DNA from: Aequorivita vladivostokensis
Lineage (GTDB): Bacteria; Bacteroidota; Bacteroidia; Flavobacteriales; Flavobacteriaceae
Length of the DNA stretch: 64,000 nt
Assembly (NCBI RefSeq): GCF_000952855.1
Contig: NZ_JSVU01000008.1
Span: 62,001 to 126,000 of the forward strand
Reading direction: 5' to 3'
Shown here: one piece after another, positions 1 to 64,000 of the stretch
Numbering within the stretch: the stretch's first letter is position 1
Layout: the number at the start of each line of letters is the position of its first letter
Made by a program: the position numbers and the translations under genes
Notes under the pieces: generated by a model
The model's input: the letters and a program-made list of their open reading frames with translations, nothing else
Database searches by the model: none
Told to the model about the DNA's origin: nothing

Positions 1-325
1 TTTTCATGGCTTTTGGTATCTCAAAGTGGATGGTTTCAGAATAATCCCCATCTACCGTATTTTCCGGTCCTTTTTTTAAATAGGTGTAAACAACTACGGT
101 ATTCGAGCCGGCAACCATCTCTGGATAGGTCGCTCCCGTGCCATCTTCCTTGACAACAAGATTCATGTTTTCGTGAACTTGCACGTTACAGTTCCCCGCC
201 TCGGGACAGCCCGTGGCCTTTTCGCTTATTTGTTCCATGGTGTTTTCTGTTGTGGTTGCTGTACCCGTCTGCGTTTTGCATGCGTTTATCATTAAAAGTG
301 GAAGTAAAAAATAAAATGCTTTCAT
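1..325 (-). CDS. Partial lipoprotein, C-terminus off the left edge
   Basis: This reading frame is open from the left edge of the window and starts at an ATG on the minus strand at 325. Its first residues, MKAFYFLLPLLMINACK, form a short type II signal peptide with a lipobox (INAC), so the mature protein should be lipid-anchored at Cys16. A short Thr-rich linker follows, then a segment with two Cys residues (GCPEAGNC) and a beta-rich stretch. About 108 residues are visible and no stop is reached. I do not recognise a functional family. The lipoprotein call is direct from the sequence; the role is unknown. Confidence 0.7.
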   Translation of the reverse strand, partial: MKAFYFLLPLLMINACKTQTGTATTTENTMEQISEKATGCPEAGNCNVQVHENMNLVVKEDGTGATYPEMVAGSNTVVVYTYLKKGPENTVDGDYSETIHFEIPKAMK

Positions 326-463
326 AATGGTTTGATTTTAAGGTTCAATATATAATAAAGGAATGGATTTATTTTTTGGCGCTTTGCTTTAAAATATCTA
401 TTCCCAACTTTCATACAAAATTTATTCGCGGTCTAAACCCAAGCACCCATCACCTGTCATACT

Positions 464-479
464 CCGTGCAGTCGAAGTG
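464..479 (+). repeat. Dispersed 16-bp element (GAGYGCAGTCGAAGTG family)
   Basis: CCGTGCAGTCGAAGTG is one of five related copies in the window (also 23949, 50250, 58877 and 58915). Here, as at 58915-58930, it is followed without a gap by CAGCAYC-type heptamers. It lies outside genes. Confidence 0.65.
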
Positions 480-507
480 CAGCATCCAGCCCCCAGCATC
501 TAGCACG
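480..507. repeat. Short heptamer array (CAGCATC family)
   Basis: Four consecutive 7-bp units (CAGCATC, CAGCCCC, CAGCATC, TAGCACG) follow the 16-bp element at 464-479. The array lies just downstream of the lipoprotein gene at 529-1269, which is read from the minus strand. The same composite order recurs at 58915-58993. Confidence 0.6.
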
Positions 508-528
508 CCACAGCCGTAACCCCGCATC

Positions 529-1269
529 CTACTGCTCCAGCTCCACCTCTAGATCCAACAGATCGGGATCCTTAAAATAATCGACAAATGACTTCTGCAC
601 TATTACGGTTTTTCCATCGCCGGAAAAGGTGGCATCGGGATTGGAAGTCCGTTTTATTTTCTTCGGAAAAGTATATTTTAACGTATAATAGGAGCCACCC
701 ATAAAAGCTTCGGTCTGCTTTAAGCTGTCCACCTGCTTCTTATGGAGGGTTTTATCCTTAATATATGCGTCCCTATTAAATACGCCATCGGCGAAAGAAT
801 AGTTTACCCCTATCACTTCGGGCGAATTCCCATCTTCTTTTGTTTGGCTACTGGAATCTGGACTGGGCATTAAATTGCCGGCCTGCTCCAGCCCGTTCAA
901 AATATCGTTTGCCTCGCGTATATGTGTAAATTTTGTGGAAACCTCATAAACCATTTCCGCAGTTTCAGAATTCATCTTGATATGAAAATTGAAATTCTCC
1001 ATTTTTCTCAGTTTTTCCCGTTCATCTTTTGATAGTTGGGAAATGCTGTCCTTTTTCTCTTCCAAAAATTGCTTCATATAGATAATGGTATCCAACTTTA
1101 CATTCAGGGAATCGCCCATGGCCGATCCTCCAAAGGCCATCATCTCGTTTAGGTTTACCTCTACGGCCATGGTACCGCTGCCATCTGCATTCATCACCAT
1201 TGTTTCTGTAAACTGGCAACTCCAAAATAATAAGCCGAGGGTAAAAAGTGCGAGTAATTTTAGTTTCAT
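529..1269 (-). CDS. Hypothetical lipoprotein, 246 aa
   Basis: A type II signal peptide with the lipobox LFWSC near residue 18 indicates a lipid-anchored envelope protein. The mature part starts with a Gly/Met-rich segment (MNADGSGTMAVEVN), continues with a charged, probably helical region and ends with beta-rich segments and an acidic tail. I do not recognise a named domain. The gene lies 4 bp downstream of the Pmp3/YqaE-like gene on the same strand, so the two are probably co-transcribed. That suggests an envelope-related role, but nothing more specific can be supported. Confidence 0.8.
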   Translation of the reverse strand: MKLKLLALFTLGLLFWSCQFTETMVMNADGSGTMAVEVNLNEMMAFGGSAMGDSLNVKLDTIIYMKQFLEEKKDSISQLSKDEREKLRKMENFNFHIKMNSETAEMVYEVSTKFTHIREANDILNGLEQAGNLMPSPDSSSQTKEDGNSPEVIGVNYSFADGVFNRDAYIKDKTLHKKQVDSLKQTEAFMGGSYYTLKYTFPKKIKRTSNPDATFSGDGKTVIVQKSFVDYFKDPDLLDLEVELEQ

Positions 1270-1273
1270 ATGG

Positions 1274-1432
1274 CTATCTGTTAGGATTGTTCAAAATAAT
1301 TAAAGCGGCAATAACGCCCGGAATCCAACCACAAACGGTAAGTATAAAAACTATAAGTACAGAACCACAACCTTTACCAATAACAGCAAGGGGCGGAAAA
1401 AGGATTGCAAGCAGCACGCGCCATAAACTCAT
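1274..1432 (-). CDS. YqaE/Pmp3 family small membrane protein, 52 aa
   Basis: The protein begins MSLWRVLLAILFPPLAVIGK and has a second hydrophobic segment containing CGWIPGVIAALIIL, ending in NNPNR. The PPLAV..GKG...VFILTVCGWIPGVIAA pattern is the signature of the Pmp3/YqaE (UPF0057) proteolipids, which are 50-60 residue double-spanning membrane peptides often linked to membrane stress or cation balance. Start and stop were read directly from the sequence, and the length is normal for the family. It ends 4 bp before the lipoprotein gene at 529-1269, suggesting a two-gene transcript. The family call is confident; the physiological role here is inferred. Confidence 0.88.
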   Translation of the reverse strand: MSLWRVLLAILFPPLAVIGKGCGSVLIVFILTVCGWIPGVIAALIILNNPNR

Positions 1433-1482
1433 AAAAACAAAGCTACAATTTATATTCCTTATTTTCAGACTTAGTTATTTTG

Positions 1483-1608
1483 GAATTTGGAATCTGGAAT
1501 TTGGAACATGCCTGCCAAAGGCACGACAGGCAGGTTTGGAATTTGGAACCTCCCTACCAGAGGCACGACAGGCAGGTTTGGATTTTGGATTTTGGAATTT
1601 GGAATTTA
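1483..1608. repeat. Heptamer array (GGAATTT) with two 28-bp hairpin-containing inserts
   Basis: Four units (GGAATTT, GGAATCT, GGAATTT, GGAACAT) are followed by a 28-bp insert (1511-1538), two more units, a second 28-bp insert (1553-1580) and four final units. Both inserts end in GGCACGACAGGCAGGTTT, and the first can pair CCTGCC with GGCAGG. Each insert is exactly 4x7 bp, so the 7-bp phase holds across all 126 bp (18x7). Confidence 0.8.
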
Positions 1609-1647
1609 TTTTGAAAACCCTCTTTAGTATTTCGTACTTCAATTCCC

Positions 1648-1655
1648 TATCTTTG
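1648..1655 (+). promoter_or_regulatory. Predicted -7 promoter box of lysS
   Basis: TATCTTTG matches the Bacteroidota -7 consensus TAnnTTTG and lies 25 bp upstream of the lysS ATG. A clear -33 TTG at the usual spacing is not seen, so the call rests on the -7 box and position. Confidence 0.55.
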
Positions 1656-1680
1656 CAGCCTTATTTTTAGAAACCATTCT

Positions 1681-3372
1681 ATGCAACTGTCTGAACTGGA
1701 AATAATCCGAAGAGAAAAACTACAACAACTGCGCGATCGGGGCATAAACCCTTATCCCGCTGAGTTATACCCTGTAAGCGACACTTCAATAAAGATAAAG
1801 GCCAATTTTGAGGAAGGAAAAAAGGTAGTTGTAGCAGGCAGATTGATGTCCCGCAGAATTCAGGGCTCCGCCTCCTTTGCGGAACTGCAGGATGCCGATG
1901 GCCGTATTCAGGTATATTTCAATCGCGATGAAATTTGCCCAGGCGAGGATAAAAGTTACTATAACGATGTCTATAAAAAACTGCTCGATATAGGCGATTT
2001 TATCGGCATTGAGGGCGAGCTCTTTAAGACACAAGTAGGCGAAAAGACCATAATGGTTAAAAACTTCACGCTTTTAAGCAAAGCTTTGAAACCTCTCCCG
2101 CAACCACGTGTGGATGCTGAGGGAAAGGTGCATGATGCCTTTACAGATCCGGAGCAGCGATACCGACAGCGCTATGCCGATCTGGTGGTAAACCCGCACG
2201 TCAAGGAAATTTTTGTAAAGCGCACCAAACTTTTTAACGCCATGCGCACCTTCTTTAACGAGCGTGGCTATTTTGAGGTAGAAACTCCTATTTTACAGCC
2301 AATCCCTGGAGGGGCCGCAGCGCGTCCGTTCATTACGCACCACAATACCCTGGATATTCCATTATATATGCGAATAGCAAATGAATTGTACCTAAAAAGA
2401 CTCATCGTAGGTGGTTTTGATGGCGTTTATGAATTCTCAAAAAACTTCCGCAATGAAGGGATGGACCGCACCCACAACCCAGAGTTTACCGCCATGGAAA
2501 TTTACGTTTCCTATAAAGACTACAACTGGATGATGGATTTTTGTGAGCAGTTATTGGAATTCTGCGCCATGGAAGTAAACGGTACCACAAAGGCTACCTT
2601 CGGAAAACACGAAATCGACTTTAAGGCACCCTACCCAAGGGTAACCATGGCAGAATCGATTAAACATTTTACCGGATTCGATATTACCGGAAAGACGGAA
2701 GAGGAAATTCGCAAGGCTGCAATGGATATGAAAATTCCCGTAGATGATACTATGGGCAAGGGCAAATTGATTGATGAAATTTTTGGCGAAAAGTGCGAAG
2801 GCAACTACATTCAGCCCACCTTTATCACCGATTATCCAAAAGAAATGAGCCCACTGTGCAAAGAGCATCGCGATAACCCAGAACTCACCGAACGTTTTGA
2901 GCTTATGGTCTGCGGCAAGGAAATTGCAAATGCCTATAGCGAACTTAATGATCCCATCGACCAGCGCGAGCGCTTCGAGGCTCAATTAAAATTGGCAGAT
3001 AGAGGCGATGACGAGGCAACGGCATTTATAGATTACGACTTTCTTAGAGCTTTGGAATACGGTATGCCTCCTACCAGCGGGATGGGCATTGGGATGGACC
3101 GCTTGATTATGTTCCTCACCAATAACGCTTCAATTCAAGAAGTGCTATTCTTTCCACAAATGCGCCCCGAGAAGAAAAAGATAGAAATGACCGAAGAAGA
3201 AAAAACGGTTTATACCTTATTGAAAGCCAACTCCCCTATCGCATTGGAAATACTAAAAACCCAAAGTGGTTTAAGTAACAAAAAGTGGGACAAAGCAATA
3301 AAAGGCCTAACCGCCTCAAAAGTGGCCAAGGTGGAAAAGACAGAAGACGCCTTAATGGTTTCCACAATTTAA
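1681..3372 (+). CDS. lysS: Lysyl-tRNA synthetase, class II
   Basis: This cytoplasmic enzyme charges tRNA-Lys with lysine. The N-terminal OB-fold anticodon-binding domain is visible at about residues 50-130 (VVVAGRLMSRR). The class II motifs follow: motif 1 near 195 (GYFEVETPILQPIPGG), motif 2 near 256 (FRNEGMDRTHNPEFT) and motif 3 near 467 (GMGIGMDRLIMFL). At 563 residues it is longer than the roughly 505-residue E. coli enzyme. The extra is a C-terminal helical tail after about residue 500 (TEEEKTVYTLLKANSPIALE onward), which I believe is common in Bacteroidota LysRS. The ATG lies 25 bp after a TATCTTTG box, and a terminator follows. Confidence 0.97.
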   Translation: MQLSELEIIRREKLQQLRDRGINPYPAELYPVSDTSIKIKANFEEGKKVVVAGRLMSRRIQGSASFAELQDADGRIQVYFNRDEICPGEDKSYYNDVYKKLLDIGDFIGIEGELFKTQVGEKTIMVKNFTLLSKALKPLPQPRVDAEGKVHDAFTDPEQRYRQRYADLVVNPHVKEIFVKRTKLFNAMRTFFNERGYFEVETPILQPIPGGAAARPFITHHNTLDIPLYMRIANELYLKRLIVGGFDGVYEFSKNFRNEGMDRTHNPEFTAMEIYVSYKDYNWMMDFCEQLLEFCAMEVNGTTKATFGKHEIDFKAPYPRVTMAESIKHFTGFDITGKTEEEIRKAAMDMKIPVDDTMGKGKLIDEIFGEKCEGNYIQPTFITDYPKEMSPLCKEHRDNPELTERFELMVCGKEIANAYSELNDPIDQRERFEAQLKLADRGDDEATAFIDYDFLRALEYGMPPTSGMGIGMDRLIMFLTNNASIQEVLFFPQMRPEKKKIEMTEEEKTVYTLLKANSPIALEILKTQSGLSNKKWDKAIKGLTASKVAKVEKTEDALMVSTI

Positions 3373-3415
3373 ATAGTCAACGCAACCTTTCCCCATAGGT
3401 TCTGCAATTAATTTC

Positions 3416-3450
3416 AAAAAGGAGATTACGGTAATGTAGTTTCCTTTTTT
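3416..3450 (+). terminator. Terminator after lysS
   Basis: AAAAAGGA and TTCCTTTTTT can pair around a loop of about 17 nt, and the 3' arm ends in a T run. It lies 43 bp past the lysS stop. The long loop makes it a moderate call. Confidence 0.55.
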
Positions 3451-3568
3451 CATTTTTCTCGGGAAATTTCAGAATATTCTTTTAATTCTTTGTTTTAAAA
3501 CGCTTTGAATTATAACAGATTACCGCTACATTTGGCAATCTATTCACTCATTCTAAACCTATTATTTT

Positions 3569-5689
3569 ATGAAAAGACTATTATTCACTTCGCTATTATT
3601 GGCGTTTACACAAGTTTTCTTTGCACAAATAAGCAAGGAAAGTGTAGCCCAATCCTGGATGGACAGTAACATGCCCATCAACAAAACCAATCAAGGTTTT
3701 GCCATGACAAAAAGCCACGCCGGTCCTTCCGGTGAGACATTTCGGTATCAACACACCGTAAACGGGGTAGAGGTATTCGACTCATCCGTAGCAGTCCACG
3801 TTTCAAACAAGAATCAAGTAACCTACCACGCCAGTACGTTTGACAGTGCCGTGGAAACAATAGATACAAACCCATCAATATCTGAAAATGAAGCTTTTAA
3901 TATCGCGAAAACAGCCCTAAACATTGAAGGCTATATTTCGAACCAAGACGTAAAGCTTTATGTGTACAACAAATTGGGCAGCAGCAAATTGGTTTATAGG
4001 GTAACCATTATGTCCGAATTTCGCATAGGCAACTGGGAAACTATCATAGATGCCAAAACAGGTACTATATTGAGCACCCAGGATATTGCGATTTATCATA
4101 AAAAAAATGGCGACCACAGTCCAATTTCAATAAAAAATCCAACTTCCACGCTTGCAAACGGAACGGCTCTGGTCTTTGACCCAGATCCACTTACCAAAAC
4201 GGGCAGTACCTATGGCGGCACCTATTCCGATAATGGCGATCAAACCAATCCAGATCTTGATGCGGCCAGAACCGCGGTAACTTTATTCGATATTGATTTT
4301 GACGGCACAAATTACAGGCTAAGAGGCCCCTATACCGAAATAGCGGAATTGGGCTCACCCGCCACCGGTCTGTTTTTACAACCATCTCCCGCTTTTAACT
4401 TTACCCGTAACGAGCAAGGCTTTGAAGCTGCAAACTGCTATCACCACATCGATAAAAGCTTCCGATACATCAACGATGTTTTAGGAATTCCGTTAGTTTC
4501 CATCTACAATGGAGGCGTGGTTCGCTATGATCCACACGGCGCCAATGGTGCAGATAACTCTTTTTATACTGCCGGTACGCTTCAATTTGGGGAAGGCGGT
4601 GTAGATGATGCCGAAGATATGGACGTTATACTTCACGAATTGGGACACGGACTTCACGATTTTGCTACCAACGGCAATCTTAGCCAAGTAAATGGCCTAA
4701 GTGAGGGAACAGGAGATTATTGGGCCAATTCCTATAAACGAAGCACAGGCTTTTGGGATATTACAGACCCTCAGTATTTCTGGGTATTTGGTTGGGACGG
4801 ACACAATCAATATTGGAACGGAAGGGTTACCAATTATGGCGCCACTTACCCTGGAGGCCTTACTGGTTCAATCCATACCGATGGACAGATATGGGCCTCA
4901 GTACTTCTTGAAATTTGGGAAATTATAGGAAGGGAAAAAATGGACGCCGCAGTTTGGGAAGGTCTTGCCATGACAAATAGCAACACCAACCAACAAAACG
5001 CTGCTATCGCAGTTAGACAGGCAGCTATAGATATGGGATATAGCTGCGCCGAAATCGATGCCTTTACAGATCGATTTACGGCACGTGGCTATGTTTTGCC
5101 TAATTACATTTGCGATCCAACAGCCTGCGATATTTCGGCAATAGAGACCACAAATATTTCACTATGCGATGATAACGGCACCCCTACAGATGGTAGTGAC
5201 GATTTCTTCACGGCAGATGTGACCGTAAGCTTTGTAAATCCACCAGCTACTGGCACTCTCGATTTAACGGGTGACGGCACAGCGTCAATAACCACATCGG
5301 GCCTAACCACCTCGCACACCTTTGTGGGGGTAGTATTTGCATCAGATGGCGGAGCTATCGATCTCACTGCGGCCTTTTCTGATAGTACAGACTGCAACTA
5401 CCAAGATAATAATACAGGTACGGCTCCGGCCCCCTGTGTTACCGCAGGAGTTAATGACAATGAAATTTCCAGTGTGTCTATCTACCCCAACCCTGCTGAT
5501 AGCACCATTTCATTATCAAACTTGACGCGCGATTATAAAGTGGCAATTTACAATATGCTCGGCCAGAAAGTTAAAGACCAACGTGTGGATGCAAACAACA
5601 ACAGCATCAATATCCAGGATCTTTCCTTTGGCGTGTATGTATTGAAATTTGAAGATTATAACAAAGTATTGCGCTTTGTTGTAAAATAA
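3569..5689 (+). CDS. Secreted M36 (fungalysin-type) zinc metalloprotease with T9SS sorting domain
   Basis: A signal peptide (MKRLLFTSLLLAFTQVFFAQ) is followed by an FTP-like propeptide at about residues 50-130. The zinc motif HELGH in VILHELGHGLHDF lies near residue 355, and a downstream glutamate in EGTGDYWA near 378 supplies the third ligand, as in the M36 family. After the catalytic domain come a beta-rich region of about 100 residues and a T9SS type A sorting domain from about residue 635 (VSIYPNPADSTISL). It should therefore be exported, cross the outer membrane through T9SS, and degrade proteins outside the cell. At 706 residues it is normal for flavobacterial members. It has its own terminator. 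Confidence 0.93.
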   Translation: MKRLLFTSLLLAFTQVFFAQISKESVAQSWMDSNMPINKTNQGFAMTKSHAGPSGETFRYQHTVNGVEVFDSSVAVHVSNKNQVTYHASTFDSAVETIDTNPSISENEAFNIAKTALNIEGYISNQDVKLYVYNKLGSSKLVYRVTIMSEFRIGNWETIIDAKTGTILSTQDIAIYHKKNGDHSPISIKNPTSTLANGTALVFDPDPLTKTGSTYGGTYSDNGDQTNPDLDAARTAVTLFDIDFDGTNYRLRGPYTEIAELGSPATGLFLQPSPAFNFTRNEQGFEAANCYHHIDKSFRYINDVLGIPLVSIYNGGVVRYDPHGANGADNSFYTAGTLQFGEGGVDDAEDMDVILHELGHGLHDFATNGNLSQVNGLSEGTGDYWANSYKRSTGFWDITDPQYFWVFGWDGHNQYWNGRVTNYGATYPGGLTGSIHTDGQIWASVLLEIWEIIGREKMDAAVWEGLAMTNSNTNQQNAAIAVRQAAIDMGYSCAEIDAFTDRFTARGYVLPNYICDPTACDISAIETTNISLCDDNGTPTDGSDDFFTADVTVSFVNPPATGTLDLTGDGTASITTSGLTTSHTFVGVVFASDGGAIDLTAAFSDSTDCNYQDNNTGTAPAPCVTAGVNDNEISSVSIYPNPADSTISLSNLTRDYKVAIYNMLGQKVKDQRVDANNNSINIQDLSFGVYVLKFEDYNKVLRFVVK

Positions 5690-5713
5690 TAAATAGCTAA
5701 TTTATTTCTTATG

Positions 5714-5746
5714 AAATGGGCCGTAGCAATACGGCTCATTTTTTTT
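5714..5746 (+). terminator. Terminator after the M36 protease gene
   Basis: ATGGGCCGTA pairs with TACGGCTCAT (one G-T pair) around a GCAA loop, followed by a T run of eight. It starts 25 bp after the stop codon. Confidence 0.9.
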
Positions 5747-5880
5747 ACATAAACTTCTCGTATCCTTGAGAAGAGAGCAGCCTTAAAAGATTTTTTTGAA
5801 TTGACTTTGTCGGAAATATTAGACTGACATTAAACTTATTTATAGTTATGGCGTCCTACTTCTGTAAACATTAAAATCGC

Positions 5881-6315
5881 ATGCAGATGAAAAAAGCAAT
5901 GATAATCCTTATGGCCCTTACCACTTTCGCCATAACCGCACAACACAAAAACCCGGACAGAAAAGAAAATCGTAGCCAGCTGAGGGAAAACTTAACCCCT
6001 GAACAACGCGCGGAGTTGCACGCCAAAAAGATGACTCTCGATTTAAACCTCAACGAAACTCAACAGACCCAAGTGAGACAACTGTTGCTGGATATGCAAG
6101 AAAACAAGCCTGAACGTCCCGCAAACAAAGAGGAAATGACCCCCGCCCAAAAGTTTGAGGCAAAAAACGCAATGCTCGACCGACGCATAGCGATGAAAAA
6201 AGCAATGAAGGAAATACTGTCCGAGGAACAATTCTCTAAATGGGAAAAGGACCGCGAAAATAAACAGACACGCTTTAAGCACAAAAAACGAATGGAAAAA
6301 CGCGGCGAGAAATAA
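5881..6315 (+). CDS. Small secreted LTxxQ/Spy-like protein, 144 aa
   Basis: A signal peptide is followed by a strongly charged helical protein with the motif LTPEQRAELHAKK near residue 40 and a related ILSEEQFSKWEKD near residue 110. Such LTxxQ repeats are typical of the periplasmic Spy/CpxP-type stress proteins and their Bacteroidota relatives. A chaperone-like or envelope-stress role is inferred, not shown. The translated start could be ATG 5881 (MQMKKAM) or ATG 5887 (MKKAM); the second gives a more usual signal peptide. The next gene encodes a shorter protein of the same design, so the pair probably arose by duplication. Confidence 0.82.
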   Translation: MQMKKAMIILMALTTFAITAQHKNPDRKENRSQLRENLTPEQRAELHAKKMTLDLNLNETQQTQVRQLLLDMQENKPERPANKEEMTPAQKFEAKNAMLDRRIAMKKAMKEILSEEQFSKWEKDRENKQTRFKHKKRMEKRGEK

Positions 6316-6409
6316 TTAACCAAAAAAATACACTATTTTTGGCGTAATTGTTGTTTTAGTTAATATCAAATTAGTTACTTTAGTAACTTTAAAATCAAAA
6401 ATTAAAAAG

Positions 6410-6754
6410 ATGAAAAACCTAATAACAGTATTTGCCTTTGCGGTTACAATGCTTTTGGGAGCGCAAACAGCTTCCGCTCAGCAACTATCCCAAGATAATA
6501 GCAGACCCGAAGTAATAGCCAAAACAGAAACCGCAAAAATTACGGATGCCCTAAACCTAAATGGCGATCAAAGCCGTGCCGTATTTAGAGCTTACGTTAC
6601 TAAGGAAGTAAACTATCAAAAACACATTGATGGCAAGGACGTTGCAGATGCCACCGTAAAGGCCAACAAACAAAAATTTGATTCTTCCCTAAAGGAAACA
6701 ATGAAAAAGATTCTTACGCCAGAGCAATACGAACAATGGCTTAAAATGGAATAA
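6410..6754 (+). CDS. Small secreted LTxxQ-like protein, 114 aa
   Basis: An N-terminal signal peptide ends around ASAQQ near residue 24. The mature helical domain ends in KKILTPEQYEQWLKME, matching the C-terminal LTPEQ/ILSEEQ motif of the preceding gene. It carries a single clear motif, so it may be a shortened paralogue. The two genes are 94 bp apart on the same strand, and a bidirectional terminator follows. The envelope location is supported by the signal peptide; the function is unknown. Confidence 0.82.
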   Translation: MKNLITVFAFAVTMLLGAQTASAQQLSQDNSRPEVIAKTETAKITDALNLNGDQSRAVFRAYVTKEVNYQKHIDGKDVADATVKANKQKFDSSLKETMKKILTPEQYEQWLKME

Positions 6755-6776
6755 TTAGTGATTAATTATATTTAAA

Positions 6777-6811
6777 TAAAGACCCTTTCTAAATTTAGAA
6801 AGGGTCTTTTA
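6777..6811. terminator. Bidirectional terminator between the 114-aa gene and hemL
   Basis: GACCCTTTCTAAA and TTTAGAAAGGGTC form a 13-bp stem with an A run before and a T run after, so it can stop transcription from both converging genes. Confidence 0.9.
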
Positions 6812-6856
6812 GATTAAAATAGTATCGAGATATCTTAACTTCTCTATATTTTGCCT

Positions 6857-8146
6857 TTATGCCAAAGTCTTCGCCACTTTCCCACAGGCCGTGATGGTAG
6901 CATCCAAATCCTCATAACTCAATGCGTCACAAAGAAACCAGGTTTCAAAAGCGCTTGGGGCAATGTAAATTCCTTCATTCAACATTCCGTGGAAAAACTT
7001 TTTGAAATTTTCATTATTGGCCGCGGCGGCAGAGGCAAAATCAATTACCGGTTCCTCCGAAAAATGTACCGAAATCATAGAGCCAACCCGGTTAATGGTA
7101 AATTTCACGCCTTCCGAAGTAAGCGCTGCATTTAAGCCTTTGTGCAAATATTCGGTTTTTTTGTTTATTGACTCAAAAACCTGCCTGTTCTGGTTCAATT
7201 CCTTCAGCATTGCCAACCCTGCTGCCATCGCCAGCGGATTTCCACTCAGGGTTCCCGCTTGATATACGGGACCGATGGGCGCCAAATGGTCCATAATTTC
7301 TTTCCTTGCAGCAAAAGCGCCAACGGGAAGGCCACCGCCAATTACCTTTCCGAACGTAACGATATCGGCCCTTACCCCGAAAAGTTCCTGCGCCCCCCCA
7401 GCGGCAAGCCTGAACCCGGTCATTACTTCGTCAAAAATCAAAAGAATATTGTTAGCGTCGCACAGGTTTCGTAAACCTTCCAAAAATCCTTTGGCAGGCG
7501 GGATACAACCCATATTTCCGGCCACGGGCTCTAAAATGATGCAGGCAATTTCATCTTTGTTTGCCGCAATTACCTCTTCCACGTTGTTCAAATCATTATA
7601 GGTGGCAAGTAGCGTGTCCTTGGCGGTGCCCTGGGTTACGCCCGGACTGTTCGGCGCGCCAAAAGTAACCGCCCCGCTCCCCGCTTGAATAAGGAAAGAG
7701 TCGCTATGGCCGTGGTAACATCCCGCAAACTTGATGATCTTGTCCTTGCCGGTATAGCCTCTCGCCAGCCGAACAGCGCTCATACAGGCCTCGGTACCGC
7801 TATTCACAAATCGTATTTTGTCTATATTTGGGACCATGGAGACGGCAAGCGCGGCTATTTCGGTTTCAATTTCCGTAGGCATTCCAAAGGACGTTCCTTT
7901 TTTGGCCTTGTCAATTACGGCACTCACTACCGGTTCGTGGGCATGGCCCAAGATCATCGGCCCCCAGGAATTTATATAATCAATCAGCTTGTTGCCATCT
8001 ACGTCGTACAGATATGCTCCTTTTGCCTTCTCAACAAAAACGGGAGTGCCCCCAACGGCCGTAAATGCGCGAACGGGCGAATTCACACCGCCCGGAATAA
8101 CTTTTTGCGCCTCCGTAAAAAGGGCGCTACTTCTTTGGTAATTCAT
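6857..8146 (-). CDS. hemL: Glutamate-1-semialdehyde 2,1-aminomutase
   Basis: HemL converts glutamate-1-semialdehyde to 5-aminolevulinate, the last step of the C5 route to tetrapyrroles. It is a cytoplasmic PLP enzyme of the class III aminotransferase fold. The family signature [20 protein letters not shown] is near residue 120. The segment [20 protein letters not shown] precedes the Schiff-base lysine in [16 protein letters not shown] near residue 265. Its length of 429 residues is typical. It converges with the LTxxQ pair across a shared terminator. The upstream side is an intergenic region with a heptamer array. Confidence 0.97.
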
Positions 8147-8249
8147 AATAGTATTTTGATAATTTTTTTATTCTGAAGCCTTGACGAACAGTAGTACACT
8201 CCGCCATATTTCATTTTTCTCTTTCTTCTTAATTTCTCCAATAACCCCA

Positions 8250-8340
8250 AACTCCTAACTCATAACCCCTAACTCATAACTCCTAACTCATAACCCATAA
8301 CTCATAACTCATAACTCATAACCCATAAACAATAACTCAT
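8250..8340. repeat. Heptamer array, 13 perfect-phase units (AACTCAT family)
   Basis: Thirteen consecutive 7-bp units occupy exactly 91 bp. Most are AACTCAT, with AACCCAT, AACTCCT, AACCCCT and AAACAAT variants. The array fills most of the gap between hemL and the glucosaminidase gene and ends 11 bp before the latter's stop codon. It is not coding and shows no spacers. Confidence 0.9.
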
Positions 8341-8351
8341 AGTTCCAAAAA

Positions 8352-9197
8352 CTACTGATTCTTCACCGGATGCAAATACAAAACCTGCCCAATGGACAAA
8401 TCATTGCTTTTTAAACCATTGTATTTTTTTAAGGTTTCCACCGTAAGATTGAACCGTCGCGAAATGCTATAAAGCGTATCTCCGGCCTGCACTGAATATG
8501 TACCGATCTTGGACTCGTCCGGGTCCACGCTGCTGACCCTTTTCCCCAGCACGGCATCGTCATAAGCGGTGAGGTTATACCTTTCAATAATGCCTATAAG
8601 CTTGTCGGGGTATTTGGGATCCGTGGCATAACCCGCTTTTCGCAAGCCCTTTGCCCACCCTTTATAGTCATCTTTTCTTAGTTTGAATAAATCCTGATAG
8701 CGGCTGCGCTGCGTTAAAAAGAGGGAATGGTCCCTATAGGAATATTTGGGGTCGTTGTATTTTCTGAAACACTCGCCCCGTTCGTCATCGTCGTGATATA
8801 CGCGATCGCCCTCCCATCCCGTATGGCACTTAATCCCGAAGTGATTGTTGGCTTTCATCGTAAGTTCGCCCGCTCCGGCACCGCTTTCCAAAATGCCCTG
8901 CGCCAAGGTGATACTTGCTGGAATTCCGTACTGTAGCATTTCTTCCTTGGCAATTTCGGCATACTCATTTATATAATTGGCCACGCGCTCGCTGTAGGGA
9001 ATGTTTACGGGCACTACCACCACTTTGGGTTCCTCGGCCTTTGTGTCTTTCTCCTCAACAGTCTGGTTTACCCTGACCACGCGTTCGGTTTTATGTTTTT
9101 TACGGTATTTGGTCGCAGTTTTTTTTGATTTGCAACTGCTAAAACAAAGAATACTTGCAAGAAGAAGGATCGTAATTCTGCCAATCATGTTATTCAA
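8352..9197 (-). CDS. Glucosaminidase-LysM lipoprotein
   Basis: A lipobox (CFSSC) near residue 22 anchors the protein in the envelope. A Lys/Arg/Glu-rich linker leads to a FlgJ/LytD-type N-acetylglucosaminidase domain at about residues 75-215, with the catalytic glutamate in TLAQGILESGAGAGEL and the conserved NHFGIKC. A single LysM domain, which binds peptidoglycan glycan strands, fills the C-terminus (YSVQAGDTLYSISRRFNL). It should cut the glycan backbone of peptidoglycan in the periplasm. Its first 8 bp overlap the end of the upstream PLP enzyme gene, so the two are probably translationally coupled. Confidence 0.93.
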   Translation of the reverse strand: MNNMIGRITILLLASILCFSSCKSKKTATKYRKKHKTERVVRVNQTVEEKDTKAEEPKVVVVPVNIPYSERVANYINEYAEIAKEEMLQYGIPASITLAQGILESGAGAGELTMKANNHFGIKCHTGWEGDRVYHDDDERGECFRKYNDPKYSYRDHSLFLTQRSRYQDLFKLRKDDYKGWAKGLRKAGYATDPKYPDKLIGIIERYNLTAYDDAVLGKRVSSVDPDESKIGTYSVQAGDTLYSISRRFNLTVETLKKYNGLKSNDLSIGQVLYLHPVKNQ

Positions 9198-10113
9198 TTA
9201 TAGGAAGGTTTTTCTTTTTCAATTTCTGGTTCATTCCCCGAATGCCCTGCAAGCCTCCGGTATGGATCGCAAAAATACGGCTATTTTCCCTGAAATGCCC
9301 CTTTTTTAGCAGATCCATGATTCCGAACATCATCTTTCCCGTATAGATAGGGTCCAGCGGGATATTCGTTTTTTCTTTGAACTCATTAATAAAACGCACC
9401 AATTCGATATCTATTTTTCCATAGCCGCCAAAACAATAGGCATCCGTAATACTATAATTTCTTTTGGAAGTGTATTTTTCAATTTCAGCTGTCTGAAAAC
9501 TTCCTTTTAAGGCCGAAAACCCCAAAACTTGTTGGCTTTCACTTGAAGCTTTCACCAATCCGGCCATCGTACCCCCCGTGCCCACAGGAACACAGATATA
9601 GTCAAAGGAAATATCCGTTTCGCTTAAAATTTCCTCGCATCCTTTTACGGCTAAAGCATTGGTGCCACCTTCGGGAAGTAGGTAAAAATTTCCAAATTGG
9701 TGTCGTAAGTTATTTATGAATTGTTCCTCTTCCTTCTGTCTATAATCCTCCCGGGAAACAAAACACAGCTCCATTCCATAATCTCTGGCAAAGGAAAGTG
9801 TAGGGTTATCGACTATTTTACCTGACAGTTCCTCCCCGCGGATAATCCCAATGGTTTTAAAATGCAATTCCTTTCCCGCGGCCGCAACTGCCGCAATATG
9901 GTTTGAAAAAGCTCCCCCAAAGGTTAATAGGGTGTTGTGATCCTGCTCACGGGCCACTTCTAGGTTGTATTTCAGTTTTCGGAATTTGTTGCCCGAAACA
10001 TACGGGTGGATTAAATCTTCACGTTTTACATATAGCTCACATCCCCTAATCTCAAAAAGGGAGCAGTCTATTTCGACCACGGAGGGATTCCCAAAAGTTA
10101 ATTGCGCATCCAT
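9190..10113 (-). CDS. PLP-dependent deaminase/desulfhydrase (ACC deaminase/D-cysteine desulfhydrase family)
   Basis: This fold-type II PLP enzyme has the family lysine in KREDLIHPYVSGNKFRKLKY (Lys43) and the serine-bearing motif GGAFSNHIAAVAAAG near residue 65. The cofactor phosphate loop is GTGGTMAGL near residue 180. Relatives act as 1-aminocyclopropane-1-carboxylate deaminases or D-cysteine desulfhydrases. Most bacterial genes called ACC deaminase by homology are in fact D-cysteine desulfhydrases, so the substrate is left open. At 307 residues it is slightly shorter than typical. It overlaps the glucosaminidase gene by 8 bp. Confidence 0.88.
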   Translation of the reverse strand: MDAQLTFGNPSVVEIDCSLFEIRGCELYVKREDLIHPYVSGNKFRKLKYNLEVAREQDHNTLLTFGGAFSNHIAAVAAAGKELHFKTIGIIRGEELSGKIVDNPTLSFARDYGMELCFVSREDYRQKEEEQFINNLRHQFGNFYLLPEGGTNALAVKGCEEILSETDISFDYICVPVGTGGTMAGLVKASSESQQVLGFSALKGSFQTAEIEKYTSKRNYSITDAYCFGGYGKIDIELVRFINEFKEKTNIPLDPIYTGKMMFGIMDLLKKGHFRENSRIFAIHTGGLQGIRGMNQKLKKKNLPIIE

Positions 10114-10331
10114 ATGGTCAAAGATACAGGTTGGAACAGCAATAACTAATCCTGTTCTTGTATCTCTTACAAAATTCCTTCAAAATATTCCTACCAAAAA
10201 AACAAATAAGTAGGAAACAACTGATAATTAATAAGTTATTTCTTAAATTTTTTAACTTTTATCCTGAAAAATTTGCACTTTATCGAAATTATGTCATATT
10301 ATTGTACCAATATTTTCAACAACCCCAAATC

Positions 10332-11126
10332 ATGAAAATAAAAACACCTACGCTGTGGTCGGCTTTTGCGACCGCTCTTTTCTTGGCTCATAGCCTTTCC
10401 TACGCTCAAGTGGGGATAAATACTACCACACCCCACGGCATTCTTGACGTACACGGAAATAACCAAGGGCTTGTTCTTCCACGAATTGCCCTCACTTCTA
10501 AAACGGTTGCCGCTCCAGTTCTGAATCCACAAGGTGGCAGTATTGTTCCTGGCACCGTCATCTACAATACTGCCACAACTACTGGCACTAATGCTGTATT
10601 TCCCGGCATCTACGTGTGGACAGGTACGGAGTGGCAGAATAAATTCACAAAAAAGCAAACTCAAATTTATAAACAAACTAATTTTTTTCAACCGGCATCA
10701 AATGGAGGAGTCCAGAATGTGCCAGGCATGAGCCAAACTTTTACCCCTAAATACAGTGGACCATATAAAATGGAAGTAAGTGTTAATTTTGGTGGCGGGT
10801 ATGTGGCCGATGCATCTCCGCAAATGGACATAGCCGCACAAATGGGCGATTTTGTTTTTACCATTAGTGGCACCCCCCCCATCACAATCCCTGCAAAAAC
10901 AAATTGCACCCTCATGGGAACTCGATATTATGCCATTTGGCAACAAACTTTTATTATAGAATATATTAATCTGAATGCAAACACTCCTTATCCGTTCAAT
11001 TTAACCTTCGATATGGCACCCGCACCGGGTTTTGATAATAGTGGAAACTCTGGTAATGGTCTGGGATATATTGGCATTCCCGACCACGTGCCCTGTTCAG
11101 TCGAATTTACTTATATAGGAAACTAA
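10332..11126 (+). CDS. Secreted paralogue 1 of a tandem trio, 264 aa
   Basis: I chose ATG 10332 because it gives a signal peptide (KIKTPTLWSAFATALFLAHS, ending at YAQ); the frame is open further upstream. After it comes the segment VGINTTTPHGILDVHG and a block ending GIYVWTGTEW, a layout common in flavobacterial secreted proteins and resembling tail-fibre N-termini. The C-terminal half (FTPKYSGPYKMEVSVNFGGG onward) looks beta-rich and could be a C1q/TNF-like jelly roll, which is an inference. No T9SS sorting domain is seen. The next gene starts 12 bp later, so this opens a four-gene operon. Confidence 0.85.
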   Translation: MKIKTPTLWSAFATALFLAHSLSYAQVGINTTTPHGILDVHGNNQGLVLPRIALTSKTVAAPVLNPQGGSIVPGTVIYNTATTTGTNAVFPGIYVWTGTEWQNKFTKKQTQIYKQTNFFQPASNGGVQNVPGMSQTFTPKYSGPYKMEVSVNFGGGYVADASPQMDIAAQMGDFVFTISGTPPITIPAKTNCTLMGTRYYAIWQQTFIIEYINLNANTPYPFNLTFDMAPAPGFDNSGNSGNGLGYIGIPDHVPCSVEFTYIGN

Positions 11127-11138
11127 TTGATTTAAAGT

Positions 11139-11990
11139 ATGGATAGATATTACTTTTTATTTTATAAAAGCTTCTTTTTGCTTTTACTGACTCTCGGCTC
11201 TGCAAATGCGCAAATTGGTATTGGCACCACCACTCCCAAAGGCGCATTGGATATTGAAAGCACCCAATACGGGGTTGTGTATCCTAGCGTGGCGCTTACC
11301 GCAACTAATATAGTAGCTCCCGTGGTAAACCCAACTACAGATCCTTTGGAAGTAGGAACCACGGTATATAATACAAATACAACCAACAATGGATCTTTTG
11401 ATGTGGAGCCGGGCATTTACTCATGGGATGGTAGTGTATGGGTACGACATTATTATAAACGACAAGTGCAGGGTTTTAAGCAAACTGGTGTTTTGCGAAG
11501 TAAATCCAGCGGATCCTTTCAGATAGTTCCAGGATTTTCCATTACTAATCCTAAAACTTTTTTTGCTAAATACACGGGCCTATATAAAATTGATTTAAAA
11601 TTAAATTATGGCGGTGGCGCAATGATCGATAATGATGATGTAAATGTGGGCTTATTTGAAGGAAATTTTCGATTCACGTTTTCTGGTTCCACATCTTCAC
11701 CCTATATTATTCGCGCGAAATCCTATTCCACATTCAATCAGCATATTGGAACTGCAGGCACTCAATTTAATAATATCTCTGCTCAAGTCTATAAAACCAT
11801 TTATGTGAATTTAGTTGCGGGTACCGTATATACATTTTCATTGGAATTTGATCAATTTCCCGACCCTGATACCGATCTTACGGTAGGATACGTAAACAAT
11901 GGCAATAGCGGTGGAGGAAATGGTGATGGCAGGGGTTATGTGGGTCAGGATATTCCCTGTATCATAGAGTTTACATACTTAAAGGAATAA
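11139..11990 (+). CDS. Secreted paralogue 2 of a tandem trio, 283 aa
   Basis: The design is the same as its neighbours: a signal peptide ending at ANA, then QIGIGTTTPKGALDIES, a conserved block with VYPSVALTATNIVAPVVNP, and GIYSWDGSVW. The C-terminal half contains the shared TGLYKIDLKLNYGGG and ends in IPCIIEFTYLKE, matching the IGIPDHVPCSVEFTYIGN end of the first copy. The three genes differ enough that the duplication is not recent. Ligand and function are unknown. Spacing to the flanking genes is 12 and 16 bp. Confidence 0.85.
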   Translation: MDRYYFLFYKSFFLLLLTLGSANAQIGIGTTTPKGALDIESTQYGVVYPSVALTATNIVAPVVNPTTDPLEVGTTVYNTNTTNNGSFDVEPGIYSWDGSVWVRHYYKRQVQGFKQTGVLRSKSSGSFQIVPGFSITNPKTFFAKYTGLYKIDLKLNYGGGAMIDNDDVNVGLFEGNFRFTFSGSTSSPYIIRAKSYSTFNQHIGTAGTQFNNISAQVYKTIYVNLVAGTVYTFSLEFDQFPDPDTDLTVGYVNNGNSGGGNGDGRGYVGQDIPCIIEFTYLKE

Positions 11991-12006
11991 TAATAAAAAT
12001 TTATTT

Positions 12007-12828
12007 ATGAAACGCATCAAAAAAATAGGAATAAACTTAATATTTTTCCTTGCTTGGTCCTGGGGCAGTGCACAAATAGGTATTGGCACCGTGTCACCCA
12101 AAGGAATGTTAGATTTACAGAACAACAAATCCATGGGTCTGGTATTTCCTAAAGCTGCTTTAACAAGTACGAGCACGGCCGCTCCAGTGGTAAATCCAAA
12201 TGGAGGAAACTTGGTAGCTGGGACTGCTATTTTTAACACCAACACTATTAATGATGTTTCGCCTGGTATATACGTGTGGGAGGGAACAAGATGGATACCT
12301 CAATACATGCGAGAGGATTATAAAATTTATGAACAAACACCATTACAACAAAGAATAGCACTCGGAAGCCTAGAATATAACGGACCAAGTTCAAATTGGG
12401 TGTATATAAATAATTTTGCTCCTGGAAATAATAGTTTTACCCCCATTTACAGCGGCACTTATAAGATCAAAGTGAATCAACAACTGGGCGCAGGCAAAAT
12501 TAAACTTCCCGTGGATTCAAACAAAATTATGATGGCAACGCAGGAAGGTCTGTTTCGGTTTAACTTTAATGGAACCAATTATTTGACCTACTCCCACTCC
12601 TATTCCATGTATAACGCCGCCACGAATAACGGCACTTTCTACGAACAATTCCCGCATGACACCCAACTTACTCTTTATCTTAATCTAACTGCCGGGGTAT
12701 CCTATCCCTTCACTTTGGAATTTGATATGGTCGTAGGCGAGGAGTTTGACGATCCCCAAGCCGGTCCCGGAATGGGGTATGTAGGAGTCGATAAACCCTG
12801 TACCGTTGAATTTACCTTTTTGGAATAA
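12007..12828 (+). CDS. Secreted paralogue 3 of a tandem trio, 273 aa
   Basis: A signal peptide ends at GSAQ, followed by IGIGTVSPKGMLDLQNNKSM and the shared GLVFPKAALTSTSTAAPVVN block. The C-terminal domain again contains YSGTYKIKVNQQLGAGK and closes with the VDKPCTVEFTFLE ending typical of the trio. The single conserved Cys before the final strand is present in all three paralogues. The gene lies 36 bp before the large choice-of-anchor protein gene. A role as an exported adhesin or complex subunit is possible but not supported by a known domain. Confidence 0.85.
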   Translation: MKRIKKIGINLIFFLAWSWGSAQIGIGTVSPKGMLDLQNNKSMGLVFPKAALTSTSTAAPVVNPNGGNLVAGTAIFNTNTINDVSPGIYVWEGTRWIPQYMREDYKIYEQTPLQQRIALGSLEYNGPSSNWVYINNFAPGNNSFTPIYSGTYKIKVNQQLGAGKIKLPVDSNKIMMATQEGLFRFNFNGTNYLTYSHSYSMYNAATNNGTFYEQFPHDTQLTLYLNLTAGVSYPFTLEFDMVVGEEFDDPQAGPGMGYVGVDKPCTVEFTFLE

Positions 12829-12864
12829 ACTCCAACTTAAATCCATCCAACTAATAATCTCATT

Positions 12865-15800
12865 ATGAAAAAAATCCTATTTCTTACTGTTCTGATGAAC
12901 GCTGCTTTAATTATAGCTCAAACTCCTTGTAATAATGGATTTGTTAACATTGGTGGAACAAATTATCCCTGTGATGGGCTAAACCTCCAATCATTCATAT
13001 CACTTTCATCGATGAATGCCACTAGTGGAAATGATTCTTGGGGATGGACAGATCCTCAAACCGGTAAGGAATATGCGTTGATGGGGGTGAATAATGGCAC
13101 TGTCTTCATTGACATCTCGAATCCAACCAATCCAAAAAACTTAGGGAAATTGAAATCTCACAACAATTCAAGCAGCGCGTGGCGAGATATTAAAACTTAT
13201 AACAACCATGCCTTCATAGTAAGCGAGGCTTCGGGTCACGGTATGCAAGTTTTTGATCTTACCCGTTTAAGAGGATTAGGCGCTAACGCAAGTCGCACTT
13301 TTACGGTAGATGCACATTATGGAGACTTCGGAAAATCTCACAATATTGTCATAAATGAAAACACCGGCTATGCTTATATTGTGGGGGCTAGTATCTTTAG
13401 TGGCGGACCACATTTTATTAACATCCAGAATCCCTCAAACCCTACCAATGCGGGAGGATATTCAGGAGATGGCTATACGCATGATGCCCAAGTAATAACA
13501 TATAACGGCCCCGATCCTGATTACCAAGGAAGGGAAATTCTTATTGGAAGCAACGAAACAAAAGTGGTTATATTGGATATTACCAACAAAAACAATCCTG
13601 TTAAAATCTCTTCTCTTTCTTATGCCGACTTTAGTTATACTCACCAAGGATGGTTTACGGAGGATAAACGATATTTTATTTTAGGGGATGAACACGATGA
13701 AATGAGTGAGGGTTTTAATACCAGAACTTTAATATTTGATTTTACTGATCTAGACGCCCCCACCTTAAAATCTACCTACTATGGTCCAACTTCGGCAATC
13801 GATCACAACGGCTACGTCCGAAAAAACCGATTTTATCTTGCTAATTATGAAGCTGGTATTAGAATTATAAAAATTTCGGATATCGCAAATGGCAATATGA
13901 CTGAAATTAATTCCTTTGATACATATCCGGCGGCCAACAGTGCTAATTTTCACGGAGCTTGGAATATTTATCCTTATTTCGAGAGTGGAAATCTATTGGT
14001 AAGTGATTATACGCGAGGATTTTTTCTATTAAAAGATCCAAACTATGACAATACAGATCCCATTGCTTTATGTAAAAATATTACCGCTACATTAACAAGC
14101 TCTGGCTCTGTAACAATTACCGCTAATATGTTAGACAACGGGTCAACCGATAATAAGGGTATTGTTAAAAAAACAATTAGTAAGAATATATTTACTTGCA
14201 ACGACCTAGGACCCAACCTCGTTGAATTCACCGTAGAAGACGATTATGGGAATACATCCACCTGTACAGCAACCGTTACTGTAGTAGCCCCAACCACCCG
14301 CTACATTAGTGGCGCTTGGAATAATGGCATTCCGGGCCCCGGTTCCAATGCCCGTATAAGTCAGAATTACAATACTGCTACAAAAGGCAGCATAGAAGCC
14401 TGCACCTGTGAAGTGGATGCCAATAAAACGCTCACCGTGGCCGCAGACGACTATATCAACGTTACCAAAAATATTACCGTAAATGGTAACCTAATTGTTG
14501 AACATCAGGGCAACGTAGTTCAAACGGCCAGTAACGCCGTGGTTAACAACAATGGTGTAATCAATGTAAATTACACCACCCCATTTATGCTTCCCCGCGT
14601 GTTTTTGGTGATGGGAAGTCCAATGACCCTGGAAACTCGACAGAACGCCTTTGCAAATTCCTACCAGTTCCTAAACCATATAACGGAAAATTTCGTCCCC
14701 AATCCAGATGTGCAAAACCAATTTCCCGGAGCGGAAAACTTTGCCGACGATAATCGTGATGACTGGGCCAATTACTCTGGGGCAATTGTTCCCGGAACCG
14801 GATATATCTCCCGTCCACAATTGAACGGTAACGATGGCAACAGAACGTATGACATGACCTTCGAGCAGGGCACTCTAAATTCTGGCGACATCAATTTTAC
14901 AGTCAAATACAATGGTAGCAGAAATAGCAGTCCAAACGTTTTGGCAAATCCCTATCCATCTGCTATTAGAGCCGTGGATTTTATAAATGCCAATTCAATG
15001 GTAAACGAAGTCTACTTTTGGAATCCAAATACTCCCCCAAGCTCATCCCTACCCGGCGCCTACTCAATGAATTTTAGTATGGAGGACATTTCTATGTATA
15101 ACCTCTCGGGCGGTACCTACGCGCCTTCAGACCCCACGCAGACCCCTCCCAGCGGCTACATCTCCACTGGCCAGGGTTTCGGGATCAAAGCAACTGCCGC
15201 TGGCGTGGCCACCTTTAATAATAGCATGCGCGTTATTGGAAATAACAACACAGCCCCAAGACCAACCCAGGACGGGCTGGACCGTATTTGGATAAGTGTG
15301 CAAAATACAGAGTACAATATGGGCAACAACACCCTGATAGCCTTCTCTCCTTACGCCACTAACGGCCTGGATCTGGGCTATGACAGTAGAAGATTGGCCA
15401 CGGTGCTCTCCCTCTATACACACTTGGAAGATGGGTCTGAAGAATTAGGCATACAGAGTCGTGAAACCTTTGAGGACGGGGCAAAAGTTCTTATGGGCTT
15501 CTCTTCCCTTTTGGACGAATACTTAGAATACTCTATATCGATAAAGGATTTCGAGGGAGCGAGCCTGGAAAACGCGACGGTTTTCTTAATAGATAACGCC
15601 CTGAATATTCGAACAAACCTTTCAGAACAAGACTATACTTTTAGAACAGAGAAGGGCACTTTTGATCAACGCTTTACGCTTCAGTTTAAGAGTAACGATA
15701 TTTTGGGGGAAGAAACCGCTGGCCTTGATAATGTATCGGTATATCCAAACCCTACTACCAATATTCTCAATATTGTGTCTCCCGATGCCAAGGTGAACAT

Positions 15801-15960
15801 TCTTGAAATATTCGACCTGAGTGGAAGAAGCCTTCGGAAAATAGATCTTTCCACTTCTACCCACTACCAGGTTGACCTTAGCAATCTGCAAAACGCAGTT
15901 TACTTGATTAAGATTGACACAGAAAAAGGTGCCGTTACAAAACAAATAATTAAACAATAA
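12865..15960 (+). CDS. Choice-of-anchor B family protein with T9SS sorting domain, 1031 aa
   Basis: The signal peptide ends near IIAQ. Residues 40-390 form a beta-propeller of the choice-of-anchor B/LVIVD type (GKEYALMGVNNGTVFIDISN; HGMQVFDLTRLRGL; THDAQVITYNGPD). An Ig/HYR-like segment follows near 400-475 (VEFTVEDDYGNTSTCTATVT), then a long beta-rich region. A T9SS sorting domain starts around residue 950 (VSVYPNPTTNILNI) and ends in KQIIKQ. It should be delivered to the cell surface or medium by T9SS. It ends the four-gene operon of secreted proteins and is followed by a strong terminator. A surface adhesin role is plausible, not proven. Confidence 0.9.
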   Translation: MKKILFLTVLMNAALIIAQTPCNNGFVNIGGTNYPCDGLNLQSFISLSSMNATSGNDSWGWTDPQTGKEYALMGVNNGTVFIDISNPTNPKNLGKLKSHNNSSSAWRDIKTYNNHAFIVSEASGHGMQVFDLTRLRGLGANASRTFTVDAHYGDFGKSHNIVINENTGYAYIVGASIFSGGPHFINIQNPSNPTNAGGYSGDGYTHDAQVITYNGPDPDYQGREILIGSNETKVVILDITNKNNPVKISSLSYADFSYTHQGWFTEDKRYFILGDEHDEMSEGFNTRTLIFDFTDLDAPTLKSTYYGPTSAIDHNGYVRKNRFYLANYEAGIRIIKISDIANGNMTEINSFDTYPAANSANFHGAWNIYPYFESGNLLVSDYTRGFFLLKDPNYDNTDPIALCKNITATLTSSGSVTITANMLDNGSTDNKGIVKKTISKNIFTCNDLGPNLVEFTVEDDYGNTSTCTATVTVVAPTTRYISGAWNNGIPGPGSNARISQNYNTATKGSIEACTCEVDANKTLTVAADDYINVTKNITVNGNLIVEHQGNVVQTASNAVVNNNGVINVNYTTPFMLPRVFLVMGSPMTLETRQNAFANSYQFLNHITENFVPNPDVQNQFPGAENFADDNRDDWANYSGAIVPGTGYISRPQLNGNDGNRTYDMTFEQGTLNSGDINFTVKYNGSRNSSPNVLANPYPSAIRAVDFINANSMVNEVYFWNPNTPPSSSLPGAYSMNFSMEDISMYNLSGGTYAPSDPTQTPPSGYISTGQGFGIKATAAGVATFNNSMRVIGNNNTAPRPTQDGLDRIWISVQNTEYNMGNNTLIAFSPYATNGLDLGYDSRRLATVLSLYTHLEDGSEELGIQSRETFEDGAKVLMGFSSLLDEYLEYSISIKDFEGASLENATVFLIDNALNIRTNLSEQDYTFRTEKGTFDQRFTLQFKSNDILGEETAGLDNVSVYPNPTTNILNIVSPDAKVNILEIFDLSGRSLRKIDLSTSTHYQVDLSNLQNAVYLIKIDTEKGAVTKQIIKQ

Positions 15961-15988
15961 ATCCCCACAATCATTATTCACTTAACCT

Positions 15989-16019
15989 AAAAAAGACCGT
16001 CCCAAGACGGTCTTTTTTT
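15989..16019 (+). terminator. Terminator after the choice-of-anchor B gene
   Basis: AAGACCGTC pairs with GACGGTCTT around a CCAA loop, followed by a long T run. It begins 28 bp after the stop codon and closes the operon that starts at 10332. Confidence 0.93.
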
Positions 16020-16063
16020 ATACAGATCTTTTTGACCGATCTATGATGTCAAACGAATTATCC

Positions 16064-16183
16064 CTAATTGCATATATACTTTTCAATCATATACCGGGTA
16101 ATGGGTTTCAGGGTTTTTCCTGTCTGTGGGTGCAGTCCATGACTACTGAAATATTCCAGTTCCCCCCTCTCTATTTTTGCCAT
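16064..16183 (-). CDS. Possible small protein, 39 aa
   Basis: An ATG at 16183 on the minus strand opens a 39-residue frame beginning MAKIERGELEYFSSHGLHPQ and ending RYMIEKYICN. The composition is protein-like: charged, with an aromatic C-terminal helix. It sits between two intrinsic terminators (15989-16019 and 16203-16239), and no ribosome-binding site or promoter is obvious. It may be a real peptide gene transcribed from a short unit of its own, or chance. I do not recognise a family. Confidence 0.35.
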   Translation of the reverse strand: MAKIERGELEYFSSHGLHPQTGKTLKPITRYMIEKYICN

Positions 16184-16202
16184 AAGGCTATATGCCGTAG
16201 GT

Positions 16203-16239
16203 AAAAAACCTTTAGTCCCGCTTCGGTGGGACTTTTTTT
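16203..16239. terminator. Bidirectional terminator with UUCG tetraloop
   Basis: AGTCCCGC and GTGGGACT pair around TTCG, with an A run on one side and a T run on the other. On the minus strand it lies about 95 bp downstream of the 248-aa gene. Confidence 0.85.
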
Positions 16240-16334
16240 ATTGGAATAGACCTAGGACCGCTCAGATGAGTAATGTCCAGCCCTCGAATTTAAAGCAAGG
16301 GATAACTAAAACCCAATACAAGCACCTCACTTCC

Positions 16335-17081
16335 CTAAAACCCCAAAACCTCAACCCCCACCGCATTCGCGCTCTTAAAAAGATAATAGGTGCTGTCCAC
16401 TTCCTGATAAAATTTCAGGCCCAATACGGCTATCTGCATTCCAACGACCTCAGGATCCTCAACACTCAGCTCTAAAGAAGTTGCACTATGCATCTTGTCA
16501 ATATAAACGGGAGTACTGCTTCTTAATTTGTAGGTTAAGGTATCAAAATCAAAGTGCAGTAGCCCCAGGGTAAGTGCCAAATGCGTAGCACCGGCAGGAA
16601 AGCTTATATTTCTCACATCAAAATTTGTCATACTACACCTTCTACTCAGAAAATCATAATCAATGGACGCGCCCAGGACATCCATAACATTGCAGGCGGG
16701 CGTAAACATAAAACTGCGCAGAAGGTGGATCCCAAAAGAGGTTTCCAATCCCATGTCGACCTTTCTGTTGCCTCTAGTATTGTTGCAGTCCAAGGATTTT
16801 ATCTTCGTAAATAAAGTCATCATACGACCGTGCAGCGACCCATCCTTTCGAATACATAAAAAAGGCGCCAACGAAAGTTTAAAAACCCTTTTAACCTTAC
16901 TGCAATGGCCAAATTCATTTGCGTTTTCTCGGACACGGACCATAGTGGGCTTATTTTTATTGTCCATGCTATTAAATCCACCCCCGGCACTACGGGCTAA
17001 ATCTCCTCCCGTGGAGGTCGAATAAAAATTTACATCCCCTATCGTGCCTTTCAATCGAATAATACCTGTTTGTCGTGCCAT
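16335..17081 (-). CDS. Conserved hypothetical protein, 248 aa
   Basis: The N-terminus (MARQTGIIRLKGTIGDVNFY followed by a Ser/Gly-rich segment) resembles a family of unnamed flavobacterial proteins. There is no signal peptide or membrane segment, so it is probably cytoplasmic. The first 60 residues are basic; the rest mixes beta-type segments with six Cys residues, including CNN, ACN and RRC. I know no function for this family. Its upstream region holds six 11-bp direct repeats (17146-17211), suggesting dedicated transcriptional control. It does not share an operon with the 830-residue gene upstream, which lies 227 bp away across those repeats. Confidence 0.75.
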   Translation of the reverse strand: MARQTGIIRLKGTIGDVNFYSTSTGGDLARSAGGGFNSMDNKNKPTMVRVRENANEFGHCSKVKRVFKLSLAPFLCIRKDGSLHGRMMTLFTKIKSLDCNNTRGNRKVDMGLETSFGIHLLRSFMFTPACNVMDVLGASIDYDFLSRRCSMTNFDVRNISFPAGATHLALTLGLLHFDFDTLTYKLRSSTPVYIDKMHSATSLELSVEDPEVVGMQIAVLGLKFYQEVDSTYYLFKSANAVGVEVLGF

Positions 17082-17145
17082 ATACCTCAGTTTAATTTAT
17101 CTAAGATAATATGAAAAAAGGCCTATTTTACATTATGATAAAATA

Positions 17146-17211
17146 TTTAGCGTATATATAGTGTATATAAAGTATCTTTATAGCGTATGTATAGCGTGTC
17201 TATAGCGTATC
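17146..17211. promoter_or_regulatory. Six tandem 11-bp direct repeats (iteron-like)
   Basis: The units are TTTAGCGTATA, TATAGTGTATA, TAAAGTATCTT, TATAGCGTATG, TATAGCGTGTC and TATAGCGTATC, exactly 66 bp with consensus TATAGCGTATN. The 11-bp period places each copy on the same face of the DNA helix. They lie 65-130 bp upstream of the start of the 248-aa protein. A cooperative DNA-binding site is the simplest reading. Confidence 0.7.
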
Positions 17212-17308
17212 AAAATCTATGAAAAAAGGTAAATTCCTTTAGTTCGATACCATTAAAATATCGAGAAAACTGTATCATCTAATTAGAAAGGGAAATGATC
17301 AAAAGAAA

Positions 17309-19801
17309 TTAGAAACTAAACCCAAACACCCCAGTAACCCCAAAATCTCGGGCGTTTGGACTATCAAGATAGTTACCCCGGAAATTGAAGTCCAATCTAA
17401 AGACCCGGAAGATGTTGCCCACGCCCACACTCCATTCCCAATAAATTTCTTCGGGCGCCCGGTAAACTATATTTGAAGCGTTTAAATCTATATTCTCCTG
17501 CGAAATGGTTCCATACACCGCCCTAAATCCCACTACCTCCCGCAGGTCCAACTTCCGTAGCAATGGTATTCTTGAAAATATCCTTCCCCCAAAATTGTGC
17601 TGTAGGTGCAGCGATGCATAGGTATCGCTCACAAATTCATAATAATCCAATTGTGTAAAGGTATTATACAAACTAAAATACGTTTGGTTGCCCGGAATTG
17701 GATTCAACAAACTCAATGGTACGGCTCCAATGGTAGTACCCACCTCTACCGTAGAGAGCAAGCGTCCCACCCCTCCAATATTCCAAGGTTGGGTGTAAAG
17801 GGCCTGTAACTTTTTATATTCAAAATCGCCGCCCATTACGTCTTTCAGACCATAACTATATCCTGCATAGAAAGAAGGAAAATCCCCATCATTGATGATC
17901 GTGCGTTCCACCCCGTACCCAGAAGTTTTCCTGCCCGGAGCGTATAGAAACCCCAACTGTATTTCGGCCTGCTTTAGCTCACTTTTCACTTCCCCTGTAA
18001 AAACACCGTCTTCCATAACTTTATAATCTATGCTGAAAGTGTCCGTGGCAGATTTCAGGGTGCGATACGAACCCGTAAGACGTAAGATGAAATTCTTCCA
18101 CGGTTCAATATCAAAACCTATCGTGCTCAGGTTTATCCGCGATAGCCTGTCATTAGACCCCACTGATAGCAACGACGAGGAGGCGAGACTTCGGCCCAAA
18201 ACATCGTTACTATTGGTAAGACTGGCACCCGTTTGTTCTACATCCCGACGGTTGCCACCAAATACCGTAAGTCTCGATTTTCTGTCTAACAGCCACTTTC
18301 CTGAAATCCCGTATTTAAAGCGATTGTCCTTAAATCCATAGGCCCCAAAACCTTCCAGTCGCCAAGGGTCGTTCTGCCCGAAATAGGTCCTTCCCCCTAA
18401 ACGGATACGCAGGCCCTCGGCCTCATTGAAACCAAAAATTGAAAATACCGGCCCCACGTCAAAATTGTCTATTTCGTAATAACCGCTGGCCAGGGTAGCG
18501 CCCACATTGTAAAGCGCCTTAAAGCGCCTGACTGTCTTTAAGGTATCCAGCATTTTATAAACTCCCTTCTCATCCTTGCTCAGCTTTTCCATGCGGTTCT
18601 CGTCCCAAAACTCATCCGGACGATTGTACACCTCATAATTATATGGATCTACCTGCTCGGCGTAAAACTTCTTGTCTTTTGGAATGTTGAAAACATAATT
18701 GTCATATAGCGTGGTACGTTTCCCATAAATCCCCTTGGCCTCCTCCTTTTTCCTAAAACTGAAATCACTCATAAAATAATCTCGCGTAATTAGAAAGATG
18801 GAATCGTTCAACACGTCAAACTCCTGTTCAATATATACATCCCGCACCCAGTTTAGGTTGGCACTCTTGGATGCTTGCAGATTTATCTCCTTAATGGCCC
18901 AGGTGGTATCATTTACCCAAAAATCGCCTTTAAATGTAAGTTCGTTTTTTCGGCGGGGATAATAAACTATATTATAGCACCATTTGTTATCACGGTATGC
19001 ACTGTCGCGCAATACATAATTATATACATCTATGCCCGTACGCGATAGCGGACTGGTAAAGGCTTTGTCAAAAAATTTGAGGTAGTTGTCGTAAACGTCA
19101 TATTCGCTGTAAAGATCCTTTACAAAAGCAATAAGCGTTTGGTTATTCTCAAAACCTGAGTTTTTATTTCCCTGTAGCACTTCCTTCTCTTCGGAAAGCA
19201 AATTGTCGCCATACACTTTGGAAGCGGCCTCATTGATAAAAATAGGCAAGTATGTATTTCCTGTAACCTTTGAAGTATCGGTCTGGTCAAAAATGAATTC
19301 CATCCCTTTAAAAATCCTGCTTTTAATCAGGGCACTGTCTATGGTATTTAGATCAAACTCCAGCTTTTCATATTTATCATACTGATACTGCTTGAATTTT
19401 TTTACCCCATTCTCCCTTCGGTTTTCCCAAATTTTCCGAAGTATGTCGAGGGCAGGATTGTTCTTTTTTGAAGTTTTCCCGGTGTAAACCACCACCTCAT
19501 CCAGGGCATCCGCGCTCTCCTCCATTACCACCTCCATATTATAGGTACTTCGTGAGCTAAGTTCTATTTCTTCAGTGGTGTAGCCAATGAATGAAAATAT
19601 TACCGACTTGTAGGTCTTGTTGCTTTCCAAATAAAAGCGTCCATTTTCGTCAGAAATAGTACCTTCCTGCGAATCCTTAAAAATAACATTGGCAAAGGCC
19701 ACAGGATAGCCCGTTGGGTCTTTAATAACACCGCTTACCTTGGTTTGGGAAAAAATTGAAGAAGTAATCAAGAAAAATAGCAAAAAAGGAAATAGCTTCA
19801 T
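17309..19801 (-). CDS. DUF5686 outer-membrane protein with carboxypeptidase-like regulatory domain
   Basis: A signal peptide (KLFPFLLFFLITSSIFSQ) is followed by a carboxypeptidase-regulatory-like beta domain at about residues 20-95 (VSGVIKDPTGYPVAFANVIF), as in TonB-dependent receptor relatives. The rest is a DUF5686-type region with many alternating aromatic beta segments and a C-terminal Phe (FGVTGVFGFSF), as expected of an outer-membrane barrel. There is no TonB plug, so it is not a SusC-type importer. Its role is unknown. The start is placed at ATG 19801; a TTG at 19810 in frame would add three residues. The final length is 830 residues. Confidence 0.88.
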   Translation of the reverse strand: MKLFPFLLFFLITSSIFSQTKVSGVIKDPTGYPVAFANVIFKDSQEGTISDENGRFYLESNKTYKSVIFSFIGYTTEEIELSSRSTYNMEVVMEESADALDEVVVYTGKTSKKNNPALDILRKIWENRRENGVKKFKQYQYDKYEKLEFDLNTIDSALIKSRIFKGMEFIFDQTDTSKVTGNTYLPIFINEAASKVYGDNLLSEEKEVLQGNKNSGFENNQTLIAFVKDLYSEYDVYDNYLKFFDKAFTSPLSRTGIDVYNYVLRDSAYRDNKWCYNIVYYPRRKNELTFKGDFWVNDTTWAIKEINLQASKSANLNWVRDVYIEQEFDVLNDSIFLITRDYFMSDFSFRKKEEAKGIYGKRTTLYDNYVFNIPKDKKFYAEQVDPYNYEVYNRPDEFWDENRMEKLSKDEKGVYKMLDTLKTVRRFKALYNVGATLASGYYEIDNFDVGPVFSIFGFNEAEGLRIRLGGRTYFGQNDPWRLEGFGAYGFKDNRFKYGISGKWLLDRKSRLTVFGGNRRDVEQTGASLTNSNDVLGRSLASSSLLSVGSNDRLSRINLSTIGFDIEPWKNFILRLTGSYRTLKSATDTFSIDYKVMEDGVFTGEVKSELKQAEIQLGFLYAPGRKTSGYGVERTIINDGDFPSFYAGYSYGLKDVMGGDFEYKKLQALYTQPWNIGGVGRLLSTVEVGTTIGAVPLSLLNPIPGNQTYFSLYNTFTQLDYYEFVSDTYASLHLQHNFGGRIFSRIPLLRKLDLREVVGFRAVYGTISQENIDLNASNIVYRAPEEIYWEWSVGVGNIFRVFRLDFNFRGNYLDSPNARDFGVTGVFGFSF

Positions 19802-19872
19802 GGAGTTCAAATACTTCTATTTAATCGGAATTTTTCCTGTTATTATATTTTTCTCTGTTTACATGGTTTTCA

Positions 19873-19940
19873 GCGCTTTGCGGCTTTGCGGCTTGGCGAG
19901 CAACTTTATTTTCACGCAAAGGCGCAAAGACGCGAAGTTG
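19873..19940. repeat. Large inverted repeat of octamers (CTTTGCGG / CGCAAAG)
   Basis: The left arm has GCTTTGCGGCTTTGCGG and related octamers, and the right arm has ACGCAAAGGCGCAAAG. The arms can form a long hairpin. A second copy with the same design lies at 47111-47175. Confidence 0.75.
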
Positions 19941-19971
19941 TAGACTGAATACTGGGACTGACTACTGAATA

Positions 19972-20952
19972 CTATTCTTTATAGAGTACTTTTTTTACGG
20001 CTTTTATTACATCCTCGCTATTCGGCAACCATTCCTCCAGTAAAACAGGGGAGTAGGGCGCGGGAGTATCGGCAGTATTTATCTTTACAATCGGAGCGTC
20101 CAGATAATCAAAAACGTGTTTTTGCACCTGATAGGTTATCTCGGTGGAAACGTTGCCGAAAGGCCACGCCTCTTCCAAAATCACTAAGCGGTTGGTCTTC
20201 TTTACCGATTCAAAAATTGCTTCGTAATCCAACGGACGTACGGTACGCAAGTCGATTATTTCACACTCGATACCATCCTCGGCCAGCGCTTCTGCCGCCT
20301 TATAGGCTTCTTTTATAATTTTTCCGAATGAAACAATGGTTACATCGCTCCCTTTTCGCTTTATATCCGCAACCCCAATCGGGATTAAATATTCACCTTC
20401 GGGCACTTCATCCTTATCGCCATACATTTGCTCGCTTTCCATAAAAATTACGGGGTCGTCATCGCGGATGGCACTTTTCAGCAATCCTTTTGCATCGGCA
20501 GGATTACTTGGCACCACTACTTTTAGACCCGGACAATTGGCATACCAGCTTTCAAACGCCTGGCTATGCGTAGCGGCAAGTTGACCTGCAGAAGCCGTTG
20601 GCCCACGGAAAACGATCGGGATATTAAACTGTCCGCCGCTCATCTGGCGCATTTTGGCAGCGTTATTTATTATTTGGTCAATCGCCACCAACGAAAAGTT
20701 AAATGTCATAAACTCCACGATCGGCCTGTTACCGTTCATCGCAGATCCTACGGCTATACCTGAAAATCCCATTTCGGAAATTGGCGTATCAATAACCCGC
20801 TTTGGGCCAAATTCATCCAGCATTCCCTTACTGGCTTTGTATGCGCCATTGTATTCGGCCACTTCCTCCCCCATTAAATATATAGATTCGTCGCGACGCA
20901 TTTCCTCGCTCATCGCCTCGGCTATTGCCTCTCTGAATTGTAGTGTTTTCAT
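19972..20952 (-). CDS. Pyruvate dehydrogenase E1 component, beta subunit
   Basis: This is the C-terminal half of the thiamine-pyrophosphate-dependent E1 of the pyruvate dehydrogenase complex, which makes acetyl-CoA from pyruvate together with E1-alpha, E2 and E3 encoded elsewhere. Family motifs include GEEVAEYNGAYKASKGML near residue 28, GPTASAGQLAATHSQAFE near 120 and LEEAWPFGNVSTEITYQV near 260. The start MKTLQFREA at 20952 is chosen because homologues begin there; the frame is open for nine more codons. The 326-residue length is typical. Standing alone without E1-alpha is usual in this group. It is divergent from etfB. Confidence 0.94.
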   Translation of the reverse strand: MKTLQFREAIAEAMSEEMRRDESIYLMGEEVAEYNGAYKASKGMLDEFGPKRVIDTPISEMGFSGIAVGSAMNGNRPIVEFMTFNFSLVAIDQIINNAAKMRQMSGGQFNIPIVFRGPTASAGQLAATHSQAFESWYANCPGLKVVVPSNPADAKGLLKSAIRDDDPVIFMESEQMYGDKDEVPEGEYLIPIGVADIKRKGSDVTIVSFGKIIKEAYKAAEALAEDGIECEIIDLRTVRPLDYEAIFESVKKTNRLVILEEAWPFGNVSTEITYQVQKHVFDYLDAPIVKINTADTPAPYSPVLLEEWLPNSEDVIKAVKKVLYKE

Positions 20953-20982
20953 TGGTATAAATTGAAATGTAAATAACATAAC

Positions 20983-20998
20983 TCCGATAGCTATCGGA
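20983..20998. repeat. Copy of the CCGATAGCTATCGG palindrome
   Basis: TCCGATAGCTATCGGA is a perfect 16-bp palindrome just upstream of pdhB. It belongs to the same family as the copies at 50033, 50765 and 56453. Confidence 0.75.
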
Positions 20999-21068
20999 AT
21001 AAGGACAGCAAAAATACTATAATTACTATCTGTTTAGGTAGTAATTCTTCACTTTTAACCAAAATTTA

Positions 21069-21082
21069 TTATGCGCGCATAA
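21069..21082. promoter_or_regulatory. Candidate operator palindrome between pdhB and etfB
   Basis: TTATGCGCGCATAA is a perfect 14-bp palindrome in the 313-bp gap between the divergent pdhB and etfB genes. Its symmetry and position suit a dimeric regulator, but no factor can be named. Apart from this site and the palindrome at 20983, I see no gene in this gap. Confidence 0.4.
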
Positions 21083-21265
21083 CAAAAAAAGTCAAAATTA
21101 TCCGTAACTTCGCACACGAGCAATTTAAAACATTTTCAGTTTTTTTATTGTGAAATTACAACCCAAAAAATTTCAAATATAAAATGCCCCCAGTATCAAT
21201 ACTAAATTGAGCGAAGATGTAGATTGGGGCATTACATCTTCCTACTTATCAAATATATTTAAAAG

Positions 21266-22006
21266 ATGAAAATATTAGTCTGTATAAGTCACGTACCGGA
21301 CACCACCTCCAAAATTAATTTTACCGATGGCGATACCAAGTTTGATACAAACGGGGTGCAATTCGTAATCAACCCAAACGACGAGTTTGGCCTTACACGC
21401 GCTATGTGGTTTAAGGAAAAACAAGGCGCTACCGTACATGTGGTAAACGTGGGCGGTGCCGAAACCGAGCCTACACTTCGCAAGGCCTTGGCCATTGGCG
21501 CTGATGAAGCCATACGTGTAAACACTGCAGCAACCGATGGTTTTTCGGTCGCAAAACAATTGGCGAACGTTGCAAAAGAAGGCAGTTACGATTTAATAAT
21601 CGGGGGACGGGAGTCCATCGATTACAACGGCGGGATGGTTCCGGGAATGCTCGCTAAACTTATTGGCGCAAACTTCGTAAATACCTGTATCGGCCTTGAA
21701 GTGGAAGGCGACAAAGCCACCGCAATCCGCGAAATTGACGGGGGGAAGGAAACCCTTAAAACATCACTGCCATTGGTAATTGGCGGCCAGAAAGGTTTGG
21801 TTGAGGAAAGCGATCTTCGCATCCCGAACATGCGCGGCATCATGCAGGCCCGCACCAAACCGCTGAACGCAAAGGAACCCGTTGATGCAAATGCCGAAAC
21901 AAATACAGTATCATTCCAAAAACCCGCTCCCAAAGGCGCCGTAAAATTGGTCGATACCGTAGATGAATTGGTAAACCTGCTCCACAATGAAGCAAAAGTA
22001 ATTTAA
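21266..22006 (+). CDS. etfB: Electron transfer flavoprotein subunit beta
   Basis: EtfB binds AMP and pairs with EtfA to carry electrons from acyl-CoA dehydrogenases and related enzymes to the quinone pool. The N-terminus MKILVCISHVPDTTSKINF and the block LRKALAIGADEAIRV match the family, as does GRESIDYNGGMVPGMLAK near residue 113. Its length (246) is typical. The next gene, 129 bp downstream on the same strand, encodes EtfA, so the heterodimer is encoded as a pair. The spacer holds two heptamer arrays rather than a promoter I can identify. Confidence 0.96.
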   Translation: MKILVCISHVPDTTSKINFTDGDTKFDTNGVQFVINPNDEFGLTRAMWFKEKQGATVHVVNVGGAETEPTLRKALAIGADEAIRVNTAATDGFSVAKQLANVAKEGSYDLIIGGRESIDYNGGMVPGMLAKLIGANFVNTCIGLEVEGDKATAIREIDGGKETLKTSLPLVIGGQKGLVEESDLRIPNMRGIMQARTKPLNAKEPVDANAETNTVSFQKPAPKGAVKLVDTVDELVNLLHNEAKVI

Positions 22007-22070
22007 TACGCCTTATTTTTCGCAAATCTCAAAAAACAAAATAGTTTGAAACAATTCCACTTTGATTTTT

Positions 22071-22146
22071 GGAATTTGGATTTTGCGATTTGGAATTTTA
22101 AAGGCTAACGTCTAACGTCTAAAATCTAACATCTAATGTCTATTAT
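22071..22146. repeat. Two heptamer arrays running into the etfA start
   Basis: Units GGAATTT, GGATTTT, GCGATTT and GGAATTT (22071-22098) are followed after six bases by CTAACGT, CTAACGT, CTAAAAT, CTAACAT, CTAATGT and CTATTAT (22105-22146). The etfA ATG at 22136 lies inside the CTAATGT unit, in phase with the array. Confidence 0.85.
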
Positions 22147-23104
22147 AGTTTATACCGAATCAGAAGAAGGAAAAATAAAGAAAATCGCCCTGGAAGCAGT
22201 TTCTTATGCAAAGGGTATCGCAGACCAAATGGGAACTTCCGTTACTGCTATTACCGTAAATGCAAATGATACTTCCGAATTGGGCAAATACGGCGCCTCA
22301 AAAGTACTGGAGGTTTCCAACGATAAATTAAAAAAATTCAACGCCGAAGCCTATGCTGATGCCATTGCACAGGCTGCCAAAAAAGAGGATGCCAAGGTAA
22401 TCGTACTCTCTACCAGTGCCAACGACAAATTCCTCGCCCCCTTGTTGGCGGTAAACCTCAATGCAGGCTATGTGCCCAATGTAGTGGCCCTGCCGGAAAG
22501 CACTTCCCCGTTTAAGGTAAAGCACAGTGTTTTCACAAATAAAGCATTTGCCACCACCGAAATTAAAACAGATATTAAAATTATTGGACTGGGGAAAAAC
22601 TCATACGGGTTAAAAGAAGACGAAACTTCGGCTGCAACAGAAGCTTTTTCACCAAATCTCGACGCCCACGATTTTGATATGGAAATTGTTTCCGTAGATA
22701 AAGCAACCGACAAAGTAACCATCGCCGATGCCGAAATAGTGGTTTCCGGCGGCCGTGGCCTCAAGGGTCCAGAAAACTGGGGAATGATTGAAGACCTTGC
22801 CAAAACATTGGGCGCGGCCACCGCTTGCTCCAAACCTGTGAGCGACATGGGCTGGAGACCGCATAGCGAGCACGTTGGGCAAACGGGTAAACCCGTAGCG
22901 TCAAATCTATACATCGCCATTGGTATTTCCGGTGCCATCCAGCATTTGGCAGGTATCAACGCTTCAAAAGTTAAAGTAGTTATCAACAACGATCCTGAGG
23001 CTCCTTTCTTTAAGGCCGCAGACTACGGCATAGTGGGCGATGCTTTTGAAATAGTACCGAAACTCACCGAAAAATTAAAGGAATTTAAAGCGCAGAACGC
23101 ATAA
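22136..23104 (+). CDS. etfA: Electron transfer flavoprotein subunit alpha
   Basis: EtfA carries the FAD of the electron transfer flavoprotein. The C-terminal FAD domain is clear: VVSGGRGLKGPENWGMIEDL near residue 202, GWRPHSEHVGQTGKPV near 240 and IGISGAIQHLAGI near 260. Length (322) is normal. The first residues MSIIVYTESEEGKIKK fit homologues, so ATG 22136 is the likely start although it lies inside a heptamer repeat. A terminator follows the gene. It is paired with etfB upstream and divergent from pdhB, which suits a shared role in carbon catabolism and electron transfer. Confidence 0.96.
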   Translation: MSIIVYTESEEGKIKKIALEAVSYAKGIADQMGTSVTAITVNANDTSELGKYGASKVLEVSNDKLKKFNAEAYADAIAQAAKKEDAKVIVLSTSANDKFLAPLLAVNLNAGYVPNVVALPESTSPFKVKHSVFTNKAFATTEIKTDIKIIGLGKNSYGLKEDETSAATEAFSPNLDAHDFDMEIVSVDKATDKVTIADAEIVVSGGRGLKGPENWGMIEDLAKTLGAATACSKPVSDMGWRPHSEHVGQTGKPVASNLYIAIGISGAIQHLAGINASKVKVVINNDPEAPFFKAADYGIVGDAFEIVPKLTEKLKEFKAQNA

Positions 23105-23126
23105 TTTTTTATTAATTTGTGCCCCG

Positions 23127-23176
23127 AAAAAGGCTGTTTAAATCTAGGAAACACCCTCTATTTAAACAGCTTTTTC
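23127..23176 (+). terminator. Terminator after etfA
   Basis: AAAAAGGCTGTTTAAAT can pair with ATTTAAACAGCTTTTT, giving a long stem followed by Ts, 22 bp after the etfA stop. Confidence 0.85.
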
Positions 23177-23269
23177 TTATTTTTATACTTTAATGACAAT
23201 CTCGTTGCCAAAAAACTTGAAACCTGTCACCCTAAGTCCGTCGCAGGGCGGGAATTTGAAACCTCGATA

Positions 23270-23893
23270 ATGAGTTTAGTAAAACTGACCATAAAAGGAA
23301 TATCCTACAGCCAAACGCAAAATGGCGCCTATGCCCTTATTTTGAATGAGGTGGATGGCGAACGGAAACTCCCTATCGTCATCGGCGCTTTTGAAGCTCA
23401 GTCCATTGCCATCGCCCTGGAAAAAGACATAACCCCTCCACGACCCCTTACACACGACCTTTTTAAGAATTTCGCTGATCGTTTTGAAATTGTCATCAAG
23501 CAGATAATTATCCACAAATTAGTGGACGGCGTTTTTTACTCCAGCATCATTTGCGAACGCGACAAGATTGAAGAAATTATCGACGCCCGTACTAGCGATG
23601 CCATTGCCTTGGCACTTCGGTTTAAGGCACCTATTTTTACCTATAAAAATATTTTGGACAAGGCAGGGATTTATCTGAAAACATCTGCCTCCAAAAAATC
23701 GCTTTCAAAAAAAGAAGAAGCTGTTATTGAAAATTTGATTTTAGGGGAAGACAAGGAATCAGTCAAGCCTACGGGCCAAGATTACACAAAATTTAGCCTG
23801 AGTGAACTGAACAAAATGTTGGAGGACGCCGTAAAAAGCGAAAATTACGAGAAGGCGGCAAGTATCCGCGATGAGATTTCAAAAAGAGAATAG
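23270..23893 (+). CDS. Bifunctional nuclease (BFN/DUF151) family protein with UVR motif
   Basis: I place the start at ATG 23270 (MSLVKLTIKGISYSQTQNG), because the longer frame runs back into the etfA terminator. Residues 1-135 match the BFN/DUF151 domain (RKLPIVIGAFEAQSIAIALE; DARTSDAIALALRFKAPIF). The C-terminal 35 residues form a UVR-type helical motif (LNKMLEDAVKSENYEKAASI). Relatives are linked to nuclease activity or nucleic-acid-related stress responses, but the bacterial role is not well settled. At 207 residues it is normal for Bacteroidota. It lies upstream of the nucleoside transporter. Confidence 0.9.
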   Translation: MSLVKLTIKGISYSQTQNGAYALILNEVDGERKLPIVIGAFEAQSIAIALEKDITPPRPLTHDLFKNFADRFEIVIKQIIIHKLVDGVFYSSIICERDKIEEIIDARTSDAIALALRFKAPIFTYKNILDKAGIYLKTSASKKSLSKKEEAVIENLILGEDKESVKPTGQDYTKFSLSELNKMLEDAVKSENYEKAASIRDEISKRE

Positions 23894-23948
23894 ATTCATT
23901 TATCGATTTTTAAAATTTAAAATATAGTCCCCTGGGCGAGCCTGCACC

Positions 23949-23964
23949 GAGCGCAGTCAAAGTG
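23949..23964 (+). repeat. Dispersed 16-bp element
   Basis: GAGCGCAGTCAAAGTG, a copy of the family also found at 464, 50250, 58877 and 58915, lies in the gap before the nucleoside transporter gene. Confidence 0.65.
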
Positions 23965-23990
23965 TCAAAGGGTCGGAGTTTAAAAAGAAT

Positions 23991-25700
23991 ATGCAAAAAT
24001 TCACACTCGTAGCCATTGTGCTATTTTTCTTCGGAAACACCTTCGCGCAAAGCATTGAAAAAACGTGGCAATTTTCAGAAGTAAAGGACGAGAACGGCCT
24101 CTCTCTTCTAAACATCAATCCCGAAAAAGATTTCCTGAAACTCGATAACGGCTTGTTTGAATATCAAGTGGCTAGCGACAGTCTTGTTTCCAAGGGCGAT
24201 TATATGTTCCAGAATAATTTGCTGGTTCTTTTTTTCAATAAGCCCGCGGACAGCATTAGAAGATTTCGGGTAGAACAGGTTACCGACAGCAGCCTCACCC
24301 TTTCGGAAAACAATTATAAGTATCAGTTAAAAACGCCCGGCCTTCAAAACGTTTCTGCTCTGGAGACGGTTGCAAAAACTTCAGAAATAATTCCCAGTCA
24401 AGGATTTTCCTTTCAAAGCCTATGGCGCGGGGTCTTGGGTATGGTTTCGCTTTTGATTATCGCCTTCCTCTTCAGTTCAAATCGCAGGGCCATTAATTGG
24501 AAAACCGTAGGTATTGGCCTAGCCTTCCAATTGTTGATCGCCATTGGGGTTTTAAAAGTAGATTTTATAAAAAGTGGCTTTGAAGGTGTGGGACAATTGT
24601 TCGTAAACGTGCTGGACTATACCAAGGCGGGAAGCGAATTTCTCTTTGGCGGAATGCTGGATATAAACTCCTTCGGTTTCATCTTTGCCTTTCAGGTTTT
24701 ACCCACCATTATCTTTTTCTCCGCCCTTACCTCGGTACTTTTTTACTTCGGAATCATTCAAGTAGTCGTAAAAGGAATGGGCTGGCTGCTCACGAAACTT
24801 TTGAATATTTCCGGTGCAGAAAGCCTTAGCGTGGCGGGAAATATCTTTTTGGGCCAAACGGAAGCGCCACTTCTCATTAAGGCCTATTTGGAAAAAATGA
24901 ACAAGAGCGAAATGCTGCTTGTGATGATAGGCGGCATGGCTACTGTTGCGGGTGCGGTACTCGCTGCCTATATCGGCTTTTTGGGCGGCGACGACCCCGA
25001 ACTTCGGTTGACCTTTGCCAAGCACCTTTTGGCCGCCTCGGTAATGGCAGCCCCGGGCGCTATCGTCATTTCAAAAATTTTGTACCCCCAGACCGAACCC
25101 ATCAATACCGATGTGAAAGTTTCCTCAGAAAAAATTGGATCCAACTTTTTGGACGCAATCGCAAATGGAACTACTGAAGGCCTGCGGCTTGCGGTAAACG
25201 TAGGCGCCATGTTGCTGGTTTTTGTGGCGTTCATCGCCATGCTCAACGGAATATTGGGCTGGGTGGGCGAAGTAACTTCAGTTAATGAATGGGTGGCTGC
25301 AAACTCCGCCTATCAAAGCCTTTCACTTGAGGCAATTCTCGGAACTATTTTCGCTCCGCTTATGTGGCTTATAGGTGTTGCCAAGGAAGATATGTTAATG
25401 ATGGGCCAATTATTGGGAATTAAACTAGCGGCCAGTGAATTTGTGGGCTACATCCAGCTGGCAGAACTGAAAAACGTTACCAATGAGCTTCATCTTAATT
25501 ATGAAAAGAGCATCATTATGGCAACCTACATGCTTTGTGGATTTGCAAATTTCGCTTCTATCGGTATTCAAATTGGAGGAATTGGCTCCCTAGCGCCCGG
25601 ACAGCGAAAAACCCTTTCAAAATTTGGAATGAAAGCCTTGATTGGCGGGACGATCGCTTCGTTAATTTCCGCAACCATCGCAGGAATGATAATTGGCTAA
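23991..25700 (+). CDS. NupC-type concentrative nucleoside transporter with N-terminal lipocalin-like domain
   Basis: The C-terminal part (about residues 145-569) is a CNT-family nucleoside symporter with many membrane segments. Its signature GAESLSVAGNIFLGQTEAPL is near residue 280, and GTIFAPLMWLIGVAKEDM is near 450. Unusually, the protein begins with a signal peptide (ending TFAQ) and a soluble beta-rich domain of about 95 residues (IEKTWQFSEVKDENGLSLLN) resembling lipocalin-like folds. That domain would sit in the periplasm next to the pore and could capture or sense substrate; this is inferred. The 3' end overlaps the convergent gene by 4 bp. Confidence 0.92.
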   Translation: MQKFTLVAIVLFFFGNTFAQSIEKTWQFSEVKDENGLSLLNINPEKDFLKLDNGLFEYQVASDSLVSKGDYMFQNNLLVLFFNKPADSIRRFRVEQVTDSSLTLSENNYKYQLKTPGLQNVSALETVAKTSEIIPSQGFSFQSLWRGVLGMVSLLIIAFLFSSNRRAINWKTVGIGLAFQLLIAIGVLKVDFIKSGFEGVGQLFVNVLDYTKAGSEFLFGGMLDINSFGFIFAFQVLPTIIFFSALTSVLFYFGIIQVVVKGMGWLLTKLLNISGAESLSVAGNIFLGQTEAPLLIKAYLEKMNKSEMLLVMIGGMATVAGAVLAAYIGFLGGDDPELRLTFAKHLLAASVMAAPGAIVISKILYPQTEPINTDVKVSSEKIGSNFLDAIANGTTEGLRLAVNVGAMLLVFVAFIAMLNGILGWVGEVTSVNEWVAANSAYQSLSLEAILGTIFAPLMWLIGVAKEDMLMMGQLLGIKLAASEFVGYIQLAELKNVTNELHLNYEKSIIMATYMLCGFANFASIGIQIGGIGSLAPGQRKTLSKFGMKALIGGTIASLISATIAGMIIG

Positions 25701-26062
25701 TAGGCTCCTATCACGGTCTCTGCCCAATCGGCAGCTTCGTCAATACTTTTAAAGTAACTAAAGGCTCCCTTAAAAAGGCCTTGTTCTTCCATAGCCTCAA
25801 ACTTTACGTCCTCATTGTTGGAAACTATCGCAATCCCCACCACCGATTTGGAACTTGCCTTTTCATAAACTATAGGATTAACCGTTTTGGCCATTTCCCG
25901 GTTGGAGATTACCACACATTTTCTACCCCGATAATGGGAATCTATAATTTTGGTAAGTTCCTCAGCCTCCTCCAGGTCATAGAAATCTGAATTAAAGTGA
26001 AAGACCGCGTACAAAGGATAGCACTCCAATATACCCGTTGATAACTCGTACTGTTTTTCCAT
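25697..26062 (-). CDS. STAS/SpoIIAA-like hypothetical protein, 121 aa
   Basis: The protein begins MEKQYELSTGILECYPLYAV and contains KCVVISNREMAKTVNPIVY and FFKSIDEAADWAE-like elements (YFKSIDEAADWAETVIGAY). Size, the alternating beta/alpha pattern and the final helix fit the SpoIIAA/STAS-like proteins of Flavobacteriaceae, small cytoplasmic proteins without a known role. It is convergent with the nucleoside transporter and the genes overlap by 4 bp at their stops. The STAS-like assignment rests on pattern only. Confidence 0.75.
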   Translation of the reverse strand: MEKQYELSTGILECYPLYAVFHFNSDFYDLEEAEELTKIIDSHYRGRKCVVISNREMAKTVNPIVYEKASSKSVVGIAIVSNNEDVKFEAMEEQGLFKGAFSYFKSIDEAADWAETVIGAY

Positions 26063-26205
26063 TGGTCAAGGATTTCGAAATAAAATTAAATAAAATTTTA
26101 ACATAATTTTAAAATCGTTGATAACTTATTTAAAAGCATTTCGCAAATAATTTGAGCATCCCCTTCCCTATTAGTATTTTAGACCGATAATTTATTTTTT
26201 TTGAA

Positions 26206-27030
26206 ATGAAACAATACCACGACCTTCTAAAGCACGTAATGGAAAACGGCAGCGTAAAGCAAGACCGCACCGGCACCGGCACCAAGAGCGTTTTTGGCTA
26301 CCAAATGCGGTTTGATTTAAGTGAAGGCTTCCCCATGGTCACCACTAAAAAACTACACCTGAAATCAATTATTTATGAACTCTTGTGGTTTTTAAATGGC
26401 GATACAAATGTGAAATATTTGCAGGAAAATGGGGTACGCATCTGGAACGAATGGGCCGATGAAAATGGCGACCTTGGCCCCGTTTACGGTCACCAATGGC
26501 GAAACTGGAACAGCGAGGAAATCGATCAGATTTCAGAAATAATAAAAACCCTAAAAACCAATCCGGACAGCCGCCGAATGCTGGTTAGCGCCTGGAATCC
26601 CAGCGTATTGCCCGATACCTCAAAACCATTTGCCGAAAACGTGGCCAATGGCAAAGCGGCGCTTCCACCCTGCCATGCCTTTTTCCAATTTTATGTTGCC
26701 GACGGAAAATTATCTTGCCAACTCTACCAGCGCAGTGCCGATATCTTTCTGGGCGTGCCTTTTAATATTGCTTCCTATGCCCTATTGACGATGATGATGG
26801 CGCAGGTTTGCGGCTACCAAGCCGGTGATTTTGTCCACACCTTTGGCGATGCCCATATTTACAGCAACCATTTTGAACAGGTGGAACTCCAGCTATCGCG
26901 CCAGCCACGCCCGTTGCCAAAAATGTTGCTCAATCCAGAAGTAAAAGATATATTTGGCTTCACTTTTGATGACTTTACGCTTGTGGACTACAATCCGCAT
27001 CCGCACATAAAAGGCGCTGTTGCCATTTAA
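26206..27030 (+). CDS. thyA: Thymidylate synthase
   Basis: ThyA methylates dUMP to dTMP using methylenetetrahydrofolate. The folate/dUMP motifs are visible: [15 protein letters not shown] at the start, [18 protein letters not shown] near residue 18, the catalytic cysteine in [12 protein letters not shown] near residue 158, and the dUMP-binding [20 protein letters not shown] near 176. The 274-residue length exceeds the E. coli 264 because of about ten extra residues just before the catalytic cysteine ([12 protein letters not shown]). The folate-linked partner folA lies 5 kb downstream in the same orientation but not in the same operon. Confidence 0.97.
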
Positions 27031-27050
27031 ACTAAACTTAATTCCTCAAA

Positions 27051-27485
27051 ATGAAAAACCTATTTATTGCCTTCTGCATACTTTTCTCAACTTCAGTTTT
27101 CGCCCAACAAGAATGGGGCGACGTTCAAAAAAATAAGGTAACCCTTAAGGAGATTGCCCCTATCTGGCCCGGATGTGAAAAGGGAAGTGCGGCTGAGCGC
27201 GACAATTGTTTCAACAATAAACTGGCTACCCACATTGCCCAAAATTTTAAATATCCGCCGGAAGCCTACAAGAAAAATGAGCAGGGAAGAGTAATTGTAG
27301 AGTTCATTATCAATGAACAAGGATTGGTTGAGGTAAAAAATGTTACCGGAGGCACCAAAGAATTGCAGGAAGAAGCCAAACGAAATATTATGGCAATCCC
27401 GAAAATGGCAAAACCCGGAATGATGGGAGGCAAACCGCGGCCCATAAAATTTACGGTTCCTTTTACCTTTAAAACCGGGAAATAA
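27051..27485 (+). CDS. Secreted TonB-C-like domain protein, 144 aa
   Basis: A signal peptide ending SVFAQ precedes a domain of the TonB C-terminal type: PIWPGCEKGSAAERDNCFNN, then GRVIVEFIINEQGLVEVKNV and a final strand. The two Cys residues in WPGC...DNC are typical of these flavobacterial proteins. Unlike real TonB it has no membrane anchor or proline-rich spacer, so it is probably a periplasmic protein of unknown role rather than an energy transducer. It starts 20 bp after thyA and 1 bp before its paralogue. Confidence 0.85.
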   Translation: MKNLFIAFCILFSTSVFAQQEWGDVQKNKVTLKEIAPIWPGCEKGSAAERDNCFNNKLATHIAQNFKYPPEAYKKNEQGRVIVEFIINEQGLVEVKNVTGGTKELQEEAKRNIMAIPKMAKPGMMGGKPRPIKFTVPFTFKTGK

Positions 27486-27486
27486 G

Positions 27487-27990
27487 ATGCTGAAAAAAAT
27501 AGTTTTTTCTCTAGTTTTAATGTTCATTTCTTCTTTTTTATCCGCGCAGGAAGAAACGGTAACCGAAGTTTCAAAATCTGAAATGACTAAGGCCGATGTA
27601 CCTTATGCCGTGATTGAAAATGTTCCTGTATATCCAGGATGTGAAGGCAACGGAAATCAGGAATTGAAACAGTGCATGTCTACCAAAATTTCCGAATTTG
27701 TGAACCTTCATTTCAATATGAAGAAAGTTGAAGCCTTAAATTTACCTCCCAAGCTATATAGAACTTCGGTTCAATTCAAAATAAATAAAGAAGGCAAGGT
27801 GGTTGACGTTCGCGCCCGTGCGGAACATCCCGAGATTGAAAATGAAGCCGTTCGCGTTGTGAGCAACCTTCCCCAAATGCAGCCGGGAAAACAAAGAGGA
27901 GAAGCAGTGGGCGTGCTGTATTCACTTCCTATAATTTTTAAAGTTGAACCTCCTAAAAGGGAAGATAAAAAGAGGAAAACAAAGAATTGA
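27487..27990 (+). CDS. Secreted TonB-C-like domain protein, 167 aa
   Basis: A signal peptide ending LSAQE is followed by a paralogue of the previous protein: VPVYPGCEGNGNQELKQCMS, then TSVQFKINKEGKVVDVRARA and AVGVLYSLPIIFKV. The PGC...C pair is conserved. The single base between the two genes implies a bicistronic transcript with thyA upstream. The C-terminus is very basic (KREDKKRKTKN). The function is unknown; a periplasmic location is inferred from the signal peptide. Confidence 0.85.
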   Translation: MLKKIVFSLVLMFISSFLSAQEETVTEVSKSEMTKADVPYAVIENVPVYPGCEGNGNQELKQCMSTKISEFVNLHFNMKKVEALNLPPKLYRTSVQFKINKEGKVVDVRARAEHPEIENEAVRVVSNLPQMQPGKQRGEAVGVLYSLPIIFKVEPPKREDKKRKTKN

Positions 27991-28056
27991 AAAAGCTAGT
28001 TTAACAACTGTTTAACGTAGGTTGAATAGTCTTCAACAATTTTAATATTTATATTT

Positions 28057-28091
28057 AAAGTGTCGTCAAAAAAAATTGCGACACTTTTTTT
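28057..28091 (+). terminator. Terminator abutting the egtB start codon
   Basis: AAAGTGTCG pairs with CGACACTTT, followed by a run of Ts ending at position 28091; the egtB ATG begins at 28092. It can end the thyA-TonB-like transcript. Because it touches egtB's start, it could also act as a leader hairpin. Confidence 0.85.
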
Positions 28092-29255
28092 ATGATTGCT
28101 ACAGATACACTGGTTTCGTTCTTTCTCGAAACCCGCCAACATACAGAAGATATTTGCAAACCGCTGGAAATTGAGGATTACGTGGTACAGCCCATTGTTG
28201 ACGTTTCTCCTCCCAAATGGCATTTGGGCCATACCTCCTGGTTTTTCGAAGAGTTTATTCTGAAACCGCACAAACCAAATTACAAGCTCTTTCATGAAGA
28301 TTTCGCCTTTGTTTTCAACAGTTATTATGAAAATGTGGGCAAACGCGTAATCAGAAATGACCGCGGCAACCTCTCGCGGCCCGGCGTGGCAAAGGTTTAC
28401 GATTACAGACATTATGTTACCAATGAAATGAAGGATTTTCTTTCAGGGGAAATTTCCGCAGGGATTGAGGAAATCCTTTTAATAGGAATCCATCACGAAA
28501 AACAGCATCAGGAACTTCTTATTACAGATATAAAATACATTCTGGGAAATAACCCGTTATTACCGAAATACAACGATTCATTTTCGGAAAATCCACACCA
28601 GAAATTTCAGCGGGAATGGATTGAAATGGACGAAGGCATTTATGAAATAGGTCATAAAAATCTTGACGAATTCTGCTATGACAATGAATTGGGAAGGCAC
28701 AAAGTATATCTGCACGATTATAAAATTTCAAAGAAGCTTGTTACCAATGCCGAATATCTGGAATTTATAAATGCCGGAGGCTACAAAGATTTTAACCTAT
28801 GGCACGCTGAGGGTCTGGACTGGGTAAAACAAAACCAGATTGAAGCCCCAATGTACTGGCACAATATTGACGGGGAATGGCACCAATATACTTTACAGGG
28901 CCTTCAAAAAATAGATGCTGACGCACCGCTTTCGCACATTTCCTATTTTGAGGCATTCGCCTTTGCCCAATGGAAAGAATGCCGCCTGCCCACAGAATTT
29001 GAATGGGAAGCTGCCCAACAAAACTTTGAATGGGGCAGCCGTTGGGAATGGACTGAAAGCGCCTACCTACCCTATCCCGGCTATAAAAAAGCCCCCGGCG
29101 CCATCGGCGAATACAACGGGAAATTTATGGTAAACCAAAAAGTGTTGCGTGGTGGTTCCGTTGCAACTCCCAATAAACATACGCGACCAACTTATAGAAA
29201 TTTTTTCCAGACCAATCTGCGGTGGCAATTCACGGGATTAAGGTTGGCACAATAA
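28092..29255 (+). CDS. egtB: Ergothioneine biosynthesis sulfoxide synthase EgtB
   Basis: EgtB is a non-haem iron enzyme that joins trimethylhistidine to a thiol with oxygen. The N-terminal DinB-like domain has HLGHTSWFFEEF near residue 48 and the iron-ligand motif HxxxHxE in HHEKQHQELLITD near residue 136. The C-terminal formylglycine-generating-type domain spans about residues 180-387 and ends with RGGSVATPNKHTRPTYRNFF. Its length (387) is typical. It lies 16 bp before egtD, so the two-enzyme core of ergothioneine synthesis is encoded together. Which thiol (gamma-glutamylcysteine or cysteine) is used cannot be told from sequence. Confidence 0.94.
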   Translation: MIATDTLVSFFLETRQHTEDICKPLEIEDYVVQPIVDVSPPKWHLGHTSWFFEEFILKPHKPNYKLFHEDFAFVFNSYYENVGKRVIRNDRGNLSRPGVAKVYDYRHYVTNEMKDFLSGEISAGIEEILLIGIHHEKQHQELLITDIKYILGNNPLLPKYNDSFSENPHQKFQREWIEMDEGIYEIGHKNLDEFCYDNELGRHKVYLHDYKISKKLVTNAEYLEFINAGGYKDFNLWHAEGLDWVKQNQIEAPMYWHNIDGEWHQYTLQGLQKIDADAPLSHISYFEAFAFAQWKECRLPTEFEWEAAQQNFEWGSRWEWTESAYLPYPGYKKAPGAIGEYNGKFMVNQKVLRGGSVATPNKHTRPTYRNFFQTNLRWQFTGLRLAQ

Positions 29256-29271
29256 AAACGACTACCCACCT

Positions 29272-30240
29272 ATGGCAACTACCGCAACACTATTGGACAC
29301 TCCTTTTAAAAAAGAAGTTTTTGAAGGTCTGAGTGCATTTCCCAAATATCTATCGTCCAAATATTTTTATGATAAAAAAGGCGACAAACTTTTTCAGGAT
29401 ATCATGGCCATGCCGGAATATTATCTCACGGGCTGTGAATTTCAGATACTTTCCTCCCATACGGAGACCATCGGAGAGCTCTTTCGCGATCGCGAAAATG
29501 GTTTGGATTTAATTGAACTTGGCGCCGGCGACGGCAAAAAAACAAAGGTGTTGCTAAAATATATGGCAGGCCACAACTTCAATTTCGTTTACAAACCCAT
29601 CGACATCAGTGAAAATGCGGTGGAAAAGCTTTCGGAAAATCTCGCTACCGAAATGCCCGCCCTAACGGTGGATGCCGAAGTGGGCGAATATTTTGAAGTC
29701 CTCGAAAGGCTGAAAGGTTTCAACAAACGCAAAAAGGTAATTATGGTTTTGGGAAGCAATATCGGCAACCTAAAACACCCAAAGGCAATCGAATTTCTTA
29801 CAAAATTGAAAGACGCCATGTTGCCCGATGACTTGCTTTTCATGGGTTTCGACCAAAAGAAAAATCCGCAGACCATCCTCGATGCCTATAACGATGAAGC
29901 CGGAATTACCGCAGCTTTCAACAAAAATATTCTCACCCGCATAAATCGTGAATTGGGCGGAAATTTTGATGTGGATAAATTCGAACATTGGGAAGCGTAC
30001 AATCCAGAGACAGGCACTGCCAAAAGTTTTTTGGTGGCAACCGAAGCAATGCAGGCAAGCATCGAAAAGTTGGGGTTAACGGTAAATTTTGAACAATGGG
30101 AAACCATCCACACCGAAATTTCACAGAAATACGACGATAAGATAGTGCAGTGGCTCGCGGAACAATCGGGACTCGAAATTGAAACCTCCTTTACGGACGA
30201 AAAGGGGTATTATAAAAATTATGCCTTTCGGAAGGTTTGA
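29272..30240 (+). CDS. egtD: L-histidine N-alpha-methyltransferase EgtD
   Basis: EgtD trimethylates histidine to hercynine with SAM, the first step of ergothioneine synthesis. The SAM-binding motif LIELGAGDGKKTKVLL lies near residue 80, and PEYYLTGCEFQIL near residue 48 matches the family start. The segment VMVLGSNIGNLKHPKAIEFL near 158 is also characteristic. Length (322) is typical. It follows egtB by 16 bp in an apparent operon, and its stop codon directly precedes a short heptamer array. The next gene is convergent. Confidence 0.95.
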   Translation: MATTATLLDTPFKKEVFEGLSAFPKYLSSKYFYDKKGDKLFQDIMAMPEYYLTGCEFQILSSHTETIGELFRDRENGLDLIELGAGDGKKTKVLLKYMAGHNFNFVYKPIDISENAVEKLSENLATEMPALTVDAEVGEYFEVLERLKGFNKRKKVIMVLGSNIGNLKHPKAIEFLTKLKDAMLPDDLLFMGFDQKKNPQTILDAYNDEAGITAAFNKNILTRINRELGGNFDVDKFEHWEAYNPETGTAKSFLVATEAMQASIEKLGLTVNFEQWETIHTEISQKYDDKIVQWLAEQSGLEIETSFTDEKGYYKNYAFRKV

Positions 30241-30261
30241 TGGCTGCTGGGTGCTGGGTGC
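30241..30261. repeat. Heptamer array directly after the egtD stop
   Basis: TGGCTGC, TGGGTGC and TGGGTGC follow the stop codon without a gap. They read as CAGCACC-type units on the other strand, the same family as 58931-58993. Confidence 0.55.
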
Positions 30262-30298
30262 GGGATGACGTAAGTTATAACATCCTAATTTTTTCATT

Positions 30299-31378
30299 TC
30301 ATCGACCTAAAATTTCAACAAGTTTTTCCAATTCATCTTCGGTGTTGTAATAGTGAAAACTTACGCGAATCCCGCTACCCCGAAGCGAACTGATAACATT
30401 ATTATGCTGCAATTTCTGAAAAAGCGCTTGATCCCCTTTCAAATTATAAATGGACGAATGCTTTTCGCGGAGCAGCGTATCGTTTCCCAATAAATCCATT
30501 TCGGCGAAACGTTCCTTCGCCTTTGCTGAAAGGGAAGCTATTTTTTGGTATAAATCTTCCCTTCCCAAGTTTTTCTGAAACAACAGCGCCTGCTCCAAAC
30601 TGCCATAATTTAAGGTGTCCTGATGGCCCGGTTCAAAATGCTTCATAAAAGCAGTTTCCGTTGCCAAACTTTCAAACCGTTCAGCAGAATTGAACCCGAT
30701 GGTCTTTGGAAAAATCCTTTCACGCGCCGCTTCCTTCACCATAAAAAGACCGTTGCCATAGCCCGCCGTTAGCCATTTGTAGGCGCTCGCCCCCAAAACA
30801 TCAATCGCGCTTTCGGCAAAACTGAAATTCTCCGTACCCAAATATTGCGTGCCATCAGCAATCAAAAGTAGGTTGGGATGATAGCTTTTTAACTGTTTCA
30901 AAAATTCAAAATCTATTTTTATGCCATTGAGCCACTGCACGATGCTGAACATAAAAATATCGGGCCGGTGCCTTGCCAGGGCCTCCTCTATATTCCGTTC
31001 TAATTTCTCATCAATTTTGGCATAGCAAACATCAAAATCGCGGGTCTCCACGGGCCAATTTACCGAGGGATAATCATTCTTTAAAAGTAGAATTTTCTGG
31101 CCTTTGGGAAGTCCTTCCAAGACTGTATTTATACCAAAGGAAAAATTGGGGACCAAAGCCGTTTCCTCGGCCGAAGCATCAAAAAACCCGGCCACCGTTT
31201 TTCTAATCTGTTCAATATGAATTTTATGCTTATCGCGAAAAACACTGGCATGGTGCATCAAATCGAGGTCGTGCTGGCGGCGCCATTCAATAACAGGCTT
31301 GGGAATCACGCCATTGGAAGCGGTGTTTAAATAGATACAGGATGTTAGGGCGGGAAAGTGTTTTCTTAAATCTTCCAT
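30299..31378 (-). CDS. Class V aminotransferase / cysteine desulfurase-like PLP enzyme (possible EgtE)
   Basis: This fold-type I PLP enzyme of the class V group begins MEDLRKHFPALTSCIYLNTA and carries the Schiff-base lysine in DVLGASAYKWLTAGYG near residue 205. VQWLNGIKIDFEFLKQL and LLLIADGTQYLGTENF supply the cofactor aspartate and its flanking strand. The family includes EgtE C-S lyases, which release ergothioneine from the sulfoxide. Convergent placement beside egtBD, 58 bp away, makes that role attractive, but it is inferred from position and fold; an isopenicillin-epimerase-like activity is an alternative. ATG 31378 is preferred over the TTG at 31390. Length is 359 residues. Confidence 0.85.
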   Translation of the reverse strand: MEDLRKHFPALTSCIYLNTASNGVIPKPVIEWRRQHDLDLMHHASVFRDKHKIHIEQIRKTVAGFFDASAEETALVPNFSFGINTVLEGLPKGQKILLLKNDYPSVNWPVETRDFDVCYAKIDEKLERNIEEALARHRPDIFMFSIVQWLNGIKIDFEFLKQLKSYHPNLLLIADGTQYLGTENFSFAESAIDVLGASAYKWLTAGYGNGLFMVKEAARERIFPKTIGFNSAERFESLATETAFMKHFEPGHQDTLNYGSLEQALLFQKNLGREDLYQKIASLSAKAKERFAEMDLLGNDTLLREKHSSIYNLKGDQALFQKLQHNNVISSLRGSGIRVSFHYYNTEDELEKLVEILGR

Positions 31379-31465
31379 AAGTAATGGCAAAACGGTGAAT
31401 TTTCGGTATTTTTACAAGACTGATTTTAGCAGCGATTGTTGCATTTACAACGAAAGTAACCAACT

Positions 31466-31903
31466 ATGTTTTCAAAAACTAAAAAATCCGAAAGAATTGA
31501 TGCCGAACAGCGCGAGCAGTATGAGTACGCCCGCCGCCGCATCAAACAGAAAAAAAACCTGATGCGCCATTTTATACTGTTTTTGGTGGGTTCGGTGCTG
31601 TTAATAATCATCAATCCTTTGCTGGGCTATGGCAATGATTTCTTTATAAAGGATTGGTTTATTTGGGCCATTTTAATTTGGACTTTTATATTTCTCATAC
31701 ATCTTTTCAACGTTTTTGTGATGAACAAATTCATGGACAAGGAATGGGAAGACCGCCAACTCGAGAAACTGAAGGCCCGCCAAGCCGAACGCATGGCCGA
31801 ACTGCAGAAAAAAGTGGATGCCGAGCTGCAATTGCCCACAACCCCACCGGACACTTCAAAAAAAAACGAACTGAACAACCCGCTACCGCCCGACGTACAA
31901 TGA
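31466..31903 (+). CDS. 2TM domain protein, 145 aa
   Basis: A charged N-terminus rich in Arg/Glu (DAEQREQYEYARRRIKQKKN) is followed by two membrane segments, at about residues 34-54 (FILFLVGSVLLIIINPL) and 66-90 (WFIWAILIWTFIFLIHLF). A long charged helix comes next (EWEDRQLEKLKARQAERMAE) and a Pro-rich tail. This order is typical of Bacteroidota 2TM domain proteins, some of which are fused to LytTR regulators; this one has no such domain. Its stop overlaps the start of folA by 4 bp (ATGA), so it is translationally coupled to dihydrofolate reductase. Confidence 0.88.
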   Translation: MFSKTKKSERIDAEQREQYEYARRRIKQKKNLMRHFILFLVGSVLLIIINPLLGYGNDFFIKDWFIWAILIWTFIFLIHLFNVFVMNKFMDKEWEDRQLEKLKARQAERMAELQKKVDAELQLPTTPPDTSKKNELNNPLPPDVQ

Positions 31904-32385
31904 TTACCATGATTGCCGCCGCTGGCGAGAACAACGAATTGGGAAAGGACAACGACCTGCTTTGGCATTTGCCGGATGATTTTAAACGCTTCAAAAAACT
32001 GACCACCGGCCATTATATCATTATGGGGCGGAAGACTTTTGAGTCGTTTCCGAAACCGCTTCCCAACAGGACCCATCTGGTCATCACCCGAAACAAGGAC
32101 TATAAAAAAGAAGGTGCCGTGGTAGTCCATGATATGGAGGAGGCCCTGAAAATTTCAAAGGAAGATGCGCAGCCCTATATCATTGGCGGTGGCGAAATTT
32201 ATAAATTGGGACTTCCCTTTGCCCATAAAATTGAGCTTACCCGCGTACACGGCACGTTTGCCGATGCCGATACTTTTTTTCCCGAGTTTTCAGAGGAGAA
32301 ATGGGAGCTTATTTCCAAAGAAGAACATCCCAAGGACGAAAGGCATAACTATTCCTTTACGTATGAAACTTGGGTACGAAAATAA
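31900..32385 (+). CDS. folA: Dihydrofolate reductase
   Basis: The enzyme reduces dihydrofolate to tetrahydrofolate with NADPH, restoring the folate used by ThyA. Motifs: IAAAGENNELGKDNDLLWHL at the start with the catalytic DDFKRF acidic residue following, MGRKTFESFPKPLPNR near residue 45, and IIGGGEIYKLGLPFA near residue 92. I place the start at ATG 31900, which overlaps the 2TM stop; a second ATG at 31909 is possible. Much longer forms of this frame would lie inside the 2TM gene and lack homology. Final length is 161 residues, typical. A terminator follows. Confidence 0.95.
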   Translation: MITMIAAAGENNELGKDNDLLWHLPDDFKRFKKLTTGHYIIMGRKTFESFPKPLPNRTHLVITRNKDYKKEGAVVVHDMEEALKISKEDAQPYIIGGGEIYKLGLPFAHKIELTRVHGTFADADTFFPEFSEEKWELISKEEHPKDERHNYSFTYETWVRK

Positions 32386-32395
32386 TGAACTCCAA

Positions 32396-32427
32396 CCCCA
32401 AAGGTTTTTGAAAGCTTTGGGGTTTTG
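32396..32427 (+). terminator. Terminator after folA
   Basis: CCCCAAAG and CTTTGGGG pair around an 11-base loop, followed by TTTT. It separates folA from the kinase-like gene. Confidence 0.85.
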
Positions 32428-32445
32428 CTTCCAAAAAAAACTCTT

Positions 32446-33291
32446 TTGAAAACCATCTTAAAACATATTGCTTCCCAAAATAACTTCAATTGTCACGATA
32501 GCAAACCCCTTTCGGGCGGTGACATCAACGAAGTATTTCTGCTAAATTGTTCCGAAGGAAATTTTGTGGTCAAGATTAACAGTACCTCAAAATTCCCCGC
32601 TATGTTTGAAGCGGAGGCAAAGGGATTGCAATTGCTGAAAGAGAACAGTAGTTTTAAAATTCCAATGGTGATTGCCACAGGAACCTATCAAAACACGGCC
32701 TATTTAATATTGGAATACAATCCCTCGGGAAAACCATCGAAAAACTTTTCGGAAAAATTTGCCGAGGCTCTTGTGACATTGCACAAAACAACTGCCGAAA
32801 ATTTTGGATTGAACCACGACAACTATATTGGCAGTCTTCCGCAGAGAAATAGTTTTTGCGGTTCGGCTTCGGAGTTTTATATTTCACAACGTTTGGAACC
32901 ACAGTTCAAAATGGCGGCGGACAACGGTTTTCGCTTTAAAAATTTAGAGGGATTTTTTAAGAATATTTCCGAAGCAATCCCGAAGGAGCCCCCGGCTTTA
33001 GTCCACGGCGATCTTTGGAACGGCAACTATATGGTTTCCAAAACTGGAAAACCGGTTTTGATAGATCCTGCCGTAGCCTTTGCGCCGCGCGAAATGGATA
33101 TTGCCATGATGAAATTGTTTGGTGGGTTTTCAGATGAAATTTTCTCCAATTACAATGCTCTTTTTGTTTTAGGCGAAGGCTGGAAGGAACGGCTTCCCCT
33201 TTGGCAATTATACTATTTGTTGGTACACCTCAACCTTTTTGGAAGTGGTTATTTGCCGCAGGTCAATTCAGCAATAAAAAAATATTCATAG
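32446..33291 (+). CDS. Fructosamine-3-kinase family protein
   Basis: The protein has the features of the fructosamine kinase/phosphotransferase fold: GGDINEVFLLNC near residue 22, ILEYNPSGKPSKNF, the catalytic aspartate in VHGDLWNGNYMVSK near residue 187, and the metal-binding LIDPAVAFAPREMDIAMMKL near 203. The family phosphorylates ketoamine adducts on proteins, allowing deglycation. No ATG starts the gene, so a TTG at 32446 giving MKTILKHIASQNN is the best fit. A TTG at 32425 would lie in the folA terminator. Final length is 281 residues. A promoter box for fabD follows it closely. Confidence 0.9.
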   Translation: MKTILKHIASQNNFNCHDSKPLSGGDINEVFLLNCSEGNFVVKINSTSKFPAMFEAEAKGLQLLKENSSFKIPMVIATGTYQNTAYLILEYNPSGKPSKNFSEKFAEALVTLHKTTAENFGLNHDNYIGSLPQRNSFCGSASEFYISQRLEPQFKMAADNGFRFKNLEGFFKNISEAIPKEPPALVHGDLWNGNYMVSKTGKPVLIDPAVAFAPREMDIAMMKLFGGFSDEIFSNYNALFVLGEGWKERLPLWQLYYLLVHLNLFGSGYLPQVNSAIKKYS

Positions 33292-33300
33292 AATTAATCC

Positions 33301-33308
33301 TATTTTTG
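33301..33308 (+). promoter_or_regulatory. Predicted -7 promoter box of fabD
   Basis: TATTTTTG fits TAnnTTTG and lies 20 bp upstream of the fabD ATG. No clear -33 TTG was found at the usual distance. Confidence 0.5.
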
Positions 33309-33328
33309 TATTTCTAAACCAATCGACA

Positions 33329-34210
33329 ATGAAAGCATATATATTTCCCGGACAGGGTGCCCAATTTACGGGAATGGGCAAAGATCTTTACGAAAATTCC
33401 CCAAAGGCGAAAGAGCTGTTTCAACAAGCCAACGAGATTTTGGGTTTTGATATTACCAAAATAATGTTTGAGGGTACCGCCGACGAACTGAAGGAAACCA
33501 AAGTAACGCAGCCAGCTATATTCCTACACTCCACTATTTTGGCGGAAGTGATGGGCAGCAAGTTCCAGCCAGATATGGTTGCCGGACATTCCTTGGGTGA
33601 AATTTCGGCCTTGGTGGCCAACAGAACGCTTGCTTTTAGCGATGGCCTGCAATTGGTTTACAAACGCGCCTTGGCAATGCAAAAGGCTTGTGAGCAAACA
33701 CCATCAACCATGGCAGCAGTTCTGGGACTGGACGATCATTTAGTTGAGGAAATATGCGCCAACACGCCGGGCATTGTGGTTGCCGCAAATTATAATTGCC
33801 CGGGTCAATTAGTAATTTCGGGCGATGTGGATGCCGTGGGAAAAGCCTGTGAAAGTTTAAAGGAAGCTGGCGCACGCAGAGCATTGATACTGCCCGTTGG
33901 CGGCGCTTTCCACAGCCCGTTGATGGAACCTGCTCGGGAAGAACTGGCGGCTGCCATTGAAGCCACCCAATTCACCGCACCAGCTTGCCCAATTTATCAG
34001 AATGTTTCAACTTTTGCCGTGACTGATCCTTCAGAAATAAAAGAAAACCTCATCTTTCAACTCACCGCTCCCGTAAAGTGGACGCAGAGTGTTCAAAATA
34101 TGATAAAGGATGGCGCGACGAAATTTATAGAAGTAGGTCCCGGAAATGTTTTACAGGGATTGGTTAAAAAAATTGATGGTTCTGTGGAAACTGAAAAAGC
34201 GGAGGTGTGA
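33329..34210 (+). CDS. fabD: Malonyl-CoA:ACP transacylase
   Basis: FabD loads malonyl groups onto acyl carrier protein for fatty acid synthesis. The start MKAYIFPGQGAQFTGMGKDL holds the oxyanion glutamine. The nucleophile serine is in VAGHSLGEISALVA near residue 90, and the partner histidine is in GGAFHSPLMEPAREEL near residue 195. The C-terminal FIEVGPGNVLQGLVKKI closes the domain. Length (293) is typical. It has its own promoter box and terminator, so it appears to be a single-gene unit. Confidence 0.97.
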   Translation: MKAYIFPGQGAQFTGMGKDLYENSPKAKELFQQANEILGFDITKIMFEGTADELKETKVTQPAIFLHSTILAEVMGSKFQPDMVAGHSLGEISALVANRTLAFSDGLQLVYKRALAMQKACEQTPSTMAAVLGLDDHLVEEICANTPGIVVAANYNCPGQLVISGDVDAVGKACESLKEAGARRALILPVGGAFHSPLMEPAREELAAAIEATQFTAPACPIYQNVSTFAVTDPSEIKENLIFQLTAPVKWTQSVQNMIKDGATKFIEVGPGNVLQGLVKKIDGSVETEKAEV

Positions 34211-34229
34211 ATTCGTTGATTCGAAAAAT

Positions 34230-34268
34230 AAAAAGTTCTGGATAAAATTAATTATTCAGAACTTTTTT
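34230..34268 (+). terminator. Terminator after fabD
   Basis: AAAAGTTCTG pairs with CAGAACTTTT and is followed by more Ts; it lies 20 bp past the stop codon. Confidence 0.88.
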
Positions 34269-34288
34269 ATTTAAAAAACTGTTTCATC

Positions 34289-34470
34289 TCAATTGATCAA
34301 ATTGTCCGTTCCCCTATTGTAGAACAGCTTCCGCTCCTCCTTGGGAACCAAGTCTCCTCCAGTGGCCCAAACAATATGGGTCGCGTTTTCCATATTTATT
34401 TTGTGTTTTGCTGCGTAATCGGTTTGTGCAACCATTTGTGGGCCGATCAGGCCAGCAGTTGCCGAAGGTA
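34289..34470 (-). pseudogene. Remnant of D-serine dehydratase (C-terminal about 60 residues)
   Basis: Read on the minus strand, PSATAGLIGPQMVAQTDYAA then NATHIVWATGGDLVPKEER resemble the C-terminal end of D-serine ammonia-lyase as I recall it (E. coli DsdA has a THLVWATGG type of end). Everything upstream of about residue 'IPS' is missing. The 15 residues that precede it in the open frame come from an out-of-frame copy of the cupin gene's 3' end. So the apparent 74-residue frame is a chimera, not a gene. The rest of the dehydratase gene was presumably lost in the rearrangement described for 34476-36176. Confidence 0.65.
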
Positions 34471-34475
34471 TACAA

Positions 34476-34565
34476 AATTGATTTAAACAATATTTAGGAA
34501 TTTTTCGCGACATCCTCCACCCGTTTTGTGGAATCTGCCTTATTGAGGCTCAATCGTACCGTAGT
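34476..34565 (-). pseudogene. Duplicated 3' end of the cupin gene
   Basis: About 90 bp match 36086-36176, the 3' end of the intact cupin gene plus its downstream flank, with only a handful of differences. The encoded tail (TVRLSLNKADSTKRVEDVA, then KNS) is unchanged. Upstream of this the similarity stops, so only the last 25 or so codons are present. The intact and truncated copies bracket the two secreted-protein genes at 34776-36045. Confidence 0.85.
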
Positions 34566-34775
34566 AGGCCGCACTATTTAAATTATTGGAAGGAATTGAA
34601 ATGAAATGAAATTAAACGAATATTGTACTCTGAAAGTAACTTTTTAAAACGTTCTTAACCCTAAATACTGCCAGAAAATTTAGTTGGAAACTTAATAAAT
34701 TCAGGTTAAAAAAATGAATTAATATGAATTTTTTGTATTTTTATATAAAAGAATAGTAATTAAAAATATAAAAAC

Positions 34776-35081
34776 ATGATAAAAATCATTTTTAGTATGT
34801 TTTCAATAATAGTACTGGGTATATTAGCTCTTCAAAGCTTCCAAGAAGAACACAACATAACAGAAATAAGTAGGTTAAGTCCAAATCATCAGGATATTAC
34901 AAATTTTGAGCAGTGGTTAAACGAGAAATCCAGAGAAAGTACGCTCATAATTTTAGAAAATGGATGTCTAAGCTTCGAAGATCCACCTCTGCCTTGTGCT
35001 TGTCCTACTCCCACAGGAGGTTGCATTTATATTCAGCCCGATGCGATATGTTATAATGGAACACAACCTTTTTGTCCCTAA
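34776..35081 (+). CDS. Small secreted Cys-rich protein, 101 aa
   Basis: A hydrophobic N-terminus (MIKIIFSMFSIIVLGILALQ) resembles a signal peptide or anchor. The middle is charged. The last 40 residues hold six cysteines and four closely spaced prolines (NGCLSFEDPPLPCACP, then GGCIYIQPDAICYNGTQPFC), which suggests a compact disulfide-bonded module. I recognise no family. The gene lies between the cupin gene and its duplicated end, with a T9SS protein gene 106 bp downstream on the same strand. It could be a secreted effector, toxin-like peptide or structural protein; none is supported further. Confidence 0.65.
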   Translation: MIKIIFSMFSIIVLGILALQSFQEEHNITEISRLSPNHQDITNFEQWLNEKSRESTLIILENGCLSFEDPPLPCACPTPTGGCIYIQPDAICYNGTQPFCP

Positions 35082-35187
35082 TTTAAAAAATCGATGCTGT
35101 ACTAATCATGAACCAAAGAAGACACGCCGGTAATAAGGAATTTTAGAAATTCACATTTTCATTTTACACTTCTAAAGATTAAACCCT

Positions 35188-36045
35188 ATGAAAAAAATTA
35201 CTTTTTTATTTGTTATATATAGCATTTCTATCATTTCACCCATAACAGCTCAACGCGAAGGTTCAGAAAACGAGCTAATCCTCTCCCAGAGCACTAATCA
35301 AATATTATTGCCCACAGGAGGCTTATCCTGTGCCGGTGGAGAAAATCATTGGTTCCGGAATTACATTCTGGATGAGGAAGGCGTAAATACACCCGTAGCC
35401 TTGGTGGGTGTAGAATTTGGTGTTCAATCCATAGATGAACTTCAAGAACTTGAGATATATGCATACGAATACATGGATTTTCCCGATGGTTATGATATTA
35501 CCAATCCTCCACAACCTTTAGCGTCTGGCACTGTGAGTGTGGATCCAGAAAATATTAATCAGATAATTCGCGCAAATTTTGATGTTCCAATAGTGGTTTC
35601 TGCTCTAACATCAGTGGTAGTGAGTATAGTGCAACCGGGCACCGACGGAGCCGCTTTATATTTAGGCGTTACCGAGGAAGACACTAAAACCAATTATTGG
35701 GCATCCGAAAATTGCGGGATTACCCAACCCACTCCCGTGGCGGCACTGGGCGCTCCCAATTCACGGCATTTAATTAATTTAGTAGTTGATGATGCATTAT
35801 CCACGACAGAATTCTCAAAAGAAAATATCAAGATTTATCCCAATCCTGCAATTAATACTGTCCATTTGAACATGCCAAATGGACTAAGCATTGACAAGCT
35901 TACACTTTGTGATGTTACAGGAAAAGCCTTGAAAATTATATATAATGACGATACTGTGGACATCTCTAAATTATCTTCTGGAACGTATTTTTTAAAAATA
36001 AAACGGGATAATTTCACCATCGTTAAAAAAATAATTAAGCAATGA
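35188..36045 (+). CDS. T9SS type A sorting domain protein, 285 aa
   Basis: A signal peptide ends near ITAQ. The body (about residues 30-205) is beta-rich, with LSCAGGENHWFRNYILDEEG near residue 50 and a second Cys near 170 (WASENCGITQPTPVAAL). From about 212 the T9SS sorting domain appears (IKIYPNPAINTVHLN), ending KKIIKQ. The N-terminal domain resembles beta-sandwich modules of unknown function in secreted flavobacterial proteins. Together with the preceding Cys-rich gene it occupies a segment that interrupts an ancestral cupin/dehydratase arrangement. A T9SS-secreted location is well supported. Confidence 0.85.
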   Translation: MKKITFLFVIYSISIISPITAQREGSENELILSQSTNQILLPTGGLSCAGGENHWFRNYILDEEGVNTPVALVGVEFGVQSIDELQELEIYAYEYMDFPDGYDITNPPQPLASGTVSVDPENINQIIRANFDVPIVVSALTSVVVSIVQPGTDGAALYLGVTEEDTKTNYWASENCGITQPTPVAALGAPNSRHLINLVVDDALSTTEFSKENIKIYPNPAINTVHLNMPNGLSIDKLTLCDVTGKALKIIYNDDTVDISKLSSGTYFLKIKRDNFTIVKKIIKQ

Positions 36046-36105
36046 GGGGTATTAAATTTTCGCAAAACACCCAATACTCATAATTTAATTGATTTTAAAC
36101 AACAT

Positions 36106-36450
36106 TTAGGAATTTTTCGCAACGTCTTCCACCCGTTTTGTGGAATCTGCCTTATTGAGGCTCAACCGTACCGTACTGGTCTCCAATGCTCTTAAATCGT
36201 GGGGCACACCGCCTTCAAGCGCAACCAAATCTCCCTTTTTCAAATGGCAAATAGTTCCGTTTACGCCAAAATCGATTGCGCCTTCAAAAATTTCGACTAC
36301 TATGGGGAACGATGTTTTGTGCTCCTTCATAATCTGGCCCTCCCTAAATGTAATTCTAATTTCCTTGCAGGCCTCGGTGTCAATTAAAACTTGGATGGTC
36401 GGTTTGGTATCATTGTATTGCAGATCTTTAATAAGTGATGCTGTTTTCAT
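36106..36450 (-). CDS. Small single-domain cupin protein, 114 aa
   Basis: The conserved barrel is visible: ITFREGQIMKEHKTSFPIVV near residue 32 and VALEGGVPHDLRALE near residue 83, with EIFEG between. The His in EHK and VPH could bind a metal, though the first motif has fewer His than classic cupins. Such small cupins often have unknown or regulatory roles. A second copy of its 3' end is found at 34476-34565 beside a D-serine dehydratase remnant. An ancestral cupin-dehydratase neighbourhood is therefore likely, with the intact cupin displaced by an insertion. Confidence 0.88.
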   Translation of the reverse strand: MKTASLIKDLQYNDTKPTIQVLIDTEACKEIRITFREGQIMKEHKTSFPIVVEIFEGAIDFGVNGTICHLKKGDLVALEGGVPHDLRALETSTVRLSLNKADSTKRVEDVAKNS

Positions 36451-36592
36451 AGTTATATTTTTAAATTTTCCTTTTTTTAAATTTCTTCAAAATTAAGCAT
36501 AGCAAAAATCGAAACCTATGACCGAGCGCATACTTTAACGAAAATGATTGGACCGGCTATTTTTCTAAATAATGCACACAAAATTAAAAACG

Positions 36593-36626
36593 AAAACACC
36601 GAATGAAATTAATCATCCGGTGTTTC
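36593..36626 (-). terminator. Possible terminator after the 63-aa gene
   Basis: AAACACCG and CCGGTGTTT can pair around a short AT-rich loop, with a short T run on the minus strand. It lies 55 bp beyond the stop of the minus-strand gene at 36681-36872. Confidence 0.5.
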
Positions 36627-36680
36627 TACTTGTATAAAGATTGGTTCAATCCTTAATACTATACTTTAAATTTTAAATAT

Positions 36681-36872
36681 CTATGCGCTAATCCTGCAAT
36701 CTTCGCAGTCCTTCACCTCGCCATAATAGGTTTCGCGGTATTTGTGAAGGGTTTTAAATGGCACTTTCAAAAAGGTTTTTTTGATGTAGATCACACTGGT
36801 GGTGAACATTCCCATCTTTTCTGTAAATCGTTTTTCTGTTTTTGTTTGTCGTTTCACTGAAACTAACTTCAT
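36681..36872 (-). CDS. Small conserved-looking protein, 63 aa
   Basis: The protein begins MKLVSVKRQTKTEKRFTEKM and ends in YYGEVKDCEDCRISA. It is basic (many Lys/Arg), without signal peptide or membrane segment. The CEDC motif near the end could bind a metal or form a disulfide. It stands alone on the minus strand with a terminator-like hairpin behind it, which supports a real gene. I do not recognise its family. Confidence 0.6.
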   Translation of the reverse strand: MKLVSVKRQTKTEKRFTEKMGMFTTSVIYIKKTFLKVPFKTLHKYRETYYGEVKDCEDCRISA

Positions 36873-37090
36873 AACTTTTGTTTATCGGGTTTGGGCAAAG
36901 AAACAAAGGCTTGGGGCCAATTCCAAAGAAATAGCGTTAAAGCTGGGTTAAACCTGGATAGGGTATCAATTTAGCATACTGAAAGTGATACATTACTACG
37001 CTTAGCCCGTATGAAGAATATTTTCGAATAAATGCCCCCATATTCCAGGGGGCATTCCGACCGTTTTCACGGCCCCACAAGCTTATGGGA

Positions 37091-38560
37091 TCATTGTTTG
37101 ATAATCCTTAGAATTTTTGATCCCTCAATGCCAGTGCTTACCCTCACTATATAAACACCGGCGGCGCCAGTGATTTCTTGAGTTATTGAATTAGTAAAGT
37201 AATATTGTTTTTCTGAAATTATCTCCCTAAGTATGTTATATACCGTTATATTAACTTCGGGATATGTTTTTCCCAATTTTATGATGAAACTGCCCCGGGT
37301 TGGGTTAGGGTAGGATTCAAAGATTAAATCCTCCGGAACCTCATTGCCCAGAACCTCGTCGTTCCTAAAGATACGAGCGCGTTCGGGCAACCCATAATTT
37401 CCGTACAAATAGGTAGGCGAACCTACAGTAATTATGTTTCCAGCGCCATTTAAACTAACGGAATAACCACAATATTCCAATGAGGATTCTCCCACAATGG
37501 TATTGCCCACTTGCGACCAATCTGTACCGTTGTACATATATATACGTGCCTCGCCCAAACCGCTATTTGCACCTGGCCCTCCCAAAGCCACCACTTGGTT
37601 GTTATTGCTTAGGGCAGCGGAAAAGCCTATGCCCGAACCCAATGGGCCTTCTATTAAAGCTCCCTGCATAATCCAAGATGAGCCGTTCCACATAAATACC
37701 TGTGCGCCCCCATTGCCATTGATACCGGCACCCGAAACCACTACCATGTTGCCATTCATTCCGAGGGTAACGTCGTCGTAATCATAAGTGTTGAATAGAT
37801 TGCCCTTTGGCGCCCAGTCTGACCCGTTCCAAGTATAAACTTGAATAGCTTTGCCAAAATTCGTGGCAATGGTATTGGCATCATCGCTTAGGTCCAAAAC
37901 GTCGCCTGCTATATCGTCTTCCAAGCCGTTTATTGCGCTGCCGCGCTGCTGCCAGGAATTGCCAGTTAGGGTGTAAATTCTAACCTGGCCGGAATCGTTG
38001 CCGTTTGTGGAATTCCCAATATCGCCCAGGGCCAACGCGTCTCCACTTGGGCTTAGTTTTACAGAACCTTCATAGAGGGTAATGGAATTCCAAAGCAAGG
38101 TGTTGCCCAATTGTTCCCAATCACTACCATTATATTCATAGATCTTTACCTCGGCATCTTCCCCTTGTGCTCCACCAGAGGCGCAAATGGCAATTCTATT
38201 GCCGTCGGCGCTTAGGCAAATTTCAATACCGAAACCCCGATCCGTGGTGGTCCCGGTAAGTGGATACCCCTTTAGGGTCCAATCTGTTCCATTGTATCTA
38301 AAGACTCGAACGCTTCCTGCCCAATAGCTATTGGAATCAACACTAAAGGGTGAGCCAACTGCCACTGTAAGACCGTCCTGGCTTGTGCTTACGCTCGCCC
38401 CGCATTTTTCGTCAGGCTCTTGTCCCAGGATATCACCTCCCAATTGCATCCAGTTTTGGGCGATCAAGGGTGTAGTGCTAATTAGTATAAAAAAAACAAT
38501 ACACGTTTTTAAGGTATGATTGTTTAAAAATTTATTGGCGAGTATTTTTTTTGTTTTCAT
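37091..38560 (-). CDS. T9SS-sorted beta-propeller protein, 489 aa
   Basis: I choose the ATG at 38560 (MKTKKILANKFLNNHTLKTC), which gives a signal peptide ending TPLIAQ. The body has about seven repeats of the form 'V.G....SG.V.V[FY].[YW]NGTDW....', such as SVRVFRYNGTDWTLKG and QVRIYTLTGNSWQQRG, and probably folds as a propeller of FG-GAP/WD40-like type. A T9SS sorting domain begins near residue 415 (LIFESYPNPTRGSFIIKLGK) and ends KILRIIKQ. The protein should be exported and surface-associated. Ligand unknown. Confidence 0.88.
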   Translation of the reverse strand: MKTKKILANKFLNNHTLKTCIVFFILISTTPLIAQNWMQLGGDILGQEPDEKCGASVSTSQDGLTVAVGSPFSVDSNSYWAGSVRVFRYNGTDWTLKGYPLTGTTTDRGFGIEICLSADGNRIAICASGGAQGEDAEVKIYEYNGSDWEQLGNTLLWNSITLYEGSVKLSPSGDALALGDIGNSTNGNDSGQVRIYTLTGNSWQQRGSAINGLEDDIAGDVLDLSDDANTIATNFGKAIQVYTWNGSDWAPKGNLFNTYDYDDVTLGMNGNMVVVSGAGINGNGGAQVFMWNGSSWIMQGALIEGPLGSGIGFSAALSNNNQVVALGGPGANSGLGEARIYMYNGTDWSQVGNTIVGESSLEYCGYSVSLNGAGNIITVGSPTYLYGNYGLPERARIFRNDEVLGNEVPEDLIFESYPNPTRGSFIIKLGKTYPEVNITVYNILREIISEKQYYFTNSITQEITGAAGVYIVRVSTGIEGSKILRIIKQ

Positions 38561-38698
38561 TATGGCTGTTTTTAACTGGTTTATGAAAAATATTATTAAG
38601 CAAAAGCCAACTTTATGCAATGCGGGTAGGTTGAGTGCTACCTATATATCGAATCTGGGTTTACATTGTCATCATTTCCATTACAATTTATTTTGCAT

Positions 38699-38706
38699 TA
38701 CATTTG
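38699..38706 (+). promoter_or_regulatory. Predicted -7 promoter box of mvaD
   Basis: TACATTTG matches TAnnTTTG and lies 13 bp upstream of the chosen ATG at 38720. It falls inside the longer open frame, which argues for the downstream start. Confidence 0.45.
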
Positions 38707-38719
38707 CTTCCTATCCCTG

Positions 38720-39802
38720 ATGTATATGCCGCAGCACAAATTTATTGTTTGCAATTACCAACATTCTCTTACTTCCGGAATAGTTAGCTGGCAGGCTCCA
38801 AGTAATATTGCCTTAGTAAAATATTGGGGGAAATATGGCGAGCAAATGCCCATGAACGCTTCGGTAAGTTTTACATTGAAGCACTGCAACACCAAAACTT
38901 CGGTCTCATTTGAAAATAAGCAATCTGAAGGATTTGAATTTGAAGTCTTTCTCGATGGAAAAAGGGAAGAAGGCTTTGAACCGAAAATCAATAAATTCTT
39001 TGAAAGAGTGGAAGTGTATTTGCCATTTTTAAAGGATTTCAAATTTAAAATTGAAACCTCCAACAGTTTTCCGCATAGTAGCGGCATAGCTTCTTCCGCC
39101 AGCGGAATGAGTGCCCTATCACTTTGTTTAATGGAAATGGAACAGCGCATGCAACCGTCAATTACCGATGATTATTTCAAGGAAAAAGCTTCCTTTTTAG
39201 CGCGGCTTGGCTCGGGCAGCGCCTGCCGCAGTGTGGAAGGTCCGCTGATAGTCTGGGGAGAGCATCCAGAAATTGACGGCAGCAGTAATCTTTTTGGCAC
39301 AAAATACCCTTTTGATATTCACGAAAATTTCAGAAACTATCAAGACACCATTTTATTGGTTGACAAAGGTGAAAAGCAAGTGAGCAGCACACTTGGCCAC
39401 GATTTGATGGTGGACCACCCTTTTGCTGCGGAGCGATTTCGGCAGGCAAAAGATAATCTTTCAAAGTTGATTCCCGTTTTTAAAAATGGCGACCTTCCTC
39501 AATTCATTAAAATTGTTGAAAGCGAAGCCCTGTCCCTGCACGCTATGATGATGACCTCCCTGCCCTATTTCATCCTCATGAAACCGAATACCTTGGAAAT
39601 TATCAACCACATCTGGAAGTTCCGTGAAAAAACCGACAGCAAGCTTTGCTTTACACTTGATGCGGGTGCTAATGTACACGTGCTCTATCCCGAAAGTGAA
39701 AAAGAAAGTGTTTTAAAATTCATAGCAAATGAACTTTCGCAGTATTGCAAAAATGGGGAGTTTATTGAAGATGAGATTGGCTTTGGCGCTGTGCGGATCT
39801 GA
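38720..39802 (+). CDS. mvaD: Diphosphomevalonate decarboxylase
   Basis: MvaD makes isopentenyl diphosphate from mevalonate diphosphate in the mevalonate pathway. The family start motif WQAPSNIALVKYWGKYGEQM near residue 24 and the GHMP phosphate loop PHSSGIASSASGMSALSLCL near residue 115 are intact. FTLDAGANVHVLYPESEK is near residue 310. The start at ATG 38720 (MYMPQHKF) or 38726 is preferred over upstream codons because it fits homologues and lies just after a promoter box. Length is about 360 residues. Mevalonate kinase is encoded 4.8 kb away in the same direction, with a CHAT protein and a lipoprotein gene between on the other strand. Confidence 0.94.
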   Translation: MYMPQHKFIVCNYQHSLTSGIVSWQAPSNIALVKYWGKYGEQMPMNASVSFTLKHCNTKTSVSFENKQSEGFEFEVFLDGKREEGFEPKINKFFERVEVYLPFLKDFKFKIETSNSFPHSSGIASSASGMSALSLCLMEMEQRMQPSITDDYFKEKASFLARLGSGSACRSVEGPLIVWGEHPEIDGSSNLFGTKYPFDIHENFRNYQDTILLVDKGEKQVSSTLGHDLMVDHPFAAERFRQAKDNLSKLIPVFKNGDLPQFIKIVESEALSLHAMMMTSLPYFILMKPNTLEIINHIWKFREKTDSKLCFTLDAGANVHVLYPESEKESVLKFIANELSQYCKNGEFIEDEIGFGAVRI

Positions 39803-39868
39803 AATTCAAGATAAAGGTTTTATTCGACGATAGAAATAGGCTTTTTCTTTAACAAAAAGGAAGGATTT

Positions 39869-42800
39869 TTAAGTTTTTGTCGATCGTTCAAAAGTAGAGT
39901 TTCGGGTGAAATAGATTAAAAACAACAAAACCATTAAAGTAGCGCCCGCCAATAAATACCACCACCAAGCTACATCTTTGCTTAAATCTATAGAGGCGGT
40001 ATCGCCTATTAGAACAAGGCCTGCCCAATATTGTGGAGAGGCGGTGCGGCCTTCGGCGGTTTTAATATAACTTAACTTGGCTTCACGCAAAGCCTCATCC
40101 TTTGGCATTCCTTGCGAAAGATTATCATAAAACAACGTAACGATTTTTGCGCTGGATTCTTCATCAATCTCCCAAAGACTTGTCAAAATGCTTTCACTTC
40201 CCGCATAATTAAAGGCGTGGGCCAAAGATATCATCCCTTCGCCGGCTTGATAGGTTGGTTTTCCAGTCTCGCAGGCGGTGAGAATGGCGAGATTGGAAGA
40301 TAGATCTATATTGTAAATTTCATAGGAATAAAGTGAGTTTTCATCATAATTCTCTTTGCCGGTGGTCTTTTTCGCAAAAATAAGTCGGCTGAGCTCCGGG
40401 CTTAGGTTATTGCTCTCGGCATGGGTGCCAATATGAATTATTTTATGCTCCTTCGCGCGGTTTATGAATAATTCTTTGCTAGCCTTTTCATTTATAAAAT
40501 AATCGCCATCAAAAATTTTAGAATACTGTTTTACCAAATCCTCGCTAAACGGTTGTGGCAGCAATGTTAAATAGGTTTTGTCCAGCTTTACGGAATCTTT
40601 AATAGCCAGTTTGTATTCCTCTTTCATCTTTGTGTTGAAACCGGGTGCAAAGGCGATAAATTCAGAGGAATAATCTGCGACTTTCCCTTTGTCTTTATAA
40701 AGCAATAGGCTGAAATTATAAGAAATATCATAATTGGCCAATAAACTATTGGTTGCCATTTCCTGAAAATTCTTTATGGGCTTGGGCGTGAGCGTCTCAA
40801 AACTTAAATTGAAAAGTTCTCTGTCCGGCACAATGACAACCTTGGGTGTAAGTATGTACTTTTCCAAGGGAAACCAAAGGGCCCTGTATAATTCATAAAG
40901 TAGCGGTCTCGTTTTTTCGACCGAAAATTCATCATTCTTTAACTTTGGGATGTGGTTTTTAACCGAACTATAATTTAATCGCAGCATCTTTTTTAAGGAA
41001 GCGGAAACTACAAAGGCATACAATTGGTCGTCAATAAAAATATAGCGTACCACAGTGGTGTTGCCAGGGATTTTCTGTTGAAGATCATTCACTGATTCTT
41101 CCAAAGTGGCATAGCGCATTTTATAATACTTGGGAAAATGTTGCTTCAGCGAATCCAAGAAGTCCTCCCAGTTTTCGGATGCCTCAAAAAATGAGGAGAG
41201 ACTACTGTTTTCAGAATCGTTTAAGGAGGATTTCATTTTATCTTTCAAGGTTTTTTCCCGTTCCAATACCTGGGCGGGGATGTGTTGAAACTGAACATTG
41301 TCCCGCAGATTGAGCCGTGAGCGAATACGGCTGTAGATACTGGATTCGTGAAGAGCAATGAGCTTATCTAAATACAATGGATCTTTGGTGATTTCGAAAA
41401 GTTCCAGCCGGAGTTTTTCGGCAAAACTTAATAGCTCTTCGTTTTCGGTTATTAGTAGGGTGAGGTCCTCATGATTGGTAATTATTTTTTTACGTTGGTC
41501 CAGAATAGAAATTCCTTCTTCTATTTGTTGCAAAAGTTCTTTTAAGAAAAATGGATTCTTACTTTCCGCCATATAGTATTTCGAACTCGCGTTTATCAAT
41601 AAAGCTTGTGGTTTCCTATATTGACTGAGGATGGAATCTGTGGTGCTTATCTTCCGGCTTTCGCCTAGAATATTAAAACGTAGGGCTTCATTACTGTATT
41701 TTTCGGCCTCCGGATAATTCTTTAAAAGGAAATGCACCTGTGCAAGATTTATGGTGTGGTAAAATTCCTGCAAGGTGTTTTTAAAGTCTCCGTTATGGGT
41801 AAAATTATAGGTTTCATTGGCCAAAGCCAGCGCTTTTTCCCTTTTACCGTTTTTAGCTGCGAAAAGGGAATATTCCAAAATATTATCCAAAAAATCCTTG
41901 GTATAAGTAGTGCCCATCGTTTTTTGGTACACTATTCTGGCCTTTTCATAATAAATCGCGGCGTTCTCAATATCGTCCATGTGCTCATAGATGGTTGCGC
42001 GGGTGGAAAGGGCCGCAGCCTCCCAATAGAGATCTGCGCTGGCGCTGCTTTTTAGTAGCTGCAATGCGGTGTCGGCATTTTTGGCGGCACCTTCAAAATC
42101 ACGGCTGGCTGTTTTTGCCTCTGCAAGAATAATGTTTGAAATAATAATATTGATATCGTTGGGCTCAAAAAGCTTCTTTTTTTGTTGAAAGGAATATTCA
42201 ATGAGTTCCTGCGCACGAGAATGTTCTCCCAGCGTATTGTAAAACGTAGCCATATTATCTATTACTACGCATTGGTGACTTTTGGCTTTGTAGGTGCGGG
42301 CTTCGTCGGTAGCGCGGTTTATATATTCCTGAAATCCCGCGATCGATTCTTCTGAAATGGCAATGGCCTCTTGGTTCTTTCCCAAGGCATTCCACAGAAC
42401 GGCGAGGTTCATCTTGATCAATGCAGGCCGATAGTATCGGTTCATTATATCGGTCTCGTCAGTTTTTTCTAAAACCTTGATGGCTTCCTGAAAGTAATAT
42501 TTGGTGCTATCCAGTTTTGCTTCCTGCCACATCATCCCTCCCAAGGCATTATAAACTTGGTTATAGAAAACATAGTCTGGTTGCCCGCTTTTTATCAACA
42601 TTTTCAGCGCTTTGAGGTAATGGGATTTTGCCAAGGGAAAATCACCCAATTTTGATGCATAATATCCCTGACGGTACTCTAGACCTGCAAGGTCAATATT
42701 GTTGGGTTCTGGGTTTTTTTGGGCGAATGGGATTGCCGATTTAAGGAGATTATATGCTTCCTGATGCTTTCCAGCATCGTCGTATATCCACCCCAATTCG

Positions 42801-43135
42801 GTTATTGCCTCTACTACAAAGTGTGGGTTGGCGTATTTTTTTATCTCTTTCGTAAGATTTTCAGCTTTTTTCACGGCAAGATTCTTATTGCCGTTATTCA
42901 ACTTAAAACTTCCTTCAAACTGAATATAAGCATACAGGCTATCGTAGTTCTTTGCCGTTTTATAGAAATTGATGTTTTTGGCTATATGGCCCCGTGCCTG
43001 TGCTAAGGAATCCTGTTCAATAAGGGTTTGTATTTCCTTTACGCCAACATTCTTTTCTTGTGAAAATACCACTGAAAACGTAAAAAGAAATAACAATTGA
43101 GTAACAAAAGAGAATCTCCGGATTTTAAATGCCAT
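39869..43135 (-). CDS. Membrane-anchored TPR-CHAT domain protein, 1088 aa
   Basis: A signal peptide or anchor (AFKIRRFSFVTQLLFLFTFS, ending VVFSQ) starts the protein at ATG 43135. Residues about 90-470 are TPR-type helical repeats (PLAKSHYLKALKMLIKSGQP; ENAAIYYEKARIVYQKTMG). The C-terminal CHAT protease domain has the expected dyad: His in KIIHIGTHAESN near residue 905 and Cys in LAILTACETGKPT near 955. GSESILTSLWEIDEES follows. A single membrane segment near the end (WWWYLLAGATLMVLLFLIYF) suggests the bulk lies in the periplasm or is exposed. CHAT proteases cut partner proteins; the partner here is unknown. Neighbours (mevalonate genes) look unrelated. Confidence 0.93.
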   Translation of the reverse strand: MAFKIRRFSFVTQLLFLFTFSVVFSQEKNVGVKEIQTLIEQDSLAQARGHIAKNINFYKTAKNYDSLYAYIQFEGSFKLNNGNKNLAVKKAENLTKEIKKYANPHFVVEAITELGWIYDDAGKHQEAYNLLKSAIPFAQKNPEPNNIDLAGLEYRQGYYASKLGDFPLAKSHYLKALKMLIKSGQPDYVFYNQVYNALGGMMWQEAKLDSTKYYFQEAIKVLEKTDETDIMNRYYRPALIKMNLAVLWNALGKNQEAIAISEESIAGFQEYINRATDEARTYKAKSHQCVVIDNMATFYNTLGEHSRAQELIEYSFQQKKKLFEPNDINIIISNIILAEAKTASRDFEGAAKNADTALQLLKSSASADLYWEAAALSTRATIYEHMDDIENAAIYYEKARIVYQKTMGTTYTKDFLDNILEYSLFAAKNGKREKALALANETYNFTHNGDFKNTLQEFYHTINLAQVHFLLKNYPEAEKYSNEALRFNILGESRKISTTDSILSQYRKPQALLINASSKYYMAESKNPFFLKELLQQIEEGISILDQRKKIITNHEDLTLLITENEELLSFAEKLRLELFEITKDPLYLDKLIALHESSIYSRIRSRLNLRDNVQFQHIPAQVLEREKTLKDKMKSSLNDSENSSLSSFFEASENWEDFLDSLKQHFPKYYKMRYATLEESVNDLQQKIPGNTTVVRYIFIDDQLYAFVVSASLKKMLRLNYSSVKNHIPKLKNDEFSVEKTRPLLYELYRALWFPLEKYILTPKVVIVPDRELFNLSFETLTPKPIKNFQEMATNSLLANYDISYNFSLLLYKDKGKVADYSSEFIAFAPGFNTKMKEEYKLAIKDSVKLDKTYLTLLPQPFSEDLVKQYSKIFDGDYFINEKASKELFINRAKEHKIIHIGTHAESNNLSPELSRLIFAKKTTGKENYDENSLYSYEIYNIDLSSNLAILTACETGKPTYQAGEGMISLAHAFNYAGSESILTSLWEIDEESSAKIVTLFYDNLSQGMPKDEALREAKLSYIKTAEGRTASPQYWAGLVLIGDTASIDLSKDVAWWWYLLAGATLMVLLFLIYFTRNSTFERSTKT

Positions 43136-43240
43136 AATGGAATAATACTTCAAAAAAACAGAACGAGTCCGGGGATAGATAAAGAAAGATACAATTTATT
43201 TTCTGTAGAATTGTGGTGCAGTCGAATTTTTCGGTGAAAT

Positions 43241-44383
43241 TCAATTTTGTTCTTCGTATTCCGTCCAGGTCTGGTTGTTGATGTTCTGATCCAGATTGGG
43301 ATTATATAGTGAATTGTCGCTCTTAATGTATTCGCCTTGATTGTTCATCCAGTATTGGTTGGCTCCTGCCTCTACTTTGTAGGTTTGCCCGGTATTTGGA
43401 TCGCTTACGTTAGTGTTTCCATAAATATAATCTACAAACTGTTCTTGATTGCGATCGCTTGCGGCTTGATTGGCGCGCCAGCTTGCCATATTTTGATCCA
43501 TCGCGGCCATTCTGTCATTGAAACGCGCAGTGTTCTGATCGCCAAAGGATTTTATGTTGGCCATCCGCTGTTGGTGGGCGGCATTGCTCTGTTGCGCAAT
43601 TTGCATGTCTTTTTGGTTAACGGCCTGTAACCATTGTGGATTTATCTGCTGGTTTAAAAGCCCGTTGATGTATTGTGTTTTAGCTTGATCAAAAGCACCT
43701 TCGGAAGCTTCCAAAACCGAATAGGTTATGCCCCAATAACCCCCATACTGGTCATACGAAACAAAATGATGCAGAATAGTTAAAAATGAAGTGCCATCAG
43801 GATCGCGCCATTCCAGCCCCATAACTGTGAAAGTTTTTTGTGATGGCATACTTTTGTAGAGTTGGTCGTCAAATTGTTTGTCCCACGCGGCAATTTGCGG
43901 CATCGGGTATTTCCGCACAAGTTTTCGGTTTATTTTGTCGGCGTATTCCATAAAGCCTTCGTTGATAACTTGCTCAATGGATTTTGGAAGCTGCACTTGC
44001 ATTCCGCTCTGTTGATACATTTGGTTCATCTGCGGATCTTTGGAAAAGATAAAACTGCCGCCGCGCTCTCCGTGAATTTTTATTCCATTCGGACCGGTGT
44101 AAAGATAATCACCGCCATTTTGTTTCTGCCAAGACGAAGGAAGGGGAATGCGGGACATCACTATTCCATTTCGGGAATCTATGGTGTTAAAATATTTCAT
44201 TGCATCGTTTTTAGCCATTTGGTTATCTATAGGTTCATAATTTACCGCCTCATTTTCCTCATAGGAATAATTTTCAAAATTATCCCCATCACCCACATTC
44301 GGCTGTTCCTTATTTCCCTGGAAGCAAGCCGTGAAAAAAATAGACAATAAAACGAAGGAGAAAAGAGAGATGACAGCTTTCAT
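43241..44383 (-). CDS. Hypothetical lipoprotein, 380 aa
   Basis: A lipobox (FFTAC) near residue 20 follows a typical signal. The mature N-terminus is acidic and Asn/Tyr-rich (DGDNFENYSYEENEAVNYEP). Residues about 80-250 form a probable domain with LPSSWQKQNGGDYLYTGPNG and GTSFLTILHHFVSYDQYGG. Residues 255-325 are a Gln/Asn/Ala-rich helical region, and the end is rich in Asn/Gln. I recognise no family. It is anchored in the envelope by its lipid. It lies between the CHAT gene and the mevalonate kinase gene; the function is unknown. Confidence 0.83.
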   Translation of the reverse strand: MKAVISLFSFVLLSIFFTACFQGNKEQPNVGDGDNFENYSYEENEAVNYEPIDNQMAKNDAMKYFNTIDSRNGIVMSRIPLPSSWQKQNGGDYLYTGPNGIKIHGERGGSFIFSKDPQMNQMYQQSGMQVQLPKSIEQVINEGFMEYADKINRKLVRKYPMPQIAAWDKQFDDQLYKSMPSQKTFTVMGLEWRDPDGTSFLTILHHFVSYDQYGGYWGITYSVLEASEGAFDQAKTQYINGLLNQQINPQWLQAVNQKDMQIAQQSNAAHQQRMANIKSFGDQNTARFNDRMAAMDQNMASWRANQAASDRNQEQFVDYIYGNTNVSDPNTGQTYKVEAGANQYWMNNQGEYIKSDNSLYNPNLDQNINNQTWTEYEEQN

Positions 44384-44531
44384 GAGTTGGTGTTTTTAAC
44401 TTAACATCTCTACATCGAACAATCCCCTTAATTGTCATCAAAACACAATACGAAGCTCAAATACAGTTTATTGAAAATTTTGCGAGCAGTTTATTCACAC
44501 TTCTTTCTGAAAATATAATTGTTGAAATGGT

Positions 44532-44539
44532 TATCTTTG
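44532..44539 (+). promoter_or_regulatory. Predicted -7 promoter box of the mevalonate kinase gene
   Basis: TATCTTTG matches TAnnTTTG; it is followed by GCAGCAG and lies 60 bp upstream of the start codon. The same TATCTTTGCAG string precedes lysS. Confidence 0.5.
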
Positions 44540-44599
44540 CAGCAGATTTCAGTTTAAAAAATAAAAAACCGTATTTTTATAGCTACAATAACACAACCT

Positions 44600-45538
44600 A
44601 TGCGCGGCCCCCTCTTTTACTCAAAAATTTTACTTTTCGGCGAATATGGAATTATCAAAGATTCCAAAGGCCTGTCAATCCCGTATAATTTTTATAACGG
44701 TGCCCTGAAAATAGACGAGCACCATACCATTTCCACACACAAATCAAACGCCAGTCTTAAACGATTTGCAGAGTATTTGGAAACGCTTCAGGCAGAGCAG
44801 CCCAATTTGGTCTCCTTTGACCTGGAAGCATTAAAGGCCGATGTGGATAGCGGTCTTTATTTTGACAGCAGCATCCCGCAGGGGTATGGCGTGGGGAGTA
44901 GCGGCGCTTTGGTAGCGGCTATTTATGATAAATATGCCAATGAGAAGATTACCGTTCTCGAAAACCTAACCCGTGAAAAATTACTTGCTTTAAAAGCAAT
45001 TTTTGCTGAAATGGAATCTTTCTTCCACGGAAAATCTTCAGGATTGGATCCGTTGAACAGTTATTTGAGCCTTCCCATTTTAATCAATTCCAAAGACAAT
45101 ATTGAACCAGCGGGCATTCCTTCGCAAACCGAAAACGGTAAAGGCGCCGTATTTTTATTGGACAGTGGCAGCACGGGCGAAACCGCACCGATGGTCCAGA
45201 TTTTTATGGAGAATATGAAGCAGGAAGGTTTTAGAAATATGCTGAAGGATCAGTTTGTAAAACATACCGATGCCTGCGTAGAGGATTTCCTGCAAGGCGA
45301 CGTAAAATCGCTTTTTGGGAACATCAAGCAGCTTTCAAAGGTAGTTTTAGATAATTTTAAACCGATGATTCCCGCGCAGTTCCACAAACTCTGGAAGAAG
45401 GGAATAGACAGCAATGCGTATTATCTGAAACTTTGCGGTAGCGGCGGTGGCGGGTATATGCTGGGCTTTACAGAAGATATTGACAAAGCCCGAAAAGCCC
45501 TAAAAGATTATAAACTGGAAGTGGTTTATAGTTTTTAG
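44600..45538 (+). CDS. Mevalonate kinase (GHMP family)
   Basis: The enzyme phosphorylates mevalonate in the isoprenoid pathway. Its start (GPLFYSKILLFGEYGIIKD) has the family LFGEY motif; the GHMP loop is in PQGYGVGSSGALVAAIYDKY near residue 97. GKSSGLDPLNSYLSLP near residue 148 and LCGSGGGGYMLGFTED near 282 are also present. Length (312) fits bacterial mevalonate kinases. A TATCTTTG box lies upstream. The next gene, 50 bp downstream on the same strand, uses a long isoprenoid, so the pair is metabolically linked to mvaD upstream. Confidence 0.92.
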   Translation: MRGPLFYSKILLFGEYGIIKDSKGLSIPYNFYNGALKIDEHHTISTHKSNASLKRFAEYLETLQAEQPNLVSFDLEALKADVDSGLYFDSSIPQGYGVGSSGALVAAIYDKYANEKITVLENLTREKLLALKAIFAEMESFFHGKSSGLDPLNSYLSLPILINSKDNIEPAGIPSQTENGKGAVFLLDSGSTGETAPMVQIFMENMKQEGFRNMLKDQFVKHTDACVEDFLQGDVKSLFGNIKQLSKVVLDNFKPMIPAQFHKLWKKGIDSNAYYLKLCGSGGGGYMLGFTEDIDKARKALKDYKLEVVYSF

Positions 45539-45588
45539 GAATGACTTTCTCTGAAATTTCTTTCAGATTTCTTCAACTTTAAAATTTT

Positions 45589-46500
45589 ATGCTGAACCGA
45601 AAACAAAAACTCTTTCTTTTAAAGTTTTTCAGCCTGTTTTCTGTGGTTCGCGGCTATAATATTCTCATTATTGTAATTGCCCAATACCTTACCAGTATTT
45701 ACATCTTGGCGCCAGACTTGCCCGTACGGCAGGTTTTGTTTGATGTGAATTTATTAATGTTAGTATTGGCCTCATCTTCTGCAATCGCTGGAGGTTACAT
45801 CATAAATAGTTTTTATGACAGTGAAAAAGATTTAATTAACCGCCCGCGAAAAACGATGCTCGATAAATTGGTAAGCCAACGCACCAAGCTTTCTGCCTAT
45901 TTTGTGCTCAACTTTTTGTCGGTCATTTTTGCGAGCTATGTTTCTTTTCGGGCCGTGCTGTTTTTCTCGATCTATATTTTTTTCCTGTGGTTCTATTCAC
46001 ATAAATTGAAGAAATATCCATTTATAGGAAACATTACGGCGGCCATACTTGCAGTAATTCCTTTTTTCGCAATTTTTGTGCACTACGCAAATTTCGACAT
46101 TGTGATTTTTGTGCACGCCACTTTCCTGTTTCTGCTAATCTCAATGCGCGAACTGGTAAAAGACCTCGAAAACCTAAAAGGCGATTTGGTGCACGGTTAC
46201 AATACCATTCCAGTGGTCTATGGCGAAAAAACCTCAAAAAGAATGTTGACGGTTTTAAGCATATTGACCTTGGTGCCAATCATCTTGCTCATCACAAAAT
46301 TCAAGGAAGAAATAGGCTATATGGATTATTATTTTTACGCAAGCATTGCCGGTTTGGCCGTGTTTCTAGCGGTTTTGTGGTATTCAAAAAACAAGATACA
46401 CTATATGGCCCTGCATAATATTTTGAAATTCGCCATCGTCATCGGCGTTTTTAGCATCGTTTTAATCCACGTAGATTTATTGCTGAACAGGTTTGCTTAG
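45589..46500 (+). CDS. UbiA family prenyltransferase, probable geranylgeranylglycerol-phosphate geranylgeranyltransferase
   Basis: UbiA enzymes attach isoprenoid chains to acceptors in the membrane. About eight to nine membrane segments are visible, with the two Asp-rich motifs: NSFYDSEKDLINRPRK near residue 72 and DLENLKGDLVHGYNTIPV near residue 192. Flavobacterial proteins of this subgroup are usually annotated as geranylgeranylglycerol-phosphate geranylgeranyltransferase-like, by resemblance to archaeal lipid enzymes; the true substrate in Bacteroidota is unsettled. It follows mevalonate kinase by 50 bp and probably shares its transcript. Length (303) is typical. Confidence 0.88.
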   Translation: MLNRKQKLFLLKFFSLFSVVRGYNILIIVIAQYLTSIYILAPDLPVRQVLFDVNLLMLVLASSSAIAGGYIINSFYDSEKDLINRPRKTMLDKLVSQRTKLSAYFVLNFLSVIFASYVSFRAVLFFSIYIFFLWFYSHKLKKYPFIGNITAAILAVIPFFAIFVHYANFDIVIFVHATFLFLLISMRELVKDLENLKGDLVHGYNTIPVVYGEKTSKRMLTVLSILTLVPIILLITKFKEEIGYMDYYFYASIAGLAVFLAVLWYSKNKIHYMALHNILKFAIVIGVFSIVLIHVDLLLNRFA

Positions 46501-46512
46501 AACATTTCTCCA

Positions 46513-46540
46513 CCGACTACCGTCTAACCACTACCGACTG
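46513..46540. repeat. Heptamer array overlapping the 3' end of the TrmH gene
   Basis: Units CCGACTA, CCGTCTA, ACCACTA and CCGACTG are in exact phase. The stop codon of the minus-strand TrmH-like gene (46524-46526) and its last residues (AVGSG) are read from the array. Confidence 0.65.
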
Positions 46541-47072
46541 CGTCGAGCTTCACAAAGAGATCCCAAACCACAACACCCACGCTCACCGAAATATTCAAGG
46601 AGTGCTTCGTTCCAAACTGCGGAATCTCAATAACAGCATCGCTGGCGGAAACAACTTTTTGCTGTACGCCTTTTACTTCGTTCCCGAAAATCACCGCGTA
46701 AGTCAATTCTTTTTGAACGGAAAAATCGTTGAGGTTTACGGCGAGTTCCGCTTGCTCGATGGATGCTACAAAAACGCCTTCGCTTTGCAGTTTGGCAACC
46801 ACTTCCATAATATTTTCGGCATATTCCCAATCCACGCTTTCGGTCGCGCCGAGAGCGGTCTTTTGGATGTCTTTATGTGGCGGTTTTGCGGTAATGCCGC
46901 AGAGGTAGATTTTCTTCACCAAAAAGGCATCGGCCGTACGGAAAACGGAGCCGATGTTGTTCAAACTTCGGATATTATCGAGAATAATGATCAGCGGCGT
47001 TTTTTCCGAAGCTTTGTATTCTTCAGGGTTGATGCGGTCCAGCTCGCTGTTTTTTAGTTTGCGATTTTTCAT
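46524..47072 (-). CDS. TrmH-family RNA 2'-O-methyltransferase (SpoU class)
   Basis: The protein uses SAM to methylate a ribose 2'-hydroxyl in tRNA or rRNA. The three SpoU motifs are seen: ILDNIRSLNNIGSVFRTADA near residue 27, YAVIFGNEVKGVQQKV near 127 and IPQFGTKHSLNISVSVGVVV near 150. The trefoil-knot region is complete. ATG 47072 is preferred; a TTG three codons upstream is also in frame. At 182 residues it is the small, single-domain form without an N-terminal substrate-binding domain. The target site cannot be named. Its last residues come from a heptamer repeat. Confidence 0.92.
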   Translation of the reverse strand: MKNRKLKNSELDRINPEEYKASEKTPLIIILDNIRSLNNIGSVFRTADAFLVKKIYLCGITAKPPHKDIQKTALGATESVDWEYAENIMEVVAKLQSEGVFVASIEQAELAVNLNDFSVQKELTYAVIFGNEVKGVQQKVVSASDAVIEIPQFGTKHSLNISVSVGVVVWDLFVKLDAVGSG

Positions 47073-47110
47073 AGGGGGCAAAGTTAGCTGTTAAAAGTTA
47101 ATTGGAAAAA

Positions 47111-47175
47111 GCTCTTTGCGGCTTTGCGGCTTTGCGAGAGAATTTTACACGCAAAGTCGCAAAGGCGCAAAGTTG
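47111..47175. repeat. Large inverted repeat of octamers (CTTTGCGG / CGCAAAG), copy 2
   Basis: Left arm CTTTGCGGCTTTGCGG plus a third CTTTGCG, right arm ACGCAAAGTCGCAAAG plus a third GCGCAAAG. The arms of about 24 bp can pair. It matches 19873-19940 in design and lies upstream of mutS, next to an AT-rich AAACAAT-type repeat at 47261-47305. Confidence 0.78.
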
Positions 47176-47305
47176 GATGGAAATTGTTGATAAAACCCAA
47201 TAATTCACAACCCCTTCATTTCAAAGAAAAAAGCAATTTCGTTACATTTATAGCTTCGATAAACAATAACAATAAATAATAAACAATAGTAATAAACAAT
47301 AAAAA

Positions 47306-49921
47306 ATGCCCAAGAAGGAAACCCCGTTGATGAAGCAGTACAACACGATCAAGGCCAAGTATCCCGATGCTTTGCTGCTGTTTCGCGTGGGCGATTTTTA
47401 CGAAACTTTTGGGGAAGATGCCGTGCGCGCAGCGGGAATTCTAAACATTACGCTCACCCATCGTAACAACGGTGGCGATCGGACTGAGCTCGCGGGATTT
47501 CCGCACCACTCGCTAAATACATATTTGCCCAAGCTGGTAATGGCAGGCTGCCGCGTGGCAATCTGCGACCAACTGGAAGATCCAAAAATGACCAAAACCA
47601 TCGTAAAACGCGGCGTTACGGAATTGGTTACTCCCGGCGTTGCTTTTAACGATGATATTTTACAATCAAAATCAAACAACTTTTTGGCCGCCGTGCATTT
47701 TGGGGCAAAGGCTTTGGGGGTTTCCTTTTTGGATGTTTCCACGGGCGAATTCTTGGTTTCGGAAGGTTCTGCGGAATATGTGGATAAATTACTGCAGAAT
47801 TTCAACCCTTCCGAAGTGCTTTTTTCAAAACAGAAACGAAAGCTCTTTTCTGAAACTTTCGGCGATAATTATCACGTTTTCCATTTGGAGGATTGGATTT
47901 TTCAGACCGATTATTCCTTTGAAACGCTCACGAAACACTTTGATGTAAAAAACTTGAAAGGTTTTGGCGTGGATCATTTGGAAGAAGGCATAATTGCTGC
48001 CGGTGCGGCACTTCATTATTTAAGCGAAACGCGGCACACCAAACTGCAACATATCTCAAAATTGTCCAGAATTGCCGAAGACGAATACGTCTGGATGGAT
48101 CGTTTTACCATTCGAAATTTGGAGCTGTACCATTCCAACCAGCAAAACGCGGTTACGCTTTTGGATGTGATAGACAAAACCATTTCGCCCATGGGCGGAA
48201 GGCTTTTAAAGCGGTGGATGGCGCTTCCGCTTAAAAATGCTGAAAAAATAAACCGCAGACACGAAGTAGTAAGCTTTCTATTGGACAACCTGGTTACCTT
48301 GCAAAAGATCCAACAATACACCAAGCGCATCGGTGATTTGGAGCGATTGATTTCAAAAGTGGCAACCGGAAAAGTGAACCCGCGCGAGGTTATTCAGCTT
48401 AAAAATTCCTTGGAAGCGGTCGTTCCCATAAAAGCGTTGGCACTGAATTCCAAAAACGAATCGCTAAAAATTATCGGCGAACAACTGCACGACTGCGAAT
48501 TGCTTCGGAACAAAATAAGGGAAACTCTTTTCGAGGAAGCGCCCGTAAATATTCTAAAGGGAAATAGCATCGCCGAAGGTTTTTCGGAAACACTTGACGA
48601 GCTCCGGAATATTTCAGCAAATGGAAAGGAATATTTGGACGAAATGCTGGAACGCGAAACCAAGCGCACGGGTATTTCATCGCTGAAAATAGCTTCTAAC
48701 AACGTTTTTGGCTATTATATTGAAGTGCGAAACACCCATAAAGAAAAGGTTCCGCCGGAATGGATCCGCAAGCAGACACTCGTAAGCGCTGAAAGATATA
48801 TAACGGAAGAATTAAAGGAGTACGAAACCAAAATCCTGGGCGCGGAGGAAAAAATCCTCGCCTTGGAGCAGGAGATTTTTGCAAAACTGGTAGATTGGAT
48901 GCTTCAGTTTATCGGTTCGGTGCAGCAAAATGCGGCCTTGATTGCGCAGTTGGATTGCCTGTGTTCGTTTGCAACCCAAGCCAAAGAGGCCAATTACACA
49001 CGGCCATTGCTGGATGACACTTTCGATTTGGACATAAAGGAAGGCCGCCATCCGGTTATTGAAAAACAGCTTCCGCCCGATGCGCCCTATATTGCGAACG
49101 ACGTTTTTCTCGACAGGGAAAACCAGCAGATCATTATGATTACTGGGCCCAATATGAGCGGTAAATCGGCCATTCTTCGGCAAACGGCTTTGATTGTGCT
49201 TTTGGCACAAATGGGCAGTTTTGTTCCGGCCTCGGCGGTACGAATGGGATGTGTGGATAAGATTTTTACAAGAGTAGGAGCGAGCGACAATATTTCGATG
49301 GGCGAATCTACCTTTATGGTCGAAATGAACGAAACGGCCAGTATTCTGAACAATCTTTCAGAGCGGAGTTTGATTCTTTTGGATGAAATTGGCCGCGGCA
49401 CCAGTACTTATGATGGAATTTCCATTGCGTGGGCGATAAGTGAATACCTTCACGAGCATCCTTCGCGTGGAAAAACACTTTTTGCAACCCACTATCACGA
49501 GTTGAATGAAATGACCGAGACTTTCGCGCGCATCAAAAACTACAATGTTTCGGTAAAGGAGTTGAAGGATAACGTGCTTTTTCTTCGGAAACTGGTGCCC
49601 GGCGGAAGCCACCACAGTTTCGGAATTCACGTGGCAAAGATGGCGGGAATGCCGCAAGCGGTGCTCCAACGGGCCAATAAAATCCTAAAAAGGCTTGAAA
49701 AGAGCCACGCTTCCGAAGAATTGACCGAGGAAATGAAGACTGTTTCCAAAGAAGAGATGCAGTTGAGCTTTTTTAAACTGGACGATCCATTGCTGGAAGA
49801 ACTTCGTGAGGAAATCTTAGATATTGATATTGACACACTTACGCCGGTAGAAGCGTTGATGAAGCTGAATGAAATCCGCAGAATGCTGCAGCGCAATGCT
49901 TCGGTTAAAATGAAAAAGTAA
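47306..49921 (+). CDS. mutS: DNA mismatch repair ATPase MutS
   Basis: MutS binds mismatches and starts repair. The mismatch-reading FxE motif is in [20 protein letters not shown] near residue 31. The ATPase domain has the Walker [18 protein letters not shown] near residue 614 and the Walker [16 protein letters not shown] near 692, followed by [13 protein letters not shown]. At 871 residues it is the full-length MutS1 form with clamp and lever domains. A run of AT-rich repeats (AAACAAT type) precedes the ATG, so the promoter was not located. No mutL is present in the window. Confidence 0.97.
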
Positions 49922-50019
49922 AATTCAGCAATAATTTATCAAAAAACACTTTGCTTTTGAAGTAAAATTTTTAAATTTGCTCCCGCTTTGCTTAGGAAGC
50001 GACGTTCATTAAATATTCT

Positions 50020-50063
50020 GCGAAAATAGCTCTCCCGATAGCTATCGGGATGGTAAGCGCCAC
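50020..50063 (+). pseudogene. Truncated tRNA-Gly 5' copy interrupted by a palindrome
   Basis: GCGAAAATAGCTC (50020-50032) and TGGTAAGCGCCAC (50051-50063) reproduce the acceptor and D-arm start of the intact tRNA-Gly at 50078, but an 18-bp palindrome stands in place of the AGT of the D-loop. The upstream flank (ATATTCT) is also like that of the real gene (ATATTTCT), which points to duplication of the tRNA's 5' region. No anticodon arm is present, so it cannot be a tRNA. Confidence 0.8.
50033..50050. repeat. 18-bp palindrome inside the tRNA-Gly copy
   Basis: TCCCGATAGCTATCGGGA is a perfect palindrome, identical to the one at 50765-50782 and related to those at 20983 and 56453. Confidence 0.85.
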
Positions 50064-50077
50064 AGAATAATATTTCT

Positions 50078-50150
50078 GCGAAAATAGCTCAGTTGGTAGA
50101 GCGCCACCTTGCCAAGGTGGAGGTCGCGGGTTCGAATCCCGTTTTTCGCT
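50078..50150 (+). tRNA. tRNA-Gly (anticodon GCC)
   Basis: GCGAAAA pairs with TTTTCGC to form the acceptor stem, with discriminator T. The D-arm is GCTCAGTTGGTAGAGC, the anticodon arm CCACCTTGCCAAGGTGG holds GCC at positions 34-36, and the T-arm is CGCGGGTTCGAATCCCG. The 73-nt gene has no encoded CCA. It lies 114 bp before tRNA-Leu in the same direction and probably shares its transcript. Confidence 0.97.
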
Positions 50151-50249
50151 CAACCTTGAATGCCGATGCAATTCGGCATTTTTTGTTAAGTCCAGATTGT
50201 AATAAACAATCTATCCGAGGCTTTTGCAGGCTGAAATTAAACCTGCAAG

Positions 50250-50265
50250 GAGCGCAGCCGAAATG
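50250..50265 (+). repeat. Dispersed 16-bp element touching tRNA-Leu
   Basis: GAGCGCAGCCGAAATG is a diverged copy of the GAGYGCAGTCGAAGTG family. Its last base is the first base of tRNA-Leu. A small hairpin (GCAGG/CCTGC) lies just upstream. Confidence 0.5.
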
Positions 50266-50348
50266 CTCGAGTGGTGGAATTGGTAGACACGCCGGACTTA
50301 AAATCCTGTGACCATTTGGTCGTGCGGGTTCAAGTCCCGCCTCGAGTA
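50265..50348 (+). tRNA. tRNA-Leu (anticodon TAA)
   Basis: The acceptor GCTCGAG pairs with CTCGAGT (first pair G-T). The D-arm contains GGTGGAATTGGTAGACAC, the anticodon loop CTTAAAA gives TAA, a variable arm of class II type (GTGACCATTTGGTCGT) follows, and the T-arm is GCGGGTTCAAGTCCCGC. The 84-nt gene lacks encoded CCA. A terminator follows immediately. A broken copy of its 3' end lies 400 bp downstream. Confidence 0.96.
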
Positions 50349-50354
50349 CACCGC

Positions 50355-50386
50355 GAAACCCCTGTATTTTCAGGGGTTTCTTTTTT
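50355..50386 (+). terminator. Terminator after tRNA-Leu
   Basis: GAAACCCCTG pairs with CAGGGGTTTC around TATTTT and is followed by six Ts, 7 bp after the tRNA. Confidence 0.93.
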
Positions 50387-50479
50387 AAAACGCCTTTTTC
50401 AAAATATGGAAAAGGAACCAAAAAGCGAAAATCCAACTATAAGTTCACCTATAAATTTTGAAATTTGTATGGCTGAAAA

Positions 50480-50773
50480 ATGGTTTTCAACCTATATTCA
50501 AAATCGGTCGATGGCTATTATACTGGCAGCTGTTTAGATTTCACGGAACGTTTTCAAAGGCATTTGGACAAAACCTATTTCGATTCCTATACAAGAAAGG
50601 CATCGGACTGGATTTTATATTTAGCAATAAATGGTTTGGGCTATAAGCAGGTACGGAAAATAGAAAAGCATATCAAATCCATGAAAAGCCGAAGATATAT
50701 TGAGAACTTGAAAAAGTATCCTGAGATGGTGGCGTCACTTATCGAAAAATATGGTGCGGGTTCATCCCGATAG
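50480..50773 (+). CDS. GIY-YIG nuclease family protein, 97 aa
   Basis: LYSKSVDGYYTGSCLDFTER near the start holds the YIG part of the motif (as YTG), the catalytic Arg24 in FTERFQRHL and Glu62 in VRKIEKHIKSMKSRRYIENL. The GIY triplet is degenerate (VFN), and the other frame just upstream reads WFSTYI, so a small frameshift may have moved the start; the protein may be weakened or dead. The C-terminus is odd: its last codons (GAGSSR-stop) are read from a broken tRNA-Leu 3' end, with the stop codon inside the 18-bp palindrome. Small GIY-YIG genes of this kind are common beside flavobacterial tRNAs. It lies 131 bp after tRNA-Leu. Confidence 0.85.
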   Translation: MVFNLYSKSVDGYYTGSCLDFTERFQRHLDKTYFDSYTRKASDWILYLAINGLGYKQVRKIEKHIKSMKSRRYIENLKKYPEMVASLIEKYGAGSSR

Positions 50774-50796
50774 CTATCGGGACCCGCCTCGAGTAC
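50754..50796 (+). pseudogene. Truncated tRNA-Leu 3' copy interrupted by a palindrome
   Basis: GTGCGGGTTCA (50754-50764) and CCCGCCTCGAGTAC (50783-50796) repeat the T-arm and acceptor 3' half of tRNA-Leu (50265-50348). Between them, in place of the AGT of the T-loop, stands the 18-bp palindrome. The copy supplies the last codons and stop of the GIY-YIG gene. No 5' half is present. Confidence 0.85.
50765..50782. repeat. 18-bp palindrome inside the tRNA-Leu copy
   Basis: TCCCGATAGCTATCGGGA, identical to 50033-50050. Its TAG at 50771-50773 ends the GIY-YIG frame. Confidence 0.88.
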
Positions 50797-50798
50797 GG

Positions 50799-50832
50799 AA
50801 TCCCCTTTGTTAATAGACATTGGGGATTTTTT
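50799..50832 (+). terminator. Terminator after the GIY-YIG/tRNA-Leu fragment
   Basis: AATCCCC pairs with GGGGATT across a loop of about 16 nt, followed by Ts. Confidence 0.7.
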
Positions 50833-50893
50833 ATTTTGGATACCCCAGTAGTTTACGTCTTTTTCCTTTAAAATACTTTCAAATCTCGAGCAA

Positions 50894-50926
50894 TAAAAAA
50901 AGCCCTCTCAAAATTGAAAGGGCTTC
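50894..50926 (-). terminator. Terminator after the small acidic lipoprotein gene
   Basis: On the minus strand AAGCCCT pairs with AGGGCTT and is followed by a run of seven Ts; it starts 25 bp beyond the stop at 50952. Confidence 0.85.
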
Positions 50927-50951
50927 TTGTTTATTTAGCAAAATTTGTTGC

Positions 50952-51188
50952 TTATTGACCGTCAGTAGCGTCTTCTACAGCATCTTCGGTTTCCTCAGCA
51001 GCGTTCTCGATAGCATCGCCAGTGTCCTCAGCAGCTTCTTCGATAGCATCTCCTGTGTTCTCCATAGCTTCTTCTACATCGTTAGTTGTAGTTTCTGCAG
51101 TGTCGTCAACTTTTACGGTAGTCTCTCTGCAAGAGTAAACTGAGAATACTAGTGCAAGAGCGGCAAGTGATAAAAATACTTTTTTCAT
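50952..51188 (-). CDS. Small acidic lipoprotein, 78 aa
   Basis: A signal peptide with lipobox SVYSC near residue 20 is followed by RETTVKVDD and then an acidic repeated segment, in which ENTGDAIEEAAEDTGDAIEN and AAEETEDAVEDATDG show an 11- to 12-residue helical repeat. It resembles the three small lipoproteins at 54212-55012, which also start SCRE. The low-complexity acidic helix is likely surface-exposed in the periplasm. The function is unknown. It has its own terminator. Confidence 0.85.
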   Translation of the reverse strand: MKKVFLSLAALALVFSVYSCRETTVKVDDTAETTTNDVEEAMENTGDAIEEAAEDTGDAIENAAEETEDAVEDATDGQ

Positions 51189-51240
51189 TGTTGAAATAGA
51201 TTAGTGATTAATAGTGCGCAAAAGTAATTAAAAATTTAAT

Positions 51241-52008
51241 TCAAAAGTTTTTTTCGGTTAAATATTTCCAATACCTTTTTGGAATGTGTTTTATATGCAA
51301 CCGCATGTTTTTTCTGGAAGCTATATTGCTATTCTTAAAGTAATTGCCCCAAAGTTTCTGAAATTGTATTTCTTCCAAGGTAAAGAAGTTTGGTGCCTCC
51401 TTCTGGGTATTTATTGCCTCGGAAATTTCCAACTGCACTGTCTTCACATTTTTTAGGTCGTAATAAATGCCATACTTTCTTTTCAGATCATAAATCAACC
51501 AGTTTTGGTCCGCGTATCTTTTTTTAAAATGAGTTGCATTTAGAGGAAGCACATTAAAATCTGGAGCTATGGTGGCAAAATATATTCCATCTGTGGTGAG
51601 TCGGAAGCGCACAAAGGCATCCATTCTATGTTTTTCACGATTCACTTTTTTGACGGTTTTTTCAATTTCGAGTATATGACGGTTACTGAAATCCCTTTCA
51701 ACATTCTCCGAAGAAGAAAGGGCGTATCTTATGTAATGGAGCATGGAGTCTTCAATACCTAAAATTTCACTGAGGAAAGCTTTGTAGAGTTTTCGTTTTC
51801 CAGAAGTTGAAATTTTCTTTGACAGCCCGTTCCAAACGCGTTTGGCCCTGTGTGAATCTGAGTCAATCACTTTCTCTGTTCCAAATAAACTTACAAGCGC
51901 GTTCTCTTTCTTGATAATTGAAACATCGTCCAGATTGTATTCATATACATGGAAAACCGAGGAAAGAAACCCCTCGAAACTGCCGTCATAGATTAGGGTG
52001 GTTTTCAA
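51241..52008 (-). CDS. TIGR03915/DUF4130 family DNA metabolism protein, 255 aa
   Basis: The protein starts MKTTLIYDGSFEGFLSSVFH and contains DAFVRFRLTTDGIYFATIAP and KRYADQNWLIYDLKRKYGIY, features of the TIGR03915/DUF4130 family, which is nearly always encoded next to the TIGR03916 radical SAM protein. It is cytoplasmic. Family members are annotated as probable DNA metabolism or repair proteins; the chemistry is not settled. Its start overlaps the end of the radical SAM gene by 4 bp, showing translational coupling in an operon that is divergent from an S24 repressor gene. Confidence 0.9.
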   Translation of the reverse strand: MKTTLIYDGSFEGFLSSVFHVYEYNLDDVSIIKKENALVSLFGTEKVIDSDSHRAKRVWNGLSKKISTSGKRKLYKAFLSEILGIEDSMLHYIRYALSSSENVERDFSNRHILEIEKTVKKVNREKHRMDAFVRFRLTTDGIYFATIAPDFNVLPLNATHFKKRYADQNWLIYDLKRKYGIYYDLKNVKTVQLEISEAINTQKEAPNFFTLEEIQFQKLWGNYFKNSNIASRKNMRLHIKHIPKRYWKYLTEKNF

Positions 52009-53288
52009 GCCGAAAGATTATTTGGAACATCAAATAAATTTAACTGAGTGCTTAATTCTTTTCTGAATTTACTGTTTGACTCATTCAAAATTAGTCCCTT
52101 CAACTGCGCCGGTGTTCTATCCTTTCCTTCAAAAATCCGGGAATTGCAGGTTATAAAGTATTTGGCCCTATTTAATGAAGCGCCGATGGATTTTAAATTT
52201 TCCCAATTTAATTTACGATACCTGCGCGCCTGCATAATTTTATGTACCGATTTGGTTCCGAAGCCCGGAACGCGTAGCAGCATGCGCATATCTGCCCTAT
52301 TTATATCTATTGGAAATTGGTCTAGATTGCGCAACGCCCAACTTAATTTCGGATCTATGTCTGCTTCTAGATTTGGAAAATCCTTATTCAGCAGTTCGCG
52401 CACGTCAAAACCATAAAAGCGTAATAACCAATCGGTTTGATAAAGGCGATTTTCCCGCAGTAGCGGTACGGCCGAGCCAATGGATGGCAGCCGTGTATCG
52501 TAGCTGATAGGAACATAACCCGAATAATAGACCCGTTTAAGGTTAAACGACTTGTAAAAATAGGCCGATGTGTACATAATTTCGGCATCGCTCTCGCCAC
52601 TGGCGCCCACGATCATTTGTGTACTCTGCCCTGCAGGCGCATAGATAGGAACTTTTTTCAAAAGCTTTTTTTCATTCTTATATTGAATGATTTCATTTTT
52701 AACCTTTTCCATCGGTTTAATAAAATCTTTCCGATTTTTTTCCGGAGCCAAAAGTTTTAGACCTTTGTCGGTGGGAATTTCAATATTTACCGAAAGCCGA
52801 TCTGCGTATAGTCCGGCCTCCCGCATTAGTTCATCGCTCGCCCCTGGAATTGATTTTAGATGGATATAGCCGTTGAAATTTTCTTCCTCCCGAAGTTTTT
52901 TTGCCACTGCAATCAAGCGTTCCATAGTATAATCCGCATTTTTAAAGATGCCGCTGCTCAAAAAGAGGCCTTCTATATAATTTCGTCTATAGAAATTAAT
53001 GGTGAGATCCACTACTTCCTGTACTTTAAAGGCAGCGCGTTTTATATCGTTGCTTTTGCGGGTAACGCAGTAGGCACAATCAAAAATGCAATGATTGGTC
53101 AGCAATATTTTTAAAAGGGAAACACATCTTCCATCTTCAGTATAACTGTGGCAGATACCCATCCCGCTGCTATTGCCGAGGCCTTTATTCTTGTTTTCTC
53201 TTTTGCTTCCGCTGGAGGAACAGGAAACATCATATTTGGCAGCATCTGCTAAGATGCTGAGCTTTTCATTTATTCTTTCAAAATCCAT
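52005..53288 (-). CDS. TIGR03916 putative DNA modification/repair radical SAM protein, 427 aa
   Basis: ATG 53288 (MDFERINEKLSILADAAKYD) is chosen from homologues; the open frame runs 41 codons further but only into the divergent promoter. The iron-sulfur cluster motif CxxxCxxC is in NHCIFDCAYCVTRKSND near residue 85. GLFLSSGIFKNADYTMERL and VPIYAPAGQSTQMIVGASGE fit the family core. The C-terminus holds a helix-hairpin-helix DNA-binding region (LLRVPGFGTKSVHKIMQARR near 335). With DUF4130 downstream it forms the usual two-gene unit. A role in DNA lesion repair is suggested by the family name and the regulator next door. Confidence 0.93.
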   Translation of the reverse strand: MDFERINEKLSILADAAKYDVSCSSSGSKRENKNKGLGNSSGMGICHSYTEDGRCVSLLKILLTNHCIFDCAYCVTRKSNDIKRAAFKVQEVVDLTINFYRRNYIEGLFLSSGIFKNADYTMERLIAVAKKLREEENFNGYIHLKSIPGASDELMREAGLYADRLSVNIEIPTDKGLKLLAPEKNRKDFIKPMEKVKNEIIQYKNEKKLLKKVPIYAPAGQSTQMIVGASGESDAEIMYTSAYFYKSFNLKRVYYSGYVPISYDTRLPSIGSAVPLLRENRLYQTDWLLRFYGFDVRELLNKDFPNLEADIDPKLSWALRNLDQFPIDINRADMRMLLRVPGFGTKSVHKIMQARRYRKLNWENLKSIGASLNRAKYFITCNSRIFEGKDRTPAQLKGLILNESNSKFRKELSTQLNLFDVPNNLSA

Positions 53289-53335
53289 AGCATTATTTGG
53301 AGGATGTCCAAAAATAGGGAAATATTCCAAAACTA

Positions 53336-53350
53336 TTGGATATAATCCAA
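53336..53350. promoter_or_regulatory. Candidate operator palindrome between the radical SAM and S24 genes
   Basis: TTGGATATAATCCAA has perfect TTGGAT/ATCCAA arms around ATA. A second, weaker partner (ATTCCAA...TTGGAT) overlaps from the left and GGATATTTTCC lies to the right. This cluster is in the 103-bp gap between the divergent genes and suits a dimeric repressor, most likely the adjacent S24 protein. Confidence 0.55.
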
Positions 53351-53380
53351 ATTTTTTATAGGATATTTTCCAATAATTTC

Positions 53381-53388
53381 TATATTTG
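53381..53388 (+). promoter_or_regulatory. Predicted -7 promoter box of the S24 repressor gene
   Basis: TATATTTG matches TAnnTTTG and lies only 3 bp before the ATG at 53392, so transcription would start at or next to the start codon, giving a leaderless mRNA. Confidence 0.45.
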
Positions 53389-53391
53389 TGT

Positions 53392-54174
53392 ATGAAATCA
53401 CAACTAACCATAGAAGCTCAACGTTTTAAAAAACTTAGGGAAGAGCTACGGCATACGCAGCAATCGTTTGCCGAACTACTGGATATAGGAGCCACTACGG
53501 CCGATATAGAAAGGGGAAAGACCAAAATAACGGGAAAAATCATTATGGAGCTAATGGCCCAATTCAATATAAATCCGCTTTGGCTCTACGGCAAAAGTTT
53601 TGAAAAATATATTGATACGAGCCGCGGCGATGTGAGCCCCAAGGTTATAACCGTGGATAATACGGGGAATGATAGTATTCTGTTGGTAAATCAAAAGGCG
53701 GCGGCGGGTTACCCGAACAATATTCACGATACAGGCTGGTATCAAACCTTGCCGGCGTTCAATATTCCATTGCCTGAATATAGAAATGCATCCTATCGCG
53801 GGTTTCAGGTTGAGGGAGACAGTATGTTACCCAGCATAAAACCGAATGAATGGGTTTTGGGCCGTGCCGTGCCCAGCATACACGAAGCTGCCGATAGCAA
53901 GATTTACATCGTTGTTCTTAGGGATTCCGTCCTGGTAAAAAAACTTCAAAAAATACCGAATAACCCCCAGAGCATCCGGCTCATTAGCCTAAATGATGAA
54001 TATTTGCCCATAGATGTAAAAGTTAGGGATATTCAGGAGCTCTGGTTGGTAAATAGCAAATTGAGTTTTGGTCTCGATGAACCTTCGGAAAGTAATTTGT
54101 TAAGACAGCTACAACAATCTATGGAAGAACTAAAGGCCCAAATGAAGGGGATGAGCCAAAAAAAAACCGACTGA
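53392..54174 (+). CDS. XRE-S24 repressor of LexA/CI type, 260 aa
   Basis: The N-terminal helix-turn-helix (about residues 8-67: FKKLREELRHTQQSFAELLD) joins a C-terminal S24 self-cleavage domain. The cleavage site Ala-Gly is in QKAAAGYPNN (A105-G106). The catalytic serine is in VEGDSMLPSIKPNEWVLGR (S144) and the lysine is in SVLVKKLQKI (K183). Such proteins cleave themselves after DNA damage to release repression. Its position divergent from a DNA-repair radical SAM operon, with palindromes between, supports control of that operon and of itself. ATG 53392 is preferred over the TTG at 53386. The last codons fall in its own terminator stem. Confidence 0.92.
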   Translation: MKSQLTIEAQRFKKLREELRHTQQSFAELLDIGATTADIERGKTKITGKIIMELMAQFNINPLWLYGKSFEKYIDTSRGDVSPKVITVDNTGNDSILLVNQKAAAGYPNNIHDTGWYQTLPAFNIPLPEYRNASYRGFQVEGDSMLPSIKPNEWVLGRAVPSIHEAADSKIYIVVLRDSVLVKKLQKIPNNPQSIRLISLNDEYLPIDVKVRDIQELWLVNSKLSFGLDEPSESNLLRQLQQSMEELKAQMKGMSQKKTD

Positions 54175-54190
54175 TATAAGTCGGTTTTTT
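54165..54190 (+). terminator. Terminator overlapping the S24 gene stop
   Basis: AACCGACT pairs with AGTCGGTT around a loop that includes the stop codon TGA (54172-54174); a T run follows. Confidence 0.88.
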
Positions 54191-54211
54191 AGTTTTAAAT
54201 GCGGGGGGAAC

Positions 54212-54463
54212 TTAATTGTTCTCGTCAATTTTTATTTTGGTATCGCCATCCTCGTCCTTTTTAATCTTCACCTCCTTTTCATCTGTTTCCATTTTTATTT
54301 TGGTGTCGCCGCCGTCTTCTTTAATCTTCACGTCGGCTCCATCAGCCTGCATTTCCTGGATGATGGCTTCTTCTTCTGTTACTTCTTCCTTATTTTCTCG
54401 GCAAGAAATAAAACTTGCAGCTATAAAGGCCGCGCTCAAGGTAAATAATGCTACTTTTTTCAT
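54212..54463 (-). CDS. Small acidic lipoprotein, 83 aa
   Basis: A lipobox (SFISC) precedes RENKEEVTEEEAIIQEMQAD and a charged repeat in which DVKIKEDGGDTKIKMETDEK and EVKIKKDEDGDTKIKIDEN show an 8- to 13-residue period. It belongs with the lipoprotein genes at 54509, 54791 and 50952, which share the SCRE start after the lipobox. The repeat alternates Lys and Asp/Glu, unlike the acidic helices of its neighbours. Role unknown. Confidence 0.82.
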   Translation of the reverse strand: MKKVALFTLSAAFIAASFISCRENKEEVTEEEAIIQEMQADGADVKIKEDGGDTKIKMETDEKEVKIKKDEDGDTKIKIDENN

Positions 54464-54508
54464 AATTGTTGATTTTAAAATTAATTAGGGTGTTTAGTTT
54501 AATTTGAT

Positions 54509-54760
54509 TTAAATATCATCGGTTCCACCAGTACCGGTGTTTTCCTTAATTTCGTTGACTCCTTCCTGTATTGTATTTTCCACAGGATCGGTAGAGTCGT
54601 CATCTGTCATATCCTTCACTTCATCTTCCACGTCGTCAGCAGCGTCATTCACATCGTCTGCAACATCTTCAATATCATCAGCTTTCTTGTTTTCACGACA
54701 CGAAATAAAACTAGTACCGAATGTGAACATAAGTGCTAGAATTAAAATGGATTTTTTCAT
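54509..54760 (-). CDS. Small acidic lipoprotein, 83 aa
   Basis: A signal peptide with lipobox SFISC is followed by RENKKADDIEDVADDVNDAA and an acidic region with DDVEDEVKDMTDDDSTDP. The design is that of the lipoprotein at 50952-51188. It stands 45 bp upstream of the next small lipoprotein gene on the same strand; the three genes here are likely co-transcribed. The acidic, low-complexity helix has no enzymatic motif. Confidence 0.82.
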   Translation of the reverse strand: MKKSILILALMFTFGTSFISCRENKKADDIEDVADDVNDAADDVEDEVKDMTDDDSTDPVENTIQEGVNEIKENTGTGGTDDI

Positions 54761-54790
54761 AATTTAAGGTTTTAAGGTTGTAATTTGGAA

Positions 54791-55012
54791 TTAATCATCG
54801 TTTCCAATGTCCTCAATTTTCTTATCGATTTCCTCGTTTACTTCTTTGTCCACTTCCTTTGCGGCCCTTTCTAGTATGCCCTCATTTTCCCGTGTTTCAG
54901 GTTCCACTTCTACTTCTACCTCTCGAATTACTTCCCTGGTTTCAGTCTTTTGCTCGCGGCAAGAACCGAAGGCTAATGGAATGATGGCAAGGGCAATAAA
55001 TAGTCTTTTCAT
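54791..55012 (-). CDS. Small acidic lipoprotein, 73 aa
   Basis: The lipobox is in IIPLAFGSCREQKTETREV, with a helical mature part rich in Glu/Arg (IREVEVEVEPETRENEGILE) and Lys/Glu (EVDKEVNEEIDKKIEDIGND). It is the first of three similar genes in the same direction (54791, 54509, 54212). The shared SCRE/SCRExK start after the lipobox suggests a paralogous family. The mature charge pattern suggests a coiled coil; function unknown. Confidence 0.8.
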   Translation of the reverse strand: MKRLFIALAIIPLAFGSCREQKTETREVIREVEVEVEPETRENEGILERAAKEVDKEVNEEIDKKIEDIGNDD

Positions 55013-55166
55013 AATTAGATTGTTTTTAATTGTTAAAACAAAGCTAGCTTTTTAAATTTCTCAAATGTATAATTAAATACTAAAAATTGTGAAAAGTGTA
55101 TTAATTCGGATATTTCGATTCAAAAATTGATGCAATTTTCCCAATAAAATGTTTAAAAATGATTTT

Positions 55167-56399
55167 TTATTGAGCGATATGCCGCATTATTTTCGCCGTG
55201 GCCCCTGTGTTTTTGTTCACAAAATGTCCCGAAATCATTCCTGTTTTGGTTCTGAAATCTTTGTTTTCCACTAGTTTATTTAAAGTTTCCGAGCATTCCG
55301 AAGCATTCTTAATGGAGAACAAACCTGCCAAGTCCCGCAGACGGATGGCCTCGGGAAATTCACCATAATTTTTTCCAATCACGATGGGAACGCCAAATGT
55401 GGCGGGTTCCAAAATATTGTGGAGCCCGGTGCTGCCCATTGCCCCGCCCACATAGGCAACATCCGCATAACTGTAAAGTTTGCTCAGCAACCCGATGCAG
55501 TCGATGATTAAAACGTCATAATCTGAAATATTCACTTCATCTTTATTGGAATGGAGCACTGTTTTTTTGACGATTTTTTTAGTGAATTCTGAAATTTTAT
55601 CGGCTTCAATTTTATGGGGAGCAATGATGAATTTTACATTTTCGGGTGCAGCATTGATATAATTCAAGAGTACGACTTCATCTTCCGGCCACGTACTTCC
55701 ACAGACAATACAGAGTGAATTTCCTTTAAAATCCTCGGCAAATTTCAGGGTGTTGTCCATTTCAATTTGATGCGAGACCCGGTCAAAACGTGTATCCCCG
55801 CTCACAGTTACATTGCTGAAGCCGATGTTTTTCAGAAGTTCTTCAGAATTTTCATCTTGGAGAAAAAAGTGATCGAAACTTTGTAGCGCCTTTCGCATAA
55901 ACCCGCCGTAGCTCTTAAAAAAGATCTGATCCTTCCTAAAAACGCCGGAAACCAAATAGGTGGGCACGTTCTTCTTTTGAAGTTCGAAAAGATAGTTTGG
56001 CCAAAATTCATATTTTACGAAAAGCGCCATTGTGGGATGAACTGCCGCCAAAAACTTTTTTGCGTTGGCCCGTATATCCATTGGCAAATAAACCACCACG
56101 TCTGCCAAAGGCGTATTCTTTTTCACCTCAAAACCTGATGGCGAAAAAAAACTGACCACTATTTTATGGTCCGGCCTTTGTTTTTTAATGGCTTCCATAA
56201 TGGGAACGCCTTGTTCAAATTCCCCCAACGAGGCACAGTGGAACCAAATGGTTTTATCTTCTGAAGAGATTTTTTGCTCAAGAATTTCAAAAACGTCCTT
56301 TCTGCCGTTCACAAAAAGTTTCATTTTCTTGTTGAACAGCGCCACAATCCGCAAACCGAAGGAGGCCAAATGAATCGATAAATTATAGATTGTGTGCAT
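55167..56399 (-). CDS. waaA: 3-deoxy-D-manno-octulosonic acid transferase
   Basis: WaaA (KdtA) transfers Kdo to lipid A precursor at the inner membrane. The glycosyltransferase 30 features are visible: FHCASLGEFEQGVPIMEAIK near residue 55, VKYEFWPNYLFELQKK near 128, VCGSTWPEDEVVLLN near 235 and the C-terminal AYVGGAMGSTGLHNILEPAT near 325. I start at ATG 56399 (MHTIYNLSIHLASFGLR). Length (410) is typical. Its upstream neighbours, a sugar aminotransferase and galE, are divergent and also serve surface-sugar synthesis. Confidence 0.95.
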   Translation of the reverse strand: MHTIYNLSIHLASFGLRIVALFNKKMKLFVNGRKDVFEILEQKISSEDKTIWFHCASLGEFEQGVPIMEAIKKQRPDHKIVVSFFSPSGFEVKKNTPLADVVVYLPMDIRANAKKFLAAVHPTMALFVKYEFWPNYLFELQKKNVPTYLVSGVFRKDQIFFKSYGGFMRKALQSFDHFFLQDENSEELLKNIGFSNVTVSGDTRFDRVSHQIEMDNTLKFAEDFKGNSLCIVCGSTWPEDEVVLLNYINAAPENVKFIIAPHKIEADKISEFTKKIVKKTVLHSNKDEVNISDYDVLIIDCIGLLSKLYSYADVAYVGGAMGSTGLHNILEPATFGVPIVIGKNYGEFPEAIRLRDLAGLFSIKNASECSETLNKLVENKDFRTKTGMISGHFVNKNTGATAKIMRHIAQ

Positions 56400-56413
56400 A
56401 GGTGGTAAAAATA

Positions 56414-56491
56414 CCAAATTTCAAGTATCAAATCCTAAATATGTAATTTCAATCCCGATAACTATCGAAACCAAATTCCAAATTAACGAAT
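56414..56491. repeat. Heptamer array interrupted by a degenerate palindrome
   Basis: Units CCAAATT, TCAAGTA, TCAAATC, CTAAATA and TGTAATT are followed by a degenerate palindrome (TCCCGATAACTATCGAAA at 56453-56470), then CCAAATT, CCAAATT and AACGAAT. CCAAATT is the reverse complement of AATTTGG, so this is the GGAATTT family inverted. The array lies between waaA and the aminotransferase gene. Confidence 0.6.
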
Positions 56492-56557
56492 CCCTACATA
56501 TCAAATATCATTTTCGTAATTTTACCGCATTCGAGAAATTAAAAGTTCAATTTAAAA

Positions 56558-56579
56558 GATACCCGCCTGCGCGGGCATG
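56558..56579 (+). repeat. 22-bp hairpin repeat before the aminotransferase start, copy 1
   Basis: GAT followed by ACCCGCCTGCGCGGGCATG; CCCGC pairs with GCGGG around CTGC. The true ATG (56582) starts 2 bp after it, and the repeat's own ATG gives a two-codon frame ending TGA across the real start. An identical 22-bp copy precedes galE. Confidence 0.85.
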
Positions 56580-56581
56580 TT

Positions 56582-57739
56582 ATGAAGAAAATACAAATGG
56601 TCGACCTGAAAGGGCAATATGAAAAGATAAAGGAGCGCGTGGACAGTTCCATTATGAACGTAATTGAAACCACCGCTTTTGTGAACGGCCCCGAGGTCCA
56701 CGAATTTCAAAAGGAACTTGAGGAATATTTGGGGGTAAAACACGTAATTCCCTGTGCAAACGGCACCGATGCGCTGCAGATTGCAATGATGGGGCTTGGC
56801 CTAAAACCGGGCGACGAGGTTATAACGGCCGATTTCACTTTTGCCGCCACCGTGGAGGTTATTGCGCTTTTGCAGTTAACGCCAGTGTTGGTAGATGTGG
56901 ATCCTATCAATTTCAATATAGATGTAGAAGCCATAAAAAAAGCGATTACCCCAAAAACCAGAGCCATAGTCCCCGTGCATCTTTTTGGCCTTGCAGCAAA
57001 TATGGACGAAATTATGGCCATTGCCGAAGAACACGATCTGTATGTAATTGAGGACAATGCCCAGGGAATTGGCGCTGATTATACCTGGCCGGACGGCACA
57101 AAACAAAAGACGGGCACCATTGGCCACGTAGCCTCAACCTCCTTTTTTCCCTCGAAAAATTTAGGCTGCTACGGAGACGGCGGCGCCATATTTACCAATG
57201 ACGATGATCTGGCACACATCATTCGCGGGATTGTAAACCACGGAATGTACGTTCGCTACCATCACGATGTGGTGGGGGTAAACAGCAGGCTGGATTCCAT
57301 TCAAGCCGCGGTGCTTCGGGCAAAATTGCACCATTTGGACGAATACAATGCGGCGCGCCGAAATGCAGCCAGAAAGTATAGTGAAGCTTTCGCCGGAATA
57401 GCAAATATAGTCACGCCCACGGGCTTTTGCGACAACACCCAAACCATTTGCGATGTTTGCGACTGCCACGTTTTTCACCAATACACCTTAAAAATTTTAA
57501 ATGCAGATCGGGATGCTTTGGTAAACCACTTAAACGAAAAGGGAATTCCTTGTGGCGTATATTATCCCATTCCCTTGCACCTTCAAAAAGCGTATAAAGA
57601 CGAGCGCTATAAGGAAGAAGATTTTGCGGTTACCAATCAGTTGGTGAAAGAGGTAATTTCACTGCCCATGCACACCGAGCTTGATGACGAGCAGATAGAT
57701 TATATTACCAAAACCGTGATTGATTTTATTCAGAAATAA
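56582..57739 (+). CDS. DegT/DnrJ/EryC1/StrS family sugar aminotransferase, 385 aa
   Basis: This PLP enzyme transfers an amino group to a keto-sugar nucleotide, a step in surface polysaccharide synthesis. The Schiff-base lysine is in TSFFPSKNLGCYGDGGA near residue 185, and VIEDNAQGIGADYTW near 157 gives the cofactor aspartate. HVFHQYTLKILNADRDALVN near 299 follows an unusual Cys-rich loop (FCDNTQTICDVCDCHVF, four Cys). WbpE-type enzymes are the closest in feel, but the substrate is unproven. Its start directly follows a hairpin repeat shared with galE downstream. Confidence 0.92.
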   Translation: MKKIQMVDLKGQYEKIKERVDSSIMNVIETTAFVNGPEVHEFQKELEEYLGVKHVIPCANGTDALQIAMMGLGLKPGDEVITADFTFAATVEVIALLQLTPVLVDVDPINFNIDVEAIKKAITPKTRAIVPVHLFGLAANMDEIMAIAEEHDLYVIEDNAQGIGADYTWPDGTKQKTGTIGHVASTSFFPSKNLGCYGDGGAIFTNDDDLAHIIRGIVNHGMYVRYHHDVVGVNSRLDSIQAAVLRAKLHHLDEYNAARRNAARKYSEAFAGIANIVTPTGFCDNTQTICDVCDCHVFHQYTLKILNADRDALVNHLNEKGIPCGVYYPIPLHLQKAYKDERYKEEDFAVTNQLVKEVISLPMHTELDDEQIDYITKTVIDFIQK

Positions 57740-57749
57740 TAATTAAAGA

Positions 57750-57771
57750 GATACCCGCCTGCGCGGGCATG
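57750..57771 (+). repeat. 22-bp hairpin repeat before galE, copy 2
   Basis: This copy is identical to 56558-56579 over 22 bp. Its ATG (57769) is in frame with galE, giving MIM at the start, with the usual start at ATG 57775. Confidence 0.85.
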
Positions 57772-57774
57772 ATA

Positions 57775-58797
57775 ATGAAAAAAATACTCGTAACAGGCGG
57801 CTTGGGCTATATAGGGTCCCACACCGTTGTAGAACTTCAGAATTCAGGTTATCAGGTTATAATAATTGATAACCTTTCCAACGCTTCCTTGGATGTTTTA
57901 GAGGGCATTACCAACATAACCAAAACCCCTCCGGCCTTTGAAAGGCTCGACTTGCGCCTAAAAGCCGATGTTGCGGATTTTTTTAAACGGAACCAGGATA
58001 TTGAGGGAATAATACATTTCGCGGCCAGTAAGGCAGTGGGCGAAAGTGTGCAAAATCCGTTGCTCTATTATGAAAACAACCTCAACACCTTAATTTACCT
58101 GCTACAGGAATGCAATGCCCACGGTATTGAAAACTTCATCTTCAGTTCGTCCTGTACGGTTTATGGCGAGCCCGACTCGCTTCCCATTACAGAAGACGCA
58201 CCCGTAAAATCAGCGACTTCGCCTTATGGAAATACCAAACAAATAAGTGAGGAAATATTGAAGGATACGTGTTCCATTTCAGCCTTAAAATCAATTGCGC
58301 TGCGATATTTCAACCCTATTGGAGCCCATGAAACGGCAGAGATAGGCGAGCTTCCCGCGGGAGTGCCCCAAAACCTCGTTCCGTTCATTACGCAAACGGC
58401 TGCGGGAGTTCGGGAGCAACTTTCCGTATTTGGCGATGATTACCCTACCGAAGACGGCAGTTGCATCCGTGATTACATACACGTGGTAGATTTGGCAAAG
58501 GCACACGTTATCGCATTGCAGCGATTGCTTTCAAAGAAGAATCAGTCAAATTATGAAGTTTTCAATTTAGGAACGGGCAGAGGAAGTTCTGTTTTGGAAG
58601 TGGTGAATTCCTTTGAAAAAACTACCGGTGAAAACCTGAACTATAAAATTGTGGATCGCCGCCCCGGCGATGTAATCGCCGTGTATGCCGATACCCAAAA
58701 AGCAAATAAGGAATTAGGCTGGAAAGCCGAAAAAACCATGGAAGATGCCCTAAAATCCGCCTGGAAGTGGGAGAAAAAAATACGCAAAATTAAGTAA
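57775..58797 (+). CDS. galE: UDP-glucose 4-epimerase
   Basis: GalE interconverts UDP-glucose and UDP-galactose in surface sugar and galactose metabolism. The NAD-binding motif is GGLGYIGSHTVVELQ near residue 8, the catalytic YxxxK is in SATSPYGNTKQISEEIL near residue 147, and RYFNPIGAHETAEIGEL lies near 175. ATG 57775 (MKKILVTGGLGYIG) is the homologue-like start; ATG 57769 from the hairpin repeat would add two residues. Length is 340. It follows the aminotransferase by 35 bp and probably shares its transcript. Confidence 0.96.
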   Translation: MKKILVTGGLGYIGSHTVVELQNSGYQVIIIDNLSNASLDVLEGITNITKTPPAFERLDLRLKADVADFFKRNQDIEGIIHFAASKAVGESVQNPLLYYENNLNTLIYLLQECNAHGIENFIFSSSCTVYGEPDSLPITEDAPVKSATSPYGNTKQISEEILKDTCSISALKSIALRYFNPIGAHETAEIGELPAGVPQNLVPFITQTAAGVREQLSVFGDDYPTEDGSCIRDYIHVVDLAKAHVIALQRLLSKKNQSNYEVFNLGTGRGSSVLEVVNSFEKTTGENLNYKIVDRRPGDVIAVYADTQKANKELGWKAEKTMEDALKSAWKWEKKIRKIK

Positions 58798-58876
58798 TTG
58801 TTACTCAATAACGTTTCACTATCCTTTTACCTATCAGCGGTTACGATAATCTAACCCACCATTCACCTGCCACACT

Positions 58877-58930
58877 GAGTGCAGTCAAAGTGAACCTCCA
58901 AAACCTGCCCCACGGAGCGCAGCCGTAGTG
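58877..58930 (+). repeat. Two copies of the dispersed 16-bp element
   Basis: GAGTGCAGTCAAAGTG (58877-58892) and GAGCGCAGCCGTAGTG (58915-58930). The second directly precedes the heptamer array at 58931, repeating the arrangement at 464-507. Confidence 0.7.
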
Positions 58931-58993
58931 CAGCACCCAGCACCCAGCACCCAGCACCCTTCACCCAGCACCCTTCACCCATCACCCATTACC
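58931..58993. repeat. Heptamer array, nine units (CAGCACC family)
   Basis: Nine exact-phase units (CAGCACC, CTTCACC, CATCACC and CATTACC types) span 63 bp. They follow a 16-bp element and lie in the 266-bp gap between galE and the T9SS propeller gene; no other feature is seen in that gap. Confidence 0.88.
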
Positions 58994-59063
58994 CCCAAAA
59001 CATTTTTCGATGACATTTCACCACTTTCCCGATACACCTACATAATCCTTAATTAATCAAATT

Positions 59064-60653
59064 ATGAAAACCACAATTACCATTTTCGCATTGGCAGTGG
59101 CACTATTCACTGCACAAGCCCAAGACCCATCTATCATCTGGCAAAAAACCATAGGCGGTAGCGACACCGATTTTTCAACAGTATTTCAAACTACAAATGA
59201 TGGCGGCTACATCCTGGGCGGCTATTCCACAAGTAATATTTCCGGGGAAAAAACTGAGAATAGTAACGGCGCCATCGATATTTGGATCGTAAAAATTGAC
59301 GGCTCCGGCAACATTCAATGGCAAAACACCATCGGGGGCAGCGGCGACGACTTTCTTATTTCACTTCAACAAACAACTGATGGCGGCTATATTGTAGGCG
59401 CTGGTTCAGACTCGAACATCTCAGGAGACAAAACCGAAAACTCCCGTGGCGGCTTGGATTATTGGATCCTAAAACTGGATGCTTCCGGCAACATCACCTG
59501 GCAAAAAACCTACGGCGGCAACCAGCCGGAATTTGACACCTATATAGTGGAAACCGCAGATGGCGGCTATTTTGTGGGCGGCTATTCTGATAGTGACGTA
59601 AACGGCGACAAGACCGTTCCCTCTAATGGACAGCGTGATTTTTGGGCATTAAAGCTCGACGCCAGTGGAAATATCGTGTGGCAAAAAAGCATCGGCGGTA
59701 GTTTGGTAGACCGTCCCCAGGCAGCATTTCAAACTTCTGATGGAGGTTATATAATAGGAGGTTTCTCAAACTCTCCCATCTCTGGCGATAAAACCGAAAA
59801 CACCAGGGGCGGTAATGACTATTGGATAGTAAAACTGGATGAAAACGGCCTGGTAGAATGGAACCGTACTTATGGAGGCAATGACAGCGATGTGCTACGG
59901 GATATGATACAATTGAATAACGGCGGCTTTTTGGTGGCCGGATATTCAAAATCGAATATTTCCGGAGATAAAAGCGAGAACTCCCAAGGCGACTATGACG
60001 GCTGGATACTAAAGCTCGACGGCAGCGGAAATTTAGACTGGCAAAACACCATAGGCGGTAGCGGAATAGACTATCCCAGAGATATTCAGCAACTTGCAGA
60101 CGGCGCTTTTATGCTTGCCTGCTGGAGCAATAGCAATATAAGTGGCGATAAAACCGAAAATTCAAACGGCGGCTATGATTTTTGGTTGCTTCGGCTCAAT
60201 ACAGACGGCAGCATTGTATCGCAAAACTCCATTGGTGGCTCCGCAGACGAAAGCGGCTCTTACATTCTCCCAACCACAGACGGTAACTTTGTAATGTTCT
60301 GCTCCTCAGACAGCAATATATCAGGCGACAAAACTGAAAACAGCAGAGGCTTGGATGATTATTGGATTTTTAAGACAACCCCCGCAGTCCTCGGAATTTC
60401 CCAAAACAATTTCGGAGTTTCCCTAACCGCCTATCCCAATCCCACAACCGGAAAATTCACCATCAATCTGGGCGAAAGCTTTGCAGAAAGTACCGTTCAT
60501 ATCACAAACTTATTGGGGCAGGCAGTTTCGACTACCCATTATAAAAACGCACAATTATTGGACGTGGAAATAAACGGGGCAGCAGGCCTCTACCTTGCCA
60601 CCGTAACAACTTCAGAAGGTAAACGAACCACCATAAAAATAACAAAACAGTAA
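59064..60653 (+). CDS. T9SS-sorted seven-repeat beta-propeller protein, 529 aa
   Basis: A signal peptide ends near TAQAQ. Seven repeats of about 60 residues follow, each with a core like SGDKTENSRGGLDYWILKLD and GNITWQKTYGG, the pattern of a seven-bladed propeller. The repeats differ by small changes such as SGEKTENSNGAIDIWIVKID and SGDKSENSQGDYDGWILKLD. A T9SS sorting domain begins near residue 455 (LTAYPNPTTGKFTINLG) and ends TIKITKQ. The protein should be secreted by T9SS. No catalytic residues are obvious; a binding or surface role is inferred. Confidence 0.9.
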   Translation: MKTTITIFALAVALFTAQAQDPSIIWQKTIGGSDTDFSTVFQTTNDGGYILGGYSTSNISGEKTENSNGAIDIWIVKIDGSGNIQWQNTIGGSGDDFLISLQQTTDGGYIVGAGSDSNISGDKTENSRGGLDYWILKLDASGNITWQKTYGGNQPEFDTYIVETADGGYFVGGYSDSDVNGDKTVPSNGQRDFWALKLDASGNIVWQKSIGGSLVDRPQAAFQTSDGGYIIGGFSNSPISGDKTENTRGGNDYWIVKLDENGLVEWNRTYGGNDSDVLRDMIQLNNGGFLVAGYSKSNISGDKSENSQGDYDGWILKLDGSGNLDWQNTIGGSGIDYPRDIQQLADGAFMLACWSNSNISGDKTENSNGGYDFWLLRLNTDGSIVSQNSIGGSADESGSYILPTTDGNFVMFCSSDSNISGDKTENSRGLDDYWIFKTTPAVLGISQNNFGVSLTAYPNPTTGKFTINLGESFAESTVHITNLLGQAVSTTHYKNAQLLDVEINGAAGLYLATVTTSEGKRTTIKITKQ

Positions 60654-60679
60654 TTTTTTTCATTTCTCGTGGCCAAACT

Positions 60680-60715
60680 GCAAAAGCTCCCATAAAAAGG
60701 AGCTTTTGCTTTAAT
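60680..60715 (+). terminator. Terminator after the propeller gene
   Basis: GCAAAAGCTCC pairs with GGAGCTTTTGC around CATAAAAA; a weak T-rich tail follows. Confidence 0.8.
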
Positions 60716-60905
60716 AGCCCTCCCCGCTAACCTGTCCTTTTCAACTTTACTTTTTACTTTCAGATATAAAAGTTTAAAAATCATTATCTTCACAAAAGAA
60801 TACACAAGAAATCATCCTCATCCGTTGGCTAATTACCATCTGTGAAAAGTGTTTATTCTTCTATTTTTAAGACCGAAAAGGTTCCAATTTTTAAAATAAG
60901 CTCTT

Positions 60906-61298
60906 ATGAAAAAAGCATTCATCATTTTAACAACAGTCCTCTTTGCAACAGTGGCCCAAGGCCAAACCCTAACCCAGCAGGATCTTATGGGCACTTGGCT
61001 TGTTAGCAACGTTGAAAACACCAACAGCAACCCAAAAATGGCCAGTGCCATGGCCGATGCAGTAATCAATCTTTACGCCGACAACAGTTTTGAGATAAAG
61101 GAAAAGCAACAAAGCGGTGCAAACTATACATACAAGACCACCACCCATAAAAACGCCACCTGGAGCTACAACCCAAGCACCCAGACCATAAGCACCACCC
61201 GCTCAAAAATGGAACTAAAAATAACGCAGACCGGAGGCAAAACCTATTTTACCGATACCGATAGCGGTCTTAAGTTTGAGGTAACAAAGCCCATATAA
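60906..61298 (+). CDS. Small secreted lipocalin-like protein, 130 aa
   Basis: A signal peptide (KKAFIILTTVLFATVAQGQ) precedes a beta-rich domain with LMGTWLVSNVENTNSN near residue 27, INLYADNSFEIKEKQQ and a C-terminal GKTYFTDTDSGLKFEV. The GTW motif and strand pattern resemble small lipocalin-like proteins of Bacteroidota. No lipobox, so it is likely periplasmic. Its own terminator follows. The ligand is unknown. Confidence 0.82.
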   Translation: MKKAFIILTTVLFATVAQGQTLTQQDLMGTWLVSNVENTNSNPKMASAMADAVINLYADNSFEIKEKQQSGANYTYKTTTHKNATWSYNPSTQTISTTRSKMELKITQTGGKTYFTDTDSGLKFEVTKPI

Positions 61299-61321
61299 AA
61301 ATCCTGTTCTCCCCTTTTATA

Positions 61322-61361
61322 AAAAAACCCATTGCACCCATATAAAAGGCAATGGGTTTTT
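61322..61361 (+). terminator. Terminator after the lipocalin-like gene
   Basis: AAACCCATTGC pairs with GCAATGGGTTT and is followed by Ts, 24 bp past the stop. Confidence 0.88.
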
Positions 61362-61393
61362 CAATTTAACCCACCCCAAAAAAAATCCGACAA

Positions 61394-61477
61394 CCAACTA
61401 CCAACTACCAACTACCGACTACCAACTACCGACTACCGACTACCGACTACAGACCACCACCTACCACCTACCACCTA
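61394..61477. repeat. Heptamer array, 12 units (CCAACTA/CCGACTA family)
   Basis: Twelve exact-phase units span 84 bp: CCAACTA and CCGACTA types, ending with CCACCTA repeats. The CCGACTA unit is the same as at 46513-46540. It lies between the lipocalin-like gene and the 241-aa gene. Confidence 0.9.
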
Positions 61478-61571
61478 CCAAAAAAAAATTCCCCTCTTTA
61501 CGGGAAACCGTAAAAAACTCTCAAAACACCATTATAAATTTGACATATTAATCCCTTAAACCAAATTTATC

Positions 61572-62297
61572 ATGAGTTCAAAATCTGAAGTAGGCCACAA
61601 CAAGAATGTTGCAAACTATAAGGCCGCCTACACCATTCTGGAAGAGATGGGATCGCTCTACAATCCCACAAACACACAAATCCTGCTTACCAATCTGGAA
61701 CCCCTCAGGACCACCCTCACGGGCCAGATAGACCAGCTAGATGCCAGCCTCGCAGAGTATCGCGCAGATGTGGCAGACAGAAAAAACGCCATAGCCCTCA
61801 TGGACAAAAAAGCCACCAAGATCAACCAGTACTTCCACTCGCTGGACGTGCCAGAAAACGAAAAGCAAAACATTGCCGCCCAGGTAAAACTCATCCGGGG
61901 CGACAGCAAAAAGAAGACCACTCCACCCCCCAATGAAGAAGAGGAAAATCACATCTCCACCAGCCGCCAGAGTTTTGACAATAAGGTGGCAAACTTCAAT
62001 ACCCTTATAGCCCAACTGGAGCAGTTCAGCGAGTACGCCCCAAATGAAGACGAAATAAAGCTACCAACCCTACGCAGCTATACCGAAGCGCTAGAAACCC
62101 TCAACGAGCGCGTACACGTAAGCGGCGATGGTCTTATCACCGCCCGGGCCGCCCGCAACAACAGCCTCTATTACGGCACCCCAAACGTACTGGCACTAAT
62201 AAAAAACATAAAAGCCTATGTACGCTCCCTAGGTTTGGCCGGCGAGCCCTATTATAAGGCCCTTGTTAGGTTAAAGTTCTCAAAACCCGTAAAATAA
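61572..62297 (+). CDS. Hypothetical helical protein, 241 aa
   Basis: The protein has no signal peptide and is mainly helical: EPLRTTLTGQIDQLDASLAE and DRKNAIALMDKKATKINQYF suggest coiled coils in the first 110 residues. A Pro/Glu-rich hinge (KKKTTPPPNEEEENH) follows, then a second helical half with RSYTEALETLNERVHVSGDG. The design looks like a DNA- or cytoskeleton-associated coiled coil, but I know no family. It lies after a heptamer array and is followed by its own terminator. Confidence 0.75.
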   Translation: MSSKSEVGHNKNVANYKAAYTILEEMGSLYNPTNTQILLTNLEPLRTTLTGQIDQLDASLAEYRADVADRKNAIALMDKKATKINQYFHSLDVPENEKQNIAAQVKLIRGDSKKKTTPPPNEEEENHISTSRQSFDNKVANFNTLIAQLEQFSEYAPNEDEIKLPTLRSYTEALETLNERVHVSGDGLITARAARNNSLYYGTPNVLALIKNIKAYVRSLGLAGEPYYKALVRLKFSKPVK

Positions 62298-62318
62298 CCT
62301 GGGTCGTACCCCAAAAAA

Positions 62319-62362
62319 GAACCCCTCCTCCATTTCTCATTTTTGGAGGAGGTGGTTTTTTA
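62319..62362 (+). terminator. Terminator after the 241-aa gene
   Basis: CCTCCTCCA pairs with TGGAGGAGG around a loop of 10, with GGTTTTTT after, 22 bp past the stop. Confidence 0.85.
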
Positions 62363-62512
62363 AACCGCTCAAAAAAAATAAAAAAAGTGATAAAAATGAG
62401 GAAAACCGTACATAAGATTTTAATCATAGCGAATAAATTGTTTCCTTTATATTTGATGATTATCCTATATTATTTATAATAGGTATATACGTAATTATTG
62501 CGTATATATACA

Positions 62513-62992
62513 TGTTGGCAGTAAGCTAAAAAACGAAATCTGAAATGAAAATAAGAATTCTTAATTTGACATTTATTTTGACTCTGATTTATGGAATAAG
62601 TTTTGGACAGAATCAAGCATCCACAGAATTTAACATCAATCACCTAAACGGAACTTGGAAAAACATTACGGAATTTAGAAGCGCAAAATTAACCTACGCA
62701 AAATCACACAGGACTGAAAAAGATTACGTCGGATTAATAATGGAATTTAAAGCTGACGGAAAAGTTATATCTCGTCACAAAATAAAATCATTAAGATGTG
62801 GAAATGACTTGAGGCGAATTCCCAGAAAAGGCGAATGGTATTTTGACAGGGAAACTGGAATTTTGCAAACGAATATGGAAAGTCAAATTTCAGGAGGAAG
62901 TGAAATTGTTCAATCCTATAAAATTTTGGAATTGACTAACGATAGATTAGTAATGAAACGTATAACCGAATAAAAAAAGCCTACTGCCAACA
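62513..62992 (+). mobile_element. Single-gene cassette with terminal inverted repeats
   Basis: TGTTGGCAGTAAGCT at 62513-62527 and AGCCTACTGCCAACA at 62978-62992 are inverted repeats with 14 of 15 matching positions. They bracket one small gene. Beyond the right end is ACGTGT and beyond the left, read outward on the opposite strand, TGTATATA. The interior is AT-rich compared with neighbours. TGCCAACAACG-type flanks recur around single genes in Bacteroidota, as I recall; I know of no named element. No transposase is inside. Confidence 0.6.
62545..62973 (+). CDS. Secreted lipocalin-like protein in the inverted-repeat cassette, 142 aa
   Basis: A signal peptide (KIRILNLTFILTLIYGISFG) precedes HLNGTWKNITEFRSAKLTYA near residue 34, KDYVGLIMEFKADGKVISRH and a C-terminal EIVQSYKILELTNDRLVMKR. 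The GTW start and the alternation of strands suggest a lipocalin-like barrel. Codon usage is visibly AT-richer than in adjacent genes. It is the only gene between the inverted repeats at 62513-62527 and 62978-62992, so it is probably recently acquired cargo. Function unknown. Confidence 0.78.
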   Translation: MKIRILNLTFILTLIYGISFGQNQASTEFNINHLNGTWKNITEFRSAKLTYAKSHRTEKDYVGLIMEFKADGKVISRHKIKSLRCGNDLRRIPRKGEWYFDRETGILQTNMESQISGGSEIVQSYKILELTNDRLVMKRITE

Positions 62993-63134
62993 ACGTGTCC
63001 TATAAAAACCCCCCAATCCATTCTACAAAAAACAATAACAACAAACACCAAAACCCAAAAACCCAGACATAAAAACCTCTCACCCCCAGGACAAAGACCC
63101 CAAAAAACATTATAAATAGCAATTAAAATAAACC

Positions 63135-63737
63135 ATGAAAAAAATCCTTATACTATTCTCAATCATCCTCTTTAATGCACACCTCGCCCATTCGCAAGAG
63201 GACTATATGTCCAAAATTGTAGAAAATTCCTGTCAATGTTTAGCTGAAATACCCAATACCGAGGAGCTCAGTAGTATTAGGATAGGCCTCTGTATGATTC
63301 AAGAAGCAAATATATATAAGGAGGAATTGCTGCGCGATCACGGCATAAATATGGACAATATAGATGTAGAGGGAGAAAGGCTCGGAAGATTAATAGCTCT
63401 GGAAATGATCACCTCCTGTCCAGAGCAAATACAGCGTATCGCCTCCAATATAGACAAATACGACGAGGACGATGATTCCTATCAAAAGATTCAAGGAGTC
63501 ATTAAAGCAATAGATAAAAACGACTTCATTGCCTTTTCCGTGACCTCAGATGACGGCAAAACATCCAAATTTTACTGGCTAAACTTTATCAACAGTAATA
63601 AGGACATACAAAATGAATTTAATAGTTATAAGAAGAAAAAAGTTGAAATAGAATATTCCATATATGAATTCTATGATCCCAATTTAGGAGAATATAGAAA
63701 TTATAATGTAATTGAATCCCTAAATATTATTAACTGA
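63135..63737 (+). CDS. Secreted hypothetical protein, 200 aa
   Basis: A signal peptide (KKILILFSIILFNAHLAHSQ) precedes a mainly helical first part with three or four cysteines (NSCQCLAEIPNTEELSSIRI; GLCMIQEANIY; MITSCPEQIQRI), which may form disulfides. The second half (VTSDDGKTSKFYWLNFINSN) looks beta-rich. It lies after a 160-bp C/A-rich gap that holds no other gene. I recognise no family; a periplasmic location is inferred from the signal peptide. Confidence 0.8.
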   Translation: MKKILILFSIILFNAHLAHSQEDYMSKIVENSCQCLAEIPNTEELSSIRIGLCMIQEANIYKEELLRDHGINMDNIDVEGERLGRLIALEMITSCPEQIQRIASNIDKYDEDDDSYQKIQGVIKAIDKNDFIAFSVTSDDGKTSKFYWLNFINSNKDIQNEFNSYKKKKVEIEYSIYEFYDPNLGEYRNYNVIESLNIIN

Positions 63738-63820
63738 TGGTGTAATGACTTCAAAAGAGGCCATCCCCATCCCCTTCACAAAACAATCAAAAAGAAACAG
63801 TAACCAAAACCTAAGAAACC

Positions 63821-63964
63821 ATGGCAAAATCGAGCGGCCTTAAAAATGCCCCAAGCACCACAGGCAATCCATCAGGAAAAGGAAGAGCAAACAACTCCCC
63901 AAGCAAATCAAGCGGAAGTTCAAAAGCCGCCTCTACCTCAAAAGGCGGGGCTAAAAAAAGCTAG
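63821..63964 (+). CDS. Small basic Ser/Gly/Lys-rich protein, 47 aa
   Basis: An ATG at 63821 opens a 47-residue frame starting MAKSSGLKNAPSTTGNPSGK and ending SKGGAKKS. It has no Trp, Tyr or Phe, no hydrophobic core and a strong positive charge, so it is probably disordered and could bind nucleic acid. Short proteins of the form 'LKNAPSTTGNPSGKGRANN' occur in Flavobacteriaceae as unnamed genes, as I recall. It is complete in the window, ending 36 bp before the edge. Confidence 0.65.
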   Translation: MAKSSGLKNAPSTTGNPSGKGRANNSPSKSSGSSKAASTSKGGAKKS

Positions 63965-64000
63965 TAAATCACACTCCACGACTATCAAATCGAAGCACAA

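Follow-up and report, generated by a model that had tools for sequence, protein, structure and literature searches.

Integrase-borne islands and ICEs at the 3' ends of tRNA genes insert into the tRNA gene and restore its 3' end. The Rickettsia palindromic elements are short palindromes that land in genes, in frame; they are longer than the palindromes considered here, and we know of no nuclease that partners them. The closest tested precedent for the element described below is the phage enzyme SegB, a free-standing GIY-YIG enzyme encoded beside tRNA genes which, in the available part of its report, is implicated in cutting tRNA-containing DNA and drives tandem amplification of a segment with tRNA and nuclease by way of microhomology that the tRNA shares with the end of segB (Nat Commun 2026, PMC13096335). 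REPs, in the part of the literature available here, are short extragenic palindromes with GTAG or CGTC tags, and the RAYTs are HUH tyrosine transposases (BMC Genomics 2013, PMC3733652).

We analysed a stretch of 64,000 nucleotides from Aequorivita vladivostokensis (contig NZ_JSVU01000008.1, positions 62,001 to 126,000; hereafter the window), in which a short GIY-YIG nuclease gene stands between an intact tRNA-Leu and a partial tRNA-Leu copy split by a palindrome. Like islands and ICEs, this mini-element appears to sit in a tRNA gene whose 3' end is restored, but its unit has no integrase, its direct copies differ by the palindrome, and its sites vary along the tRNA. Its protein is a bare domain, unlike the Slx1, I-TevI and UvrC nuclease domains, and in contrast to a classical homing site, which the element destroys, the intact target stays beside the nuclease. 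With SegB it shares a free-standing GIY-YIG enzyme adjoining tRNA genes; SegB differs in being phage-borne and, in the available part of its report, in having neither a palindrome-split tRNA copy nor nuclease-less units (PMC13096335). The mini-element is instead found in chromosomes of Bacteroidota, and one query each returned no match in a phage collection or in a plasmid collection; a scan of viral contigs gave 78 pattern matches, none of them confirmed. It resembles the REP/RAYT systems, as the available part of their description has them, in that some palindromes lie beside the gene of a small DNA-cutting enzyme and non-autonomous copies occur elsewhere (PMC3733652), and departs from them in being centred on tRNA genes and in having a GIY-YIG gene, not an HUH tyrosine transposase, as its neighbour. 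Neither GTAG nor CGTC, as the tags are defined in that part (PMC3733652), forms an end tag of TCCCGATAGCTATCGGGA or of the inserts in the 68 cases tabulated below. A bare GIY-YIG gene together with a palindrome-split partial tRNA copy, in or out of arrays, is a unit that matches no class known to us, and among the open-access papers listed in a literature search no title or opening of an abstract described GIY-YIG genes with palindrome-split tRNA copies.

Results

The tRNA-Gly/tRNA-Leu locus of the window

An earlier note, made from the sequence of the window, had described a broken tRNA-Gly copy, an intact tRNA-Gly, an intact tRNA-Leu, a GIY-YIG gene and a broken tRNA-Leu fragment in that order, and the order and coordinates were confirmed (Table 1). 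It had also noticed that the nuclease ends within the tRNA fragment, and the last codons, GGT TCA TCC CGA TAG (GSSR and stop), are indeed read from it, the stop TAG falling inside the second palindrome. Both broken copies carry one identical 18-bp perfect palindrome, which replaces AGT each time. The tRNA-Gly starts 160 bp from the end of the MutS query in the window and in the sister species G012 (L084), versus 102 bp in L083 and many others; the tRNA-Gly unit thus adds 58 bp to this locus in the window and in L084. The terminator behind the broken tRNA-Leu copy is of the type that stands behind the intact tRNA-Leu in G012.

Table 1. Parts of the locus, in positions of the window
Feature	Position	Strand	Remarks
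Broken tRNA-Gly 5' copy	~50020..50077	+	58 bp; without nuclease; palindrome and A/T-rich filler
Palindrome TCCCGATAGCTATCGGGA in tRNA-Gly D-loop	50033..50050	.	In place of AGT
tRNA-Gly(GCC), intact	50078..50151	+	ARAGORN
tRNA-Leu(TAA), intact; putative target	50265..50349	+	ARAGORN
Island remnant: upstream region and first codons (ATG ~50470) of an integrase-like gene	50350..~50500	+	Aligned to G026 (L102); right boundary approximate
Short GIY-YIG nuclease gene	50480..50773	+	97 aa; probable fusion to the remnant at its 5' end
Broken tRNA-Leu copy (tRNA positions 58-68 and 72-85 around the palindrome)	50754..50796	+	
Palindrome TCCCGATAGCTATCGGGA in tRNA-Leu T-loop	50765..50782	.	In place of AGT
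tRNA terminator 3' of broken tRNA-Leu copy	50797..50840	+	End approximate

The 16-bp core of the palindrome occurs at 8 places in the 3.27-Mb genome and a reversed control pattern at none, so the two at this locus are not due to chance. A third interrupts a broken tandem tRNA-Arg(ACG) copy (L011), at the reverse-complement triplet ACT; around 1870-2195 of L011 (contig C5 of the same genome) two tandem broken copies precede the tRNA-Arg(ACG), with hairpins in the D-loop and T-loop.

The statement that no integrase is present holds for the nuclease unit but has to be qualified for the whole locus: the stretch from 50350 to about 50500 aligns with the one behind the corresponding tRNA-Leu in the relative G026 (L102), and the G026 ORF reached from there is one that we take, by the look of its translation, to be a tyrosine integrase. 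The GIY-YIG gene and broken copy of G026 lie about 45 kb from its tRNA-Leu, behind a segment of tRNA-Leu positions 32-85. The interval, which runs from the tRNA-Leu and the integrase-like gene to the GIY-YIG unit (C20:353,155-398,758), is probably an integrated island. We infer from these alignments that an island came in between the tRNA-Leu and the nuclease of the window, and that a later deletion fused the island's first codons to the nuclease.

The first motif of the window nuclease reads VFNL instead of VYIL. The Tyr is present in every other row of alignment A1 that reaches this motif; one further relative (L050) lacks it (VNIL), and the sister copy (L027/L055) starts MATVYILYSK. Because of this change the window copy is probably inactive. 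Its protein scores 18.9 bits against PF01541, under the cut-off of 22.6.

Elsewhere in the window, short lipoprotein-like ORFs on the minus strand (50952-51188, 54212-54463, 54509-54760 and 54791-55012) have in common a CRE lipobox region and acidic low-complexity tails.

The nuclease family and its tRNA genes

The nuclease is a bare GIY-YIG domain of roughly 75-105 aa. All six relatives tested pass the PF01541 cut-off, and Y13, G15, R23 and E61 are invariant in 34 sequences of the alignment; by PF01541 and the conserved Tyr, Gly, Arg and Glu together, the relatives belong to the GIY-YIG superfamily; the window copy itself is under the cut-off and has no Tyr in its first motif. An AlphaFold2 model of the nuclease (pLDDT 93.5) shows likeness to GIY-YIG domains. 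Values of dN/dS lie between 0.10 and 0.48 in the seven of nine pairs that yielded one. The GSSR-type ends that the earlier note mentioned for other flavobacterial genes were seen, as ends read from the tRNA fragment, in Aequorivita tRNA-Leu(TAA) copies and, among the genes listed, only there. The idea that the stop codon always falls inside the palindrome was rejected from the ends of the listed genes.

Matches to the nuclease were found in 24 of 99 genomes searched, its own included, and of 296 sampled Bacteroidota genomes searched with a profile, 167 gave a match at E<=1e-8. Three sets of loci were compared, with hits under 30 bits dropped before counting: set A (34 loci), from a GTDB contig set scanned with the window protein; set B (69 loci), the best 70 clusters by E-value among the matches listed, minus the window; and set C (29 loci). 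G095:C224 was left out of set B since it was already counted as L070, and within the 167 genomes of the profile search the tRNA check covers these best 70 clusters only. The sets overlap (at least L027/L055 and L034/L057 are common), and some genomes contribute several loci.

In the relatives examined a tRNA gene is the near-constant neighbour. The nuclease has an intact tRNA no more than 500 bp away in 27 of 34, 60 of 69 and 19 of 29 loci (sets A, B and C), and in all 106 of these tRNA and nuclease are on one strand. When tRNA fragments within 600 bp are admitted, the counts rise to 34/34 in set A and 66/69 in set B (misses: L225, L235 and L245), against 1 and 1 for reversed loci. The set-B isotypes are Asn, Thr, Met, Phe, Ala, Asp, Val, Pro, Arg, Leu, Lys, Ser and Gly. 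The suggestion of a widespread GIY-YIG mini-element near tRNAs is thus borne out, with tandem units that mostly have periods of 300-410 bp.

Other GIY-YIG genes of the same genome were considered as a clean negative control, which was dropped in part: one of the three loci, L003 (longer read L016, C1 at about 352,500), is another array, with two GIY-YIG genes 356 bp apart, an adjoining tRNA-Met 3' remnant and the palindrome TCCGCCGCGGCGGA in its broken copies. At the other two (L015 and L017) tRNA matches are weak or none, and the long GIY-YIG genes L006-L008 have no tRNA within the stretches read.

The sequence of the nuclease follows the identity of the tRNA. On a tree of 98 nucleases, drawn from 107 labelled loci after removal of hits under 45 bits, short hits, sequences with stops and duplicates, the isotype label requires 30 changes, where shuffled labels average 69.9 and none of 200 shuffles was as low; the Arg label does not cluster (4 changes in 4 rows). 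Support on this tree of 89 columns is weak (8 of 95 inner branches starred) and near-copies contribute to the clustering, so the result shows that nuclease lineage is associated with tRNA isotype, and should not be read as a history; vertical inheritance would also cluster the labels.

Palindrome-split tRNA copies

Among the loci with an intact tRNA, a second partial copy of that tRNA, in two collinear blocks around an insert, was found in 24/27, 39/60 and 12/19 (sets A, B and C), and the insert has a dyad with an arm of at least 6 in 23/27, 34/60 and 11/19. Shuffled tRNAs led us to expect 0.35, 0.60 and 0.55 broken copies, and 0.00 with a dyad in each set. By this split-copy test no palindrome-bearing broken copy is seen in 26 of the 60 loci of set B that have a tRNA nearby. 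A palindrome of the form CCGA..TCGG lies within 600 bp in 31/34 loci of set A and 51/69 of set B (reversed controls, 1 and 3), which leaves 18 of the 69 without one.

We tabulated 68 broken copies, the window being included as L196 and two loci from one array each being counted. Within an isotype the same bases tend to be replaced: ATAAT at positions 36-40 in Met (n=8), GGTCC at 46-50 in Asn (n=7), GATTC at 57-61 in Phe (n=6), CGAGTTCG at 51-58 or 52-59 in Asp (n=8, with CGGGTTCG in one more), and the D-loop from position 14 in Leu (n=4); other sites are also used within Met, Asn and Leu. The replaced stretch measures 0 to 17 nt, and 3-8 in most cases from these main lineages. In 52 cases the broken copy stands on the 3' side of the intact tRNA, and in 16 on its 5' side. 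Inserts are 15-30 nt long, mostly 18 (n=26) or 16 (n=16), and start with TCCCGA in 35 and CCCCGA in 16, other palindromes also occurring.

The palindrome's midpoint falls in the T-loop in 17 of the 68, the anticodon loop in 15, the D-loop in 7, the variable region in 7 and a stem in 22, and the earlier proposal that the element targets T-arms is too narrow. The idea that the palindrome always takes the place of a loop was likewise rejected (loop or variable region in 46/68 by midpoint, stem in 22/68), and the replaced bases lie in loops in 63%, versus a tRNA average of 38%.

ARAGORN calls of tRNA-SeC were disregarded as broken copies. Where a palindrome stands for the anticodon arm in broken tRNA-Val copies (L062, L068, L079 and L150), ARAGORN calls tRNA-SeC(tca) or tRNA-Gln(ttg); such calls are an annotation hazard or, conceivably, odd tRNAs. 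Within one tRNA-Val unit (L150:3008-3198) the palindrome has been amplified eight times with a period of mostly 24 bp.

Arrays and nuclease-less units

In the nine arrays with unit values, pairwise identity between units is 0.89-1.00; L215 has five units at 0.99-1.00, L261 four at 1.00, and L225 contains seven genes. Gene copies are more diverged in L241 (to 0.49), L244 (0.08 over a fragment) and L256 (0.57). Units also occur without the nuclease: ahead of an intact tRNA-Pro, L152 has seven tRNA-Pro units of 86 bp, of which six are identical and the other has one difference; L163 has three 43-bp tRNA-Arg units; and L284 has three tRNA-Phe units with an 86-bp period, the last degenerate. No nuclease match was obtained from the genome of L284 (G016) in the search of 99 genomes.

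In a tRNA-Met array (L151, G002) the first two nuclease starts are 2050 bp apart and the next two 414 bp, as if another element had inserted. The draft contigs L084, L088, L100 and L122 break off within the nuclease, within the palindrome or in tandem repeats that bear it, and this suggests that arrays have collapsed.

Empty and occupied sites

The tRNA-Leu locus was located through the MutS C-terminus in 28 Aequorivita genomes. Nuclease matches lie behind tRNA-Leu in four of the 28 stretches (the window as L082, L084, L088 and L096); that of L096 is degenerate, and contig ends truncate L084 and L088. G026 is a fifth genome with the nuclease, where the island intervenes between it and the tRNA-Leu, and the contig end of L100 falls inside a nuclease-less broken Leu copy. 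Twenty of the 28 stretches have the tRNA-Leu and, as far as each was read, show no palindrome behind it; L093 is without a called tRNA-Leu and L106 without both tRNAs. At the tRNA-Phe site, 6 loci are occupied and 19 are without nuclease among the 25 readable of 27, the two left out being without a readable tRNA-Phe (one is G020, whose nuclease is on another contig; L069, L292). The nuclease-free loci include the window's own genome (L276) and L284 with its nuclease-less units. Sister species thus lack the nuclease at the same tRNA, and it is not a fixed resident of the site, the outcome that the earlier note had set against mobility. Empty and occupied alleles at one site, as in homing elements, are found here between species of one genus, and at occupied loci the broken copy is split by the palindrome, yet an intact tRNA stands alongside.

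The terminators behind the intact tRNA and behind the broken copy bear on where the unit begins. They are 97-100% identical in L265, L269 and L273 (two identical, one at 97%), and 68%, 76% and 84% identical in L267, L275 and L289. The downstream flank of L267 is nearest that of G001 (0.77), whose native terminator matches the second L267 terminator (0.87) but not the first (0.66), for which G003 is nearest (0.89). In L275 the second terminator is the native one of G018 and G000 and the first is again nearest G003 (0.89); for its downstream flank no empty locus exceeds 0.64, while G018 and G003 are equally close to the upstream one (0.94). The downstream flanks of L275 and L289, searched for the origin of the terminators, do not single out a native one. 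At the tRNA-Leu of L096, judged by eye, a GAATCCCC-type terminator follows the intact tRNA and a GCTTCTTC-type one the broken copy; the GCTTCTTC type is like that of many empty relatives, and the GAATCCCC type is native in others. The L284 array closes with a broken copy whose terminator is unlike the ones within the array.

A foreign-type terminator after the intact tRNA and a native-type one after the broken copy imply a unit that starts inside the tRNA gene and rebuilds the tRNA. With one clear case (L267) and one by eye (L096) the pattern is thin, and it gives modest evidence that the inserted unit may start inside the tRNA gene, supply a new tRNA 3' end and terminator, and end with the palindrome. 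The likening of the two tRNA-Leu copies to attachment sites was therefore right in form, because the unit appears to sit inside a tRNA gene; it fails in that the copies differ by a palindrome and the sole gene is a nuclease. Three of the occupied Phe units (L265, L267 and L269) have room for the GIY-YIG gene alone, with no integrase.

Palindromes outside broken tRNAs

Exact copies of the 18-mer number 0-32 per Aequorivita genome, with zero control matches in 99 genomes. Copies are more numerous where the genome has a nuclease match below a cut, picked after the fact, of E<1e-10 (7 versus 21 genomes, p=0.0008). The palindrome sequence varies by lineage, TCCGTTAGCTAACGGA and TCCGCCGCGGCGGA being examples.

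For 45 distinct copies outside broken tRNAs, the flanking short direct repeats agree better than expected by chance (4.29 versus 3.13 nt, 0 of 500), an excess to which local low complexity and a few orthologous or duplicated sites may contribute. The test left out duplicates, palindromes with incomplete flanks and those in L118, L119, L123, L128 and L129, and kept L113 and L145, where the tRNA is farther off. Inverted symmetry of the flanks of palindromes outside broken tRNAs is not significant at 8 and 12 nt (411 and 134 of 500) and weak at 20 nt (39 of 500). Among intergenic palindromes, L009 has empty relatives, and the single relative compared for L010 is occupied. The L012 palindrome is present in two relatives, and a third is unaligned there; near position 2000 of that locus (C6:173652 of the window's genome) the 18-bp palindrome, which G012 and G018 share, lies apparently in frame within a coding sequence (PDSYRD).

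Discussion

The GIY-YIG genes with their palindrome-split tRNA units appear to make up a family of very small elements, so far undescribed, whose insertion does not destroy the tRNA gene. On balance we lean towards reading the window as a decayed member of such a family, phylum-wide, living inside tRNA genes and spreading in a homing-like way. The likely working mode probably resembles that of free-standing homing endonucleases. In this reading a unit consists of the 3' part of a tRNA with its terminator, the short GIY-YIG gene, a brief segment from that tRNA which stops at the lineage's usual site, and an insert of 15-30 nt that is usually palindromic, after which comes the chromosome's native tRNA 3' end; a mirrored form stands on the 5' side of the intact tRNA. 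The nuclease would cut an intact tRNA gene at its lineage's site, and the break would be repaired by copying the unit from an occupied template, through homing-like, synthesis-dependent annealing. Such repair would restore the tRNA and leave behind a palindrome-split copy that is no longer cut. Each repeated cycle would add a unit and so build arrays, and nuclease-less units would use a nuclease in trans. The cutting, the movement, the repair route and the role of the palindrome are what we infer from sequence comparisons.

A bolder form of this proposal is tentative, and we hold it to be rather doubtful: that the bare GIY-YIG domain recognises both the lineage-typical tRNA site and the CCCGA..TCGGG palindrome (possibly as branched or hairpin DNA), inserts itself while rebuilding tRNA genes, forms arrays, and in trans sets nuclease-less tRNA units of 43-86 bp and bare palindromes of 16-18 bp moving throughout Bacteroidota genomes. 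It would then represent a new class of self-spreading element, among the smallest known. Slx1 offers a comparison, since it acts on branched DNA. The main rival to the homing-like cycle gives the palindrome a REP-like role, in which the GIY-YIG protein would bind and cut the 16-18 bp palindrome as the mobile or recognised part and would spread palindromes for which tRNA genes are favoured landing sites, much as RAYT transposases spread REPs. The differences in palindrome sequence among lineages and the want of a GTAG or CGTC tag make this unlikely, as do the palindromes (up to 6 copies) still carried by Aequorivita genomes below the E<1e-10 nuclease cut and the case of G002, with 10 nuclease matches yet one exact palindrome copy.

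Three further explanations assign the nuclease another part or none. If tRNA hairpins caused template switching, broken copies could gain palindromes through passive tandem duplication and the nuclease would be a passenger with another job; the tandem units without nuclease in L152 and L284, and the frequent similarity of the two terminators within a species, would fit, but passive duplication does not predict a recurring site for each isotype, a nuclease lineage that tracks isotype, the foreign-type terminator of L267 or the near-universal tRNA location of the relatives examined, and we find it improbable. A role at the RNA level, with the nuclease acting on tRNA or the hairpin-bearing broken copy serving as a decoy or regulatory RNA in the nuclease transcript, seems more improbable still: the concentration of replaced bases in loops agrees with it, as do broken copies that fold well enough to be called tRNA-SeC or tRNA-Gln, whereas L267 suggests insertion at the DNA level and, to our knowledge, GIY-YIG enzymes cut DNA. 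We give scarcely any credence to the tRNA-Leu and its fragment being the att sites of a lost integrase-borne island. The integrase-like 5' remnant, and the position of the G026 unit about 45 kb off its tRNA-Leu behind the 32-85 segment, might be read in this way; in G026, however, that segment is separate from the palindrome-split copy, and in L084, L088 and L096 the tRNA-Leu and terminator are followed directly by the nuclease, with no room for integrase sequence. Such a history is already contradicted for the nuclease unit and applies solely to the remnant.

If the homing-like proposal is true, a family of mostly 300-410 bp units has been missed because it poses as a stray nuclease gene beside a damaged tRNA, and the profile matches in more than half of the sampled Bacteroidota genomes would mark its reach. 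Such a family would account for tandem GIY-YIG arrays, for some of the tRNA genes that are broken or mis-called, for breaks in assemblies at tRNA loci and for a share of the short palindromes in Bacteroidota genomes. The family would also be a source of small natural nucleases with tRNA-isotype-specific targets.
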